Below are positions 1 to 44,487 of a DNA stretch of 44,487 bases, in pieces. The notes below the pieces were generated by a model that saw only the letters and a program-made list of their open reading frames with translations, made no database searches and was not told the DNA's origin. Position numbers and translations under genes: made by a program. Every line of letters begins with the position of its first letter. Position 1 is the stretch's first letter. This DNA is from an uncultured Phycisphaerales bacterium (lineage in GTDB: Bacteria; Planctomycetota; Phycisphaerae; Sedimentisphaerales; Anaerobacaceae), in assembly GCA_937927975.1 (NCBI GenBank), contig CALEZT010000234.1:1-44487 (forward strand), read 5' to 3'.

Positions 1-1
1 C

Positions 2-52
2 CGGCGCCCCCCGACATGTACACCCTTTCCCTACCCGACGCTCTTCCGATCT
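2..52 (+). other. Sequencing adapter remnant (Illumina P5/TruSeq) at contig end
   Basis: Aligned by eye to the Illumina universal adapter as I know it, about 45 of 51 positions agree and the last 17 bases (ending ctcttccgatct) are exact. In the frame of the following gene it reads PYPTLFRS, close to the adapter-derived peptide seen in contaminated database entries. Native sequence starts at about base 53. Confidence 0.93.
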
Positions 53-994
53 GCCCGCTCGGAGCTGCAGCGGGATCAGCTCAGCGCGAATAAGGCCGAC
101 CTCGACCTGCAACTGGCCAAGACCGACCTGGATCTTCTGCGGAACTACACGTACACCCGCCAGTTGGACCAGTTGAACAGCGACGTGAGACAGGCGGAGA
201 TGGCCCTGGAACGCGCCAAGCGCAAGCACGCCGCCACGATGGCGCAAGCCACGGCGGAGCTCAAGGCGCGAGCCGCTCGTTTCGAGGACGAGAAGGCCGA
301 GCTCAAGGAGGACGAGGACGAGATCGCCAGTGCGAAGAAATACGCCCCGATCGACGGCATGGTCCTCTATGCGTCGAGCGTCGAGGACTGGCGGGACGAC
401 GAGGACCCGATCAAGCACGGAGCGGTGGTGAACCGACAGCAGGAGATCATCTATCTGCCGACGACCGCCGCGTTCAACGCCGACATCAAGATCCTCGAAG
501 TGAATCTCCGCAAGGTGGCCGTCGGCATGCCCGCGCGGATCATCGTCGATGCGATGCAGGGAAAGGTCTTCTCGGGAAAGGTGGCGCAGATCGCGCCGGT
601 GCCCGACTCGGATCGCTGGTTCACGAATCCGAATCTGAAGGTCTACAGCACCGTGATTGCCCTGGACACGACCGAATCGGCCCTGCGCAACGGCATGAGC
701 TGCCGCGTCGAGATCGTCGTGCAGAGGCACGACGACGTGGTCTACGTGCCCATCCAGGCCGTGACCCGCGTCGGCCGCCAGCCGACGGTGTACGCGGTCG
801 AGAACGGCGTTCTGGTCCCCCGATCCGTCCAGATCGGACTCGACAACAGCCGGTTCGTCCACGTCCTCGACGGGTTGCGCGCCGGCGAGGTGATCTGCCT
901 GGCGCCGCCGCTGACCACCAGCGCCGCCGGACACGGTGAAGGCGAATCCGAGGACGAGACGCCCGACCCGAACCAGGGGGGTGACCGGTCATGA
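53..994 (+). CDS. HlyD/MacA-type periplasmic adaptor subunit, 5' truncated
   Basis: The frame is open from the adapter junction, so the true start is lost at the contig end; 313 residues remain. The first ~85 are rich in Lys, Glu, Ala and Leu in a heptad-like pattern, as in the alpha-helical hairpin of membrane fusion proteins. A beta-barrel-like region follows (around YAPIDGMVLYASSVEDW), then a membrane-proximal domain with AVTRVGRQPTVYAVENG. Such proteins bridge an inner-membrane ABC or RND pump to an outer-membrane channel. The stop overlaps the ATG of the downstream FtsX-type permease by 4 bp (ATGA), which supports a MacAB-like tripartite exporter. The N-terminal anchor or signal peptide is not in the window. 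The substrate cannot be told. Confidence 0.85.
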   Translation, partial: ARSELQRDQLSANKADLDLQLAKTDLDLLRNYTYTRQLDQLNSDVRQAEMALERAKRKHAATMAQATAELKARAARFEDEKAELKEDEDEIASAKKYAPIDGMVLYASSVEDWRDDEDPIKHGAVVNRQQEIIYLPTTAAFNADIKILEVNLRKVAVGMPARIIVDAMQGKVFSGKVAQIAPVPDSDRWFTNPNLKVYSTVIALDTTESALRNGMSCRVEIVVQRHDDVVYVPIQAVTRVGRQPTVYAVENGVLVPRSVQIGLDNSRFVHVLDGLRAGEVICLAPPLTTSAAGHGEGESEDETPDPNQGGDRS

Positions 995-2256
995 GCGCGC
1001 CTTGGCTGCGCGAGGTCCAGCAGGGGATTCTCAACCTCCTGCTCCACAAGTTGCGCTCGTTCCTGACGATGCTCGGCGTCGTCTTCGGCGTCGGAAGCGT
1101 CGTGGCCATGCTCGCGGTCGGCGAGGGGGCCAGCCACGAAGCCCTGGAACGCATCCGCAAGCTCGGCAGCAGCAACATCATCGTGCAGTCCATCAAGCCG
1201 GTCGAGGATGAGTCCAACCGCAGCCGCAACATGCGGACCAGCGTCTACGGACTGACCTACGCGGATTTCGACCGGATCGCCGAGACGCTGCCCGACATCC
1301 GCCGCGCGGTGCCGGTGAAAGTGCTGCGCAAGGAAGGGCAGCTCGACGACCGGACGTTGGACCTGCGCCTGGTGGGCACGACGCCGGACTGGTTCGACCT
1401 GGTCCGCCGCCCGTTGCTCGCCGGACGGACCATGAACGACATCGACCTGGACACGCACGCGGGCGTCGTGGTCCTCACCGAGCACGGGGCCCGCAAGCTC
1501 CTGGCCACGCAGGAGAGCATCGGGCAATCGATCCGCCTGGGCGGCTCTTTTTTCGAAGTGATCGGGATCGTCCAGAGCGAGCCCTCGCAGGGCGGGTCGG
1601 TCCAGACGCCCGACAGCGAGATCGACGCCTATATCCCTCTGACGGTCGCCCGCGGCCGGTTCGGCGACCTGAACACCATCTTCGCGGCCGGCTCCCGCAT
1701 CCGTGAGCAGGTGGAACTGCACCAGATCATCGTCGAGGTCGCGTCCACCGATCGCGTCGAGAACGCCGCGACCGCCATCGAGCACATGCTCAAACGGTTC
1801 CACGATCGCGCCGACTACCGCATGAGCATCCCGTTGGCCCTGCTGCAGGAGGCGGAGGCGACCAAGCGGACGTTCAGCATCGTGCTGGGGTCGATCGCCG
1901 GGATCAGCCTGCTCGTCGGCGGCATCGGGATCATGAACATCATGCTCGCCTCGGTCACCGAACGCACGCGAGAGATCGGCATCCGCCGGGCCATCGGCGC
2001 CAAGCGAAAGCAGATCATCCGCCAGTTCCTCATGGAGACGGTCGTCCTGTCCTCGCTGGGCGGGTTCATCGGGATGCTGCTGGGATTGATGATTCCGATG
2101 CTGATCACGCATTTCGCGGGCATGCCGACGATCGTCACGCCGCTGAGCCTGCTGGTCTCGCTGGGGATCAGCATGGGCATCGGGATCATCTTCGGCCTCT
2201 ACCCGGCCGCCCGCGCCGCCGCCCTGGACCCCATCGTCGCCCTGCGGCACGAGTGA
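991..2256 (+). CDS. MacB-like ABC transporter permease (MacB_PCD + FtsX domains)
   Basis: 421 residues. A cytoplasmic start is followed by a first membrane segment (KLRSFLTMLGVVFGVGSVVAM, residues ~17-45, with one arginine and lysine before it), a large periplasmic MacB_PCD domain (~50-280) and a C-terminal FtsX domain with three hydrophobic segments (~295-405), including GGIGIMNIMLASVTERTREI and the IGIRRAIGAKR coupling-helix region typical of LolC/MacB permeases. No ATP-binding domain is fused and none follows, so the ATPase must lie upstream, beyond the contig end, or elsewhere. The start codon overlaps the adaptor stop (ATGA), so the two are probably translationally coupled. Likely role: mechanotransmission-type export of a peptide, lipid or macrolide-like molecule from the periplasm. 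Confidence 0.9.
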   Translation: MSAPWLREVQQGILNLLLHKLRSFLTMLGVVFGVGSVVAMLAVGEGASHEALERIRKLGSSNIIVQSIKPVEDESNRSRNMRTSVYGLTYADFDRIAETLPDIRRAVPVKVLRKEGQLDDRTLDLRLVGTTPDWFDLVRRPLLAGRTMNDIDLDTHAGVVVLTEHGARKLLATQESIGQSIRLGGSFFEVIGIVQSEPSQGGSVQTPDSEIDAYIPLTVARGRFGDLNTIFAAGSRIREQVELHQIIVEVASTDRVENAATAIEHMLKRFHDRADYRMSIPLALLQEAEATKRTFSIVLGSIAGISLLVGGIGIMNIMLASVTERTREIGIRRAIGAKRKQIIRQFLMETVVLSSLGGFIGMLLGLMIPMLITHFAGMPTIVTPLSLLVSLGISMGIGIIFGLYPAARAAALDPIVALRHE

Positions 2257-2372
2257 TCCCGTCGTGAATCCGCGAAAGCCGACGCGAGGAGCGACCGGGC
2301 AGGATGGACCCGCCTTCAGCCGGCATCGATCGCGTGTGTCGCCCGGCAGGATACCGCGTGAAAGCGGATGGG

Positions 2373-2407
2373 TTCACCACGGAGGCGCGGAGGTCACGGA
2401 GAAGAAG
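2373..2407 (+). repeat. Interspersed 'cacggaggcgcggagg' type repeat
   Basis: A run built on the unit cacggagg/cgcggagg/cacggag lies in the intergenic space after the permease gene. From memory, closely similar text (accacggaggcacggagg) recurs in intergenic DNA of many environmental bacterial genomes. Only one copy is in this window, so the repeat status rests on recollection. No coding role seen. Confidence 0.45.
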
Positions 2408-2500
2408 GTGAATCGGGTGTTTTCAGAGGTGTGTCTCGGCGATTCTTGCCCAATCGGCGTTCATCGAGCAGCGGGACGCTGCGTGGAAGGAGCGCAAATG

Positions 2501-2511
2501 GGGACTGTCCC
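2501..2511 (+). repeat. Short palindrome gggactgtccc
   Basis: A perfect 5-1-5 palindrome between the permease and the next minus-strand gene. It resembles another dispersed short palindrome family of planctomycetes and deltaproteobacteria (from memory). It could also act as a weak bidirectional hairpin between convergent genes, but no T-run follows. Confidence 0.3.
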
Positions 2512-2548
2512 TCTCTCCTGATGTGGAGATAGGTCTTCACAATCCAGA

Positions 2549-2881
2549 TTAGCCGTCATTCACGTCGAAGTGAGCGCGATAGACTGAGTATGCCTCCTGG
2601 ATAAAAGGGCCGGGCACCAGCATTTGCGCTGTTGCTCCTTCGTCAACGCGAATAATGGGAGGTCGACCACCCCAGAACCGCGTGTAATCGTGGGCATGTT
2701 GATTCAGAGACCCCACAGCCGCTGCCAGACCTGCCTTGTTTGAGAAACCGAGTCTCGCAAGAAGGGTCACGTCGATCTGGTATGAGTCACAGTACCCTTC
2801 TGCGTCCATCACCCCTGAGAGTTTCTGAAGTAGTTGCAGGGCATCCTCTCTCAGTTTTAGTCGCTCCATTGGAATTGGCAT
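2549..2881 (-). CDS. Hypothetical protein, 110 aa
   Basis: I do not recognise a family. The chosen start (ATG at 2881, protein MPIPMERLKLREDALQLLQK) has a clear ribosome site AAAGGAG five bases upstream; the longer frame starting at 2941 lacks one. The protein looks helical with a leucine-rich N-terminus (LREDALQLLQKLSGVM), a central stretch resembling a winged-helix or HTH-like fold (VTLLARLGFSNKAGLAAAVGSLNQHA), and a Trp/Gly/Pro-rich C-terminal part (FWGGRPPIIRVDEG). GC is lower than in neighbouring genes, which together with its isolated position hints at acquired DNA. A small regulatory or mobile-island protein is possible but unproven. Confidence 0.55.
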   Translation of the reverse strand: MPIPMERLKLREDALQLLQKLSGVMDAEGYCDSYQIDVTLLARLGFSNKAGLAAAVGSLNQHAHDYTRFWGGRPPIIRVDEGATAQMLVPGPFIQEAYSVYRAHFDVNDG

Positions 2882-3268
2882 CAGTGCTCCTTTCAGTACG
2901 AGAGGCGGACAATCACAAGTATTAGCTTCCGGCGGAGTCATTCATCGGCTTGCGAAAAGGGACACCTTTGATGAAACCTCAGGATTAGAAGGCGATGAAT
3001 TCAGACGCCGCCGGTTCGTCCGGTCCCCCTTGTTACCGGACGACGGGATACTCCTCCTCCGGGCTTGCTCCAACCATCGACTCTTCTGTTCATATCCATG
3101 CGACACCACATAGATCCCATGGACCAAGCCAACGAGAGACACAGCCATTATGCCACGTTTTCAGGAGTTACTGCCTTTCTCTTAAGTCTTACCTGTCTCG
3201 TGTCGATGATAGCACATTAGAGGAGCTATCATGTCAAGGAGTAGGCGAGTAATTGAGGGAATTGAACA
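2882..3268. other. Gene-free lower-GC spacer
   Basis: Divergent intergenic region between the two orphan genes at 2549-2881 and 3269-3913. It should hold promoters for both, but I see no convincing -35/-10 pair, repeat or RNA. The short frames inside it have no usable ribosome sites. Confidence 0.5.
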
Positions 3269-3913
3269 ATGACCACAACTGGGCGGCTTGCAGTACAGGA
3301 AGACCCTCTTTGCAGATGGAAGAGGCTCAGCGTATTCCAGAATGGGTTCCACTACGGTAGTCAGCAATACGCGTTTGAGGACATCGAATACATAGAGTTC
3401 CAGGGCTTCGCGATTAACGTTAGTGTCAATCTTCTCCCTGCCGGAACAGATTATGAAGCCCATCTGAAGATCACGCTGACCGGGGGCCGTGGGACGGTTA
3501 GGGCTGACTTCAATGGCTCGATTACAAAATGGCCCCTTGCCTCTGCGAAAGGAAAGGCAGAACGTGTGTGCGCCGTGTACACCGAGATTGCCCAGCGTAG
3601 CTTCGAGCATAGGATGCGAAAGTACGTTAATAGCCTCAAAGACTATGGCTATTTCATGTACGATGGGGCTAAGTTCTATCCAGATGGTAAGGTCACATCG
3701 GGCCACAAGGAGGGGAAGATCGGTGTTCATGAGCTATGCATGCTCGACAGCACACTTCTGGTACAGATCCCGGGACCAAACGGCCGCCCGGCTGGCCTCT
3801 TTCGGCAAATACTGTCCGGTGATCCGAAAATCTACGTTGAAGTTCAGAAGGACCGTGACTGCTTCGATATGTTACTCCGAACGATGTACGGTCTATCCAT
3901 TACGGACCTGTGA
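3269..3913 (+). CDS. Hypothetical protein, 214 aa
   Basis: No family recognised. ATG at 3269 follows a purine-rich GAGGG about nine bases upstream. The N-terminal half alternates beta-strand-like segments (RLSVFQNGFHYGSQQYAFEDIEYIEF, then INVSVNLL and HLKITLTGG) in a pattern like a PH or GRAM-type beta barrel. The second half (from about residue 100, RSFEHRMRKYVNSLKDYGYF) is more helical and ends with a second beta region (FYPDGKVTSG ... DPKIYVEVQKD). No signal peptide or membrane segment. GC is clearly lower than in the rest of the contig and the gene stands alone, so it is a candidate for horizontal acquisition. It is transcribed away from the other orphan gene at 2549-2881. Confidence 0.6.
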   Translation: MTTTGRLAVQEDPLCRWKRLSVFQNGFHYGSQQYAFEDIEYIEFQGFAINVSVNLLPAGTDYEAHLKITLTGGRGTVRADFNGSITKWPLASAKGKAERVCAVYTEIAQRSFEHRMRKYVNSLKDYGYFMYDGAKFYPDGKVTSGHKEGKIGVHELCMLDSTLLVQIPGPNGRPAGLFRQILSGDPKIYVEVQKDRDCFDMLLRTMYGLSITDL

Positions 3914-4126
3914 CGCCACCTCAAGACTCGCGGCGAATTGGAGGTTCCACGAACGAACTGAAGGTGTCAGGTACATTTTCGGAGAATACCAACGTAACTA
4001 CTTGTCATATAAGAGTTTATGTTGCTGTCTGTGCTCCCTGTCGTTTGGCGTATCATGCTGGAGGCCCCAAGGCGGTAAACTTCGGCGGGAGGCCGCGTGA
4101 AGCGTCTGCGGCGGGACGCCGCGTAG

Positions 4127-4233
4127 AAGCGTAGAAGCGTGTACGCGTGGATGCGGCCTGAGCTATGCCCGGTGGAACCAGTCCGCGCCCGCCCAACACT
4201 TCCACGGTTCCACGGTTCCACGCTTCTACGCTT
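4127..4233. repeat. Inverted repeat with tandem octamer-like units
   Basis: A perfect 15-bp arm aagcgtagaagcgtg (4127-4141) is matched by its reverse complement at 4219-4233 with a 77-bp spacer. The left arm lies in a tandem of gtagaagc units and the right arm follows a tandem of ccacggtt units, so the block is a mosaic of 8-bp motifs. It could fold into a large stem-loop. Confidence 0.7.
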
Positions 4234-4464
4234 GCACTTGTCTCACAAGGATCTATTTCCGGGGTCTCCGCGGCTCTGTGGTGGAAATATCGACGTGATT
4301 TTCAGTTTTTATGAAACATACGCACGTCTTGAGGCGTCTTTCATAAGACAAGGAATCGTGGTGATGGTTCCTGTTGAGTCTCATCTGTTTCTGACGTATT
4401 CTGATGCTCCTTGGGGCTGGGCCCCGAACCCCGGCATTTTTCCCTTTCCGCCAATGGCAGAAGG

Positions 4465-4742
4465 AGTTTCAAGTTGGAAGTGTCAAGTGTCAAGTGAGGC
4501 CAGACATGCGAAACGAAGCCAATTCGGGACAGCGTGGAGCCGGGGCAAGTGTTTTAGGGGAAAGGGGTTATGGCGAGTCAGGTGTGCGGAGAGCCTTGGA
4601 AGAACAAAGCCAATTCAGAAGAAGTTTCAAGTTGGAAGTGGCAAGTGGGACAGGTCGAAGGTCCGAGCCTTCAGACTTCAAACTTCACACTTTACACTTC
4701 ACACCCGGCCGCAGGCCGATTATGCGAAACGAAGCCAATTCG
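4465..4742. repeat. Cluster of interspersed repeats (two perfect repeated words)
   Basis: The 18-mer agtttcaagttggaagtg occurs at 4465-4482 and 4623-4640. A 21-mer beginning atgcgaaacgaagccaatt occurs at 4506-4526 and 4722-4742, with a decayed third copy at 4602-4616. Between them lie caagtg direct repeats and, at ~4672-4706, their complementary form (acttcaaacttcacac). Probable non-autonomous dispersed repeats. Confidence 0.75.
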
Positions 4743-4811
4743 TGGTGTGCGGGCGGGGGCTCTCGGCGTGGCGGGCGGAATTGGGTTCGTTTGTGCAGTG
4801 AAGGAGATGCC

Positions 4812-6233
4812 GTGAGGACGTCGACGGGTCTATGTGGGGTGTGCCGTGCACACCTTCTGATCGTGGGATTGGTGGTGTGCATGGCACACCCTGCGGCTCA
4901 AGGTCGTATGGGTCCTGTCGGTCTCATGGGTCCCATTCTTTCCGCGCAGGGTCCGGCGGCGATTCCTGCCTTTCCTGGCGCCGAGGGGTTTGGAGCGTTC
5001 GCCCAGGGAGGGCGGGGCGGCAGGGTGATTCATGTAACCACGCTGGCCGACTCCGGGCCGGGGAGCTTTCGCGAGGCGGTAAACGCCTCGGGGCCTCGGA
5101 TCGTCGTGTTCGACGTCTCCGGCACGATCAAGCTGGCCAAGAGCCTCTATGTCGAGGAGCCCTATATCACCATCGCAGGCCAGACCGCGCCGGGGGACGG
5201 GATTTGTCTGCGTGATGCGACCTTCGGGGTCGGGACCGACCATGTCGTGATCCGCTACCTGCGGTGCCGGCTGGGCGACGAGGGCCGGGGCGGGGACGCC
5301 ATCAGCATTGGAGCAGGCCGGCACATCATCCTCGACCACTGCTCGGCCAGTTGGAGCTCGGATGAGGTGCTCTCGTCGTCCACAGGCGAGCCGCGTTTGA
5401 GCGATCTGACGGTGCAATGGTGCTTCATCACCGAGGCCTTGAACCCCAAGAACCATGGCTTCGGGTCGCTGATCCGCGGCTGCCAGGGGGCCCGCTACAG
5501 CTACCATCACAATCTCTACGCGCACAATCGCGGCCGCAATCCGCGTCCCGGCAACTACGACGACCGCAACCCGCGCGAGAAAGACCCTGTGGGTCTGCTG
5601 CTGGATTTCCGCAACAACGTGATCTACAACTGGGGCGGGGGACACGCGGGGTACAACGCCGACAAGGAGAGCGTCACGCGGCTCAACTACGTGGGCAATT
5701 ACCTCGTGCCGGGACTCGACTCGTCGCGCAGCGCCAAGGCCTATCAGGAGGGCTCGACGTACAATCGGGGCTGGTTCGCAGGCAACTGGTACAACCATAC
5801 GCTGCCCCAGGACCCCTGGAGTCTCGTGACCTTCGACGGCTGGAACGACCGGCAGGTTTCTCTGTACAAGCAGTCTGAGCCCTTCGAAACCGGACCGATC
5901 GTGACACAGGACGCCCAGGAAGCCTTTCAGGCGGTCTTGCAGTCGGGCGGCGCGAGCCTGCCCCGTCGCGATGCGGTCGATCGGCGGATGGTCGAGGATG
6001 TCCTCAAGGGCACCGGCCGGATCATCAACAGCCAACGCGAGGTCGGCGGCTGGCCCGAGCTGCACGGCGCCGCGGCTCCCCTCGACACCGATGGCGACGG
6101 GATGCCCGACGCCTGGGAGCGATCGCACGGTCTGAACCCAAACGACCCGGCCGACGGCCCTCAGGACCGCAACGACGACGGCTACACGAATGTCGAGGAC
6201 TACCTCAACGGGCTTGTGGCTCGTGACTCGTGA
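4812..6233 (+). CDS. Secreted pectate lyase-like protein (PL1-like beta-helix) with C-terminal calcium-binding-type repeats
   Basis: 473 residues from a GTG at 4812, chosen because AAGGAG lies five bases upstream; the open frame extends further only through repeats. Residues 1-~30 form a signal peptide with hydrophobic core LLIVGLVVCMAHPAA, partly encoded by palindromic repeats, followed by an odd GRMGPVGLMGP spacer. The catalytic region starts at AIPAFPGAEGFGAFAQGGRGG and carries PL1-type features: FDVSGTIKL, AGQTAPGDGICL, HIILDHCSASWSSDE, and a YHHNLYAHNRGRNPR segment with the conserved Arg region. The last ~40 residues (DTDGDGMPDAWERSHGLNP ... NDDGYTNVEDYLNG) are a thrombospondin-3/dockerin-like Asp-rich calcium motif common on planctomycete exoenzymes. 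Expected to cleave pectin-type polygalacturonate by beta-elimination outside the cytoplasm. The 3' end overlaps the opposing hydrolase by 29 bp. Confidence 0.88.
   Translation: MRTSTGLCGVCRAHLLIVGLVVCMAHPAAQGRMGPVGLMGPILSAQGPAAIPAFPGAEGFGAFAQGGRGGRVIHVTTLADSGPGSFREAVNASGPRIVVFDVSGTIKLAKSLYVEEPYITIAGQTAPGDGICLRDATFGVGTDHVVIRYLRCRLGDEGRGGDAISIGAGRHIILDHCSASWSSDEVLSSSTGEPRLSDLTVQWCFITEALNPKNHGFGSLIRGCQGARYSYHHNLYAHNRGRNPRPGNYDDRNPREKDPVGLLLDFRNNVIYNWGGGHAGYNADKESVTRLNYVGNYLVPGLDSSRSAKAYQEGSTYNRGWFAGNWYNHTLPQDPWSLVTFDGWNDRQVSLYKQSEPFETGPIVTQDAQEAFQAVLQSGGASLPRRDAVDRRMVEDVLKGTGRIINSQREVGGWPELHGAAAPLDTDGDGMPDAWERSHGLNPNDPADGPQDRNDDGYTNVEDYLNGLVARDS
4838..4890. repeat. Twin 17-bp palindromes inside the signal-peptide coding sequence
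   Basis: ggtgtgccgtgcacacc (4838-4854) and ggtgtgcatggcacacc (4874-4890) are each a perfect 7-3-7 palindrome and are 16/17 reverse complements of each other. They sit inside the coding frame of the pectate lyase signal peptide, 19 bp apart, on either side of codons for its hydrophobic core. Confidence 0.75.
4908..4936 (+). repeat. In-frame 'atgggtccc' repeat (MGPVGLMGP)
   Basis: A 9-bp-periodic tract (atgggtcct / gtcggtctc / atgggtccc) encoding MGPVGLMGP lies just behind the signal peptide of the pectate lyase gene. The same theme recurs twice within the terpene cyclase gene, at 25821-25853 and 26206-26236. Confidence 0.7.
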
Positions 6234-8235
6234 CGGATGTCACGACGAAGGCCGGGCTTTCGCTGACTGCGAGCGTGACTTTGCCGGCCGCGATCGTCAA
6301 CGGCATTGATTTGCCGGTCGGGTTCTGTGGGTCGAGCGCCGTCAGCGCGGCGGCGGTTGCGTTGGGCAATTCCAGAGAGAAGTCCCTCACCTCCGTCGCG
6401 TTGCTCGTCGGGCACCAGACGGCGTAGACGTCCCGCGACGGGTGGTCTTCCGAGCGGAATCGATAGATCCGCACGTTGGCGTCGCCCGAAGAGATCTCGG
6501 ATTCAAAGCGGGTTCCACGCAGGACGTGACGCAGGGTCGCGACGTAGAACCAGGACCGCTTGGGCTGATGCCGGTTCCCTTTGGAGGCCGTCAGGCCGGA
6601 ACTGTCGTATTGGGTCGTGCTGGCCGCGTCGACGTCGCGCAGCATGTAGAGTTGGACTCGGTCCACGCCGGAGGCCGCCAAAGCCAGGTAGGACCGCACG
6701 ATCCATTGGCCCTGGACTTCTTCGGCGCTCGCCTGGCCGATGGCGGGGGCCCGCTGATTCGATTTCGGATTCGTGTCGTAGCCGAACTCCGAGACCCAGA
6801 TCTCCTTGCCCGGCAGGAACCGGTCCCGCCACCGGACCACGCGCTCGAACCGTTCCCGCAGGCCGTCGGCCTCGGGGCTGATGCCGGTGGCGGGGTTGCC
6901 GCCTTGGCCGCCGGCGTCGTTGCTGTAGTGGTGCAGGTTGATCACGTCGGCGGGGAAGTCGCCTTCGCGGTGGAACTGGGCCCACAGCTTCATGGCCTTG
7001 AGGTATTCGATCTCCGGCCTGGCCAGGCCGCCCAGGACGAGCTTCATGTTCGGGTCGGCGCTCTTGACGCCTACGCCGGGCCCGAGGTTTCCCCTGTGTC
7101 CGTCGTAGTCCGCGCTGCACATCGCGGCCAGCTCGAACGGCTGGAAGTGCGAAGCCCGATCTTTCCACCATTTGTCGGGTTCGTTCCAGTTCTCGATGTA
7201 CCGCACGAGGTTCAGGCCGCTCTTGACGGGTTGGCCGGGCTTGAGCTTGAGCAGGGTCTCGTCGCAGCGCGTGTTGCCATATCGAGCGGCGAACTGGAAC
7301 AGATACGAAGCGTGCGCGATGTACGATCCTGGCTCGGTTGGATCTTGGCCTGCGACGGGTTTTTCGTCTTTTCGCTCCTTGTCGAAACCGACGAGGTAGG
7401 GGGCGCAGCCCTGGAGGCAGGGGGCGACCTCGACGCCGGCATCTTTCAATTGCCGATAGAAGGCATCGAAATCCCAGCCCCAGCCCGGCCCGCTGACCCA
7501 ACTGGGGCTCCAGGCCAACTGGTGGTTGGGATAGCCTGGATAGGTGGAGTCCTGGTTGCCCTCGTCCCACTGCCAGGAATGGTATTCTCGCAGGTGCCCG
7601 CAGGCGGCGATCCGCTCGATGGGGTCGTCGACGAAGCCATTGATCCCGATGAAGGACTCCATCAGGGCCTGCGTGTGCGGCCTGGCCTGGGGCAGGGGAG
7701 GCCGGGGCTCGCGAGCGGTTCCGTAGAGCAGGATCTCGCCGATCAAGGCGGAGGGGCTTTCGAGCGTCAGACGCAGATGCCGCGTCGAGACGACGGCCTT
7801 GTGCGAAGACCACCTGCGGTACTCCCTCAACTCGTCGACGAATAGGGGATTCCATGCGTCGCCCCGGCGGGCATCGACGGTCAACCGACCGTTGCCCTCC
7901 ATGTCGAAGAAGCAGACGTCGGTCAGGTCGTGGATCGAGCCCAGGTCGATGACGATCAAGATGGGGTAGTGGAGTTTGGCGTTGATCCAGCCGTTGGAGT
8001 ACGAGGTCTTGGCTGAGGAGGCGTCGCCCGTGCGGGGATCGCCTGCGAGGTCCTGTTCATCGACGAGTTCGACCGCAGGCCGCTGGCCGGAAAGGTTGAT
8101 CAGCATGTCCGGGTCCAGGGGGATGCGATCGGCTTGAGAAGTCGAAAGAGGATACGCGAGAACCGACAGCCAGCAGGCCGCCATGGCACGGAGAAAGAGA
8201 TTCTGCGTCGAACGAGTCTTTGGCCTGTCGATCAT
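6205..8235 (-). CDS. Secreted glycoside hydrolase (TIM-barrel, clan GH-A-like) with N-terminal discoidin-like domain
   Basis: 676 residues from ATG 8235; a GTG seven codons earlier is an alternative. Signal peptide at ~1-36 (LRAMAACWLSVLAYPLSTSQA). Residues ~60-190 look like an F5/8 type C/discoidin-like carbohydrate-binding module (YPILIVIDLGSIHDLTDV ... LRLTLESPSALIGEILLYG). The barrel follows, with two signatures expected of a retaining clan GH-A enzyme: the acid/base in ENWNEPDKWW and a likely nucleophile Glu in EIWVSEFGYDTNP. A C-terminal beta domain (VYAVWCPTSNATEVRDFSLEL) completes it, as in many GH39/GH5-like proteins. The exact family cannot be fixed by eye. It is convergent with the pectate lyase gene and probably works with it on plant or algal polysaccharide. 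Its last codons (SHEPQAR) fall in a gactcgtgactcgtgac-type repeat. Confidence 0.82.
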   Translation of the reverse strand: MIDRPKTRSTQNLFLRAMAACWLSVLAYPLSTSQADRIPLDPDMLINLSGQRPAVELVDEQDLAGDPRTGDASSAKTSYSNGWINAKLHYPILIVIDLGSIHDLTDVCFFDMEGNGRLTVDARRGDAWNPLFVDELREYRRWSSHKAVVSTRHLRLTLESPSALIGEILLYGTAREPRPPLPQARPHTQALMESFIGINGFVDDPIERIAACGHLREYHSWQWDEGNQDSTYPGYPNHQLAWSPSWVSGPGWGWDFDAFYRQLKDAGVEVAPCLQGCAPYLVGFDKERKDEKPVAGQDPTEPGSYIAHASYLFQFAARYGNTRCDETLLKLKPGQPVKSGLNLVRYIENWNEPDKWWKDRASHFQPFELAAMCSADYDGHRGNLGPGVGVKSADPNMKLVLGGLARPEIEYLKAMKLWAQFHREGDFPADVINLHHYSNDAGGQGGNPATGISPEADGLRERFERVVRWRDRFLPGKEIWVSEFGYDTNPKSNQRAPAIGQASAEEVQGQWIVRSYLALAASGVDRVQLYMLRDVDAASTTQYDSSGLTASKGNRHQPKRSWFYVATLRHVLRGTRFESEISSGDANVRIYRFRSEDHPSRDVYAVWCPTSNATEVRDFSLELPNATAAALTALDPQNPTGKSMPLTIAAGKVTLAVSESPAFVVTSVTSHEPQAR

Positions 8236-8353
8236 ACGTCCACCCTGCAATTCCACGGCACGATTGCCGGCGGCACAGTATACGACAGGGGAAAGGGCGC
8301 GTCCATGCGGACAAAGCGACGTGCCCGAGGGGTGTTTTGGACCATGGCCCCAT

Positions 8354-8533
8354 TCAAGCGAGTTCAGCGAGAATCCGGCCGAGGACGAAGTCCATGCGAG
8401 TCTTGATGTTGTAGCGGCCCTCCAGGAGTTGCCGGCGGATGTCGAGAACCTTGTCCAGGCGAACGTCGGGTTCGTCGTCCAAGAGGGCTGTCAGGATGAA
8501 TCCCTCGATCTGGGTCCAATGCGGTCGGCTCAT
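8354..8533 (-). CDS. Small FlgM-like protein (possible anti-sigma factor), 59 aa
   Basis: A 59-codon frame from ATG 8533 with ribosome site GAGGA eight bases upstream. The protein starts MSRPHWTQIEGFIL and ends with the block VLDIRRQLLEGRYNIKTRMD followed by FVLGRILAEL. That block matches the FlgM C-terminal pattern (V..I+..I..G.Y.....+.A..+L), the region that binds the flagellar sigma factor FliA. FlgM homologues are usually ~90-100 residues, so this one is short and its N-terminal half is atypical. No flagellar genes are nearby. It could instead be a generic small regulator with a similar helical pair. FlgM-like function is an inference. Confidence 0.55.
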   Translation of the reverse strand: MSRPHWTQIEGFILTALLDDEPDVRLDKVLDIRRQLLEGRYNIKTRMDFVLGRILAELA

Positions 8534-8643
8534 CGTTCATTCCTCAATGCGATCGAAAGTCCCCGGCGACTCTCATCGAACGGCTGTTTCCTTCGTTTGC
8601 ACCCTGGGAACAGGGGTTCGCGGACATCTGCCCCATCCTGGGA

Positions 8644-8886
8644 TCATGCACCGCACATCCGCAGCGCCTTCTTGGTCAGCCATTGGCCCGTGCAGCTTTC
8701 GCGGGTGCACGCATACCAGATGAACACCGCACTGTCTTCGGTGAGTCTATCGAACTCGATCATGGACGCTCCGCACTCGGGACAGATCCGCTCGGTCTCT
8801 TGCGTCAGTCCGGCGGCATTCCACGGAGAGTGCGACATCCCGAAAGCCCCCCCGGCCACACGTTCATTCGCGTTCAGCAGATTCAT
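8644..8886 (-). CDS. Small zinc-ribbon protein, 80 aa
   Basis: Start ATG 8886 is set by the strong site AAAGGAGA eight bases upstream; the frame continues 33 codons further but without a ribosome site. Protein MNLLNANERVAGGAFGMSHS leads into a cysteine pair CPECG (zinc knuckle) and a second pair in WYACTRESCTGQW, giving C-x2-C ... C-x4-C, a plausible single zinc-ribbon. No other domain or signal peptide. Function unknown; such ribbons are found in small transcription-associated or nucleic-acid-binding proteins. It lies between the FlgM-like gene and the superoxide dismutase gene, all on the minus strand, but with gaps of 110 and 241 bp they need not be one operon. Confidence 0.6.
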   Translation of the reverse strand: MNLLNANERVAGGAFGMSHSPWNAAGLTQETERICPECGASMIEFDRLTEDSAVFIWYACTRESCTGQWLTKKALRMCGA

Positions 8887-9015
8887 CTGCAACTCTCCTT
8901 TCGCGAGCCTCTCAGTCCTGCGTGCGCCCGGCCAACCCCGCGTCCATCCTGGCGTCTCAGAACCGCAGGCAAACCCCGAATCCATTCTTCTCGCGAAGTC
9001 AGATCATCGACAGTG

Positions 9016-9056
9016 TGTTCACCCTACGTTCAAATGACCCTGTTTGGAAAGTAGGG
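9016..9056 (-). terminator. Possible hairpin downstream of superoxide dismutase
   Basis: An imperfect inverted repeat (ccctacgttcaaa ... tttggaaagtaggg) lies ~70 bp after the stop of the minus-strand superoxide dismutase gene and before the zinc-ribbon gene. It could terminate or stabilise the sod transcript. There is no following U-run, so the call is weak. Confidence 0.3.
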
Positions 9057-9127
9057 AAATTACCTAAAAGCCCCATGCCAAATGCCTAATGCGTAGAGCG
9101 TTCCCTCGCTCTGAACCGTCGTCTCCA

Positions 9128-9880
9128 TCATACTGGCCGCCGGCTGTTCCTGGCCTGTTCCCAAAGGGCCGCCGCAAGGGGCCAATTGGCCAGCTTCATG
9201 AAGCTGTCGACCCAGGCGGCGCGGTTGTTCTGGTGCTGGAGATAGTAGGCGTGCTCCCAGACGTCGCAGACCAGCAGCGGAACCACACCCCAGATGGCGA
9301 GGTCCTGATGCCGTTCGGTCTGGAGGACCAGCAGTTTGTCCGAGATGGGTTCGTAGACGAGCAGGCCCCAGCCGTTGGACATCACGGCCTTGGTGGCCGC
9401 GGCGAATTGGTTCATTCCGTTTTGCACCGAGCCGAAACTCTTGTTCATGGCCTCCGCCAGGGCGTCGGGCACTCGTTCTTGTTTGGGACTCATCGAGTGC
9501 CAGAAGAGGGTGTGCAGGACGTGGCCGCTGCCGTTGAAGGCCAGATCCCGACTGAGCGCTCGGACCTGTGCGTAGTCGTTCTTGCCCCTGGCGGCCTGCA
9601 GCCCTTCGAGGGCGGCGTTCAGGCCGTTGACGTAGGCCGCGTGGTGTCTGTCGTGGTGGATTCGCAGCGTCTTCTCGTCATAGAGCGGTTCGAGGGCGTT
9701 GTAGTCGTACGGCAGCGCGGGAAGGAGGTACTTTCCGTCGGAGTAGGCGGCGGCAAACGCGGTCTGCACGGCGGTCGCGCCCGAAGCCTTGTCTTCCAGG
9801 ACGCCGGTTTCCAAAGCCACACCAAGGCCCGCCACCGGTGCCAGTTTCAGGAGGTCCCTTCGAAACAGATTCATCGTCAT
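9128..9880 (-). CDS. Superoxide dismutase (Mn/Fe family), exported by a Tat-type signal
   Basis: 250 residues from ATG 9880, preceded by GGGGAAG. The N-terminus MTMNLFRRDLLKLAPVAGLG is a twin-arginine signal (RRDLLK then a mild hydrophobic stretch), so the enzyme should be folded with its metal and exported. The SOD domain spans ~50-245. Metal ligands are visible: His75 in IHHDRHHAAYV, the His in VLHTLFW, and Asp and His in DVWEHAYYLQHQN. The GSGHVLHTLFW surroundings look more Mn-like than Fe-like, but metal choice cannot be proven by sequence. It converts superoxide to peroxide and oxygen in the periplasm or at the surface, which suits an anaerobe meeting oxygen. The family is usually ~200 residues; the excess is the signal and linker. 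Confidence 0.93.
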   Translation of the reverse strand: MTMNLFRRDLLKLAPVAGLGVALETGVLEDKASGATAVQTAFAAAYSDGKYLLPALPYDYNALEPLYDEKTLRIHHDRHHAAYVNGLNAALEGLQAARGKNDYAQVRALSRDLAFNGSGHVLHTLFWHSMSPKQERVPDALAEAMNKSFGSVQNGMNQFAAATKAVMSNGWGLLVYEPISDKLLVLQTERHQDLAIWGVVPLLVCDVWEHAYYLQHQNNRAAWVDSFMKLANWPLAAALWEQARNSRRPV

Positions 9881-10208
9881 GATTCTTCCCCTTTTCCTGT
9901 TGGATCGATCGGCTCAGTTCTCCCCCATGGGACCCGCAAGACGCTGCGGATTCTCCCCCCGTTTCTGGGTATATGGGAGCGCAAAGTCTGTACGGGCCAC
10001 CCCGCGGTGCGGTTCGCAAGGGGATGCAAAGTTCTCGAAGCTCAGATTTCTCGACGGAAAATGATCTTCGATTTGTCACCACAGCCCGCGAAGGGCCACT
10101 ATCCTAGGAAGAAGCCTACTCTGACTTCACGGTTCGGTCGGGGCGTCGCGGCGACCGCCCCGGCCGACCTTTCTATGGTCCTGTTCGTTCGGGATGGAGG
10201 TTCCTGTC
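9881..10208. other. Divergent intergenic region, no feature recognised
   Basis: About 330 bp between the superoxide dismutase (minus) and CotH (plus) genes. It must hold both promoters, but I find no clear -35/-10 pair, operator or RNA. Confidence 0.5.
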
Positions 10209-12770
10209 TTGAAGACGACGGCTGCCGGCTATCTGTGGCTCACGCTTCTCCTGGTCCTGATGATTGCCATGCCCGCGCGAGCGGTGGATCTGGCGATCAA
10301 CGAGGTGATGGCGTCCAACACCCTGACAAAGGCCGATCCGCAGGGCCAATACGACGATTGGATCGAGATCTACAACTTTGGGAGTATGCCTTTAGACATA
10401 GGCGGTCTGTACCTGACGGATGATCTCAGCAATCCGACCCAATGGCAAATCCCGGCGGGCGATCCCGACCTGACGACGATCGCCCCCGGCGGATACCTCC
10501 TGATCTGGGCCGATGGCGACCTGGACGGTCAGGGTCTTCACGCGACTTTCCGACTCAGCGCCGGCGGCGAGGAGATCGGACTGTTCGACGCCGACGGCGC
10601 GACTCTGATCGACAGCATGGTCTTCCCGAAGCTGGTCGCGGACGTCTCTTATGGTCGCCAGCCGGACGGCGGGGAGGATTTGCGGTATTTTGCCCCCGCC
10701 TCGCCGGGCGCCAAGAACCAGGGGGGGTATGAGGGGTTGGTCGACGAGATCACATTCAGCCAGGGGCACGGTTTCCGCAGCGAATCTTTCGCCCTCGAAC
10801 TCCTGACTGAGACCCCGGAAGCGGCGATCTACTATTCTCTGGACGGCGAACTGCCCGGCCAGGTGCAGACCAGCACCGTCCCGGTCGGAGGTCGCAACGT
10901 TCCCAGCCAGCCGCAGGCTCCGACTGTATCCGGGACGCTCTACACAGGCCCCATCCTCATCGACAAGACCACCTGCGTGCGGGCTATCGCGATCCGCGAA
11001 GGCTGGAAATCCTCCCCCGTTCGCACGCGGACCTACCTTTTCGTAAGTGATGTGGTCAGGCAATCGCCAACAGGGTCCAAGCCCGGTGCGAACTGGCCCA
11101 ACCCGAGCACCGGGGGCGGCGGTGGCTGGGGCGGCTGGGGCGGGGGCGGGCAGGTCATCGACTACGGCATGGATCCGGACGTCGTGAACGATGCTCGATA
11201 CAAGGCCCTCGTGGAAGACGCACTGCTTTCGATTCCCTCTCTGTCGATCGTCACGCCTCTGGCCAACCTGTTCGACACGGCCACGGGAATCTACATGAAC
11301 GCCCTGCAGGATGGGATTGCCTGGGAACGTCCGGTCTCGGTGGAACTGATCCATCCGGACGGGGCCGAGGGGTTCCAGACCGATGCGGGACTGCGAATCC
11401 GCGGGGGGTACGGCCGCCAGGGCAGCAATGCCAAACATGCCTTCCGTCTGTTCTTCCGGGCCGAGTACGGCGCGTCCAAGCTACGATACCCCCTGTTCGA
11501 CGACGAAGGCGTCGATACCTTCGACAAGGTGGACCTGCGGACCGAGAGCAACTACTCCTGGGCCTTCAAAGGCAGCACCGGCGACGACAACGGCGGCAAG
11601 AACACCCTGCTGCGCGACGTCTTCTCCCGCGATCTCCAGGGCGCGACCGGCCAGCCCTACACGCGGAGCCGCTACTACCATCTCTACCTCAACGGTCAGT
11701 ATTGGGGCATTTACCAGACTCAGGAACGCTCGGAGGCCCGCTACGCCGCTTCTTACTTCGGCGGAAGCAGCGAGGACTACGACGTGGCCAAGGTCAACGC
11801 CGGGCCCGGGGCGCCCTACACCATCGAGGTGACCGACGGCACGCTCGACGCCTACAACCGGCTCTGGCAGGCGGCTTCGAAGGGCTTTTCCACAAACGCG
11901 GCTTACTATCAGGTGCAGGGCCTCAACCCGGACGGTACGCCAAACCCCGCGTTCGAGCGGCTCCTGGACGTCGACAACGTGATCGACTACATGATCTGCA
12001 CGTTCTATGCCGGCGACCTCGACGCTCCGATCTCGAACTTCCTGCAGAACACCCGTCCGAACAACTTCTACGCGATCTACAATCGCACGAACCCCGACGG
12101 CTTCAAGTTCTTCCGGCACGACGCCGAGCACACGATGTTCAACGTGAACGAGGATCGGACCGGACCTTATTCCGCAGGCCAGCAGTCGCAGTACTTCAAT
12201 CCGCAGTGGCTGCACCAGCAGCTTATGAGCCATCCCGAGTACAAGATGCGTTTCGCGGACCACGTCTACAGGCACTTCTTCAACGACGGCGTGATGACCC
12301 CCACAGCGGTCGCCCGACTGGCGACAGCCCGCAAGGACTCGATCGATTTGGCGATCATCGCGGAGTCCGCCCGCTGGGGCGATACCAAGGTCGCCAAGCC
12401 CCGAACGAAGGACGACGACTGGCTGCCGCAGGTGCGATTCCTGCTCAACGACTATTTCCCCAAACGGACGAACATCGTCCTTAACCAGTTCAAGAACAAA
12501 GGCTGGTACCCCAGCGTCGAGCCGCCTGCCTTCAACCAGCATGGGGGAGCGGTGCAGGCGGGGTTCACTCTGATCATGACCGCGCCGGCAGGGGAGATCT
12601 ACTACACGCTCGACGGCCAGGACCCCCGCCTGCCCGGCGGAGCAGTCAACGCGACACAGGCGGTCAAGTACGCCGGACCGGTCACGCTGACGAAGTCCGC
12701 CCACGTCAAGGCGCGTGTCTTCGCAGGCGCCTGGAGCGTGCTTCACGAGGCCACCTTCGAGATCCCCTGA
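10209..12770 (+). CDS. CotH-kinase family surface protein with lamin-tail domain
   Basis: 853 residues from a TTG at 10209, preferred because GGAGG lies eight bases upstream and the product then begins as a clean signal peptide (MKTTAAGYLWLTLLLVLMIA); ATG 10194 would place that GGAGG inside the gene. Domains: lamin-tail (LTD) at ~25-140 (LAINEVMASN, DDWIEIYNFGSMPLDIGGLY, ADGDLDGQG); chitobiase-like Ig fold at ~185-280 (ALELLTETPEAAIYYSLDG); a glycine/tryptophan linker GGGGGWGGWGGGG at ~304-316; CotH kinase-like domain at ~350-730 (LRIRGGYGRQGSNAKHAF, RHDAEHTMFNVNEDR); and a second chitobiase-like fold at the C-terminus (YYTLDGQDPRLPGG). CotH of Bacillus is an atypical protein kinase of spore coat; planctomycete homologues are extracellular and of unknown substrate. 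Stands alone. Confidence 0.88.
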   Translation: MKTTAAGYLWLTLLLVLMIAMPARAVDLAINEVMASNTLTKADPQGQYDDWIEIYNFGSMPLDIGGLYLTDDLSNPTQWQIPAGDPDLTTIAPGGYLLIWADGDLDGQGLHATFRLSAGGEEIGLFDADGATLIDSMVFPKLVADVSYGRQPDGGEDLRYFAPASPGAKNQGGYEGLVDEITFSQGHGFRSESFALELLTETPEAAIYYSLDGELPGQVQTSTVPVGGRNVPSQPQAPTVSGTLYTGPILIDKTTCVRAIAIREGWKSSPVRTRTYLFVSDVVRQSPTGSKPGANWPNPSTGGGGGWGGWGGGGQVIDYGMDPDVVNDARYKALVEDALLSIPSLSIVTPLANLFDTATGIYMNALQDGIAWERPVSVELIHPDGAEGFQTDAGLRIRGGYGRQGSNAKHAFRLFFRAEYGASKLRYPLFDDEGVDTFDKVDLRTESNYSWAFKGSTGDDNGGKNTLLRDVFSRDLQGATGQPYTRSRYYHLYLNGQYWGIYQTQERSEARYAASYFGGSSEDYDVAKVNAGPGAPYTIEVTDGTLDAYNRLWQAASKGFSTNAAYYQVQGLNPDGTPNPAFERLLDVDNVIDYMICTFYAGDLDAPISNFLQNTRPNNFYAIYNRTNPDGFKFFRHDAEHTMFNVNEDRTGPYSAGQQSQYFNPQWLHQQLMSHPEYKMRFADHVYRHFFNDGVMTPTAVARLATARKDSIDLAIIAESARWGDTKVAKPRTKDDDWLPQVRFLLNDYFPKRTNIVLNQFKNKGWYPSVEPPAFNQHGGAVQAGFTLIMTAPAGEIYYTLDGQDPRLPGGAVNATQAVKYAGPVTLTKSAHVKARVFAGAWSVLHEATFEIP

Positions 12771-12846
12771 CGACTCAGGACTCCAGATCCCAGGACAAGC
12801 GACGGGCGGCCCTCGAGATTGAGCCGGGGCCGGCTTGGGCCAGGAG

Positions 12847-12893
12847 CGGGGGCGTCATGGGCGCTTGTCATGTTGAGCGAAGCGAAACATCTG
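12847..12893 (+). repeat. Interspersed repeat 'gtcatgttgagcgaagcg'
   Basis: This 47-bp stretch aligns well with one arm of the palindromic element at 26559-26714 (shared core gtcatg.tgagcg.agcgaa, preceded in both by gggggc.tcatg). It is a single unpaired arm here. It sits immediately upstream of a MarR gene, as does the other copy. Confidence 0.75.
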
Positions 12894-12913
12894 GCGATCG
12901 GATGAGATTTTGT

Positions 12914-12942
12914 TTGACATCGGTTCGTGTACGAACTATAGT
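12914..12942 (+). promoter_or_regulatory. Sigma70-like promoter of the MarR gene
   Basis: A perfect TTGACA (12914-12919) and TATAGT (12937-12942) are separated by 17 bp, 37 bp before the MarR start codon. The spacer is filled by a palindrome (next entry), so regulator binding would block RNA polymerase. Confidence 0.75.
12923..12936. promoter_or_regulatory. Palindromic operator in MarR promoter
   Basis: gttcgtgtacgaac is a perfect palindrome between -35 and -10. The same half-sites (GTTCG-N4-CGAAC) recur at 13430-13447, so this is a likely autoregulatory site of the MarR protein encoded just downstream. Confidence 0.7.
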
Positions 12943-12979
12943 GCGTTGGTTTGCGAAACGAACCGTGTTGGGAATCGCC

Positions 12980-13414
12980 ATGGCTGACGTCAGAGAAATC
13001 GCAGCGCAGATCGGCAGGATCCGAGAGAAGGCCAATGCCCTGATCGAATCGGAGTTGAAGGATCGGGGGATCCAGGGGATCGTCCCGGCCCACGGACCCG
13101 TGCTGGCCTTTCTCTTGCGGCAAAGCGAGCCGGTTCCGATCAAGGCAGTCGTGGAGAGCGTCGGGCGGGTCAAGTCGACGGTGACCGTCACGATCGGGAC
13201 CCTCGAAAGACACGGCTATCTCCGCAAGTTCCCCAGCGACACGGATCGTCGCGTCACGTATGTGGAACTGACCCCCAAGGGGCGCAGGCTCCGGAAGGAC
13301 TTTGAAGAGATTTCCGGGACGTTGCGAAGCAGACTCTACGGCGACATGAGTCCAAAGGACCGCGAACGCCTGGTCGAACAGTTGGAAAGGATCGAGGCGA
13401 ACCTGAACGCATAG
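12980..13414 (+). CDS. MarR-family transcriptional regulator
   Basis: 144 residues from ATG 12980; the open frame extends to 12857 but that part is repeat and promoter. The winged helix is recognisable: an N-terminal dimerisation helix (IAAQIGRIREKANALIESEL), HTH around PIKAVVESVGRVKSTVTVTIG with recognition-helix text TIGTLERHGYL, the wing with the MarR hallmark DTDRRVTYVELTPKGRRL, and a C-terminal helix (MSPKDRERLVEQLERIEANL). A classic promoter with a palindrome in its spacer lies upstream and a matching palindrome lies between this gene and the cupin gene, so it probably represses itself and the cupin-MBL-SagB-PQQ genes until a small ligand releases it. No ligand can be named. Confidence 0.88.
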   Translation: MADVREIAAQIGRIREKANALIESELKDRGIQGIVPAHGPVLAFLLRQSEPVPIKAVVESVGRVKSTVTVTIGTLERHGYLRKFPSDTDRRVTYVELTPKGRRLRKDFEEISGTLRSRLYGDMSPKDRERLVEQLERIEANLNA

Positions 13415-13429
13415 TTTTTTTTGTGTTAA

Positions 13430-13447
13430 TAGTTCGTAGGCGAACTA
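13430..13447. promoter_or_regulatory. Second palindromic operator before the cupin gene
   Basis: tagttcg-tagg-cgaacta is a perfect 7-bp inverted repeat with a 4-bp centre, sharing GTTCG-N4-CGAAC with the operator at 12923-12936. A weak promoter (tgtgtt, 18 bp, tagttt) would again place the palindrome in the spacer. Likely regulates the downstream operon. Confidence 0.65.
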
Positions 13448-13526
13448 GTTTCTGCAGAAGGCAGGCTGATGTCAGACCTGTCGAAGCAGGAAGGAACCGT
13501 AACCGCGATTTGGACAGGAGCAGAAG

Positions 13527-13925
13527 ATGGAAAAGACAGGAACCAGCTACCGAATGGCATCGATCGGGGACATCCGCACGCTTGGGCGAGTGACGCTCAA
13601 GGACGCGCTCGCGCTGACGGGCTCGGAGATCTCCGTCAATGAACTGCCGCCAGGGGTCAGCGTGCCGTTCGTACACAGTCACAAGCGGAACGAAGAGGTC
13701 TATATGATCCTGAAAGGCAAGGGCCGGTTCTACATCGACGGCCAGGAGTTTGATGTCGAAGAAGGCAACGCCGTTCGCGTTGATCCTGCCGGCGCGAGGT
13801 GCTTGAAAGCCGACGACCAGACTCCGATTCGGTACCTCTGCATTCAGACCGAGGCGAACAGCCTGGTCCAATTCACCCAGAGCGATGGGGTCATCCTGGA
13901 AGCCAAACCGAGTTGGCTGAAGTGA
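13527..13925 (+). CDS. Cupin-domain protein, 132 aa
   Basis: A single cupin barrel. Motif 1 is VHSHKRNEEVYMILKGKGRF (two His, Glu: the metal site) and motif 2 is the region VEEGNAVRVDPAGARCLKA, in which the usual third His is not obvious. The start ATG 13527 has AGGAG six bases upstream. Small cupins of this kind act as dioxygenases, isomerases or ligand sensors. The preceding palindrome suggests control by the MarR protein upstream, and the following gene starts 61 bp later, so an operon with the MBL-fusion gene is likely. The substrate is unknown. Confidence 0.85.
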   Translation: MEKTGTSYRMASIGDIRTLGRVTLKDALALTGSEISVNELPPGVSVPFVHSHKRNEEVYMILKGKGRFYIDGQEFDVEEGNAVRVDPAGARCLKADDQTPIRYLCIQTEANSLVQFTQSDGVILEAKPSWLK

Positions 13926-13986
13926 GCTGATGCCCTGTGAGCGTCTCGGAGTTTCCATGGAATGCCGTAAATAAGGAGGTTCTGCC

Positions 13987-15942
13987 ATGATTCGAAGTGT
14001 ATCTGTCACGATGCTGCTGTTTGGTCTTGTTCTCTTTGCGACTGTCGTTTCGGCTTCCCAGCCCTTTGCCCCCAAGGAAGGGCTGTACTACGTGAAAGAT
14101 GTCGGCGGCGTGAAGTTCCACGTTTACACTTCCCCGATGCCCGCCGCGGCGTCGGCCAGTGTGGTGATCGAGACCAAGAACGCCCTGATTCTGCAGGACG
14201 TTCAACAGAACAAACCCCAGATGGATGACCTCGAGAGCCTGATCCAATCCCTCGGAAAACCCCTGCGGCGGATCTACGTCTCCCACGACCATTCGCATCA
14301 CTGGGCGGGGCTTGAGATGTTCCCGGGCATCCCGGTCTATGCCAACCAGGCGACCATCGATTCCGTGAAGCAGAAAGGCGAAGGGGAACTCCAGGCCATC
14401 AAGAAGCAATTCGGCCCCGAAGCCGTTCCTTACGCCAAAGTCATAGTCCCTGGGAACGTGGTGGAAGCGGGCAGTCAGGAGGTCATCGACGGCGTCCGCT
14501 TCGTCTTCAGTTCTCCGGCGCCTGAACTCACAGGGCCGGTCATCTTCATGGAGTTTCCCGATCAGAAGGTCATGATCACGCACCACCTGGCCTACGTCGG
14601 AGTCCACGTTCCACTGCTGCCGGTCGAGGGGCGATTGGCTAAGCTCAATGAGATGAAGGGGAAGGACTGGGCCTGGGTGATCGGGGGGCACGGCATTCCC
14701 GTTTCCGGTCCGGAGTATTTCGCCAAGGCAATCGATTACTACACGACGTTGGGCAAGGTGATCAAAGGGTCCCCAGACGTGGCGACTGCGAAAGACAAGA
14801 TGATGAAGGCCTACCCGAGCTATGGTGGGGCGGTGCTGCTGGATCTTCTGCTGCCCGGATTCTATCAGCCTGCAGCGCCCCAAGCGGACACGCTCCATGT
14901 GAACCCGGCGAACGGGGTCGACACGAATTCCGGAGCTAAGGAAAGTCCTCTCCGCACGCTGGCCGAAGCGGCACGGCGTGTGAATCAAAGCACAGGGACC
15001 GCGCCGATGACGATCATCCTGGCCCAGGGCGTCTACGCGATCGGCGAGACCGTGGTGTTCAAGCCCGAACGGCGCACCTTCACTCAGAGCAATCGCCTCA
15101 CGATCCGCGCTGAGGTATTGCCCGACGATCCCGACTGGCACACCGGACGGATGCCCACGCTCATTCACACGTTGCCTCTGGAGGGGCCGAGGGCCAGGGG
15201 CCTTGTATTCGGCATGCTGATGGAGACCAGCCACGTCACAATCCAAGGCCTCAAGTTGCTTGGCGCGCCGGTCGTAGAGACGCCCAAACCCGGCATGCTC
15301 ATCCGTGTCTATCCCATCGGGAGAATGGGTAGAGACCTGGACGACCTGGAGATCGCGCAGTGCGTCTTCGCCGGGGACAAGGTGACCACCCCGAACCACC
15401 TCGGAATCCTCGCGCACGGATCGGGCGTCCATGTCCACCACTGTGTCTTCTACAACGCGAAGCTGACGGTGGTCTTCTGGACGAGTGGCAGCAGCGGGCA
15501 TTCGATGCGGAACTGTCTCGTCCACGGCGCCTACGGGTCGGGAGTGTGGACGACCGAGATCGCCGCCGATTTCGACTTCCGCAACAACGTGATCGCCAAC
15601 GGCAACTATGTCTGGACCTACCAAGGTGGTGCATCGGCGCGACGAGACCCGGACGCCAGAGCACAAACAGGCGGCTCAGCGACTGCCCCCGAGGAGCAAC
15701 GCGTGCATTACAGGGTGGTCGATAGCCTCTTTGCCGGAAACCAGAAGATGGCCAGCTCCGGCACCGGCGCCAATCTCGGCTTCAAGGACATCGACGCCTC
15801 GTTCCTCGAAATGGTCGGGACCAAGGTCTCGGATCAGCCGATTGTCTTGGAGATGGATCAGACCAAGCGGAACTATCTGCACCCTGTCGAAGGGTCTGGG
15901 GCGGCCCGAATTGGGGCTGGTCTCTTTACCAAGGCGGACTGA
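13987..15942 (+). CDS. Secreted fusion: metallo-beta-lactamase-fold domain + right-handed beta-helix domain
   Basis: 651 residues; strong ribosome site AAGGAGG before ATG 13987. A signal peptide (SVSVTMLLFGLVLFATVVSA-like) is followed by an MBL-fold hydrolase at ~30-290: the metal motif reads SHDHSHHWAGLEMF, where the usual Asp of HxHxDH is His; further candidate ligands are ITHHLAYVGVH and the terminal GGHG. At ~298 (QADTLHVNPANGVDTNSG) a second module begins exactly like the mature N-terminus of a secreted beta-helix protein, with PLRTLAEAARRVN and repeated short strands (VTIQGLKLLGAP, VHHCVFYNAKLTV, FDFRNNVIANGNYVW) to the C-terminus. Each half is a known family; I do not know the combination. 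It may be a true bifunctional enzyme or a deletion-made fusion of two neighbouring genes. Confidence 0.82.
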   Translation: MIRSVSVTMLLFGLVLFATVVSASQPFAPKEGLYYVKDVGGVKFHVYTSPMPAAASASVVIETKNALILQDVQQNKPQMDDLESLIQSLGKPLRRIYVSHDHSHHWAGLEMFPGIPVYANQATIDSVKQKGEGELQAIKKQFGPEAVPYAKVIVPGNVVEAGSQEVIDGVRFVFSSPAPELTGPVIFMEFPDQKVMITHHLAYVGVHVPLLPVEGRLAKLNEMKGKDWAWVIGGHGIPVSGPEYFAKAIDYYTTLGKVIKGSPDVATAKDKMMKAYPSYGGAVLLDLLLPGFYQPAAPQADTLHVNPANGVDTNSGAKESPLRTLAEAARRVNQSTGTAPMTIILAQGVYAIGETVVFKPERRTFTQSNRLTIRAEVLPDDPDWHTGRMPTLIHTLPLEGPRARGLVFGMLMETSHVTIQGLKLLGAPVVETPKPGMLIRVYPIGRMGRDLDDLEIAQCVFAGDKVTTPNHLGILAHGSGVHVHHCVFYNAKLTVVFWTSGSSGHSMRNCLVHGAYGSGVWTTEIAADFDFRNNVIANGNYVWTYQGGASARRDPDARAQTGGSATAPEEQRVHYRVVDSLFAGNQKMASSGTGANLGFKDIDASFLEMVGTKVSDQPIVLEMDQTKRNYLHPVEGSGAARIGAGLFTKAD

Positions 15943-15997
15943 TCCGGCGAGTCGCTACGGACATTCAAACTCTGGTCCAGGTAAACGCTGGCAGGAG

Positions 15998-16037
15998 CCG
16001 CCCGGCCATGGGAATTTCCTTTCGTGCGGCCGGGCGG
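15998..16037. terminator. Strong GC hairpin between operon genes
   Basis: ccgcccggcc and ggccgggcgg form a perfect 10-bp stem with a 20-nt loop, 55 bp after the fusion gene and 34 bp before the SagB gene. With no T-run it is more likely an attenuator or mRNA stabiliser than a full terminator. Confidence 0.5.
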
Positions 16038-16070
16038 ATCGGTACTCTGTCTCCAGGAAAGGAGAACCAT

Positions 16071-16772
16071 ATGGATCGCAGAACGTTTGTGAAGACGGTG
16101 CCCGCAATGGCGGTGCTGGCCGGTTCGACGTCGGGCCTGGCCCAGGAGGCCCCGAAGCCCGCCGCGGAGCTTCAGCCCATCGCGCTGCCTAAGCCTGAGA
16201 AAGACGGCGGCAAGTCCGTGCTGGCCTCTCTGTGGGAACGAAAGACGGTTCGCAACATCCGAAGCGAGAAGCTCCCGCCGCAGATGTTGTCGAATCTGCT
16301 CTGGGCCGCGTTCGGGGTCAATCGCGAGCAGGGCAATTTCGGCAAGACGGGACGGACGGCGCCCTCGGCCAGCAATTCGCAGGAGATCGATCTGTATGTG
16401 GCTCTGCCCGAAGGCGTCTACGTGTACGACGGCGCGTCGCACCGTTTGAATCCCGTCGCGGCGGGGGACTTTCGATCCAGGTCGGGTCGGGGCGCTGCGA
16501 CCACCGCGCCGGTCAACATCTTCTACGTCGTGGACCTCGCACGCTATGTGCTCGAAGGCAATCCCGACCGCAGAATCAACGATCCGGAGATTCAGAAGTC
16601 GTACTACTACTGCGCGTCGGGTCTGATCGCGCAGAGCGTGTACCTGTTCGCGGCCTCGCAGGGCCTCGCGGCCTGGTTCCACAATTGCGACAAAGAGAAC
16701 ACCGTGAAGGAGTTCAAGCTGCGGCCCCAGCAGAAGGTGCTCTTCGCTCAAACCGTCGGATATCCGGCGTGA
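16071..16772 (+). CDS. SagB/nitroreductase-family oxidoreductase with Tat signal
   Basis: 233 residues; ATG 16071 is preceded by AAAGGAG, whereas the earlier ATG 16008 has no site. The N-terminus MDRRTFVKTVPAMAVLAGS is a twin-arginine signal. The remaining domain is a nitroreductase fold of the SagB type: an early ERKTVRNIRSEKLPPQMLS FMN-phosphate-binding region, LLWAAFGVN, GRTAPSASNSQEIDLYV, and the late QSVYLFAASQGLAAWFHN segment. SagB-like proteins are FMN oxidoreductases; peptide-azoline oxidation is known for true SagB, but there is no precursor or cyclodehydratase here, so a generic periplasmic flavin reductase is more likely. Follows the MBL fusion by 128 bp (with a hairpin between) and precedes the PQQ-like gene by 38 bp. 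Confidence 0.85.
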   Translation: MDRRTFVKTVPAMAVLAGSTSGLAQEAPKPAAELQPIALPKPEKDGGKSVLASLWERKTVRNIRSEKLPPQMLSNLLWAAFGVNREQGNFGKTGRTAPSASNSQEIDLYVALPEGVYVYDGASHRLNPVAAGDFRSRSGRGAATTAPVNIFYVVDLARYVLEGNPDRRINDPEIQKSYYYCASGLIAQSVYLFAASQGLAAWFHNCDKENTVKEFKLRPQQKVLFAQTVGYPA

Positions 16773-16810
16773 CGCAAGAATCGAGTCCATGCCAGTGAAG
16801 GAGACAGGTC

Positions 16811-18046
16811 ATGAGAAAGAACGTGATCCGTTCAGTGCTCGTTGTGACGATGGTTTTGGCCGTGGCGGTTCAGGCCGCGGATTGCCCGAGATTCCGAGGG
16901 CCCGCCGGCGACGGCCAGTTCTCCGAGACGGGTCTGCTCAAGCAGTGGCCGCAGGGGGGCCCCAAGCTCGCCTGGACGGCCCAGGGGCTCGGCAAAGGCT
17001 ATTCTTCGGCCACCGTAGCCGGCGGCACACTCTACGTGACCGGCATGGACGACCAGAAGCAGGGCGTTCTCTTCGCGTTCAACCTGGACGGCTCGCCCAA
17101 GTGGAAGACGCCATATGGGCCGGAGCTTGAAAAGCAGGGGGCATCGGTGGCCGGCACGCGCGCCACGCCCACCGTTGACGGCGACCGTGTGTACCTCCTG
17201 ACCGGTTTCGCCAGGTTGGTTGCCTTCGACGCGGCCAAAGGCCAGGTGCTCAAGACGGTCGATCTGGTGGAGCGTTTCAAGCCCAAGCAGGCTCAATTCG
17301 GTTTTGCCGACTCGGTGCTCGTCGATGGGAACAGGCTGATCTGCTCGCCCGGCGGGCCCAATGCCTCGGTCGTGGCGCTGGACAAGAACAGCGGCGAAAC
17401 CCTCTGGCAGACCAAGGGTCTCAGCCAGACGACAGGCTACTGCTCGGCCCGAATCGTCGAGCAGGGCGGTCGGCGACTGGTCCTGACCATGCTGGGAGCG
17501 GGCGTCGTCGCGATCGACGCCGGAACAGGCGAGGTCGTCTGGCAGCGCGAATACCCCCACCGAGCCAGCGTCCAGCCCAATCCGCCGCTCTATGCCGATG
17601 GGATGGTCTTCGTCTCCTCGGGCATGGGCACAGGCAGCGCGATGCTGTCTCTGGTCGAAACGAACCCAACCGCCGCACCGGTCTGGGCCGAGAAGGCCCT
17701 CGATTGCCAGATGCAGGGCACCGTCCTGATCGACGGCTGCATCTACGGCACCGCCCAGAGCGCCAACAAAGGGCTCGTCTGCCTGGACTGGAAGACAGGC
17801 AAGGTGCTGTGGAACGCCCCCGAGGTCAAGCAGGGCGCCGTAACTGCCGCAGACGGCATGCTTTACGTCTACGGCGTGGACGGCACGGTTCGCCTGGTCA
17901 AGCCCAGTCCCGCGTCGTATGAGCCGGCAGGCCAGTTCACCGTATCAGCCGGCACCGACGAGCACTGGGCCCACCCGACGATCGCCAACGGCCGGCTCTA
18001 CATCCGCCACGGCGACGCTCTGGTCGCATACGACCTCAAGTCCTGA
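16811..18046 (+). CDS. Secreted PQQ-like beta-propeller protein
   Basis: 411 residues; AAGGAG seven bases before ATG 16811. Signal peptide at 1-22 (SVLVVTMVLAVAVQAA). The mature protein opens with CPRFRGPAGDGQFSETGLL, the W/F-RGP-G-G opening typical of planctomycete quinoprotein-like propellers, and then shows repeated blades of the form GGTLYVTGMD..GVLFAFNLDG..KWKTPYG, VVALDKNSGETLWQTKG, VVAIDAGTGEVVWQREY and VCLDWKTGKVLWNAPEV. These are PQQ/BamB-like blades; there is no clear catalytic PQQ pocket, so a binding or scaffold role is as likely as dehydrogenase activity. Last gene of the presumed MarR-controlled group; the next gene is 182 bp on. Confidence 0.87.
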   Translation: MRKNVIRSVLVVTMVLAVAVQAADCPRFRGPAGDGQFSETGLLKQWPQGGPKLAWTAQGLGKGYSSATVAGGTLYVTGMDDQKQGVLFAFNLDGSPKWKTPYGPELEKQGASVAGTRATPTVDGDRVYLLTGFARLVAFDAAKGQVLKTVDLVERFKPKQAQFGFADSVLVDGNRLICSPGGPNASVVALDKNSGETLWQTKGLSQTTGYCSARIVEQGGRRLVLTMLGAGVVAIDAGTGEVVWQREYPHRASVQPNPPLYADGMVFVSSGMGTGSAMLSLVETNPTAAPVWAEKALDCQMQGTVLIDGCIYGTAQSANKGLVCLDWKTGKVLWNAPEVKQGAVTAADGMLYVYGVDGTVRLVKPSPASYEPAGQFTVSAGTDEHWAHPTIANGRLYIRHGDALVAYDLKS

Positions 18047-18227
18047 TCGAGCGTTGTGAGTTTGGCCGCGAGCCTGTATGATGGAGCCTTCGGACGCAGT
18101 CTGTGGCACGGCCGAACTTGGACGGTTCGTCCAGGGTAGAACCATAGGCTGTGACGTCAGGACGCGGATTCGCCCACGGGACCGGGCGTGCAGCGATTGA
18201 ACGTATCACGAAGCAGGACAATAGGTT

Positions 18228-19106
18228 ATGACGACAGACCGGCCCGGCGGGCAGGAGTTGATTCTCTTCTGCAATTGTGTCCACTATGACGTGATCCCGA
18301 AAAGCGTGAGGGAGCAGGTCCTGAACTCCCTTTCAGGCGCCGGCGCGGAGGTTGAAGCGGTCGCGGACCTGTGCGGCCTGGCAGCGGATCGCGACCCCCG
18401 CCTGCAAGTCTGGGCTCAAAACCCGTCGCTGACGATCGTCGCCTGCTACCCGCGGACCATTCGCTGGCTCTTCCACGCCGCCGGGGTGTCGCTCGCTGTG
18501 GACCGCACGCGGTTTTTCAACATGAGAACGCAGTCCGTCCAGGAGATTCTCGACGGCCTGTCGATCGGTGATGACCAGTCCGGACCTCCCGCCTCCAATC
18601 ATCAATCATCAACAGCAAATAGTAAATCCGATTGGGTTCCCTGGTTTCCGGTCATCGATTACGACCGGTGCGTCAATTGCAGACAGTGCATGAACTTCTG
18701 TTTGTTCGGCACCTACGGTCTCTCGGACGAGGGGCGGGTCCAGGTGGTCAAGCCCTCCGGCTGCAAGACCAACTGTCCCGCCTGCGCGCGGATGTGTCCC
18801 AGGCAGGCGATCATCTTCCCGAAGTACGCGGATTCACCGATCAATGGCGATGTGGGGCCCGCCCCGGCCGGCCCGGCGCCGCAGGCGACTGGGAGCGACG
18901 TGTACGAGCGGATCCGCAACCGTTCGGTCAAGCGGTTCTCGACCCAGGCGGACACGAACCGCTCGTGCCCGACGCTGGACAGTCTCAAACGCGAACTGAA
19001 CATTCCCGACGAGGTTCTGGCCTCGCTTTCCCCGACTGAGATGCAGCGGGTCCTCGCGAAATCCAAGGCCGATCCACAGGAGAAGGGCGACAAACCCCAT
19101 GAGTAA
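18228..19106 (+). CDS. Ferredoxin-like iron-sulfur protein, first gene of the terpenoid cluster
   Basis: 292 residues. The N-terminal ~110 residues ([18 protein letters not shown]..., [30 protein letters not shown]) form an alpha/beta domain with conserved-looking Cys, reminiscent of HdrA-associated electron-transfer proteins. A linker (~123-135, [13 protein letters not shown]) is AT-rich and looks repeat-derived. The ferredoxin domain follows with C148-x2-C151-x2-C154-x3-C158 ([11 protein letters not shown]) and a second set in [15 protein letters not shown], sufficient for two 4Fe-4S clusters. The C-terminus is variable. The stop overlaps the next gene's start by 8 bp, so it is tied to the radical SAM enzyme and most likely supplies its electrons. 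Confidence 0.82.
18595..18633 (+). repeat. In-frame AT-rich repeat (NHQSS-type) in the ferredoxin gene
   Basis: ccaatcatcaatcatcaac followed by agcaaatagtaaatcc is strikingly AT-rich against the ~63% GC gene around it and contains the tandem word atcatca. Translated it gives [13 protein letters not shown]; from memory, NHQSSIINHQSS-like peptides mark a dispersed repeat in planctomycetes. It falls exactly between the two domains. Confidence 0.6.
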
Positions 19107-20724
19107 GTCTTTGCGACCCGCGGTCGTCCTCGTCGCAGACAGGACCCTGAGCGCCAGCTACCGCATCCTTTTCGAAGGCATGTTCGCCACGATGCAGACG
19201 ACGCAATTGCCCGAGCTGTTCATGCGTCGGTTCATGGCGCCGCCGGTATCCACGGATGAGAACGGACGGGCCAAGACCGTCCCGCTGGGTCTCCGCCGCG
19301 TCGAGTCGGCTTTGCTCAAGTACACGTCTCTGACCCCCGACGAGGTGGTCTGCACGACGCCGGAGCGAGTGGCCGATCTGATGGGACCCTGGGTCAAGGT
19401 GGTGGGCTTCAGCTCCAGCGATCCGCTGGGCAAGGGCATGAGCAACACGACCACCGCCAACTTCTGCAAAGGCGAACTCTACACGCAGTATTGGACGCGA
19501 AAGACCCTGGAGCAACTCGGGGCTTTCAAACGCAAGTACGGATTCAAGATCGTCGTCGGCGGCGCGGGCGCCTGGCAATGGCTGGCGCACCCCGACCGCA
19601 GACCCGACGTCGACATCGACCTGGTCTACCAGGGGTATTTCGAATCGCTGGGCCCCGAGGTTTTCACGGATCTGCTGGCCGGTCGGTCTCGCGCCGACTG
19701 CATCGCAGGCTCCGACATCGGGGCCTCGCGAATCCAGCCCATCCGGTCGCCCTCGCTGCTGGGGATCATCGAGCTGTCGCGCGGCTGCGGCCGGGGCTGC
19801 AAGTTCTGCGCCATGGCCCGCCAGGGGATGGCCCATCTGGACGAGGACACGATCCTGGCGGATCTCCAGACCAACGTCGCAGGCGGCCTGAAGGCGGTCG
19901 TCAGCGGCAGCGAGGACTTCTTCCGCTACGGCGCCAAAGGGCTCAAGCCCGACTTCGAGAAGCTTCGCAGCCTGCTGGTTCGCATGCGTGAAATCAAAGG
20001 CCTTTCCTTCATGCAGATTGACCACGCGAACATCACCTCGGTCTTGCAGCTCGACGACGAGCAGCTCAAGGAGATCAAGCGGCTCCTGACCTGGGAGCAG
20101 AGGAGCGACTATCTCTGGGTGAACATGGGCGCCGAGAGCGCCAATGGACACTTGGTTGCGGCCAACAGTCCTGGTAAAATAGCGCCGTTCGATCCCGAGG
20201 ATTGGGGCCGGATGATTCGCGACGCCGCGGACCGGATGAACCGGTGCGGGTTCTTCCCGGTGATGAGCCTGGTGCTGGGTCTGCCGGGCGAAACGCCCGC
20301 CGACGTCGCGGCGACCCTGGAGTTGGTGAAGGACCTTCGAAAGAAACGGGCCGTGGTGTTCCCGGTGTTCTACGAGCCCATGACGGCCGACGAGATCGCG
20401 GCCGACCGGCGGTTCAGTCTGGCGACGATGACGCCGGAGCATTTGGAGCTGTACCGAATGTGCTACGAGATCAACTTCAAGATGGTCCCGCGGCTGTTCT
20501 GGGACAACCAGCGTGCCGGCGGCGTCCCGTGGATCAAGCGGGCGGTCATGCAGACGATGGGCAAAGGAGAGGTCCTGACCTGGCGGCGGGCGTTCGACCG
20601 CTTGGCGCGAAAGTTCGAAGTGAAAAATAGATCCGAAATCCGAAATCCGAAATTCGAAACAAACTCAAGTGGCCAAAACCCAAATGACAGAAACGCTGTC
20701 GCATCGTCGGAGGTTCCGTTTTGA
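19099..20724 (+). CDS. B12-binding-type radical SAM enzyme of the terpenoid cluster
   Basis: 541 residues. Residues ~1-200 form an N-terminal Rossmann-like region of the sort that precedes B12-type radical SAM domains ([41 protein letters not shown]), though a canonical DxHxxG cobalamin motif is not evident. The radical SAM core begins at [20 protein letters not shown] with the cluster Cys C230, C234 and C237 (Cx3Cx2C) and continues with [11 protein letters not shown] and [14 protein letters not shown]. The chemistry (methylation, rearrangement or other carbon-skeleton editing, as HpnP/HpnR do on hopanoids) is inference from context. The last ~31 residues, from [20 protein letters not shown] on, are encoded by an interspersed repeat, so the natural C-terminus was probably near residue 510. 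Confidence 0.83.
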
Positions 20725-20830
20725 GCTTTTAATTCCGGTCATTCGTGCTTGTTTCGGATTTACGTTCCCGCTTTGGCGGGGTCGATATTCGGATTTCGAA
20801 TTTGTGAGCTCCGGATGTGGAGCTTTGGGT
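20629..20830. repeat. Palindromic interspersed element covering the radical SAM gene 3' end
   Basis: Left arm ~20629-20690 (tccgaaatccgaaattcg, then caaactcaagtggccaaaac) and right arm ~20740-20812 (cattcgtgcttgtttcgga, attcggatttcgaatttg) are partly reverse complementary. Low GC compared with the genes. Its left half is translated as the tail of the radical SAM protein. The unit 'aatccgaaattcgaa' is, from memory, widespread in planctomycete genomes. Confidence 0.72.
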
Positions 20831-20853
20831 TTTGAAAAGGGAGATGTTGATGT

Positions 20854-22452
20854 ATGCGTGACGACCGTGTGACGGCGACGAAGCCTCAACGGCAGCCTCA
20901 GGACAACGTTCCGCAGAGCAGACACGCTCGCGAGAAGTTGCTGGAGGCGATTCGCGCATACGTGGCGAGGGAGAAGCCGGTGCCGCCTCTGGGCATCGAG
21001 GAATTGCGGGTCCACACCGACGCGGTGCTCAAAGAAGCCGGCATGGAGTCCAAGTACTCCGATTTCGCGGCGGTCCTGGTCAACAACGAGGCCTGGCGGG
21101 AAACCGTCGCGGCCATCCCTTACGACAAACGCCTGCTTCTGCTGCCCAAGTGCCTCCGGGACGCCAAGGATTGTCCCGCGAGTTTCGACGACATCGGCCT
21201 GCTGTGCCAGCACTGCGGTCGGTGCGTGATCGACGACCTCAAGAGCCAGGCGGAGCAGCTTGGATACGCGGTCCTGGTCGCGGAGGGTTCGCCGGTGGTG
21301 ATGTCGCTCATCGAGGCCGGTCGGATCGAGGCGGTCGTCGGGGCAAGTTGCCTGTCCGTCCTGGAGCGGGTGTTCCCCTACATGGAGGCCGGCGCGGTAC
21401 CAGGCGTCGCGATTCCTTTGTTGCGTGATGGTTGCACCAACACGAGCGTCGATCTCGAATGGCTCTGGGAGGCGATCTACCAGACGACCGAGGACCAGAC
21501 GCAGCGGTTCAATCTCGACGCGCTGCATCAGCGGGTGAACGAGTGGTTCTCGCGCGAGGCGCTGGCCGAAGCGATCGCGCCGCACGCCGGCCCGACGGAA
21601 CAGGTGGCCCTGGACTGGATGGCCAAGGCCGGCAAGCGATGGCGTCCGTTCCTGGCGGTCTGCGCCTACAGCGCCCTGTCGGGCGACCATGCGTTGGCGC
21701 GCGAGGCGGACCTTCGCAAGGTGGCGATTGCGGTCGAGTGTTTCCACAAGGCCTCGCTGATCCACGACGACATCGAGGACGGCGACGCTGAACGCTACGG
21801 CGAGCGGACGCTGCACGCCGAGCACGGAGTGCCCATCGCGCTGAACGTGGGCGATCTGCTGCTGGGCGAAGGGTACAGGCTCCTGGCGGAGGTGAATGCC
21901 TCCGATTCGCAAAGGGTCCGACTGCTCCGCGCCGCGGCGCAAGGCCATCGAAATCTGTGTCTGGGTCAGGGCAGCGAACTGGCCTGGATGCGGTCGCCCA
22001 AGTCGCTGTCGGTCGCGGAGGTCATCGACATTTTCCGAATGAAGACCGCGCCGGCCTTCGAGGTCGCTCTGAGTCTGGGCGCCATCCTGGCCGACTGCGA
22101 CCAGCAGGTCCACACGGCCTTGGCGAAGTACAGCGAATCGCTGGGCATCGCCTACCAGATCCGCGACGACCTCGACGACCTCCGCTCGCTCGCGAGGGAA
22201 GAACTCTTCAACGGCAAGCGGCCCTCGATCCTCCCGGCTCTGTCTCAAGAGGACCCCAAGACGGAAGTCGAATCCGCCGCCTGGCGTCTCATGGAGGCCT
22301 ACAAATCGCAGGCGATCGGCAGTCTCATCGCACTCAAGAACGCCAATCTCAAGGGCCTGCTTCGGCGCGTGATCGCCAGGATGTTCAACGATTTCGAGAT
22401 CATGGGCTGCTGCGACGACCCCCAGGCTCGGCGTGCGGCGGGCCGTGAATGA
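20854..22452 (+). CDS. DUF116 - polyprenyl synthase fusion protein
   Basis: 532 residues with two modules. Residues ~30-220 are a DUF116 domain: LLLPKCLRDAKDCPASFDD, then C118-x2-C121-x2-C124 (CQHCGRCVIDDL), EGSPVVMSLIEAGRIEAVVG and GCTNTSVDLEWLWEAIYQ. Residues ~235-510 are a complete trans-isoprenyl diphosphate synthase: GKRWRPFLAVCAY, first Asp-rich motif D305-D306-IE-D309 in LIHDDIEDGD, a KTAPAFEVALSLG region and second Asp motif D438-DLDD. The synthase should condense IPP with allylic diphosphate; chain length cannot be read reliably. DUF116 is a cysteine-containing domain of unknown function, usually in anaerobes. Their fusion suggests DUF116 acts on or near prenyl metabolism. The stop overlaps the MFS frame by ~20 bp. 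Confidence 0.88.
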   Translation: MRDDRVTATKPQRQPQDNVPQSRHAREKLLEAIRAYVAREKPVPPLGIEELRVHTDAVLKEAGMESKYSDFAAVLVNNEAWRETVAAIPYDKRLLLLPKCLRDAKDCPASFDDIGLLCQHCGRCVIDDLKSQAEQLGYAVLVAEGSPVVMSLIEAGRIEAVVGASCLSVLERVFPYMEAGAVPGVAIPLLRDGCTNTSVDLEWLWEAIYQTTEDQTQRFNLDALHQRVNEWFSREALAEAIAPHAGPTEQVALDWMAKAGKRWRPFLAVCAYSALSGDHALAREADLRKVAIAVECFHKASLIHDDIEDGDAERYGERTLHAEHGVPIALNVGDLLLGEGYRLLAEVNASDSQRVRLLRAAAQGHRNLCLGQGSELAWMRSPKSLSVAEVIDIFRMKTAPAFEVALSLGAILADCDQQVHTALAKYSESLGIAYQIRDDLDDLRSLAREELFNGKRPSILPALSQEDPKTEVESAAWRLMEAYKSQAIGSLIALKNANLKGLLRRVIARMFNDFEIMGCCDDPQARRAAGRE

Positions 22453-23839
22453 GGCGGGGGACGTGACAAGCCAGGGACGCGATCGAGCGGTGCACGCGGG
22501 CGCAGGCGATGAACAGCCCTGGCCGTGGTCGAAGCTGCCATTTGCGTTGCGCGGGCTGCGACGCAGGAACTATCGGCTGTTCTTCGGCGGCCAGTTCATC
22601 TCCCTGATCGGCACCTGGATGCAGGCGGTGGCTCAATCCTGGCTCGTCTATCGATTGACGAACTCAGCGGCGATGCTGGGGTTCGTCGGGTTCGCCGGCC
22701 AGATCCCGGTCTTCCTGCTGGCCTCGGTCGGCGGCTCGACGGCCGACCGCTACAATCGCCATCGCATCCTGCTGGCCACGCAGACGACCGCCATGCTCCT
22801 GGCCTTCATCCTGGCGGCGTTGACTCTCACCGGTCGCGTGCAGGTCTGGCACATCTTCATCCTGGCCTCCTCACTCGGTTTGGTCAACGCCTTCGACGTC
22901 CCCACCCGCCAGGCGTTTGCGGTGGATATGGTCGGGCGGAACGACCTGATCAACGCCATCGCGCTGAACTCGTCGATGATCAACGGCGCTCGCATGGTGG
23001 GTCCTGCGATCGCCGGTCTTCTGGTCGCCAGTGTGGGCGAGGGCTGGTGCTTTCTGCTCAACGCGATCAGCTACCTGGCGGTGATTGCAGGACTGCTGAT
23101 GATGACTGTGGATGCGCAGGTCCGCGTGCCTCTGCCTGGTTCTGCGCTGGCAAGCATTCTCGAAGGTTTCCGCTACGTCCGGCACAATCGGCCGATTCGT
23201 ACGCTTCTGCTTCTGCTGGGACTCGTCAGTCTGATGGGCATGCCGTACGCGGTGCTCATGCCGATCTTCGCCGACCAGATCCTGCACGGCGGCCCGAAAG
23301 GGCTCGGCCTTCTGATGGGCGCATCGGGTTTCGGGGCCTTGATCGGCGCTGTGACGCTGGCGACGAAGAAGGGCATCCGCGGCCTGGGACGGTGGATCGC
23401 GTTCTCCGCCGCGGGGTTCGGCCTGGGCCTGATCCTGTTCTCGCAATCCCGGTCCTTTCCATTCTCGATGGCGCTGCTGGCGCCGGTCGGGTTCTCGATG
23501 ATGATCGAGATGGCCGCGTCGAACACGCTGATTCAGTCGCTGGTCCGCGACGAGTTTCGTGGCCGCGTGATGGCGTTGTATGCGATGATGTTCATGGGCA
23601 TGGCTCCGTTCGGTTCGCTGCTGGCCGGCGCGCTGGCCCATCGGATCGGCGCGCCGTCGACCGTCATGCTGGGCGGCGCGGTGTGCATGGCGGGGGCTGC
23701 GGTGTTTCGATGGCATCTGCCGGCTCTGCGACTGGAGGCACGGGAGATGATCGTGGCGCTTCAGGTCGCCGCGGGCGATCCGGCGGAGGAAAGCACGGGA
23801 CAGGCGAGCGTCGTCGCGCCGCGAGGGCCCCAGGAATAG
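22433..23839 (+). CDS. MFS transporter (EntS/MFS_3-like exporter)
   Basis: Up to 468 residues; the exact start is uncertain (22433, or GTG codons at 22445 and 22463 in frame). The first ~35 residues are polar. Twelve hydrophobic segments can be counted from about NYRLFFGGQFISLIGTWMQA to the C-terminal third. The GTWMQAVAQSWLVYRLTNS and GSTADRYNRHRILLATQ stretches match the MFS_3/EntS subgroup, whose loop 2-3 motif is G-x-x-x-D-R-x-x-R. The partly polar tail (PAEESTGQASVVAPRGPQE) is cytoplasmic. Members export siderophores and drugs; embedded in this cluster it most plausibly exports the terpenoid product or an intermediate. Overlaps the preceding gene and is followed 9 bp later by the next. 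Confidence 0.88.
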   Translation: MRRAVNEAGDVTSQGRDRAVHAGAGDEQPWPWSKLPFALRGLRRRNYRLFFGGQFISLIGTWMQAVAQSWLVYRLTNSAAMLGFVGFAGQIPVFLLASVGGSTADRYNRHRILLATQTTAMLLAFILAALTLTGRVQVWHIFILASSLGLVNAFDVPTRQAFAVDMVGRNDLINAIALNSSMINGARMVGPAIAGLLVASVGEGWCFLLNAISYLAVIAGLLMMTVDAQVRVPLPGSALASILEGFRYVRHNRPIRTLLLLLGLVSLMGMPYAVLMPIFADQILHGGPKGLGLLMGASGFGALIGAVTLATKKGIRGLGRWIAFSAAGFGLGLILFSQSRSFPFSMALLAPVGFSMMIEMAASNTLIQSLVRDEFRGRVMALYAMMFMGMAPFGSLLAGALAHRIGAPSTVMLGGAVCMAGAAVFRWHLPALRLEAREMIVALQVAAGDPAEESTGQASVVAPRGPQE

Positions 23840-23848
23840 GAGAACGCC

Positions 23849-24730
23849 GTGACCATCAGGCTGGATATGTGCAAGGCCGTGACGAACGCCCGTGAGGCTC
23901 TGGGCGATTCCGCAGAGGCGGTGAAGGGCTTTTTCCGGCGGCAGCTTGCTCCGGATGGCGGCTTCCGGGGCCGGGATGGACGCAGCGATCTCTATTACAC
24001 GGTCTTCGGGCTCGAAGCGTCCCTGATGCTGGGCGTCGACCTGCCTCGCGAACAGGTCGTTGCGTACCTCGGTAGTTTCGGCCAGGGCGAATCGCTCGAT
24101 CTCGTGCATCTGGCGGCCCTGATCCGCTGCCAGGCGAACATGGCCAGTCTGCGGGACCCCGAGGCTCTGGCGCAGCGTCTCACGACGTACAGATCGCGAG
24201 ACGGCGGTTTCAACATGATTCCCCGAGAGGCACAAGGCAGCGCGTACGGCGGGTTTCTCGCGTTGGGCGCGTGGCAGGATCTGGGCATCGAATGCCCCGA
24301 CGTCGAAGCGGTGGCGGAGTCCATCGCCTCGTTGCACAGACCCGAGGGCGGCTATGCAAACGAGGCTTCGATGACCGCAGGCGCGACCCCCGCCACGGCG
24401 GCTGCGATCTGCGTGCTGCACTACCTGAATCGGGCGGTCCCCGAGTCCGCGATCCAGTGGCTCCTGGCCCGCGTCCACCCGCTCGGCGGCTTCACCGCGA
24501 TTGCGTTCGGCGGGGATGCCGGCGTGCCCGATCTGCTTTCCACCGCGACCGCCTTGCACGCCCTCGCTCGGATCGGCGTGCGGCTGGACGACACGAAGGA
24601 CAAGCATCTCGATTATCTGGACAGTCTCTGGAACGTCGAAGGGGGATTTCGAGGCCACTGGGGTGACGACGTTGTGGACTGCGAGTACACGTATTATGGC
24701 CTGCTGGCCCTGGGGACCCTGATGCCATGA
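23849..24730 (+). CDS. Prenyltransferase/squalene-cyclase alpha-alpha-barrel protein
   Basis: 293 residues from GTG 23849 (AGGAG six bases upstream). Repeated GG-x-x-aromatic helical-barrel units are plain: APDGGFRGRDGRSDLYYTVFGL, SRDGGFNMIPREAQGSAYGGF, RPEGGYANEASMTAG, HPLGGFTAIAFGGDAG and NVEGGFRGHWGDDVVDCEYTYYGLLAL. This is the alpha/alpha6 barrel of protein prenyltransferase beta subunits. The usual zinc ligands (D-x-C ... H) are only partly met: the D-x-C equivalent reads PDLLSTATALHAL, whereas a DCEYTYYG occurs at the C-terminus. It may be a barrel without prenyl-transfer function, or a helper or substrate-binding domain for the cyclase encoded next. The stop overlaps the cyclase start by 4 bp (ATGA). 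Confidence 0.82.
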   Translation: MTIRLDMCKAVTNAREALGDSAEAVKGFFRRQLAPDGGFRGRDGRSDLYYTVFGLEASLMLGVDLPREQVVAYLGSFGQGESLDLVHLAALIRCQANMASLRDPEALAQRLTTYRSRDGGFNMIPREAQGSAYGGFLALGAWQDLGIECPDVEAVAESIASLHRPEGGYANEASMTAGATPATAAAICVLHYLNRAVPESAIQWLLARVHPLGGFTAIAFGGDAGVPDLLSTATALHALARIGVRLDDTKDKHLDYLDSLWNVEGGFRGHWGDDVVDCEYTYYGLLALGTLMP

Positions 24731-26562
24731 GCGACAAGGCCCTTGAAGAGACCATCGCCGCATTGCGGGACAGGCTGCTCGCCGCCAGGGGACCGCATGG
24801 GCACTGGGAAGGCCGGCTGTCGAGCAGTGCACTGTCGACGGCCACGGCGGTCTTTGCCCTGGCTGTGGCGGATCGAGCTCGATACCGCACGCTCGTCGAT
24901 CGAGGGCTGCTGTGGCTCTGCGAGAACCAGAACGTCGATGGCGGCTGGGGCGACACCGTGGACAGTCCGAGCAATCTGAGCACGACGATGCTCTGCTACT
25001 CCGCGCTGGCGACTCCCGATGGCCCCTCCGCGTGCTCGCCATGCGTCGAGAAGACCGAGTCGTGGCTGTTGAACAAGGTCGGCTCTCTGAATCCCGACTC
25101 GCTCACGGCTGCTGTGGAAGCGCAGTACGGCAAGGACCGCACGTTCTCGGTGCCCATCCTGACGATGTGCGCCCTGGCGGGCCGATTGGGCGAAGGCCGC
25201 AGGGCATGGAGACGGGTTCGGCCCTTGCCCTTCGAGTTGGCGGTTCTTCCACGGCGATTGTTCAAATGGCTGCGTCTGCCGGTGGTGAGCTACGCGCTGC
25301 CTGCGCTGATCGCGATCGGCCAGGCCCGGTATGCCTATCGCGGGCCGGTCAATCCGCTGGTTTGGGCGATTCGCTATGTCTCTCGACCGAAGGCCCTGCG
25401 TGTGCTTTCGACCCTTCAGCCCGACAATGGCGGTTTCCTTGAAGCCGCGCCGCTGACGTCCTTCGTGGTGATGAGCCTTGCCGCATGCGGATATCGCGAT
25501 CATCCGGTCGTCGCCAAGGGCGTCGAGTTTCTCGTGAATTCGATCCGCGAAGATGGAAGCTGGCCTATCGACACGAACCTCGCCACCTGGGGCACGACGC
25601 TGTCGATCAGCGCCCTGGCGAGCGCGGGCTTGGAGGAATCCCTGTCGTCCGCCGAGCGGCAACGACTCACAGCTTGGCTGCTGTCGTGCCAGCATCGCCG
25701 GATCCACCCCTATACGCAGGCGGCGCCTGGCGGCTGGGCCTGGACGGACCTGCCCGGCGCGGTCCCCGACGCGGACGACACCGCCGGGACGCTCGTCGCT
25801 CTGCACGAGTTGTCGCAGGCAGATCCCATGAGTCCCATAGGTCCCATCGGTCTTGTCTCCTTCGTTTCGAACGGCATCGAATGGCTCCTCGGCCTGCAGA
25901 ACTCCGACGGTGGAATTCCGACTTTCTGTCGGGGTTGGACGAAACTGCCGTTCGACAAGAGCGCCGCGGATATCACCGCCCACGCGGTCGCCGCGATGGG
26001 GCTCTGGCTTGCTTCGTTGCCCGAGCCGCTCAAGGGCCGGACGGAGAAGGCCCTGCGCAAGGCCCTCGTCTATCTGGAAGCGACCCAGCGGCCCGACGGC
26101 TCCTGGATTCCATTGTGGTTCGGGAACCAGGCCGCTGTGGATCGGGAGAATCCAACGTACGGGACGAGTCGGGCGATCAGGCATCTGGCGAGATGCGTGT
26201 CGGAGATCGGACCTATGGGACCCATAGGACCCATGTGCGAACGCGGCGTTCGATGGCTGCTTTCGGCACAGAACGTCGACGGCGGATGGGGCGGAGCCGC
26301 CTCCGTCGCTTCTTCGATCGAAGAAACCGCACTGGCGGTTGAGGCGCTGGCTACAGCCGGCGGCGATCCTTCGACCGCCCGAGCCGTCCGGCGGGGAGCC
26401 GACTGGCTCATCGCCCACACTCATCACGGGACCTACCTTCCGGCTTCGCCCATCGGCCTGTATTTCGCCAGTCTCTGGTACTCCGAAAACCTGTATCCGA
26501 TAATCTTCGCCCTGGCGGCCTTGTCCAGGGCCTCCCGAATGCCCGCCTGCGTGTGCGGCTAG
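24727..26562 (+). CDS. Class II terpene cyclase (squalene-hopene cyclase-like)
   Basis: 611 residues, a little shorter than squalene-hopene cyclases (~630-720). HWEGRLSSSALSTATA near the N-terminus matches the family's opening; QW-type repeats include ENQNVDGGWGDTV, LQPDNGGFLEA, QNSDGGIPTF, QRPDGSWIPLWFG and AQNVDGGWGGA. The catalytic acid motif D348-A-D350-D351-T sits in GAVPDADDTAGTLVAL, so protonation-initiated cyclisation is expected. LWYSENLYPIIFAL near the end matches the family C-terminus. Two loops contain in-frame repeat-derived text (DPMSPIGPIGL at ~365-375 and GPMGPIGPM at ~495-503). The substrate could be squalene or another linear terpenoid, perhaps the product of the DUF116-fused synthase. 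The stop codon lies in the arm of the 156-bp palindromic element. Confidence 0.87.
   Translation: MSDKALEETIAALRDRLLAARGPHGHWEGRLSSSALSTATAVFALAVADRARYRTLVDRGLLWLCENQNVDGGWGDTVDSPSNLSTTMLCYSALATPDGPSACSPCVEKTESWLLNKVGSLNPDSLTAAVEAQYGKDRTFSVPILTMCALAGRLGEGRRAWRRVRPLPFELAVLPRRLFKWLRLPVVSYALPALIAIGQARYAYRGPVNPLVWAIRYVSRPKALRVLSTLQPDNGGFLEAAPLTSFVVMSLAACGYRDHPVVAKGVEFLVNSIREDGSWPIDTNLATWGTTLSISALASAGLEESLSSAERQRLTAWLLSCQHRRIHPYTQAAPGGWAWTDLPGAVPDADDTAGTLVALHELSQADPMSPIGPIGLVSFVSNGIEWLLGLQNSDGGIPTFCRGWTKLPFDKSAADITAHAVAAMGLWLASLPEPLKGRTEKALRKALVYLEATQRPDGSWIPLWFGNQAAVDRENPTYGTSRAIRHLARCVSEIGPMGPIGPMCERGVRWLLSAQNVDGGWGGAASVASSIEETALAVEALATAGGDPSTARAVRRGADWLIAHTHHGTYLPASPIGLYFASLWYSENLYPIIFALAALSRASRMPACVCG
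25821..25853 (+). repeat. In-frame 'cccataggtcccat' repeat in cyclase gene, copy 1
   Basis: Built from 9-bp units gatcccatg / agtcccata / ggtcccatc / ggtct, translated DPMSPIGPIGL in a loop after the DADDT region. Low complexity and out of character with the surrounding protein. Confidence 0.72.
26206..26236 (+). repeat. In-frame 'ggacccatagg' repeat in cyclase gene, copy 2
   Basis: atcggacct / atgggaccc / ataggaccc / atgtg, translated GPMGPIGPM. Shares the 9-bp unit with 25821-25853 and with 4908-4936, and all three are in the same reading frame relative to their genes. Confidence 0.75.
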
Positions 26563-26714
26563 ATTTCGCGGGGGCATCATGAGCCTTTGTCATGCTGAGC
26601 GCAGCGAAGCATCCGGCCTTCGGATGCAACGAACATACGCCCGCATTCTGTGCCCAGATCCTTCGCTGCGCTCAGGATGACACAGTGGGTGCCCCCACGC
26701 CCCGTGAAATCTAG
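26559..26714. mobile_element. 156-bp MITE-like palindromic element
   Basis: Terminal inverted repeats ctagatttcgcgggg (26559-26573) and its near-perfect reverse complement (to 26714; 14 of 15 positions) enclose a second pair: gtcatgctgagcgcagcg... at 26589-26613 and its complement at 26657-26681 (23 of 25). No coding capacity. The whole unit can fold into one long hairpin. From memory, 'ccttcgctgcgctcaggatgac' type sequence is dispersed in many bacterial genomes. It begins on the TAG stop of the cyclase gene. Confidence 0.75.
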
Positions 26715-26764
26715 TCGCGCGCCCACATGCTGCCGCTGAGGAATCCGGCGAACCTTCCGATCTG

Positions 26765-26793
26765 TTGACCGTATAGTTGTTAGTAGCAACTAA
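26765..26793 (+). promoter_or_regulatory. Probable promoter of the second MarR gene
   Basis: TTGACC (26765-26770), 17-bp spacer, then a weak aactaa (26788-26793), 24 bp before the start codon. A near-perfect palindrome fills the spacer and -10 region, the usual layout for MarR autoregulation. Confidence 0.55.
26774..26792. promoter_or_regulatory. Palindromic operator of second MarR gene
   Basis: tagttgttagtagcaacta is a 19-bp palindrome with one mismatched pair around a central g. Its tagtt...aacta ends resemble the operator at 13430-13447, so the two MarR proteins may bind related sites. Confidence 0.7.
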
Positions 26794-26816
26794 TTCGGGC
26801 GTCAGGCAGAGGTGTT

Positions 26817-27227
26817 ATGAGCAGGCAGCTTTTCGAGTTGATTCTGGCGGTCCGGCGCAAGTGCCAGGGCAACGAGGGACGGATCCAACGGGAACTGGGT
26901 CTGTCCCCGGCCGAGTTCAACGCCCTGATTGTCATGGCCGACGGCGGAGAGATCACAGGCTGCGAGTTCGCCGAGCGGATGGCGCTGTCGCTCTCGCGGG
27001 CCAGTCGAGTGCTGAGCAAACTGGTGGCCGACGGCTATCTGAAGATGCGTTCGAGTCCGCAGGATCGCCGGACGATCCTGGCCTCGCTCACGCCCAAAGG
27101 CAAAAGGACCAGGCAGCGGATGTTCGAGCACATGGAGGTCTGTGAGAGCCGGATCTGTCGCGGCCTGGATCGAGAGAAGCTGATGCAGGTGCGTAACGCC
27201 CTGGAACTGCTGGAGACAGCTTTGTGA
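26817..27227 (+). CDS. MarR-family transcriptional regulator
   Basis: 136 residues from ATG 26817 with AGAGG a few bases upstream. The N-terminal helix (LFELILAVRRKCQGNEGRI) is followed by QRELGLSPAEFNALIVMADG and the recognition-helix region EFAERMALSLSRASRVLSKLVADGYL, then the wing SSPQDRRTILASLTPKGKR, which carries the DRR hallmark of MarR. The C-terminal helices (ICRGLDREKLMQVRNALELLETAL) complete the dimer arm. A palindrome overlaps its promoter, and the thioredoxin-fusion gene lies 40 bp downstream in the same direction, so a redox- or ligand-responsive two-gene operon is likely. It is not closely similar to the MarR protein encoded at 12980. Confidence 0.88.
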   Translation: MSRQLFELILAVRRKCQGNEGRIQRELGLSPAEFNALIVMADGGEITGCEFAERMALSLSRASRVLSKLVADGYLKMRSSPQDRRTILASLTPKGKRTRQRMFEHMEVCESRICRGLDREKLMQVRNALELLETAL

Positions 27228-27267
27228 ACGCTGACATCCTGACAACTGAGAATACGGAGAATCGACT

Positions 27268-27807
27268 ATGCAGCGAGTGATGTTCATTCAGTTGGCTGTG
27301 GGTTTGGTGATCGGCGGCGGTATCGGAGCGGCGATGGGCTACTTCGGAAAGTGCACCACAGGAGCCTGTCCTCTCACCGCCAATCCCTTGCGAGGGGGCT
27401 TGATCGGAGCGGTTATCGGGGGGCTTCTTGCCTTCTCCATGGTTTCGCCTCGCGTGACCGCGCAGATGAATGAGAAGGGAGAGCTCCAGATCCGCTCGTC
27501 CGAAGACTTCGAGGCGAGGGTCCTGGGAGCGAAGCAGCCTGTCCTCGTGGACTTCTACTCGAGCACATGTGGGCCGTGCCGAATGCTGGCGCCAACCATC
27601 GAGAACCTGGCCGAACAGTATGAGGGCCGTGCGGCAGTGTACAAGGTGAACGTGGAAACCCTGCCGGAGGTGGCGCGTCGGTATGGGATTCAAGGCGTGC
27701 CTTCGGTGCTGTTCTTTCAGGACGGCAAAGAGGTCAATCGTCTGGTCGGTCTGCGTCCGCAGGACGCGTATTCCGTCGTGCTCGATCGGCTGCTGAACTC
27801 GGTTTAG
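27268..27807 (+). CDS. Membrane-anchored DUF6132-thioredoxin fusion
   Basis: 179 residues; GGAG eight bases before ATG 27268. Residues ~1-65 hold two glycine-zipper membrane helices (IQLAVGLVIGGGIGAAMGYF and GGLIGAVIGGLLAFSMVS) with the CTTGACPLTANP signature of DUF6132 between them. Residues ~72-179 are a thioredoxin domain with VLVDFYSSTCGPCRMLAP (C101-G-P-C104), the cis-Pro loop GVPSVLFFQDGKEV and the usual length. The CTTGACPLT cysteines could form a membrane disulfide relay with the thioredoxin. The topology (which side the domain faces) is not decided by sequence; a Lys/Arg-poor N-terminus is ambiguous. Probably co-transcribed with the MarR gene. Its stop is only 14 bp from the stop of the convergent aminopeptidase gene. 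Confidence 0.88.
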   Translation: MQRVMFIQLAVGLVIGGGIGAAMGYFGKCTTGACPLTANPLRGGLIGAVIGGLLAFSMVSPRVTAQMNEKGELQIRSSEDFEARVLGAKQPVLVDFYSSTCGPCRMLAPTIENLAEQYEGRAAVYKVNVETLPEVARRYGIQGVPSVLFFQDGKEVNRLVGLRPQDAYSVVLDRLLNSV

Positions 27808-27821
27808 CAGCGTGAGGTTCG

Positions 27822-29219
27822 CTACGCCGAGGCCAGGGCCTCGACTTCCTCGATGGTTCTGGGAATGTGTGGGCCGAGGAGGCGGTTTGTGTCCTTCGTA
27901 ATCAGGATGCAGTCCTCGATCCGCACGCCGTTGGAATGCCGCCAGGCTTCGAGCCGGTCGTAGTCGATGAACGCCTCGCAGGTGCGTTCGGTTCTCCAGC
28001 GGTCGATCATGTGGGGGATGAAGTAGATGCCAGGTTCGACCGTGACCGCGTAGCCCGGCTCGACCGCCTTGGCCAGTCGCAGCGACCGCCACCCGAAGGC
28101 GGGATTGCGTTGGATCGTGTCGGTGTAGCCCACGTAGTCTTCGCCCAGGGCGTCCATATCGTGCACATCCAGGCCGATCATATGACCGAGCCCGCAGGGG
28201 AAGAACAGCGTGTGCCCCCCGGCCGCCACCGCCTCCTGCGGATCGCCCTTCGCGACGCCCAGTTCCTTGAGACCTTCCATCAGCGTCACCGCCGCGAGCC
28301 GATGGACCTCGCGCCACTCGACGCCCGGCTTGGCCGCAGCGATAGCCCGTTCCTGAGCGGTCTGCACGATGGCGTAGATCTCCCTCTGTCTTGCGGAGAA
28401 TCGGCCCGAGACGGGGATCGTTCGCGTGATGTCGCCTGCGTAGTGCAGAGGCGACTCGGCGCCCGAGTCGTGGACGACGATGTCGCCTGCCTTCAGGGTG
28501 TTCTCGTAGCACGGATTGTGCAGGATTTCGCCGTGCCTGGAGAAGATGGTGGGGAAGGACGGTCGCACGCCGTGAGACATGGCGACCGCGTCGATCGCGG
28601 CGGCGATTTCCCGCTCGACTGCGCCGGGGCGGGTCAGTCGCATGGCCGTGGTGTGCATTTCGTGACAGATCGCCAGGGCCGCCTCGATCTGCTCGATCTC
28701 CTCGGACGACTTGACAGACCTCTGCTGGACGACCGCGCGGATGAGAGGCTCGGAGATGTACTTGTGCAGAACGCCCGGCGCGATGCCGAGCCATCGCCAG
28801 ATCTTGAGCACGTTCTCCGGCCGGTCCTGGGGCAGCAGGTGCACGGTTCGGTCCTGTCGCACCGCCTGACTGAGGATTTCCTCCAGTTTCTCCGGCGGCG
28901 CGGTGCGCGTGACGCCGACCTGCGAACAGCGGTCCTGCAGCAGAGGCAAAGGTCCGGTCCACACGATCTCCTCGACATTCGAATTGCGGCCGAAAACGTA
29001 TTCGGTCCCCTCGTCCACGTCGATGATTGCAGCCAGGCCCGGCAGGTCGAGCCCGAAGAAGTACAGGAACGTGCTGTCCTGGCGGAACGGGTACGCGTTG
29101 CCTGCGAAATTCATCGGCGACTCGTCGTTGCCCGGCAGCAGGATCAAGCCGGACTGAATCTGGGCCCTGAGTCGATTTCTTCTCTCGATGTAGATGTCTG
29201 TGGCGAACATGGCAGGCAT
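27822..29219 (-). CDS. M24-family Xaa-Pro aminopeptidase-like protein
   Basis: 465 residues from ATG 29219; a second ATG at 29210 is possible and neither has a good ribosome site, which fits translational coupling, since the symporter gene stops only 5 bp upstream. The N-terminal creatinase/AMP_N domain (~1-150, IQSGLILLPGNDESPMNFAG, RQDSTFLYFFG) is followed by the pita-bread catalytic domain with the five dinuclear metal ligands: Asp in VVHDSGAES and Asp in HYAGDITRTI, His in GLGHMIGLDVHD, Glu in VTVEPGIYF, and Glu in GVRIEDCILIT. It should remove N-terminal residues preceding proline. With the M2 dipeptidase and sodium symporter of the same operon it forms a peptide-scavenging unit. Confidence 0.92.
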   Translation of the reverse strand: MPAMFATDIYIERRNRLRAQIQSGLILLPGNDESPMNFAGNAYPFRQDSTFLYFFGLDLPGLAAIIDVDEGTEYVFGRNSNVEEIVWTGPLPLLQDRCSQVGVTRTAPPEKLEEILSQAVRQDRTVHLLPQDRPENVLKIWRWLGIAPGVLHKYISEPLIRAVVQQRSVKSSEEIEQIEAALAICHEMHTTAMRLTRPGAVEREIAAAIDAVAMSHGVRPSFPTIFSRHGEILHNPCYENTLKAGDIVVHDSGAESPLHYAGDITRTIPVSGRFSARQREIYAIVQTAQERAIAAAKPGVEWREVHRLAAVTLMEGLKELGVAKGDPQEAVAAGGHTLFFPCGLGHMIGLDVHDMDALGEDYVGYTDTIQRNPAFGWRSLRLAKAVEPGYAVTVEPGIYFIPHMIDRWRTERTCEAFIDYDRLEAWRHSNGVRIEDCILITKDTNRLLGPHIPRTIEEVEALASA

Positions 29220-29224
29220 AGGAA

Positions 29225-30931
29225 TTACAGCGACCGATTCGTTGCGGTTTGCGGTTTGCTCAACAGGCTGCCGACGATCAGAGCCAGCACCGACATCGTG
29301 ATCGCCGGCAACACGGCGTCCAAGCTGCGGAGGCTCGTCGGCAGTTGACGTTGGACGAGGTCTGTGGACCACAGCAGCGTCACGCCCGTCCCGGCTAGGA
29401 TTGAGGAAACGGCCCCAATTGGGGTCGCTCGTTTCCAGAATAGGGCGGCCACCAGGCAGGGTGTGATGCTGGCGCCGTAGATCGTGTAGGCGTACAGGGC
29501 TTTGCGGAAGAACCCGGTGCTTTCCGCGAAGGCATAGGTGACCAGCCAGGCGATGACGCCGAACAGGATGACCAGCAGGCGATTGAGCAGCAGCACTCTC
29601 TTCTCGCTTGCTTTGGGCTGGACGTACTGCAGGTAGATGTCCTTGATGAACGTGGTCGCAGGCACCAGCAGGAAGGAGTCGGCCGTCGAGATGATGATTC
29701 CCACCACTGCGACCATGAACAGAATTCCGAACAGCAAGGGCATATAGTGCTTGGCCGCGTAGATGAGGATGTAGCGACCGTTCTCCGGATTGGGAACCAG
29801 GCTGCTCGCCACCCAGGCGGAGGCAATAATGAGCAACTCGATGATCAGGGCCACGAAGATCATGGCGGTCACCGCCTGTTTGGCTCCCTTGGCGTTCTTG
29901 CTGGCGAAGATTCGTTGGTACTGGTTGGCGTCGCCCATGACCAGCAGGAAAGTGGGCAGGAGGAAGTTGATGATGTCCGTCGCGGAGTACACGCCCCAGA
30001 TCTGCATGTGCTGCGCTTTGTCAGGCATGACGGCAAACGCCGTCCGGATGCCCTCCAAACCGTTGGCCTTGACCAGGAGCAGCGGGAACGCCACGACCAG
30101 CGTGACGATGATGATCGTTCCGGTGACGATATCGGTGAAAGCCAGGCTCATGAGCCCCGCCAGCATCGCGTAGGCAATGATGAACGCAGCCGCAATCACC
30201 GTTGCAGTTTCCTTGGTGATGCGGGGCTCAATCAGTTCCAGACGGCCGTTCTGAGGCATCGCGACGATTTCATAATCGCCCGGCGGCGTTTCCTCAGGGG
30301 AGTATCGGACGGGATACACGCGATCTGCCAGGGCCACGTTGATCGTGTGCTGCAAATCCTCTGCCGGATGTCTCCCTATGGCCACGGTCAGCGAGGCCGT
30401 TCCCGTGAATCCCGGTTCCGGCGTGAAGACGACTCGCCCTTTCGTCAGTTGCGCCCGAGTCAACGGATCGCCCGCCGACAGAGCGACCGGCGCCCTCGTT
30501 CCCGCGATGACCTCCAGGACCGCCCCGCCAGCATTGAATTGGTAGCTGACGATGACCATATACGCCATGACGAGTGAGACGACAGCCAGAAGCCTGGCCA
30601 CCGTGCCGTAACGGGTCCCGATGATCTCGGGCACGGTCGAGACCTTGATGTCGCGGGCCCGCGTGGCGATCAACGACAGCAGGATCATGCCGAGGAAGGT
30701 GCCGAAGGGGATAATCAGGGTCGCCGCTCCGGCCTTGTAGGTCTGCTCGGCGTTGCCCAGAATCGAGCCCGTGCCGATCCACACGGCCAGCATGGTCAGG
30801 ACCATGTTCCAGGGCGAGAGATTTCGGCCCGCCACGACGAAATCGTCCTCCGTCTTGACCTGTCTCGACTTGTAGATGCCCAAGGCGGTAAGGACACAGA
30901 GATAGACGAGGATGGCAATCAAGTAGACCAT
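29225..30931 (-). CDS. Sodium:solute symporter (SSS family) with inserted Ig/cadherin-like domain
   Basis: 568 residues. The N-terminus (VYLIAILVYLCVLTALGIYKSRQV, then EDDFVVAGRNLSPWNM) and later QYQRIFASKNAKGAKQA are SSS family signatures, and about 12-13 hydrophobic helices are visible. The oddity is a ~90-residue extramembrane insert at ~145-235 between helices. It contains VVFTPEPGFTGTASLTVAIG, the cadherin/Big-type strand pattern (TP..GFTGT.S), and then DYEIVAMPQNGRLELIEPRI. That places a small beta domain in a loop expected to be periplasmic. Uptake of amino acids, peptides or sugars with sodium is the family role. It is 4 bp after the peptidase gene and 5 bp before the aminopeptidase gene. 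Confidence 0.88.
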   Translation of the reverse strand: MVYLIAILVYLCVLTALGIYKSRQVKTEDDFVVAGRNLSPWNMVLTMLAVWIGTGSILGNAEQTYKAGAATLIIPFGTFLGMILLSLIATRARDIKVSTVPEIIGTRYGTVARLLAVVSLVMAYMVIVSYQFNAGGAVLEVIAGTRAPVALSAGDPLTRAQLTKGRVVFTPEPGFTGTASLTVAIGRHPAEDLQHTINVALADRVYPVRYSPEETPPGDYEIVAMPQNGRLELIEPRITKETATVIAAAFIIAYAMLAGLMSLAFTDIVTGTIIIVTLVVAFPLLLVKANGLEGIRTAFAVMPDKAQHMQIWGVYSATDIINFLLPTFLLVMGDANQYQRIFASKNAKGAKQAVTAMIFVALIIELLIIASAWVASSLVPNPENGRYILIYAAKHYMPLLFGILFMVAVVGIIISTADSFLLVPATTFIKDIYLQYVQPKASEKRVLLLNRLLVILFGVIAWLVTYAFAESTGFFRKALYAYTIYGASITPCLVAALFWKRATPIGAVSSILAGTGVTLLWSTDLVQRQLPTSLRSLDAVLPAITMSVLALIVGSLLSKPQTATNRSL

Positions 30932-30935
30932 GGAC

Positions 30936-32615
30936 TCACTCGATGAACTGCCCGACGAAATACTTCGGCGTCAGGGGCTCGCCTGTGGCTCGGGCGATCA
31001 TCTCGTCCCACCGATACCGGGCGCCGGGGCCGAACACATTACGGCGCAGGTACTGTCCCACGCGCTCGTCGCCAACATAGCTCAGCCCCTCGTCCGATTC
31101 AAGCTTCAAAACCCTGCGGACGATGTGATTGTGCAATTGGGAGGCCAGGAGCTCGCCCAGCATGTAGTTGTGGTAGTAGCAGGGGGCCGAGACGAAATGG
31201 AGCTTCGAGGCCCAGCCGGCGTCGAGCGGGCCCGGCGGGCGCTTGAGCAACTGATACTTTTCGACCATGTCCCACCAGAGGGTGTTGAGGTCCTGGTCGG
31301 GGTCCGCGTACAGGGCCTTCTCGAAGTGCCACATCACCATCGCCCAGCGGGCGAACAGCACCTGCTGGAAGCGGAGGTAGCGGTCGCTGACGGTGCGGAT
31401 CTTCGCGGTTTCCTCGTCCGAGAGGTCGAGCATCTTCTGCATCCAGTCGGCGTTGCGGCTGAGCCTTCCGAAGAACATGGCGATAGCTTCGGTCGTGAAC
31501 GGATGGGCCGGCTCGCGGAGCAGCCAGGGCTCGCTCATGTCCTTGTACCGGTCGTACACCGCGTGTCCCAGCTCGTGGAGGATCGTCTCCATCCATCGCT
31601 CGGTGTCCTGGAGATTGGCCAGGATGCGGACGTCGCCGCTGCGGTCCACATCGTGACTGAAGGCGTGCGGGTACTTGCCCTCGCGGTCGTACAGGTCGCT
31701 TCTGGCCAGGATGTCGTCGATGGGCAGGCCGACGCCGGCGTAATACGTGCGGGACAGAGCCTCGATGTCCCGGCCCTTGTAGTACTGGTCCAGGTTCAGC
31801 TCGTAGACCAGAGGCGTCCTCTGAAAGAAGGGATCGTGATAGTGCCAGGGCATCAGCTTCTGGGGCGAGACGCCGTAGCCGGCGGCCAGAATCCCATCGA
31901 GCTCCTGCTTGAGGCGCGTGAACGGTTCGCGGGTCAGGCGGTCCAGCTCGTCGAAGATGCGATCGAGCTCGTTGACGTCCTGTTCGCCGGTGACGACCAT
32001 CATCGTGTGATAGTTGTCGAATCCGACCTGTCTGGCGGCCTGGTTGCGGAGACGGACCAGGGTGAGGAGATCCTCGATGATGACGTCGCCGACCTGCTTG
32101 CTGGCACGCCAGGCGGCCTCTCTCTTGGCGACGTCCGTTTCGGTCGTCATGATCGTGTAGACGTCGCTGACGGTGATCTTGCGGCCGTCCACCGTGCCGC
32201 GGTAGTTGTTGTAGGTCTCCTGGACCTTGGTGTCGAGCGCGACGATCTGCTCCAGCAGGGCGGGTTTGACCCGGTTCTGAAGGTAGTTCAGGTAGAGCTT
32301 CTCGATTTCGCGGGCCAGACGCGGATCGCGGACCTTCTTCGATTCACGAAGCCCTTTGATCCGGTCGAAATCGTTGAGGTTGCTGAAGACCTGCCGGGCC
32401 TGGAGTTGCAGTTGCCTGAGTTCCTCGAACTTCTCCGGCCTGCCTGTGGTGGTCGCCTCCCAGTACACCCGATTGGCCTGCGTGGTCAGCGGCTCGACCT
32501 TCTCCACGTGAACCTGAACGACCTGTGCGGCTTCCTTCTGCTGCGGATTCACCGCGCAGCCCAGACAGGAAACGAACAGCAATGCGGCAACTCCCAAAGG
32601 CAAGAGCCTCGTCAT
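30936..32615 (-). CDS. Lipoprotein M2-family peptidyl-dipeptidase (ACE-like)
   Basis: 559 residues from ATG 32615, with GAGG seven bases upstream (the earlier ATG 32642 lacks one). Signal peptide with lipobox (LLFVSCLGC), so it is anchored in a membrane. The zinc motif H347-E-L-G-H351 is in ILHELGHAVYDRYKD, the third ligand is likely the Glu of PFTTEAIAMFFG, and the substrate-binding downstream region YYHNYMLGELLASQ is typical of M2 peptidases. These remove C-terminal dipeptides from oligopeptides, here in the periplasm. First gene of the three-gene peptide-scavenging operon, with 4 bp to the symporter gene. The nearest upstream sequence is a pseudogene and repeats. Confidence 0.9.
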   Translation of the reverse strand: MTRLLPLGVAALLFVSCLGCAVNPQQKEAAQVVQVHVEKVEPLTTQANRVYWEATTTGRPEKFEELRQLQLQARQVFSNLNDFDRIKGLRESKKVRDPRLAREIEKLYLNYLQNRVKPALLEQIVALDTKVQETYNNYRGTVDGRKITVSDVYTIMTTETDVAKREAAWRASKQVGDVIIEDLLTLVRLRNQAARQVGFDNYHTMMVVTGEQDVNELDRIFDELDRLTREPFTRLKQELDGILAAGYGVSPQKLMPWHYHDPFFQRTPLVYELNLDQYYKGRDIEALSRTYYAGVGLPIDDILARSDLYDREGKYPHAFSHDVDRSGDVRILANLQDTERWMETILHELGHAVYDRYKDMSEPWLLREPAHPFTTEAIAMFFGRLSRNADWMQKMLDLSDEETAKIRTVSDRYLRFQQVLFARWAMVMWHFEKALYADPDQDLNTLWWDMVEKYQLLKRPPGPLDAGWASKLHFVSAPCYYHNYMLGELLASQLHNHIVRRVLKLESDEGLSYVGDERVGQYLRRNVFGPGARYRWDEMIARATGEPLTPKYFVGQFIE

Positions 32616-32945
32616 GCGGCACCTCACGGACAATCTTGGCAAAGCGATGTCAACAGCGAGCCATTATAGTGGACCGTGACGGCCTTTGAAAGGCCCATCT
32701 CATTCGTGCGATGGTTGGGGTGTGCCCAGGCTTGCCGGCGGATAGAAGACACCCAGGCAAACGGGAGAGGTTCGTATCCCGGAGGATCGAACGCATGTCC
32801 GAAGCGGGCCTGCCTGGGAAGTTGTCCGCTTTAGGGCCTCCGGCCTGCTACGCGAGCGAAACGCTCGCTTGAGGGCGTGCGCAGCACCTCGGTTGCTGGT
32901 GGCTCCAAAGCGGAAAACTCCCGACGCGCCGCGGCGGATTTCGGA
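32616..32945. other. Gene-free region with hairpin element
   Basis: About 330 bp upstream of the peptidase operon. It should contain that operon's promoter. I see no gene in it; the main structure is the inverted-repeat element at 32826-32913. Confidence 0.5.
32826..32913. repeat. Nested inverted-repeat element (88 bp)
   Basis: Outer ends ccgcttt (32826-32832) and aaagcgg (32907-32913) enclose a perfect hairpin gcgagcg-aaa-cgctcgc at 32852-32868 and a smaller cagc...gctg stem. Looks like a non-coding palindromic repeat, sitting immediately downstream of the nucleotidyltransferase pseudogene. Confidence 0.62.
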
Positions 32946-33293
32946 TCAGTCCGTCCTTCCCCAAACAGCAGTTTCCTCGTCTGATTGGTCATACACGAGC
33001 TGCCGGGTGGACTCCACCTCACTCCTGAAGTATGGGTTGCGGATCGATTCTTCCGTCATGAGGTCTACCGGCCGACCGAAGAGCCGCTCCAGATCGTCCG
33101 CAAACCCGAGATATCGGTCGGCATACTCGCCGGTCGGCTCGCGATTCGCGAAGCTGACCAGGAAGTCGAGGTCGCTGCGATGGGCGTCAAAACGATCCGT
33201 TACGGCCGACCCGAACAACTAGAGCCGCTCCACGCCGTAGCGATGGCACAACTCTGCCAACGCCATCCGCTTGTTTTCGACAATCGCGACCAT
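32946..33293 (-). pseudogene. MNT-type nucleotidyltransferase with one in-frame amber stop
   Basis: Reading from ATG 33293, the first 24 codons give MVAIVENKRMALAELCHRYG then VERL, followed by TAG at 33221-33219, then LFGSAVTDRFDAHRSDLDFL and so on for 90 residues. The whole 115-codon frame otherwise fits a minimal nucleotidyltransferase, with the GS-A-x(n)-D-x-D catalytic pattern (LFGSAV ... SDLDFLV) intact and no frameshift. Relatives usually read ERLELFGSA, so a single G-to-T change (GAG to TAG) explains the stop. These proteins act as antitoxins (MNT) with HEPN toxins; no HEPN gene is next to it. If amber codons were read through, it would be functional. Confidence 0.75.
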
Positions 33294-33463
33294 GACCTCC
33301 ATAGTCTAAACGCGCCGGTTGAAGTTGTCAACCGGCTGCGGTCGCACATGCTCTCCCCGGTTCGTATGAAGACCGGCTTGATTGACGCCTCGATGCCTCG
33401 TATACTGTTGGCATAGCGGAATCGAAGCACGCGGCTTCACTGAATCTCTTGGAGGGACACATC

Positions 33464-36307
33464 ATGAGGCGGACGGTTGAGTTGCTGCTGACGCTGGCGC
33501 TCCTGGCGTCTTCGGCGGCACAGGGCAAGATCATTACGGTGGACAGCGGCGGACTCGGCGACTTCCCCACGATCCAGGCTGCCGTGGATCACGCCCGCGA
33601 TGGCGACACGATCGAGATCAGGCCCGGAATCTACACAGGACCCGGCAACTGGGACGTCGAGGTCGGGCCCATTGTCACCCGTGGCGGCACCGACTTCCGG
33701 GCTATCACGCTCCGCAGTGTCGATCCGAACGATTTTGCTGTTGTGAACGCGACGGTCATCGACTGCAATGATCCGCAGGGGAGTGCTCATCGGGCTTTTT
33801 GCCTGGTCGGCCGGAACCGCCGGGTTGCGCTCCAAGGCCTGACGATCACCGGCGCCCGGGGAAGTCTCAACGGCGGCGGCATCCAGTGCTTCGGCTCCGT
33901 CACGGTGTCCCGATGCCATATCCTGAATTGCTCCGCGCCTCGCGGAGGCGGGATCTTCTGCGGCGGGCTCTGGGAGGAGGAGGCACGAGGGTACGGAGCC
34001 GACTGCGCCGTCGCCGCGGTGCAGATTCTTGACTGTCGGATCGAGCGGAATTCAGCGGGCATGGGAGGGGGCGTCTACGCCTCGTGCGACCAAGTTCTCG
34101 TGCGAGGCTGCGAGATCGATCACAACCGGGCCGACAGCAACGGCGGCGGCATCGCCGGCGACTTCACGGTGGCCGACCTGGAGAACAACATCATCCGGGG
34201 CAATCGCGCCCGAGAGGGCGGCGGGATCTGGCTTCATGAGACGGCAGCGACCATCGCGGATTCCTGGCTTGCCGGCAATTGGGCGGTCCTCTACTACGGC
34301 GGAGCTGTATGCGTTCGCAACACTTCGGATCTCGGGACTCCCCAGGTGATTGTCCGAGGGTCCACGCTTGTGGGCAACAAGGGCGGCGGTCTTTTCCTGC
34401 AGGATCTGGAGCGAGACGCGTCGCCCAGCGCTTATGGTCGGGTCAACAGCTCGATTCTCTGGCACAATGTGGCCGCCGGAGTGCGACGGCCAAGCGAGAT
34501 CGAAGGGCCGATCGAAGTCACCTATTCCTGTATCGAGAGCACCTACTCCAGTAAGGTTTTCGATAAGAGCGTTCTTGGTTTTGATCCGCTCATGGCCCGG
34601 CTGCCTGACGACGGCGGAGACGGCTGGGGCGACGATCCTGCCACGGCCGATGTGGACGAGAGTCTCAACGACGATTTCGGCGACCCGCACCTCTTGCCGG
34701 GGTCGCCCTGCATCCAGGCCGGCGACCCGGCGGCCCGAATCTCGCTTTGGGCCGTGGATCTCGACGGCCAGCCGCGGCGGATGGACAAGATCGTGGACAT
34801 GGGAGTGGACGAATATACCGCATCGGGGCTCGCCGTCCTCCGCCCTCGCGGCGGCGAGATTCTGACCGGCGGAACGACGATCGAAGTAGTCTGGCAGGCT
34901 CCGGCCTCCGACCGCCGGTTCCGCGTGGAGTTCAGCGCCGACGGTGGAGACCGCTGGCAAGTCCTCGACAGCCCCCAGTGTTCCGGCCGGCTCGCATGGC
35001 GGGTCCCGCAGGACGTTCAGTCCGACGCGTGTCTGATCCGAGTCAACCCGGTGTCTGCGTGGGCGTTCCTGGAGGGGGCGACCAGTGATTCGTTCTCGAT
35101 CCATCCCGCCGGTTTCGACGCAAAGATCGCGTCCGGATGGAGGACTTCGGGCGCCGACTTCCAGCGGACCGGCCGAAGCCGCAACGCTGGGCCTCTGATC
35201 GGCTGCCTTCGCTGGCAATTCGAGGCGGGGACCGCGATCACCGCCGGCCCCGTTGTCGGCCTCAATGGGCGCATCCACCTGGTCACCTGGCAAGGGCAGG
35301 TCTGCACTCTCGATGCCGACAGCGGAAGACTCCTCTGGGCCTGCGACACGCACGACGATATCTGGGGCAGTCCGACGGTGGCCGACGACGGGTCTTTGTA
35401 CGTCAGCACGAGCAGCGGCCGCGTCCACGAGATCTCGCCCGACGGGCGGCTGCTGCGGTCTTTCTTCGTCAGCCCGGCCGACAACTCTCCCGCGATTCTC
35501 TCCGATGGCCGATTGGCCCTCAGCTCGGGCGTTCTGAATCTCGCCACGGGCGACTTCTGGCGTTTCTGGATGCACGACCAGAGCATGACTTTCGCCTCCT
35601 CGGCCGTGGGACTGGACGGGACTGTGTATGCGGCGGCCTGGGACATCCCCGGCTTGTACGCCGTTCTTCCAATTCCCCGGACGCCGAAGTCCAGCCTCAT
35701 CCCCAATGCGGAGGGGCGGCCCTTCGCCGGACCGGTCGTGGGCGACAACGGCCTGATCTATCAGACCTTCGTGTACGACAGCCGTCTGTACGCCGTCGAC
35801 GGCAAGACCCGCACGGTTGTCTGGACGACGGATTTGGCCGACCTCGCGGTGGCGGACTCGGATCGTCGCCTTTTGGGCAATGAGAGCTGGGCTGAGCCGG
35901 TCGTCGGCCCCGACGGCACAGTCTACGCGGGTCTGGACGATCCGTTCGTCCGAGCGATCGATCCGGCGACCGGGCGGATCAAGTGGTTCGTTCGCCTGGG
36001 CGACAAGGCCCGGTGCTTCACGATGGCAGTAGACAACGAGGGATACCTCTTCGCCGCGGGCGACGATGGCCGGCTCTCCGTGGTGAACGCCGAGGGCCGC
36101 GAGGTCAGCAGGTTCGAGAGCGGCACGCCTCTGAGCGGCCCCGTGATCGCCGCGGAGGGGCTGCTGCTGGTCGTCGGCGAAAAGGGAAAAGGTCTGGACA
36201 GCGCCGCCGATGTCCTGTACGCCATCGAAGCCGATCCGAACTGCGCGTCGCCTGTCCTTTACCCTCAGGAAGATCCGCCGGCGCCGCCTGGGCCTTCCAG
36301 GCGATAG
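33464..36307 (+). CDS. Secreted right-handed beta-helix + PQQ-like propeller protein
   Basis: 947 residues from ATG 33464, with GGAGG eight bases upstream (a TTG at 33449 would precede the site). Signal peptide at ~1-22 (LLLTLALLASSAAQ). Residues ~25-420 form a parallel beta-helix: ITVDSGGLGDFPTIQAAVDHA, DTIEIRPGIYTGPG, then repeated GGGI...V..C.I..N units with C-x-G-G cysteines. A short Ig-like fold follows (~455-550, VLRPRGGEILTGGTTIEVVW). Residues ~560-930 are a PQQ/BamB-like propeller (LVTWQGQVCTLDADSGRLLWA, SLYVSTSSGRVHEISPDG, YAGLDDPFVRAIDPATGRIKW). A large surface or secreted adhesin-like or polysaccharide-binding protein is most likely. It stands alone, with about 170 bp of spacer before it. 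Confidence 0.87.
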   Translation: MRRTVELLLTLALLASSAAQGKIITVDSGGLGDFPTIQAAVDHARDGDTIEIRPGIYTGPGNWDVEVGPIVTRGGTDFRAITLRSVDPNDFAVVNATVIDCNDPQGSAHRAFCLVGRNRRVALQGLTITGARGSLNGGGIQCFGSVTVSRCHILNCSAPRGGGIFCGGLWEEEARGYGADCAVAAVQILDCRIERNSAGMGGGVYASCDQVLVRGCEIDHNRADSNGGGIAGDFTVADLENNIIRGNRAREGGGIWLHETAATIADSWLAGNWAVLYYGGAVCVRNTSDLGTPQVIVRGSTLVGNKGGGLFLQDLERDASPSAYGRVNSSILWHNVAAGVRRPSEIEGPIEVTYSCIESTYSSKVFDKSVLGFDPLMARLPDDGGDGWGDDPATADVDESLNDDFGDPHLLPGSPCIQAGDPAARISLWAVDLDGQPRRMDKIVDMGVDEYTASGLAVLRPRGGEILTGGTTIEVVWQAPASDRRFRVEFSADGGDRWQVLDSPQCSGRLAWRVPQDVQSDACLIRVNPVSAWAFLEGATSDSFSIHPAGFDAKIASGWRTSGADFQRTGRSRNAGPLIGCLRWQFEAGTAITAGPVVGLNGRIHLVTWQGQVCTLDADSGRLLWACDTHDDIWGSPTVADDGSLYVSTSSGRVHEISPDGRLLRSFFVSPADNSPAILSDGRLALSSGVLNLATGDFWRFWMHDQSMTFASSAVGLDGTVYAAAWDIPGLYAVLPIPRTPKSSLIPNAEGRPFAGPVVGDNGLIYQTFVYDSRLYAVDGKTRTVVWTTDLADLAVADSDRRLLGNESWAEPVVGPDGTVYAGLDDPFVRAIDPATGRIKWFVRLGDKARCFTMAVDNEGYLFAAGDDGRLSVVNAEGREVSRFESGTPLSGPVIAAEGLLLVVGEKGKGLDSAADVLYAIEADPNCASPVLYPQEDPPAPPGPSRR

Positions 36308-36309
36308 TT

Positions 36310-36540
36310 TTCCATTCACTGAGGTTTCGTGATGAACGCGTTCGCGGCGTCCCCTGTTAGGAGTACCGCGTTTACGCGGGTTAAACAGTCCGGACGGCCT
36401 TTGGAACTCCGAGGCTGTTGAGAAGGAATCGGCTTCGCCGGAGGACTCTCGAACCCGCCTGAAGGCGGGACTCCAAACGCGTTTTCGACGTTCACCCGTC
36501 AGATTGCATCAACAGATTTGACAGAAATAAACGCCAGGAC
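36310..36540. repeat. Palindrome cluster between propeller gene and GRE-fragment copy
   Basis: Contains ccgcg-ttta-cgcgg (36366-36379) and cccgcc-tgaa-ggcggg (36454-36469), each followed by a similar 'g..ttaaac / g.ctccaaac' tail. The resemblance suggests two copies of one short hairpin repeat family. No gene. Confidence 0.6.
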
Positions 36541-36548
36541 GCCGCGTG

Positions 36549-36660
36549 TCAGAATCCCTGCTGCTCGGTGCGTTCGATGATCTCATTCTGCAGGGCTTCG
36601 CCGAGGTCGACGAAGTCGTCGCTGTAGCCGGCGACTCGGACGATCACGTTCATCATCGGG
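36549..36660 (-). pseudogene. Detached C-terminal fragment of a glycyl radical enzyme gene
   Basis: 36549-36646 matches the last 98 bp of the intact gene (37234-37331) at 93 of 98 positions, including the stop. Translated it reads NPMMNVIVRVAGYSDDFVDL and ends EIIERTEQQGF, i.e. the glycyl radical loop. Upstream the match ends abruptly and the sequence runs into the antitoxin gene. Four of the five differences are synonymous. It is either a relic of a second GRE gene or the outer repeat of an inserted cassette. It might be translated, in which case it would resemble a tiny YfiD/GrcA-like spare radical domain. Confidence 0.8.
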
Positions 36661-36898
36661 TTCTGGTGCGTCTGCTGGAGCGGTTCGGACGTTTGCTCAG
36701 GCTCTTCCTTAAGGCAGATAATCCGATTGTCGGCGATCTCTTTTCCGACTTCTTGGCTTCGCGAAGGCACTGCAAGTCCTCGTAATCCTCTAAGTCCTCT
36801 CGCATCCGGAGAAAGTCAGCGTAGGGGATGATCGCGAATTCCTTTTTCCCATCCTTTACTATGATCTGAGCCTTCGGAACGCCCATGGCGACCTCCAT
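36653..36898 (-). CDS. Phd/YefM-like antitoxin
   Basis: 81 residues. PKAQIIVKDGKKEFAIIPYADFLRMREDLEDYEDLQCLREAKK is the typical Phd/YefM N-terminal DNA-binding and linker region (only part quoted here: VKDGKKEFAIIPYADF). The C-terminal ~15 residues (SKRPNRSSRRTRTR) look unrelated to the family and are encoded at the junction with the GRE-fragment copy, so the natural C-terminus may have been lost. The start overlaps the toxin stop by one base (TAATG), so the pair is coupled, toxin gene first. Confidence 0.75.
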   Translation of the reverse strand: MEVAMGVPKAQIIVKDGKKEFAIIPYADFLRMREDLEDYEDLQCLREAKKSEKRSPTIGLSALRKSLSKRPNRSSRRTRTR

Positions 36899-37167
36899 TA
36901 CCGGTATGCTTCGCGTCGATGACGGACACGATAGATGACGATTGACTTCGCTTCGATCTCAAACAGAACACGGTAGTCGCCGACTCGCAGGCGATATTCA
37001 CGGCTGAACCCCGTCAGGCGCTTCACGTCACCCTTCAGATCATCGCTCATGGCCTCAATCCCGGCCAGGATTCGCGACTGAGTACGTGCGGGGATGTCTC
37101 TGATGTCCTTGACGGCCGCGGGTTTGAATTGGACATCGTACGTCATTTCCTCAAGCACCCCTAACAC
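36898..37167 (-). CDS. RelE/ParE-superfamily toxin
   Basis: 89 residues from GTG 37167, chosen because AAGGAAG lies just upstream; the internal ATG 37146 has its purines too close. The protein reads YDVQFKPAAVKDIRDIP, then LKGDVKRLTGFSREYRLRVG and DYRVLFEIEAKSIVIYRVRH, which is the RelE-type fold with basic residues near the C-terminus expected for a ribosome-dependent mRNA nuclease. Toxin-first order is like higBA. The gene follows the GRE gene by only ~65 bp and is flanked by the two copies of the GRE 3' end. Confidence 0.85.
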   Translation of the reverse strand: MLGVLEEMTYDVQFKPAAVKDIRDIPARTQSRILAGIEAMSDDLKGDVKRLTGFSREYRLRVGDYRVLFEIEAKSIVIYRVRHRREAYR

Positions 37168-37233
37168 GCCAACTTCCTTCGCCTGCTGGGAAGATGATAA
37201 CGCGCCACGCCGGAGAGTGCAAGGGAATCAGCC

Positions 37234-37331
37234 TCAGAATCCCTGTTGCTCGGTGCGCTCGATGATCTCGTTCTGCAGGGCTTCGCCGAGGTCGACGAAG
37301 TAGTCGCTGTAGCCGGCGACGCGGACGATCA
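37234..37331 (-). repeat. 98-bp 3' end of the GRE gene, duplicated at 36549-36646
   Basis: Direct repeat in the same orientation with 93 of 98 positions identical, flanking the toxin-antitoxin pair at a distance of ~585 bp. The abrupt loss of similarity at both inner ends resembles the attL/attR of a small integrated cassette, or a collapsed tandem gene duplication. Confidence 0.85.
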
Positions 37332-39600
37332 GGTTCTGGTACTCCTCGGGCCGGGCCTTGGCTTTGCGCAGAGTTTCGGCGTCCACCACGTTGAACTGGA
37401 TGTGATGGCCGTCCAGTCGGAAGTAGGACCGGATCAGTTGCGTCAGGCTGTCGAGACCCTCGTCGCCTTCGAGCAGGGCGGGTGTGAACTTCATGTTCAG
37501 CAGGGTGCCGCCGGTCCGGCCGTGATCCATCTTGGCCGCGGACTTGAGCACCGCGGTCGGACCCTGGCGATCCACGCCCTGGACGGGGGAGATGCCCTCG
37601 GACAGAGGCAGGCCCGCCTTGCGGCCATCGGGGCTGGCGCCCATGACCGACCCGAAGTAGACGTGGACCGTGGTCGGCAGCAGGTTGATGCGGTACTTGC
37701 CGCCTTTGGTGTTGGGCCGGCCGTCCACCGCCTCGAAATACGTCTCGAAGACCGATCGCATGATCGAGTCGGCGTACTCGTCGTCGTTGCCGTACTTGGG
37801 CGTCTTTTGCAGGAGCGCCTGGCGCAGGGGCTCCTTGCCTTCGAAGTTGGCCTTGAGCGCCGCCAGCAGTTCGCCCATCGAGAGGGTCTTCTGATCGAAG
37901 ACGTGATACTTGATCGCGGCCAAAGCGTCGGTGATCGTGCCGATGCCCACCCCTTGAATATAGTTGGTCGTATATCGCGGGCCGCCGTCGTGGTAGTCCT
38001 GGCCTTTGGCGATGCAGTCGTCGATCAGGATCGAGAGGAAGGGGGCCGGCATGTACGTCGCGTAGAGCCGTTCGATGAGATGATTGCCCCGCATCTTGAT
38101 GTCGATCATGTGGTTGACCTGCCGGCGGAAGGCCTCGAAGAACTGCTCAAACGAACCCAATTGCTCGGGGTCGCCGGTCGCCAGGCCGATCTGCTTGCCG
38201 GTTCGCGGGTCCACGCCGTTGTTGAGGGTCAGCTCGAGGACCTTGGGGATGTTGAAGTACCCGGTGAGAATATAGGCCTCTTTGCCGAACGCGCCGACCT
38301 CGACGCAGCCGCTGGAGCCGCCATTGCGGGCGTCGGCGACGGACTTGCCCATGCGGATCAGTTCCTGGGCGATCAGGTCGCAGTTGAAGACTGAGGGTTG
38401 GCCGAAACCCGTGCGGATGATCCTGGCGGCTCGCTTGATGAACCGGTCGGGGTTCTTCTTGCTGACCTGGATCGAGGAACTCGGCTGCACGAGCCTCATC
38501 TGCTCGATCACATCGAGGACGAGGAACGTCACGTCGTTGACGCCGTCGGAGCCGTCCTCTTTCATGCCGCCGCTGTTGATCTGGGCGAAATCGGTGTACG
38601 TGCCGCTCTCGGCGGCGGTGACTCCCACCTTGGGCGGCGCCGGCTGGTTGTTGAATTTCACCCAGAAGCACTGGAGCAGTTCCTCCGCCTGCTCGCGGGT
38701 GAGCGTCCCCTCGTCCACGCCTTTCTTGTAGAACGGGTACAGGTGCTGATCGAGCCTCCCCGGGCAAAAAGAGTCCCACGGATTCATCTCGGTCGTGACG
38801 CCCAGGTGGACGAACCAGTAGTACTGCAGGGCTTCCCAGAAGTCCCGCGGGGCGTGGGCCGGGACATGCGAGCAGACTTCGGCGATACGACGGAGCTCGG
38901 CCTTTCGCTGCGGATTGGGTTCGTTTGTCGCCAGTTCCCTGGCCTTTTCTGCATGACGTTCGGCGAAACGGATTACCGCGTCGGCGCAGATGAGCATGGC
39001 TTTGAGCTCTTCCTGCTTGGCATAGGCCTGCGGGTCGTTCAGATAGTCCAGGCCGTCCAGACTGCGCTGAATGTCGGCTTTGAAGTCGAGCATGCCCTTG
39101 CGATAGATCTTGTTGTCGCAGACGGTGTGGCCGGGCGACCGCTGCTCCATGAACTCGGTGAACATGCCGGCCTCGTAGGCCGCCAGCCACTGCTCGTCCA
39201 TCGCGCGGAGCATCTTCTCCCGCATGGTTTTGCCCGACCAGAAGGGGATGATCTTCTCGCGGTAGACCCGCTTGACGTCTTCCGAGACCGCGTAGGAGGT
39301 CTTCTCGCGATCGTTGAGGATCTGCAGGTCCTGGCTGCTGTGACAGCACAGTTCGGGATAGGTCGGAGTCGCCTTGGGAGCAGTGCCCTTCTCGCCGACG
39401 ATCAGTTCGCCGTCGGTGATGCAGATGGTCTTGTGCTCCATCAGGTGTTTGAAGGCCAAGGCCCGGGTCACGGGCACGGACTCCCTCATGGGGACGTCGC
39501 CCAGGTAGAAGTCGGTCATCAACTCCGCTCTCTCGGCGGAGATATACGGCTTGGTCTCGACGCTCTGTCGTCGTAATTTGGCGACTCGTTCACTCATCAT
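37234..39600 (-). CDS. Glycyl radical enzyme (PFL-like, dehydratase/lyase type)
   Basis: 788 residues from ATG 39600 (a second ATG follows immediately). The long upstream frame is a shadow of the activase gene. The PFL-like domain contains the thiyl Cys432 in GGSSGCVEVGAFGKE with Glu434, i.e. the G-C-V-E signature of the dehydratase, C-N lyase or decarboxylase branch rather than the C-C motif of pyruvate formate-lyase itself. The C-terminal Gly-radical domain has RVAGYSDYFVDLG with Gly763 as the predicted radical residue. The substrate class cannot be set from sequence; diols, choline, hydroxyproline and arylacetates are all handled by relatives. Oxygen-sensitive, so it implies an anaerobic lifestyle. 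The activase gene ends 9 bp upstream, making a coupled pair. Confidence 0.9.
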   Translation of the reverse strand: MMSERVAKLRRQSVETKPYISAERAELMTDFYLGDVPMRESVPVTRALAFKHLMEHKTICITDGELIVGEKGTAPKATPTYPELCCHSSQDLQILNDREKTSYAVSEDVKRVYREKIIPFWSGKTMREKMLRAMDEQWLAAYEAGMFTEFMEQRSPGHTVCDNKIYRKGMLDFKADIQRSLDGLDYLNDPQAYAKQEELKAMLICADAVIRFAERHAEKARELATNEPNPQRKAELRRIAEVCSHVPAHAPRDFWEALQYYWFVHLGVTTEMNPWDSFCPGRLDQHLYPFYKKGVDEGTLTREQAEELLQCFWVKFNNQPAPPKVGVTAAESGTYTDFAQINSGGMKEDGSDGVNDVTFLVLDVIEQMRLVQPSSSIQVSKKNPDRFIKRAARIIRTGFGQPSVFNCDLIAQELIRMGKSVADARNGGSSGCVEVGAFGKEAYILTGYFNIPKVLELTLNNGVDPRTGKQIGLATGDPEQLGSFEQFFEAFRRQVNHMIDIKMRGNHLIERLYATYMPAPFLSILIDDCIAKGQDYHDGGPRYTTNYIQGVGIGTITDALAAIKYHVFDQKTLSMGELLAALKANFEGKEPLRQALLQKTPKYGNDDEYADSIMRSVFETYFEAVDGRPNTKGGKYRINLLPTTVHVYFGSVMGASPDGRKAGLPLSEGISPVQGVDRQGPTAVLKSAAKMDHGRTGGTLLNMKFTPALLEGDEGLDSLTQLIRSYFRLDGHHIQFNVVDAETLRKAKARPEEYQNLIVRVAGYSDYFVDLGEALQNEIIERTEQQGF

Positions 39601-39608
39601 GTCAGTTT

Positions 39609-40577
39609 CTACCCACCTATCTTGACTTCGAATCCGTAACCTCGGAAGATCCCGGCAATCGCGTCCATTGTAACATCGTCCGGCGTCTGGGCCTCCATCA
39701 AATCGACCTGTCCCATCAGCCGGGCGGCCTTTTCGAGGCCGCCGCGATTGTAGGGAAGGATATCGACTCTGCGAACCGTCCTTAGCGACTGTATGAACTG
39801 TGCCGTTTGCTCGATGTTCGTCCGATCGCTGTTGAAGCCGGGAACGATCGGGACCCGAACGAAGATCCTCTTGCCAGCCTCGGCGAGCATCCGGATGTTC
39901 TCCAGAATCCTGTCGTTGCGTATACCGGTGTACTGCTCGTGCAGTTCGCTGTTCATGTGTTTTATATCGCACAGGAACAGGTTCGTCCTCTCGGCTACCT
40001 GCCGCAGGATCTCCGGCTTGGCATAGCAGCTTGTGTCGACGGCCGTGTGGATTTCCTCCGTCCGGCAGGCGTCCAGCAGGGCCAGCAGAAACTCGGGCTG
40101 CATCAGCGGTTCGCCGCCGGAGAAGGTCGCGCCGCCGCGGGACTCATCGTAGAACACGACGTCTTTGCGAATCTCCGCCATCACCTCTTCCACAGTGGTC
40201 TTTCGTCCGATGATCTCCCAGGCCCCGGTTGGGCAGCCCTCGACGCATCGGCCGCACAGGACGCACTTGTCCGGATCGACCACAGGGCCGATCTCGATGA
40301 ACCTGATGGCTCCGCTCTCGCATATCTCCATGCAGCGACGGCACTTAACGCATCGGCTGCGCCGAAGACCCAGTTCAGGACCGGGTTTCCAGCTTTCGGG
40401 ATTGTGGCACCATCGGCATCGAAGCGGGCACCCCTTGAAGAACACCGCCGTCCGAATCCCCGGCCCGTCGTGGATCGCGTATCGTCGGATGTCGAAGACG
40501 CTTCCGACAATGTGGGTTTTACAGGCCATCCTTGGGGCGGTTCGGTCGGCAGAGAGGCTGCGTTCGTCTGCGTTCAT
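39609..40577 (-). CDS. Glycyl radical enzyme activating enzyme (radical SAM)
   Basis: 322 residues from ATG 40577, which is 8 bp after the stop of the DUF2283 gene (coupling); an internal ATG 40529 ([16 protein letters not shown]) is the other option. The radical SAM cluster is in [17 protein letters not shown] (Cx3Cx2C). It is followed by a two-cluster ferredoxin insert ([15 protein letters not shown] and [15 protein letters not shown]), present in activases of the dehydratase-type GREs and absent from Pfl[14 protein letters not shown] is the family's SAM-binding GGEP motif. It generates the glycyl radical on the enzyme encoded 9 bp downstream. Confidence 0.92.
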
Positions 40578-40584
40578 AGTCCGT

Positions 40585-40830
40585 CTAGTAGTTCCCCGTC
40601 CCGGTGAGGCGAAGGTCGGCGGTAACCGGCAACTCGAAGAGGTTCGCTCGCAGGAGTCGCGTCGAGAAGAACAGTACCTCCAGATTCTCGACCTCTCTGG
40701 TTTCGGGATTGAGTCGGGCGACAACCTCGTCCGGCAATTCCTCGGACTCCTGCGCCGCGTAAGGCGGACATTTATCGATATGAAGGATGTCGGCCTCGCG
40801 GTCGTACTTGAATGTCAGCTTCGCTTCCAT
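40585..40830 (-). CDS. DUF2283-family protein (possible antitoxin)
   Basis: 81 residues; AAGGAG seven bases upstream of ATG 40830. [20 protein letters not shown] and [26 protein letters not shown] match the DUF2283 pattern (YD.EADAL.I ... ESeE...v.....g.vvGiEIL). DUF2283 proteins are commonly encoded directly after DUF4258-like or RelE-like toxins and are treated as candidate antitoxins. Here the gene overlaps the upstream 108-residue protein by 16 bp and is followed 8 bp later by the GRE activase gene, so the pair sits inside the GRE transcript. Confidence 0.8.
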
Positions 40831-41141
40831 TCGATTTCTCCTTCAGCCAATACTCTGGTTATGTAGGCTGTGATGATCCAGTGGCGGGTCGTCGCCGCCG
40901 ATTCGCTGACCACTACGACCACCACGTATTTGCCCTTCTTGACATCAGTATACCATCGGGAGAACAGTCTGGCATTCCCGAATCGCTTGCTTCTTCGAAT
41001 CTGGTCGGGTGCCGCCACAGTCTCGATCAGTTGCGTTCGGTGCTCGGGCAACAGATCGGGGTGCCGTTCGGCGATGTGGCGTTCCCATTCCTCAGTCAGT
41101 TCGACTTCGCCCTTCAAGTAGGTGCAAGGAAATCGGTTCAT
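40815..41141 (-). CDS. Toxin-like small protein (PBECR/DUF4258-like), partner of DUF2283
   Basis: 108 residues; GGAGG seven bases before ATG 41141. Features: ELTEEWERHIAERHPDLL (a W-x-H-I-x-x-x-H-P motif, common at the start of phage-derived barnase/EndoU/RelE-like nuclease domains), AAPDQIRRSKRF, and a final strand set KYVVVVVVSESAATTRHWII then TAYITRVL. These suggest a small alpha+beta RNase-like fold, but catalytic residues cannot be assigned. Coupling by overlap to a DUF2283 gene is the usual toxin-antitoxin arrangement. Confidence is limited by the family assignment, not by the coding status. Confidence 0.65.
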   Translation of the reverse strand: MNRFPCTYLKGEVELTEEWERHIAERHPDLLPEHRTQLIETVAAPDQIRRSKRFGNARLFSRWYTDVKKGKYVVVVVVSESAATTRHWIITAYITRVLAEGEIEWKRS

Positions 41142-41233
41142 TGGGGGGCCTCCGCTGGAGAATACGGCCGTCCGAATCCGCAGTCTAGGGTGTCTCGCAG
41201 AGCGTCGAAGGTCTTGTTTGGCAAGACGCTCAT
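41138..41233 (-). CDS. Very small ORF, 31 aa, in the GRE operon
   Basis: ATG 41233 with an excellent GGAGGAGG seven to eight bases upstream; its stop overlaps the next ATG (ATGA). Protein starts MSVLPNKTFDALRDTLDCGF. No family recognised. Its FD..R...DCG-FGRP order loosely resembles the activase N-terminus ([19 protein letters not shown]), and a 13-bp match ggattcggacggc occurs in both, so it may be a decayed fragment of an activase gene rather than a functional peptide. Confidence 0.4.
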   Translation of the reverse strand: MSVLPNKTFDALRDTLDCGFGRPYSPAEAPQ

Positions 41234-41475
41234 GCGAGTTCCTCCTCCATCTCGATCTCGGCTATCGCTTCCGGCTGGATGTCCTGGATCTCGTCGAACT
41301 GGATATTCCCCTTGGCGATCAGCAGGATCGAGACCACGCCGGGGACGTGAAAGCGGCGCAGCGCCTGCGGGACGATCGCCGTGAGGGCAATCAAGAGCAG
41401 GAACATGATCAAAAACGTCAATCCGGCCAAAGGGTATCCACCCGAGAAGACGACAACACCATAGCGACGCTCCAC
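41230..41475 (-). CDS. Small membrane protein, possible remnant of a cation:proton antiporter
   Basis: From GTG 41475 the product has 81 residues; the open frame runs further upstream but with coding-unlike text. It has one strong membrane segment (LTFLIMFLLLIALTAIVP) then LRRFHVPGVVSILLIAKGNI, which resembles the first helices of Kef/CPA2-type antiporters (where R.PGVVG.ILAG follows). It then ends in an acidic tail (EIQDIQPEAIAEIEMEEELA). The antiporter (~400 residues or more) is otherwise absent, so truncation is likely. The stop overlaps the start of the 31-residue gene. Confidence 0.4.
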   Translation of the reverse strand: MERRYGVVVFSGGYPLAGLTFLIMFLLLIALTAIVPQALRRFHVPGVVSILLIAKGNIQFDEIQDIQPEAIAEIEMEEELA

Positions 41476-41657
41476 CCCTGGAAACGACCCGTCGATTATA
41501 GTGTCCGAAGCGGCCACGGGGAAACACCTTTTCACATTCGCCGGTCGATCGTGGCTTTTGTGACCGGACGGATGCTTTACTGCGACGCCGTGGACGGGTA
41601 GCATGGTTGCGCGTTGTTCCAGAACTCTCGAACCACAAGACAATCGGAGGCGCCGCG

Positions 41658-42701
41658 ATGAGAGAGTGCGTGCTGTTGCTGTTGTTGGCCGTGATGTCGA
41701 TTGGGGGGACTTCGATCGTGGCCGCGGAGAATCGTGCGACTTCACAGGCGGTGGAGCGGGCGGAACTGATCTTCCCGCTGGAGAACCCGCCTACGCCGGG
41801 CTGTCACGCCTCAACGATTGTGGAGACCCGCGAAGGTCAGGTCGTTGCGGCGTGGTTCGCCGGGGCGGATGAGGGCAAGGACGACGTGGGGATCTGGGTT
41901 TCCCGGTGGGAGAACGGCGCATGGTCCCGGCCGGTCGAGGTGGCCGACGGCGTCATGTCGCCCCAGAAGCGATTCCCCTGCTGGAACCCGGTGCTGTTTC
42001 AGCCTCGCCAGGGGCCTCTGGTGCTCTTTTTCAAGGTCGGTCCGACGCCCGGCGGCTGGTGGGGCGAGATGATGGTCTCCGAGGACGAGGGAAAGACCTG
42101 GAAGGACCGCCGCAGGTTGCCTTCGCATGTGATGGGGCCGATCAAGAACAAGGCCGTCCAGCTTGAAGACGGCCGGATCTTGTGCCCGTCGAGCAGCGAG
42201 CACGCGGGCTGGCAGACGCACCTCGAAATCACGAAGGACCTGGAGAACTGGGAGGTCGTCGGTTCGCTGAATGACCCCGCGACGATGGGCGTGATTCAGC
42301 CGACGATTCTGACCTACCCCGACAATCGGCTTCAGATGCTCTGCCGCACGCGCGGCAAGGGCTTCGTCGCCGAGTGCTGGTCGCAGGACGGCGGCAAGTC
42401 CTGGAGCCGGATGTCGCTCACGAATCTGCCCAACCCCAACTCCGGGATCGACGCGGTCACCCTGAAGGATGGTCGCCAGTTGTTGGTCTTCAACAACACG
42501 CCGAAGGGTCGCAGTCCGCTAAACGTCGCGGTCTCCAAAGACGGCAGGCAGTGGGACGTCAAGCTGGATCTGGAAACCAAGCCCGGCGAGTATTCCTATC
42601 CCGCCGTGATCCAAGCCTCCGACGGCAAGGTCCACATCACCTACACCTACCTTCGCAAGAGCATCAAGCACGTGATCGTGGACCCGACAAAGCTCCGGTG
42701 A
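41658..42701 (+). CDS. Secreted sialidase-like (BNR-repeat) hydrolase
   Basis: 347 residues from ATG 41658, with GGAGG about eight bases upstream. Signal peptide MRECVLLLLLAVMSIGGTSI. The six-bladed propeller family (BNR_2) is indicated by HASTIVETREGQVVAAWFAG near the start, the Asp-boxes SEDEGKTWK and SQDGGKSWSR and a weaker SKDGRQWD, and the C-terminal SYPAVIQASDGKVHITYTY. In exo-sialidases an Arg triad binds the carboxylate; candidate Arg are in the blades but I cannot assign all three. Broader substrates (other carbohydrates) are possible, as many planctomycete members are annotated only as 'sialidase family'. Divergent from the minus-strand GRE operon. Confidence 0.85.
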   Translation: MRECVLLLLLAVMSIGGTSIVAAENRATSQAVERAELIFPLENPPTPGCHASTIVETREGQVVAAWFAGADEGKDDVGIWVSRWENGAWSRPVEVADGVMSPQKRFPCWNPVLFQPRQGPLVLFFKVGPTPGGWWGEMMVSEDEGKTWKDRRRLPSHVMGPIKNKAVQLEDGRILCPSSSEHAGWQTHLEITKDLENWEVVGSLNDPATMGVIQPTILTYPDNRLQMLCRTRGKGFVAECWSQDGGKSWSRMSLTNLPNPNSGIDAVTLKDGRQLLVFNNTPKGRSPLNVAVSKDGRQWDVKLDLETKPGEYSYPAVIQASDGKVHITYTYLRKSIKHVIVDPTKLR

Positions 42702-42843
42702 AGTCAAGGATGCACCGGCCGGTCCTGGAGACTCTCTGTAGATCCACGACAAATGGCGGTGCTTGCGAAGCTCAGAAGGGGTCCGTGACCCGCGACTCGG
42801 GCCGTCCGTCCACGCTTTTGGAGATTTTCTTACTCCGATGGTC

Positions 42844-44046
42844 CTATATGCCTGCGGCCTTTCGCAGGGCGTCGACCATGTCGGTCTTCTCCCAGGTGAA
42901 GCTCGGGAGATTGCGTCCGAAGTGCCCGCCGTGCGAGGTGTCCTCGAAGATCGGCCGCAGCAGGTTCAGGTGTTGGATCATGCCCTTGGGCGTCAGCGGG
43001 AACAGATCGCAGACGATCCGGCTGATCTTGCTCTCGCTGATCCTGGCGGTGCCCTCGGTATTCACGAGCACGGAGATCGGCTCGGCCAGGCCGATGGCGT
43101 AGGAGAGCTGGACTTCGCAGGCGTCGGCCAGACCGGCAGCTACGATGTTCTTGGCGACGTAGCGGGCCATGTAGCAGGCGGTGCGATCGACCTTGGAGGG
43201 GTCCTTGCCGCTGAAGGCGCCGCCGCCGTGACGGCCGCGACCGCCGTAGGTGTCGACGATGATCTTGCGACCGGTCAGGCCGCAGTCGGCCTTGGGACCG
43301 CCCAGCACGAACCGGCCCGTCGGGTTGACGTGGAACTTGGTGCTCCTGTCGATCAGCTTGGTCGGCAACACAGGCAGAATCACGCTCTCGATGATCTGAT
43401 TTCGCAGGTCGCGGTGCTTGATGTCCGGCGCGTGCTGCGTGGAGACCAGGACGGTGTGGATCCGCTTGGGCTTGTTGTTTTCGTACTCGACGGTGACCTG
43501 GCTCTTTCCATCGGGCCGAAGCCAGGGGAGCTTCTTGGTCTGACGCATCTTCTCCAGGCGGGTCGTCAGCTTGTGGGCCAGCAGGATGGGCATGGGCATC
43601 AGCTCAGGCGTCTCCCGGCAGGCGTAGCCGAACATCAGGCCCTGGTCGCCGGCGCCCATTTCCTTGTGCAGGCCCTGGCCTTCGGTGACGCCTTGCGAGA
43701 TGTCGGGGCTCTGACGGCTGACCGCGATCAGCACGCCGCAATGATCGTAGTGGAAGCCCAGTTCCGGGTCGTCGTAGCCGATTCTCTGGATCGCGTCGCG
43801 GGCCACCTGGGCGATGTTCACCGTGGCGCTGGAGGTGATCTCGCCGGCAATGACGACGGTGTCGTTCTTGACCAGGGTCTCGCAGGCGACCCGGCTGGCC
43901 GGGTCCTGCGCGAGCATCGCGTCGAGAACCGAGTCCGAGATGCGGTCCGCCACCTTGTCGGGATGGCCCGTCGTCACCGATTCGCTGGTGAACAGATGGC
44001 TGTGCATGTCGCAGTTGGGATTCGTAACGTTCATTTTCTTGACCAT
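42844..44046 (-). CDS. metK: S-adenosylmethionine synthetase
   Basis: 400 residues from ATG 44046, length as usual for MetK. N-terminal [20 protein letters not shown] contains the TSESV-GHPDK ATP/methionine site; [12 protein letters not shown] is the conserved phosphate-binding motif; [20 protein letters not shown] is the P-loop-like signature. It converts methionine and ATP to SAM with release of phosphate and pyrophosphate. SAM also feeds the radical SAM enzymes in this window, but there is no sign of co-regulation. The start is uncertain by a few codons, with MNV at 44034 or an upstream GTG also possible. No SAM riboswitch is recognisable in the 190 bp upstream. Confidence 0.96.
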
Positions 44047-44236
44047 CCCTTTGGATTTCCTCACTAGGGTTTCGCGATTGATTTCACGAGGGACCACGCA
44101 GTCGCCCTCGTCGAGCAAAGTTCGAATGGTAAGTCGCTCCGGCGGGAACGTCAAGAGGAAATCGCCGGTCGGAGATCCTCGTGGGCGTTCCTCGACGCGT
44201 CGTTCGTGCGACAAGCCGCGCCGGGGGAACGACGGC

Positions 44237-44487
44237 TCATTTCCCTTTTCCCATGATCCAGAACGTCTCCTCCTTGGGCGTGGTCCTGGCCTCGAAGCTG
44301 TCGGCGGCATAACCGTACGCGCCGGTGAGGATTTCGTACTTGCGCTGCCAGATGTTCTGGGGCAGTCGGATCGTGGCGTCGCAGTTGGCGGCCGGACGGG
44401 GCAGGTGCTTGCCGCCGTCGTCCTCATAGGCGAACATCCAGAGATCTCCCGTCGAAACCCGTTCGCTGTCTCGCAGGGCGAGCACCG
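44237..44487 (-). CDS. C-terminal part of a gene of unknown function (runs off window)
   Basis: The minus-strand frame is open to the window edge, so only the last ~83 residues are seen: [59 protein letters not shown] and a KGK end. The Trp/Tyr/Gly content suggests a beta-rich or hydrolase-like domain, but I do not recognise a family. It is on the same strand as metK, 190 bp upstream of it, and ends before it. Confidence 0.7.

What the first reader, a model, noticed from the sequence alone, without database searches (positions are those of the whole stretch)
18228..26562. Six-gene terpenoid biosynthesis and export cluster with an iron-sulfur/radical SAM front end
An overlapping gene string encodes: ferredoxin, B12-type radical SAM, DUF116-polyprenyl synthase, MFS exporter, prenyltransferase-fold protein and class II DxDDT terpene cyclase. 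The logic is chain synthesis, cyclisation, radical modification and export. Hopanoid clusters known to me do not have this order or DUF116, so an unrecognised lipid or terpenoid pathway is plausible. Gene identities come from sequence; the pathway is inference.
Basis: partly seen in the sequence, partly recalled or inferred. Interest (0 to 1): 0.85.

Follow-up and report, generated by a model that had tools for sequence, protein, structure and literature searches.

The report
Squalene-independent ring-terpenoid gene cluster
A conserved bacterial gene set appears to build a long isoprenoid chain and fold it into rings without the usual squalene route, so it may make an unrecognised family of hopanoid-like lipids.

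Summary
The conserved core is ferredoxin, radical SAM, DUF116–polyprenyl-diphosphate-synthase fusion, small toroid protein and DxDD cyclase. The MFS exporter is a local insertion (3 of 80 loci). In 198 sampled genomes of a close relative's class, fusion and cyclase coincide: 43 together, 1 each alone, 153 neither. The cyclase forms a clade apart from squalene–hopene cyclase. No squalene/phytoene synthase was found in 35 of 44 fusion genomes, so squalene is unlikely to be its substrate there. The fusion has the small residues before its first DDxxD that mark long-chain synthases. Two non-orthologous radical SAM proteins alternate: of 90 fusion genomes 82 have exactly one, none both, 8 neither; the fusion tree needs at least three switches. 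Best reading: a dedicated, squalene-independent class II pathway cyclising a regular polyprenyl diphosphate, with a reductant-fed radical SAM step. No reaction or product has been tested. Boldest reading: tricyclopolyprenols, the postulated precursors of the "orphan" tricyclic terpane biomarkers.

The parts
16811..18046 (+). BamB-like PQQ beta-propeller protein; probable accessory gene of the cluster in the window's clade
   Evidence: PF13360 98 bits; a PQQ-type open frame lies just upstream of the ferredoxin frame in 8 of the 13 radical-SAM-1 loci (two of the other five, L003 and L006, are cut by contig ends there), in six with stop-to-stop frames 4 nt apart or overlapping, and also in L001 and L002
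18228..19106 (+). Two-cluster [4Fe-4S] ferredoxin with an unmatched N-terminal domain; predicted electron donor
   Evidence: PF13237 28.3 bits at residues 141-191; N-terminal ~130 aa without Pfam match; split into two genes in verrucomicrobial loci
19099..20724 (+). Radical SAM protein type 1 (CxxxCxxC, C230/C234/C237)
   Evidence: PF04055 42 bits; motif invariant in 14 sequences; in the 198-genome class sample it occurs in 26 genomes, all of them fusion genomes
20854..22452 (+). DUF116 - trans-polyprenyl diphosphate synthase fusion
   Evidence: PF01976 and PF00348; Ala at -5 and Ser at -4 of the first DDxxD in 120 of 120 listed homologues and 19 of 20 fusions found by profile
22433..23839 (+). 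MFS exporter; lineage-specific insertion, not core
   Evidence: PF05977 210 bits; found in 3 of 80 loci: L001, L002, L005
23849..24730 (+). Single-domain alpha/alpha toroid protein (prenyltransferase beta / terpene cyclase fold)
   Evidence: PF00432 45 bits; model pLDDT 96.7, best PDB match GGTase III beta 6o60_B, E 1.1e-6, TM 0.73
24727..26562 (+). Class II (DxDD) terpene cyclase of a new clade
   Evidence: D348, D350 and D351 invariant in 30 of 30; model pLDDT 90.4, best match SHC 1sqc TM 0.74; clade support 100/100
26817..27227 (+). MarR-family regulator, probable local regulator
   Evidence: PF12802 41 bits; same place in L002, L003, L004, L009, 4 of 80 loci
27268..27807 (+). DUF6132-thioredoxin protein, recurrent neighbour in the window's clade
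   Evidence: PF00085 92 bits and PF19628 54 bits; same place in L002, L003, L004, L009, 4 of 80 loci

Best explanation
A dedicated, squalene-independent class II terpenoid pathway. Step 1 (inferred from motifs): the synthase half of the fusion condenses IPP into an all-trans chain longer than C20. Step 2 (inferred from fold and DxDD motif): the cyclase protonates the far end of that linear prenyl chain and folds it into a polycycle that probably keeps its diphosphate or alcohol end. Step 3 (inferred from co-occurrence): a radical SAM enzyme, one of two non-orthologous types that stand in for each other, modifies the chain or polycycle; the ferredoxin and the cysteine-rich DUF116 domain, tied to the synthase, supply electrons. 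Step 4 (weak inference): the small toroid protein holds or transfers the prenyl group. The product is probably a membrane terpenoid; in the window's clade an added MFS protein may move it or a precursor. Shown here: gene order, co-occurrence, mutual exclusion of the radical SAM types, no squalene synthase found in most carriers of the class sample, fold and catalytic motifs. Not shown: any reaction or product.
For: Synteny: 13 of 80 loci carry the same radical SAM next to the fusion; 10 of these show fd-rSAM-fusion-toroid-cyclase on one strand and the other 3 are cut by contig ends. Co-occurrence in 198 genomes of the class of G001: fusion/cyclase 43 both, 1 and 1 alone, 153 neither; fusion/toroid 42 both, 2 and 1 alone, 153 neither; either radical SAM in 41 of 44 fusion genomes and in 0 of 154 others at my cut-offs (not corrected for kinship). 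Squalene independence: no PF00494 match at E 1e-15 in 35 of 44 fusion genomes, against a match in 75 of 154 others; none in 8 of 23 relatives' genomes. Cyclase: DxDD invariant 30 of 30, aligned on the SHC motif PDVDDTA, SHC-like two-domain model. Chain length: Ala at -5 and Ser at -4 in 120 of 120 listed homologues and in 19 of 20 profile-found fusions, where the three best-aligned solved synthases have Tyr or Phe at -5; three synthases of the long-chain type from relatives' genomes have Ala and one of the short-chain type has Tyr. Each of 23 genomes has a PF00348 match and 20 have exactly three, so in most the fusion is an extra synthase.
Against: No product or activity is known. In many loci, mainly verrucomicrobial, the cyclase is not next to the fusion (near it in 20 of 49 loci with enough flank), and G006 shows no cyclase-like match on PF13243 beside its SHC (best other single match 26 bits, 41 with its neighbours in the frame). 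Most genomes are MAGs, so absences can be gaps; 9 of 44 fusion genomes do have PF00494 enzymes. Chain length rests on two positions, and the type labels of the comparison synthases are mine, from motif and length. DUF116 and the toroid protein have no tested function. The window's own genome is not held.
Confidence: 0.6

Rival explanations
1. Ordinary C20 class II chemistry: the fusion makes GGPP and the cyclase makes a copalyl- or halimadienyl-type diphosphate for a labdane-related secondary metabolite, which is modified and exported.
For: Closest solved synthase sequences are GGPP synthases (1wy0, 5jfq); bacterial class II diphosphate cyclases are among the structural matches (drimenyl 7xq4, Rv3377c 6vpt, ent-CPP 5bp8); the MFS gene is present in the window.
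Against: Small residues at -5/-4 of the first DDxxD in 120 of 120 and 19 of 20 fusions; the cyclase is SHC-sized (611 aa) and closer to SHC than to the 501-539 aa diphosphate cyclases by sequence and fold E-value; wide conservation and a non-conserved exporter fit a house lipid better than a secondary metabolite.
Confidence: 0.2
2. The set builds a prenylated redox cofactor (quinone-like or thiol-linked) instead of a structural lipid: the toroid protein transfers the prenyl group to an acceptor shaped by the radical SAM and redox module.
For: Toroid model is nearest to protein geranylgeranyltransferase beta subunits; redox-rich module, with a GcvH-like protein keeping the lipoyl-lysine position (K74, 13 of 13) and a CobW GTPase in many radical-SAM-2 loci; DUF116 was proposed in print to act in electron transfer (PMC5898192, passages read).
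Against: No acceptor was identified; a DxDD cyclase is not expected for a plain quinone tail; the GcvH-like gene was found in only 6 of 15 radical-SAM-2 genomes of the class sample and in none of 26 radical-SAM-1 genomes.
Confidence: 0.12
3. Hopanoid biosynthesis: the cyclase is a divergent squalene-hopene cyclase.
For: Best fold match is SHC; depositors call several homologues squalene--hopene cyclase or squalene-hopene/tetraprenyl-beta-curcumene cyclase.
Against: Hopene cyclase model 115 bits against a cut-off of 431, where a true SHC in L027 scores 635; separate clade, 100/100; carriers with no squalene synthase found; bona fide SHC as an extra gene in 15 of 26 genomes.
Confidence: 0.05

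Closest known systems
Hopanoid pathway (HpnC/D/E + SHC + HpnH) (pathway recalled)
   Same: Class II DxDD cyclase of the SHC superfamily; a radical SAM enzyme in the pathway
   Different: No PF00494 (HpnC/D-type) enzyme found in 35 of 44 carriers of the class sample; cyclase below the SHC cut-offs and in its own clade; radical SAM 2 scores 36 bits on HpnH against a cut-off of 225
Sporulene/sesquarterpene pathway of Bacillus (HepS/HepT, YtpB, SqhC) (recalled)
   Same: Regular long prenyl diphosphate feeding an SHC-like class II cyclase without squalene
   Different: Dedicated DUF116 fusion, ferredoxin and radical SAM; a Bacillus SHC-like protein fell outside the new clade (L097, long branch, place unsure). 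I did not search for a YtpB homologue
Bacterial class II diphosphate cyclases (drimenyl, ent-copalyl, Rv3377c)
   Same: Two-toroid fold with DxDD acting on linear prenyl diphosphates
   Different: Solved chains are 501-539 aa against 611 here, and the sequence match is weaker than to SHC
DUF116 (arCOG02078) electron-transfer proteins
   Same: Conserved Cys including CxxCxxC; fusion to polyprenyl synthetase already noted for Psta_0175 (PMC5898192, passages read)
   Different: The passages read do not link it to a cyclase, toroid protein or radical SAM protein

Membership tests
Squalene-hopene cyclase (TIGR01507) | Score above the curated cut-off | tested here: not met
   115.3 against 431.1 bits
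Squalene-hopene cyclase (TIGR01507) | Squalene supply (PF00494 enzymes) in the carrier genomes | tested here: not met
   None found in 8 of 23 relatives' genomes and in 35 of 44 fusion genomes; present in the other 15 and 9; the window's own genome is not held
Class II terpene cyclase superfamily | DxDD acid motif in an alpha/alpha two-domain fold | tested here: met
   30 of 30 sequences; model against 1sqc TM 0.74
Class II terpene cyclase superfamily | Protonation-initiated cyclisation | not testable with these tools
   Needs enzyme assay
trans-Polyprenyl diphosphate synthase | Both aspartate-rich motifs | tested here: met
   First motif DDxxD in 80 of 80; second motif matched by my pattern in 78 of 80 loci, one of them as DDIEE
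Medium/long-chain PPS | Small residues at -5/-4 of the first motif | tested here: met
   A and S in 120 of 120 homologues and 19 of 20 profile-found fusions, no motif found by my pattern in the 20th; the 80 of 80 is not independent because the locus scan used ECFHKASL as one of its two patterns; the rule itself is recalled
Cobalamin-dependent radical SAM | B12-binding domain | tested here: inconclusive
   No Pfam B12-binding hit in the window protein; E 0.14 in one of three relatives; TIGR04013 62 of 251 bits
Radical SAM superfamily | CxxxCxxC motif and domain | tested here: met
   PF04055 above cut-off; motif invariant in 14 sequences
Protein prenyltransferase beta subunit | alpha/alpha toroid fold | tested here: met
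Protein prenyltransferase beta subunit | Zinc ligands and a partner alpha subunit | not tested
   No residue-level structural alignment was made
HpnH (adenosyl-hopene transferase) | Score above cut-off for radical SAM type 2 | tested here: not met
   36 of 225 bits (L014) and 34 of 225 (L027)

The most novel reading that the evidence does not exclude
The cluster makes tricyclic (or related) polyprenols by direct class II cyclisation of a regular C30 or longer polyprenyl diphosphate. That is the kind of molecule postulated as 'tricyclohexaprenol', the presumed bacterial precursor of tricyclic terpanes, whose source organisms are unknown. The carriers, widespread planctomycetes and verrucomicrobia, some with neither SHC nor squalene synthase found, would then be a living source of these fossils, with a radical SAM step that has been swapped at least three times between two non-orthologous enzymes.
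Probability: 0.2. Interest if true: 0.93.

Novelty: new variant of a known kind. Interest (0 to 1): 0.74.

Why it matters
Polycyclic membrane terpenoids of bacteria are best known through squalene (recalled). A widespread gene set that combines its own long-chain-type synthase with its own DxDD cyclase, in genomes where no squalene synthase was found, would be a separate route to ring-bearing membrane lipids. It gives a direct genetic test for the source of tricyclic terpanes, called 'orphan biomarkers' whose precise sources are unknown (PMC9247107, one passage read). The replacement of one radical SAM enzyme by a non-orthologous one is also a good natural case for working out what an uncharacterised radical SAM step must achieve.

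Tried and rejected
Rejected: hopanoid pathway (see membership test); the MFS exporter as a core part (3 of 80 loci); B12 dependence as established. Searching 72,556 plasmid records with the cyclase gave matches in 51, all under 60% identity and none covering 80% of the query: no close relative there. Literature: searches showed me, as listings, no paper linking a DUF116-polyprenyl synthase to a cyclase or radical SAM enzyme; passages were read only in PMC5898192, PMC8692599, PMC6770870, PMC10319793 and PMC9247107, and most subscription papers are not held. No class I terpene synthase search was made. No characterised copalyl synthase sequence was put in the tree. Of 12 SHC regions fetched for the tree, 5 were used; the other 7 gave no ORF passing my DxDDTA filter in the fetched stretch and were dropped, as was L094. 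The two non-SHC outgroups have long branches, so their place is unsure. The fusion tree was built with the quick method.

Rows dropped before the counts: in the class sample I counted fusion at 230 bits or more, cyclase at 170 or more, toroid at 36 bits or more, radical SAM 2 at 200 or more in the class sample and 400 or more in the second set, PF00494 at E 1e-15 or better, and the GcvH-like protein at 190 bits or more. Weaker rows (by length and score mostly ordinary synthases, true SHCs, other radical SAM proteins and the usual GcvH) were left out. Fusion genomes G056 and G101 have partial matches only; G185 has cyclase and toroid, the toroid at a contig end, and no fusion found. PF00494 was searched in 23 of the 26 genomes (G007, G019 and G025 were left out). 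A first motif count (80 of 80) was biased because the loci had been found partly with that motif; I repeated it on homologues and genomes found without it.
Full report
Observation. The window holds six + strand genes at the coordinates given. Pfam and NCBIfam assign dicluster ferredoxin, radical SAM, DUF116 fused to polyprenyl synthetase, MFS, a PF00432 toroid and a squalene-cyclase-like protein. The cyclase is far below the curated cyclase cut-offs: 115 of 431 bits for hopene cyclase and 141 of 323 for squalene/oxidosqualene cyclases. The window's own genome is not held. Its closest relatives by the fusion protein are Phycisphaerae MAGs (L001 89%; L002 84%).

Conservation. A protein search with the fusion gave 7,173 significant proteins among the 7,998 candidates scored; all 120 listed carry both domains. 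In these 80 loci the toroid gene lies just downstream in 54 (45 of 61 with enough flank), the cyclase in 31 (20 of 49), the ferredoxin upstream in 43 (28 of 48), and the MFS in 3. Thirteen loci share the window's radical SAM; 10 of them show the full order on one strand and 3 are cut by contig ends.

A second radical SAM. In 26 of the 80 loci the slot before the fusion is filled by a different radical SAM, which the window's protein did not match at E 1e-5. Its best NCBIfam matches are of the AhbC/AhbD/NirJ group, all below cut-off, and it is far below the HpnH cut-off. In many of these loci a GcvH-like protein that keeps the lipoyl-lysine position (K74, 13 of 13) and a CobW GTPase (21 of 80 loci) lie upstream. 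The lipoyl reading of that lysine is recalled knowledge.

Co-occurrence. In 198 genomes drawn from the class of G001 (the genome of L002), 44 carry the fusion and 44 the cyclase, 43 of them both; the toroid is in 43, with 42 shared. Radical SAM 1 is in 26 and radical SAM 2 in 15, all of them fusion genomes, none with both and three fusion genomes with neither. A second set of 47 genomes, all holding fusion loci, gave 12 with type 1, 30 with type 2, none with both and 5 with neither. One genome, G001, is in both sets, so of 90 distinct genomes 82 have exactly one type and 8 neither. These counts are not corrected for kinship. On the fusion tree (81 rows, quick method; 15 type 1, 45 type 2, 21 unlabelled) the two types need at least three switches, two of them reversals close to the window: L002 and L009 carry type 2 inside the type 1 clade. 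For L002 the operon itself lacks type 1 and G001 carries a type 2 gene on another contig. For L009 the contig ends at the fusion, so its label rests on the genome search alone. L001's genome (G220), the nearest of all, shows neither. I read the pattern as non-orthologous displacement at one step of one pathway.

The GcvH-like gene appears only with type 2 in the class sample: in 6 of 15 type-2 genomes, in G185, and in none of 26 type-1 genomes.

Not hopanoids. Bona fide SHC genes (over 300 bits on PF13243) occur as separate genes in 15 of 26 relatives' genomes; the other 11, G001 among them, have none at that level. PF00494 enzymes were not found in 8 of the 23 genomes searched (three of the 26 were not searched), nor in 35 of 44 fusion genomes of the class sample; 75 of 154 non-fusion genomes have them. 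The new cyclases form one clade of 28 rows, 100/100, on a stem of 3.4 changes per column from the nine SHCs used.

Enzyme readings. The cyclase keeps D348, D350 and D351 in 30 of 30 sequences, aligned on the SHC PDVDDTA motif. Its model (pLDDT 90.4) matches SHC (TM 0.74) and drimenyl diphosphate synthase (TM 0.65 by query, 0.79 by target length). The synthase has Ala at -5 and Ser at -4 of the first motif in all 120 homologues listed and in 19 of 20 fusions taken from class-sample genomes found by profile; in the 20th (L120) my pattern found no motif. The 80 of 80 seen in the loci is not independent, because the scan used that peptide as one of two patterns. Synthases fetched from relatives' genomes show Ala/Thr in three of the long-chain type and Tyr/Ser in one of the short-chain type (types assigned by me from motif and length), and the three best-aligned solved enzymes 1wy0, 5jfq and 6kd7 have Tyr or Phe at -5. 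That small residues there permit longer chains is established knowledge, recalled. Each of 23 genomes has a PF00348 match and 20 have exactly three, so in most the fusion is an extra synthase. The toroid model (pLDDT 96.7) is nearest to geranylgeranyltransferase beta subunits; its role is open.

Mechanism. I infer chain building by the fusion, ring closure of the linear prenyl chain by the cyclase, a radical step fed by the ferredoxin and perhaps by DUF116, and holding or transfer by the toroid protein. DUF116 was proposed to act in electron transfer and to have a flavodoxin-like fold, and its fusion to polyprenyl synthetase was noted for Psta_0175 (PMC5898192, passages read).

Wider link. Tricyclic terpanes are ascribed to 'tricyclohexaprenol', a regular C30 isoprenoid of prokaryote membranes (PMC10319793, one passage read), and are called orphan biomarkers whose precise sources are unknown, with algae also considered (PMC9247107, one passage read). 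The gene set has the parts that such a route would need. This is a hypothesis; no lipid data were seen.

Verdict. A real, conserved variant of class II terpenoid biosynthesis that I found described in none of the papers searched. The core claim, a squalene-independent dedicated pathway, is well supported by genome evidence; the product is unknown.

Noticed in passing
window 20631-20659: Four copies of ATCCGAA lie in the 3' end of the radical SAM gene and, with the sequence after them, give the window protein a C-terminal tail that its close relatives lack.
   Followed up: partly
window 25822-25857 and 26206-26235: Two short in-frame insertions in the cyclase (MSPIGPIGLV and IGPMGPIGPM) just before conserved repeats, missing or different in relatives; L005 has a long repeat-like insertion elsewhere in the same protein.
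   Followed up: no
window 16008-16772: Nitroreductase-family gene two genes upstream of the ferredoxin, kept at the same place in L001, L002 and L020.
   Followed up: no
window 36549-36651 and 37234-37336: Direct repeat of 103 nt, 94% identical, 685 nt apart.
   Followed up: no
L094 (G024:C61, 1485-4020 of the contig): The genome of L071 has another pair, a polyprenyl synthetase (162 bits) and a PF13243 protein (145 bits) with matches about 1.1 kb apart, possibly a further class II terpenoid locus.
   Followed up: no
L093 (G001:C26:4667-5842): Radical SAM 2 of the window's close relative is more divergent (487 bits) than in most other carriers (mostly 530-830) and lies on another contig than the fusion.
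   Followed up: partly
L004 11649-12505: The toroid gene of L004 is read as two pieces in different frames, so it may be frameshifted or misassembled there.
   Followed up: no
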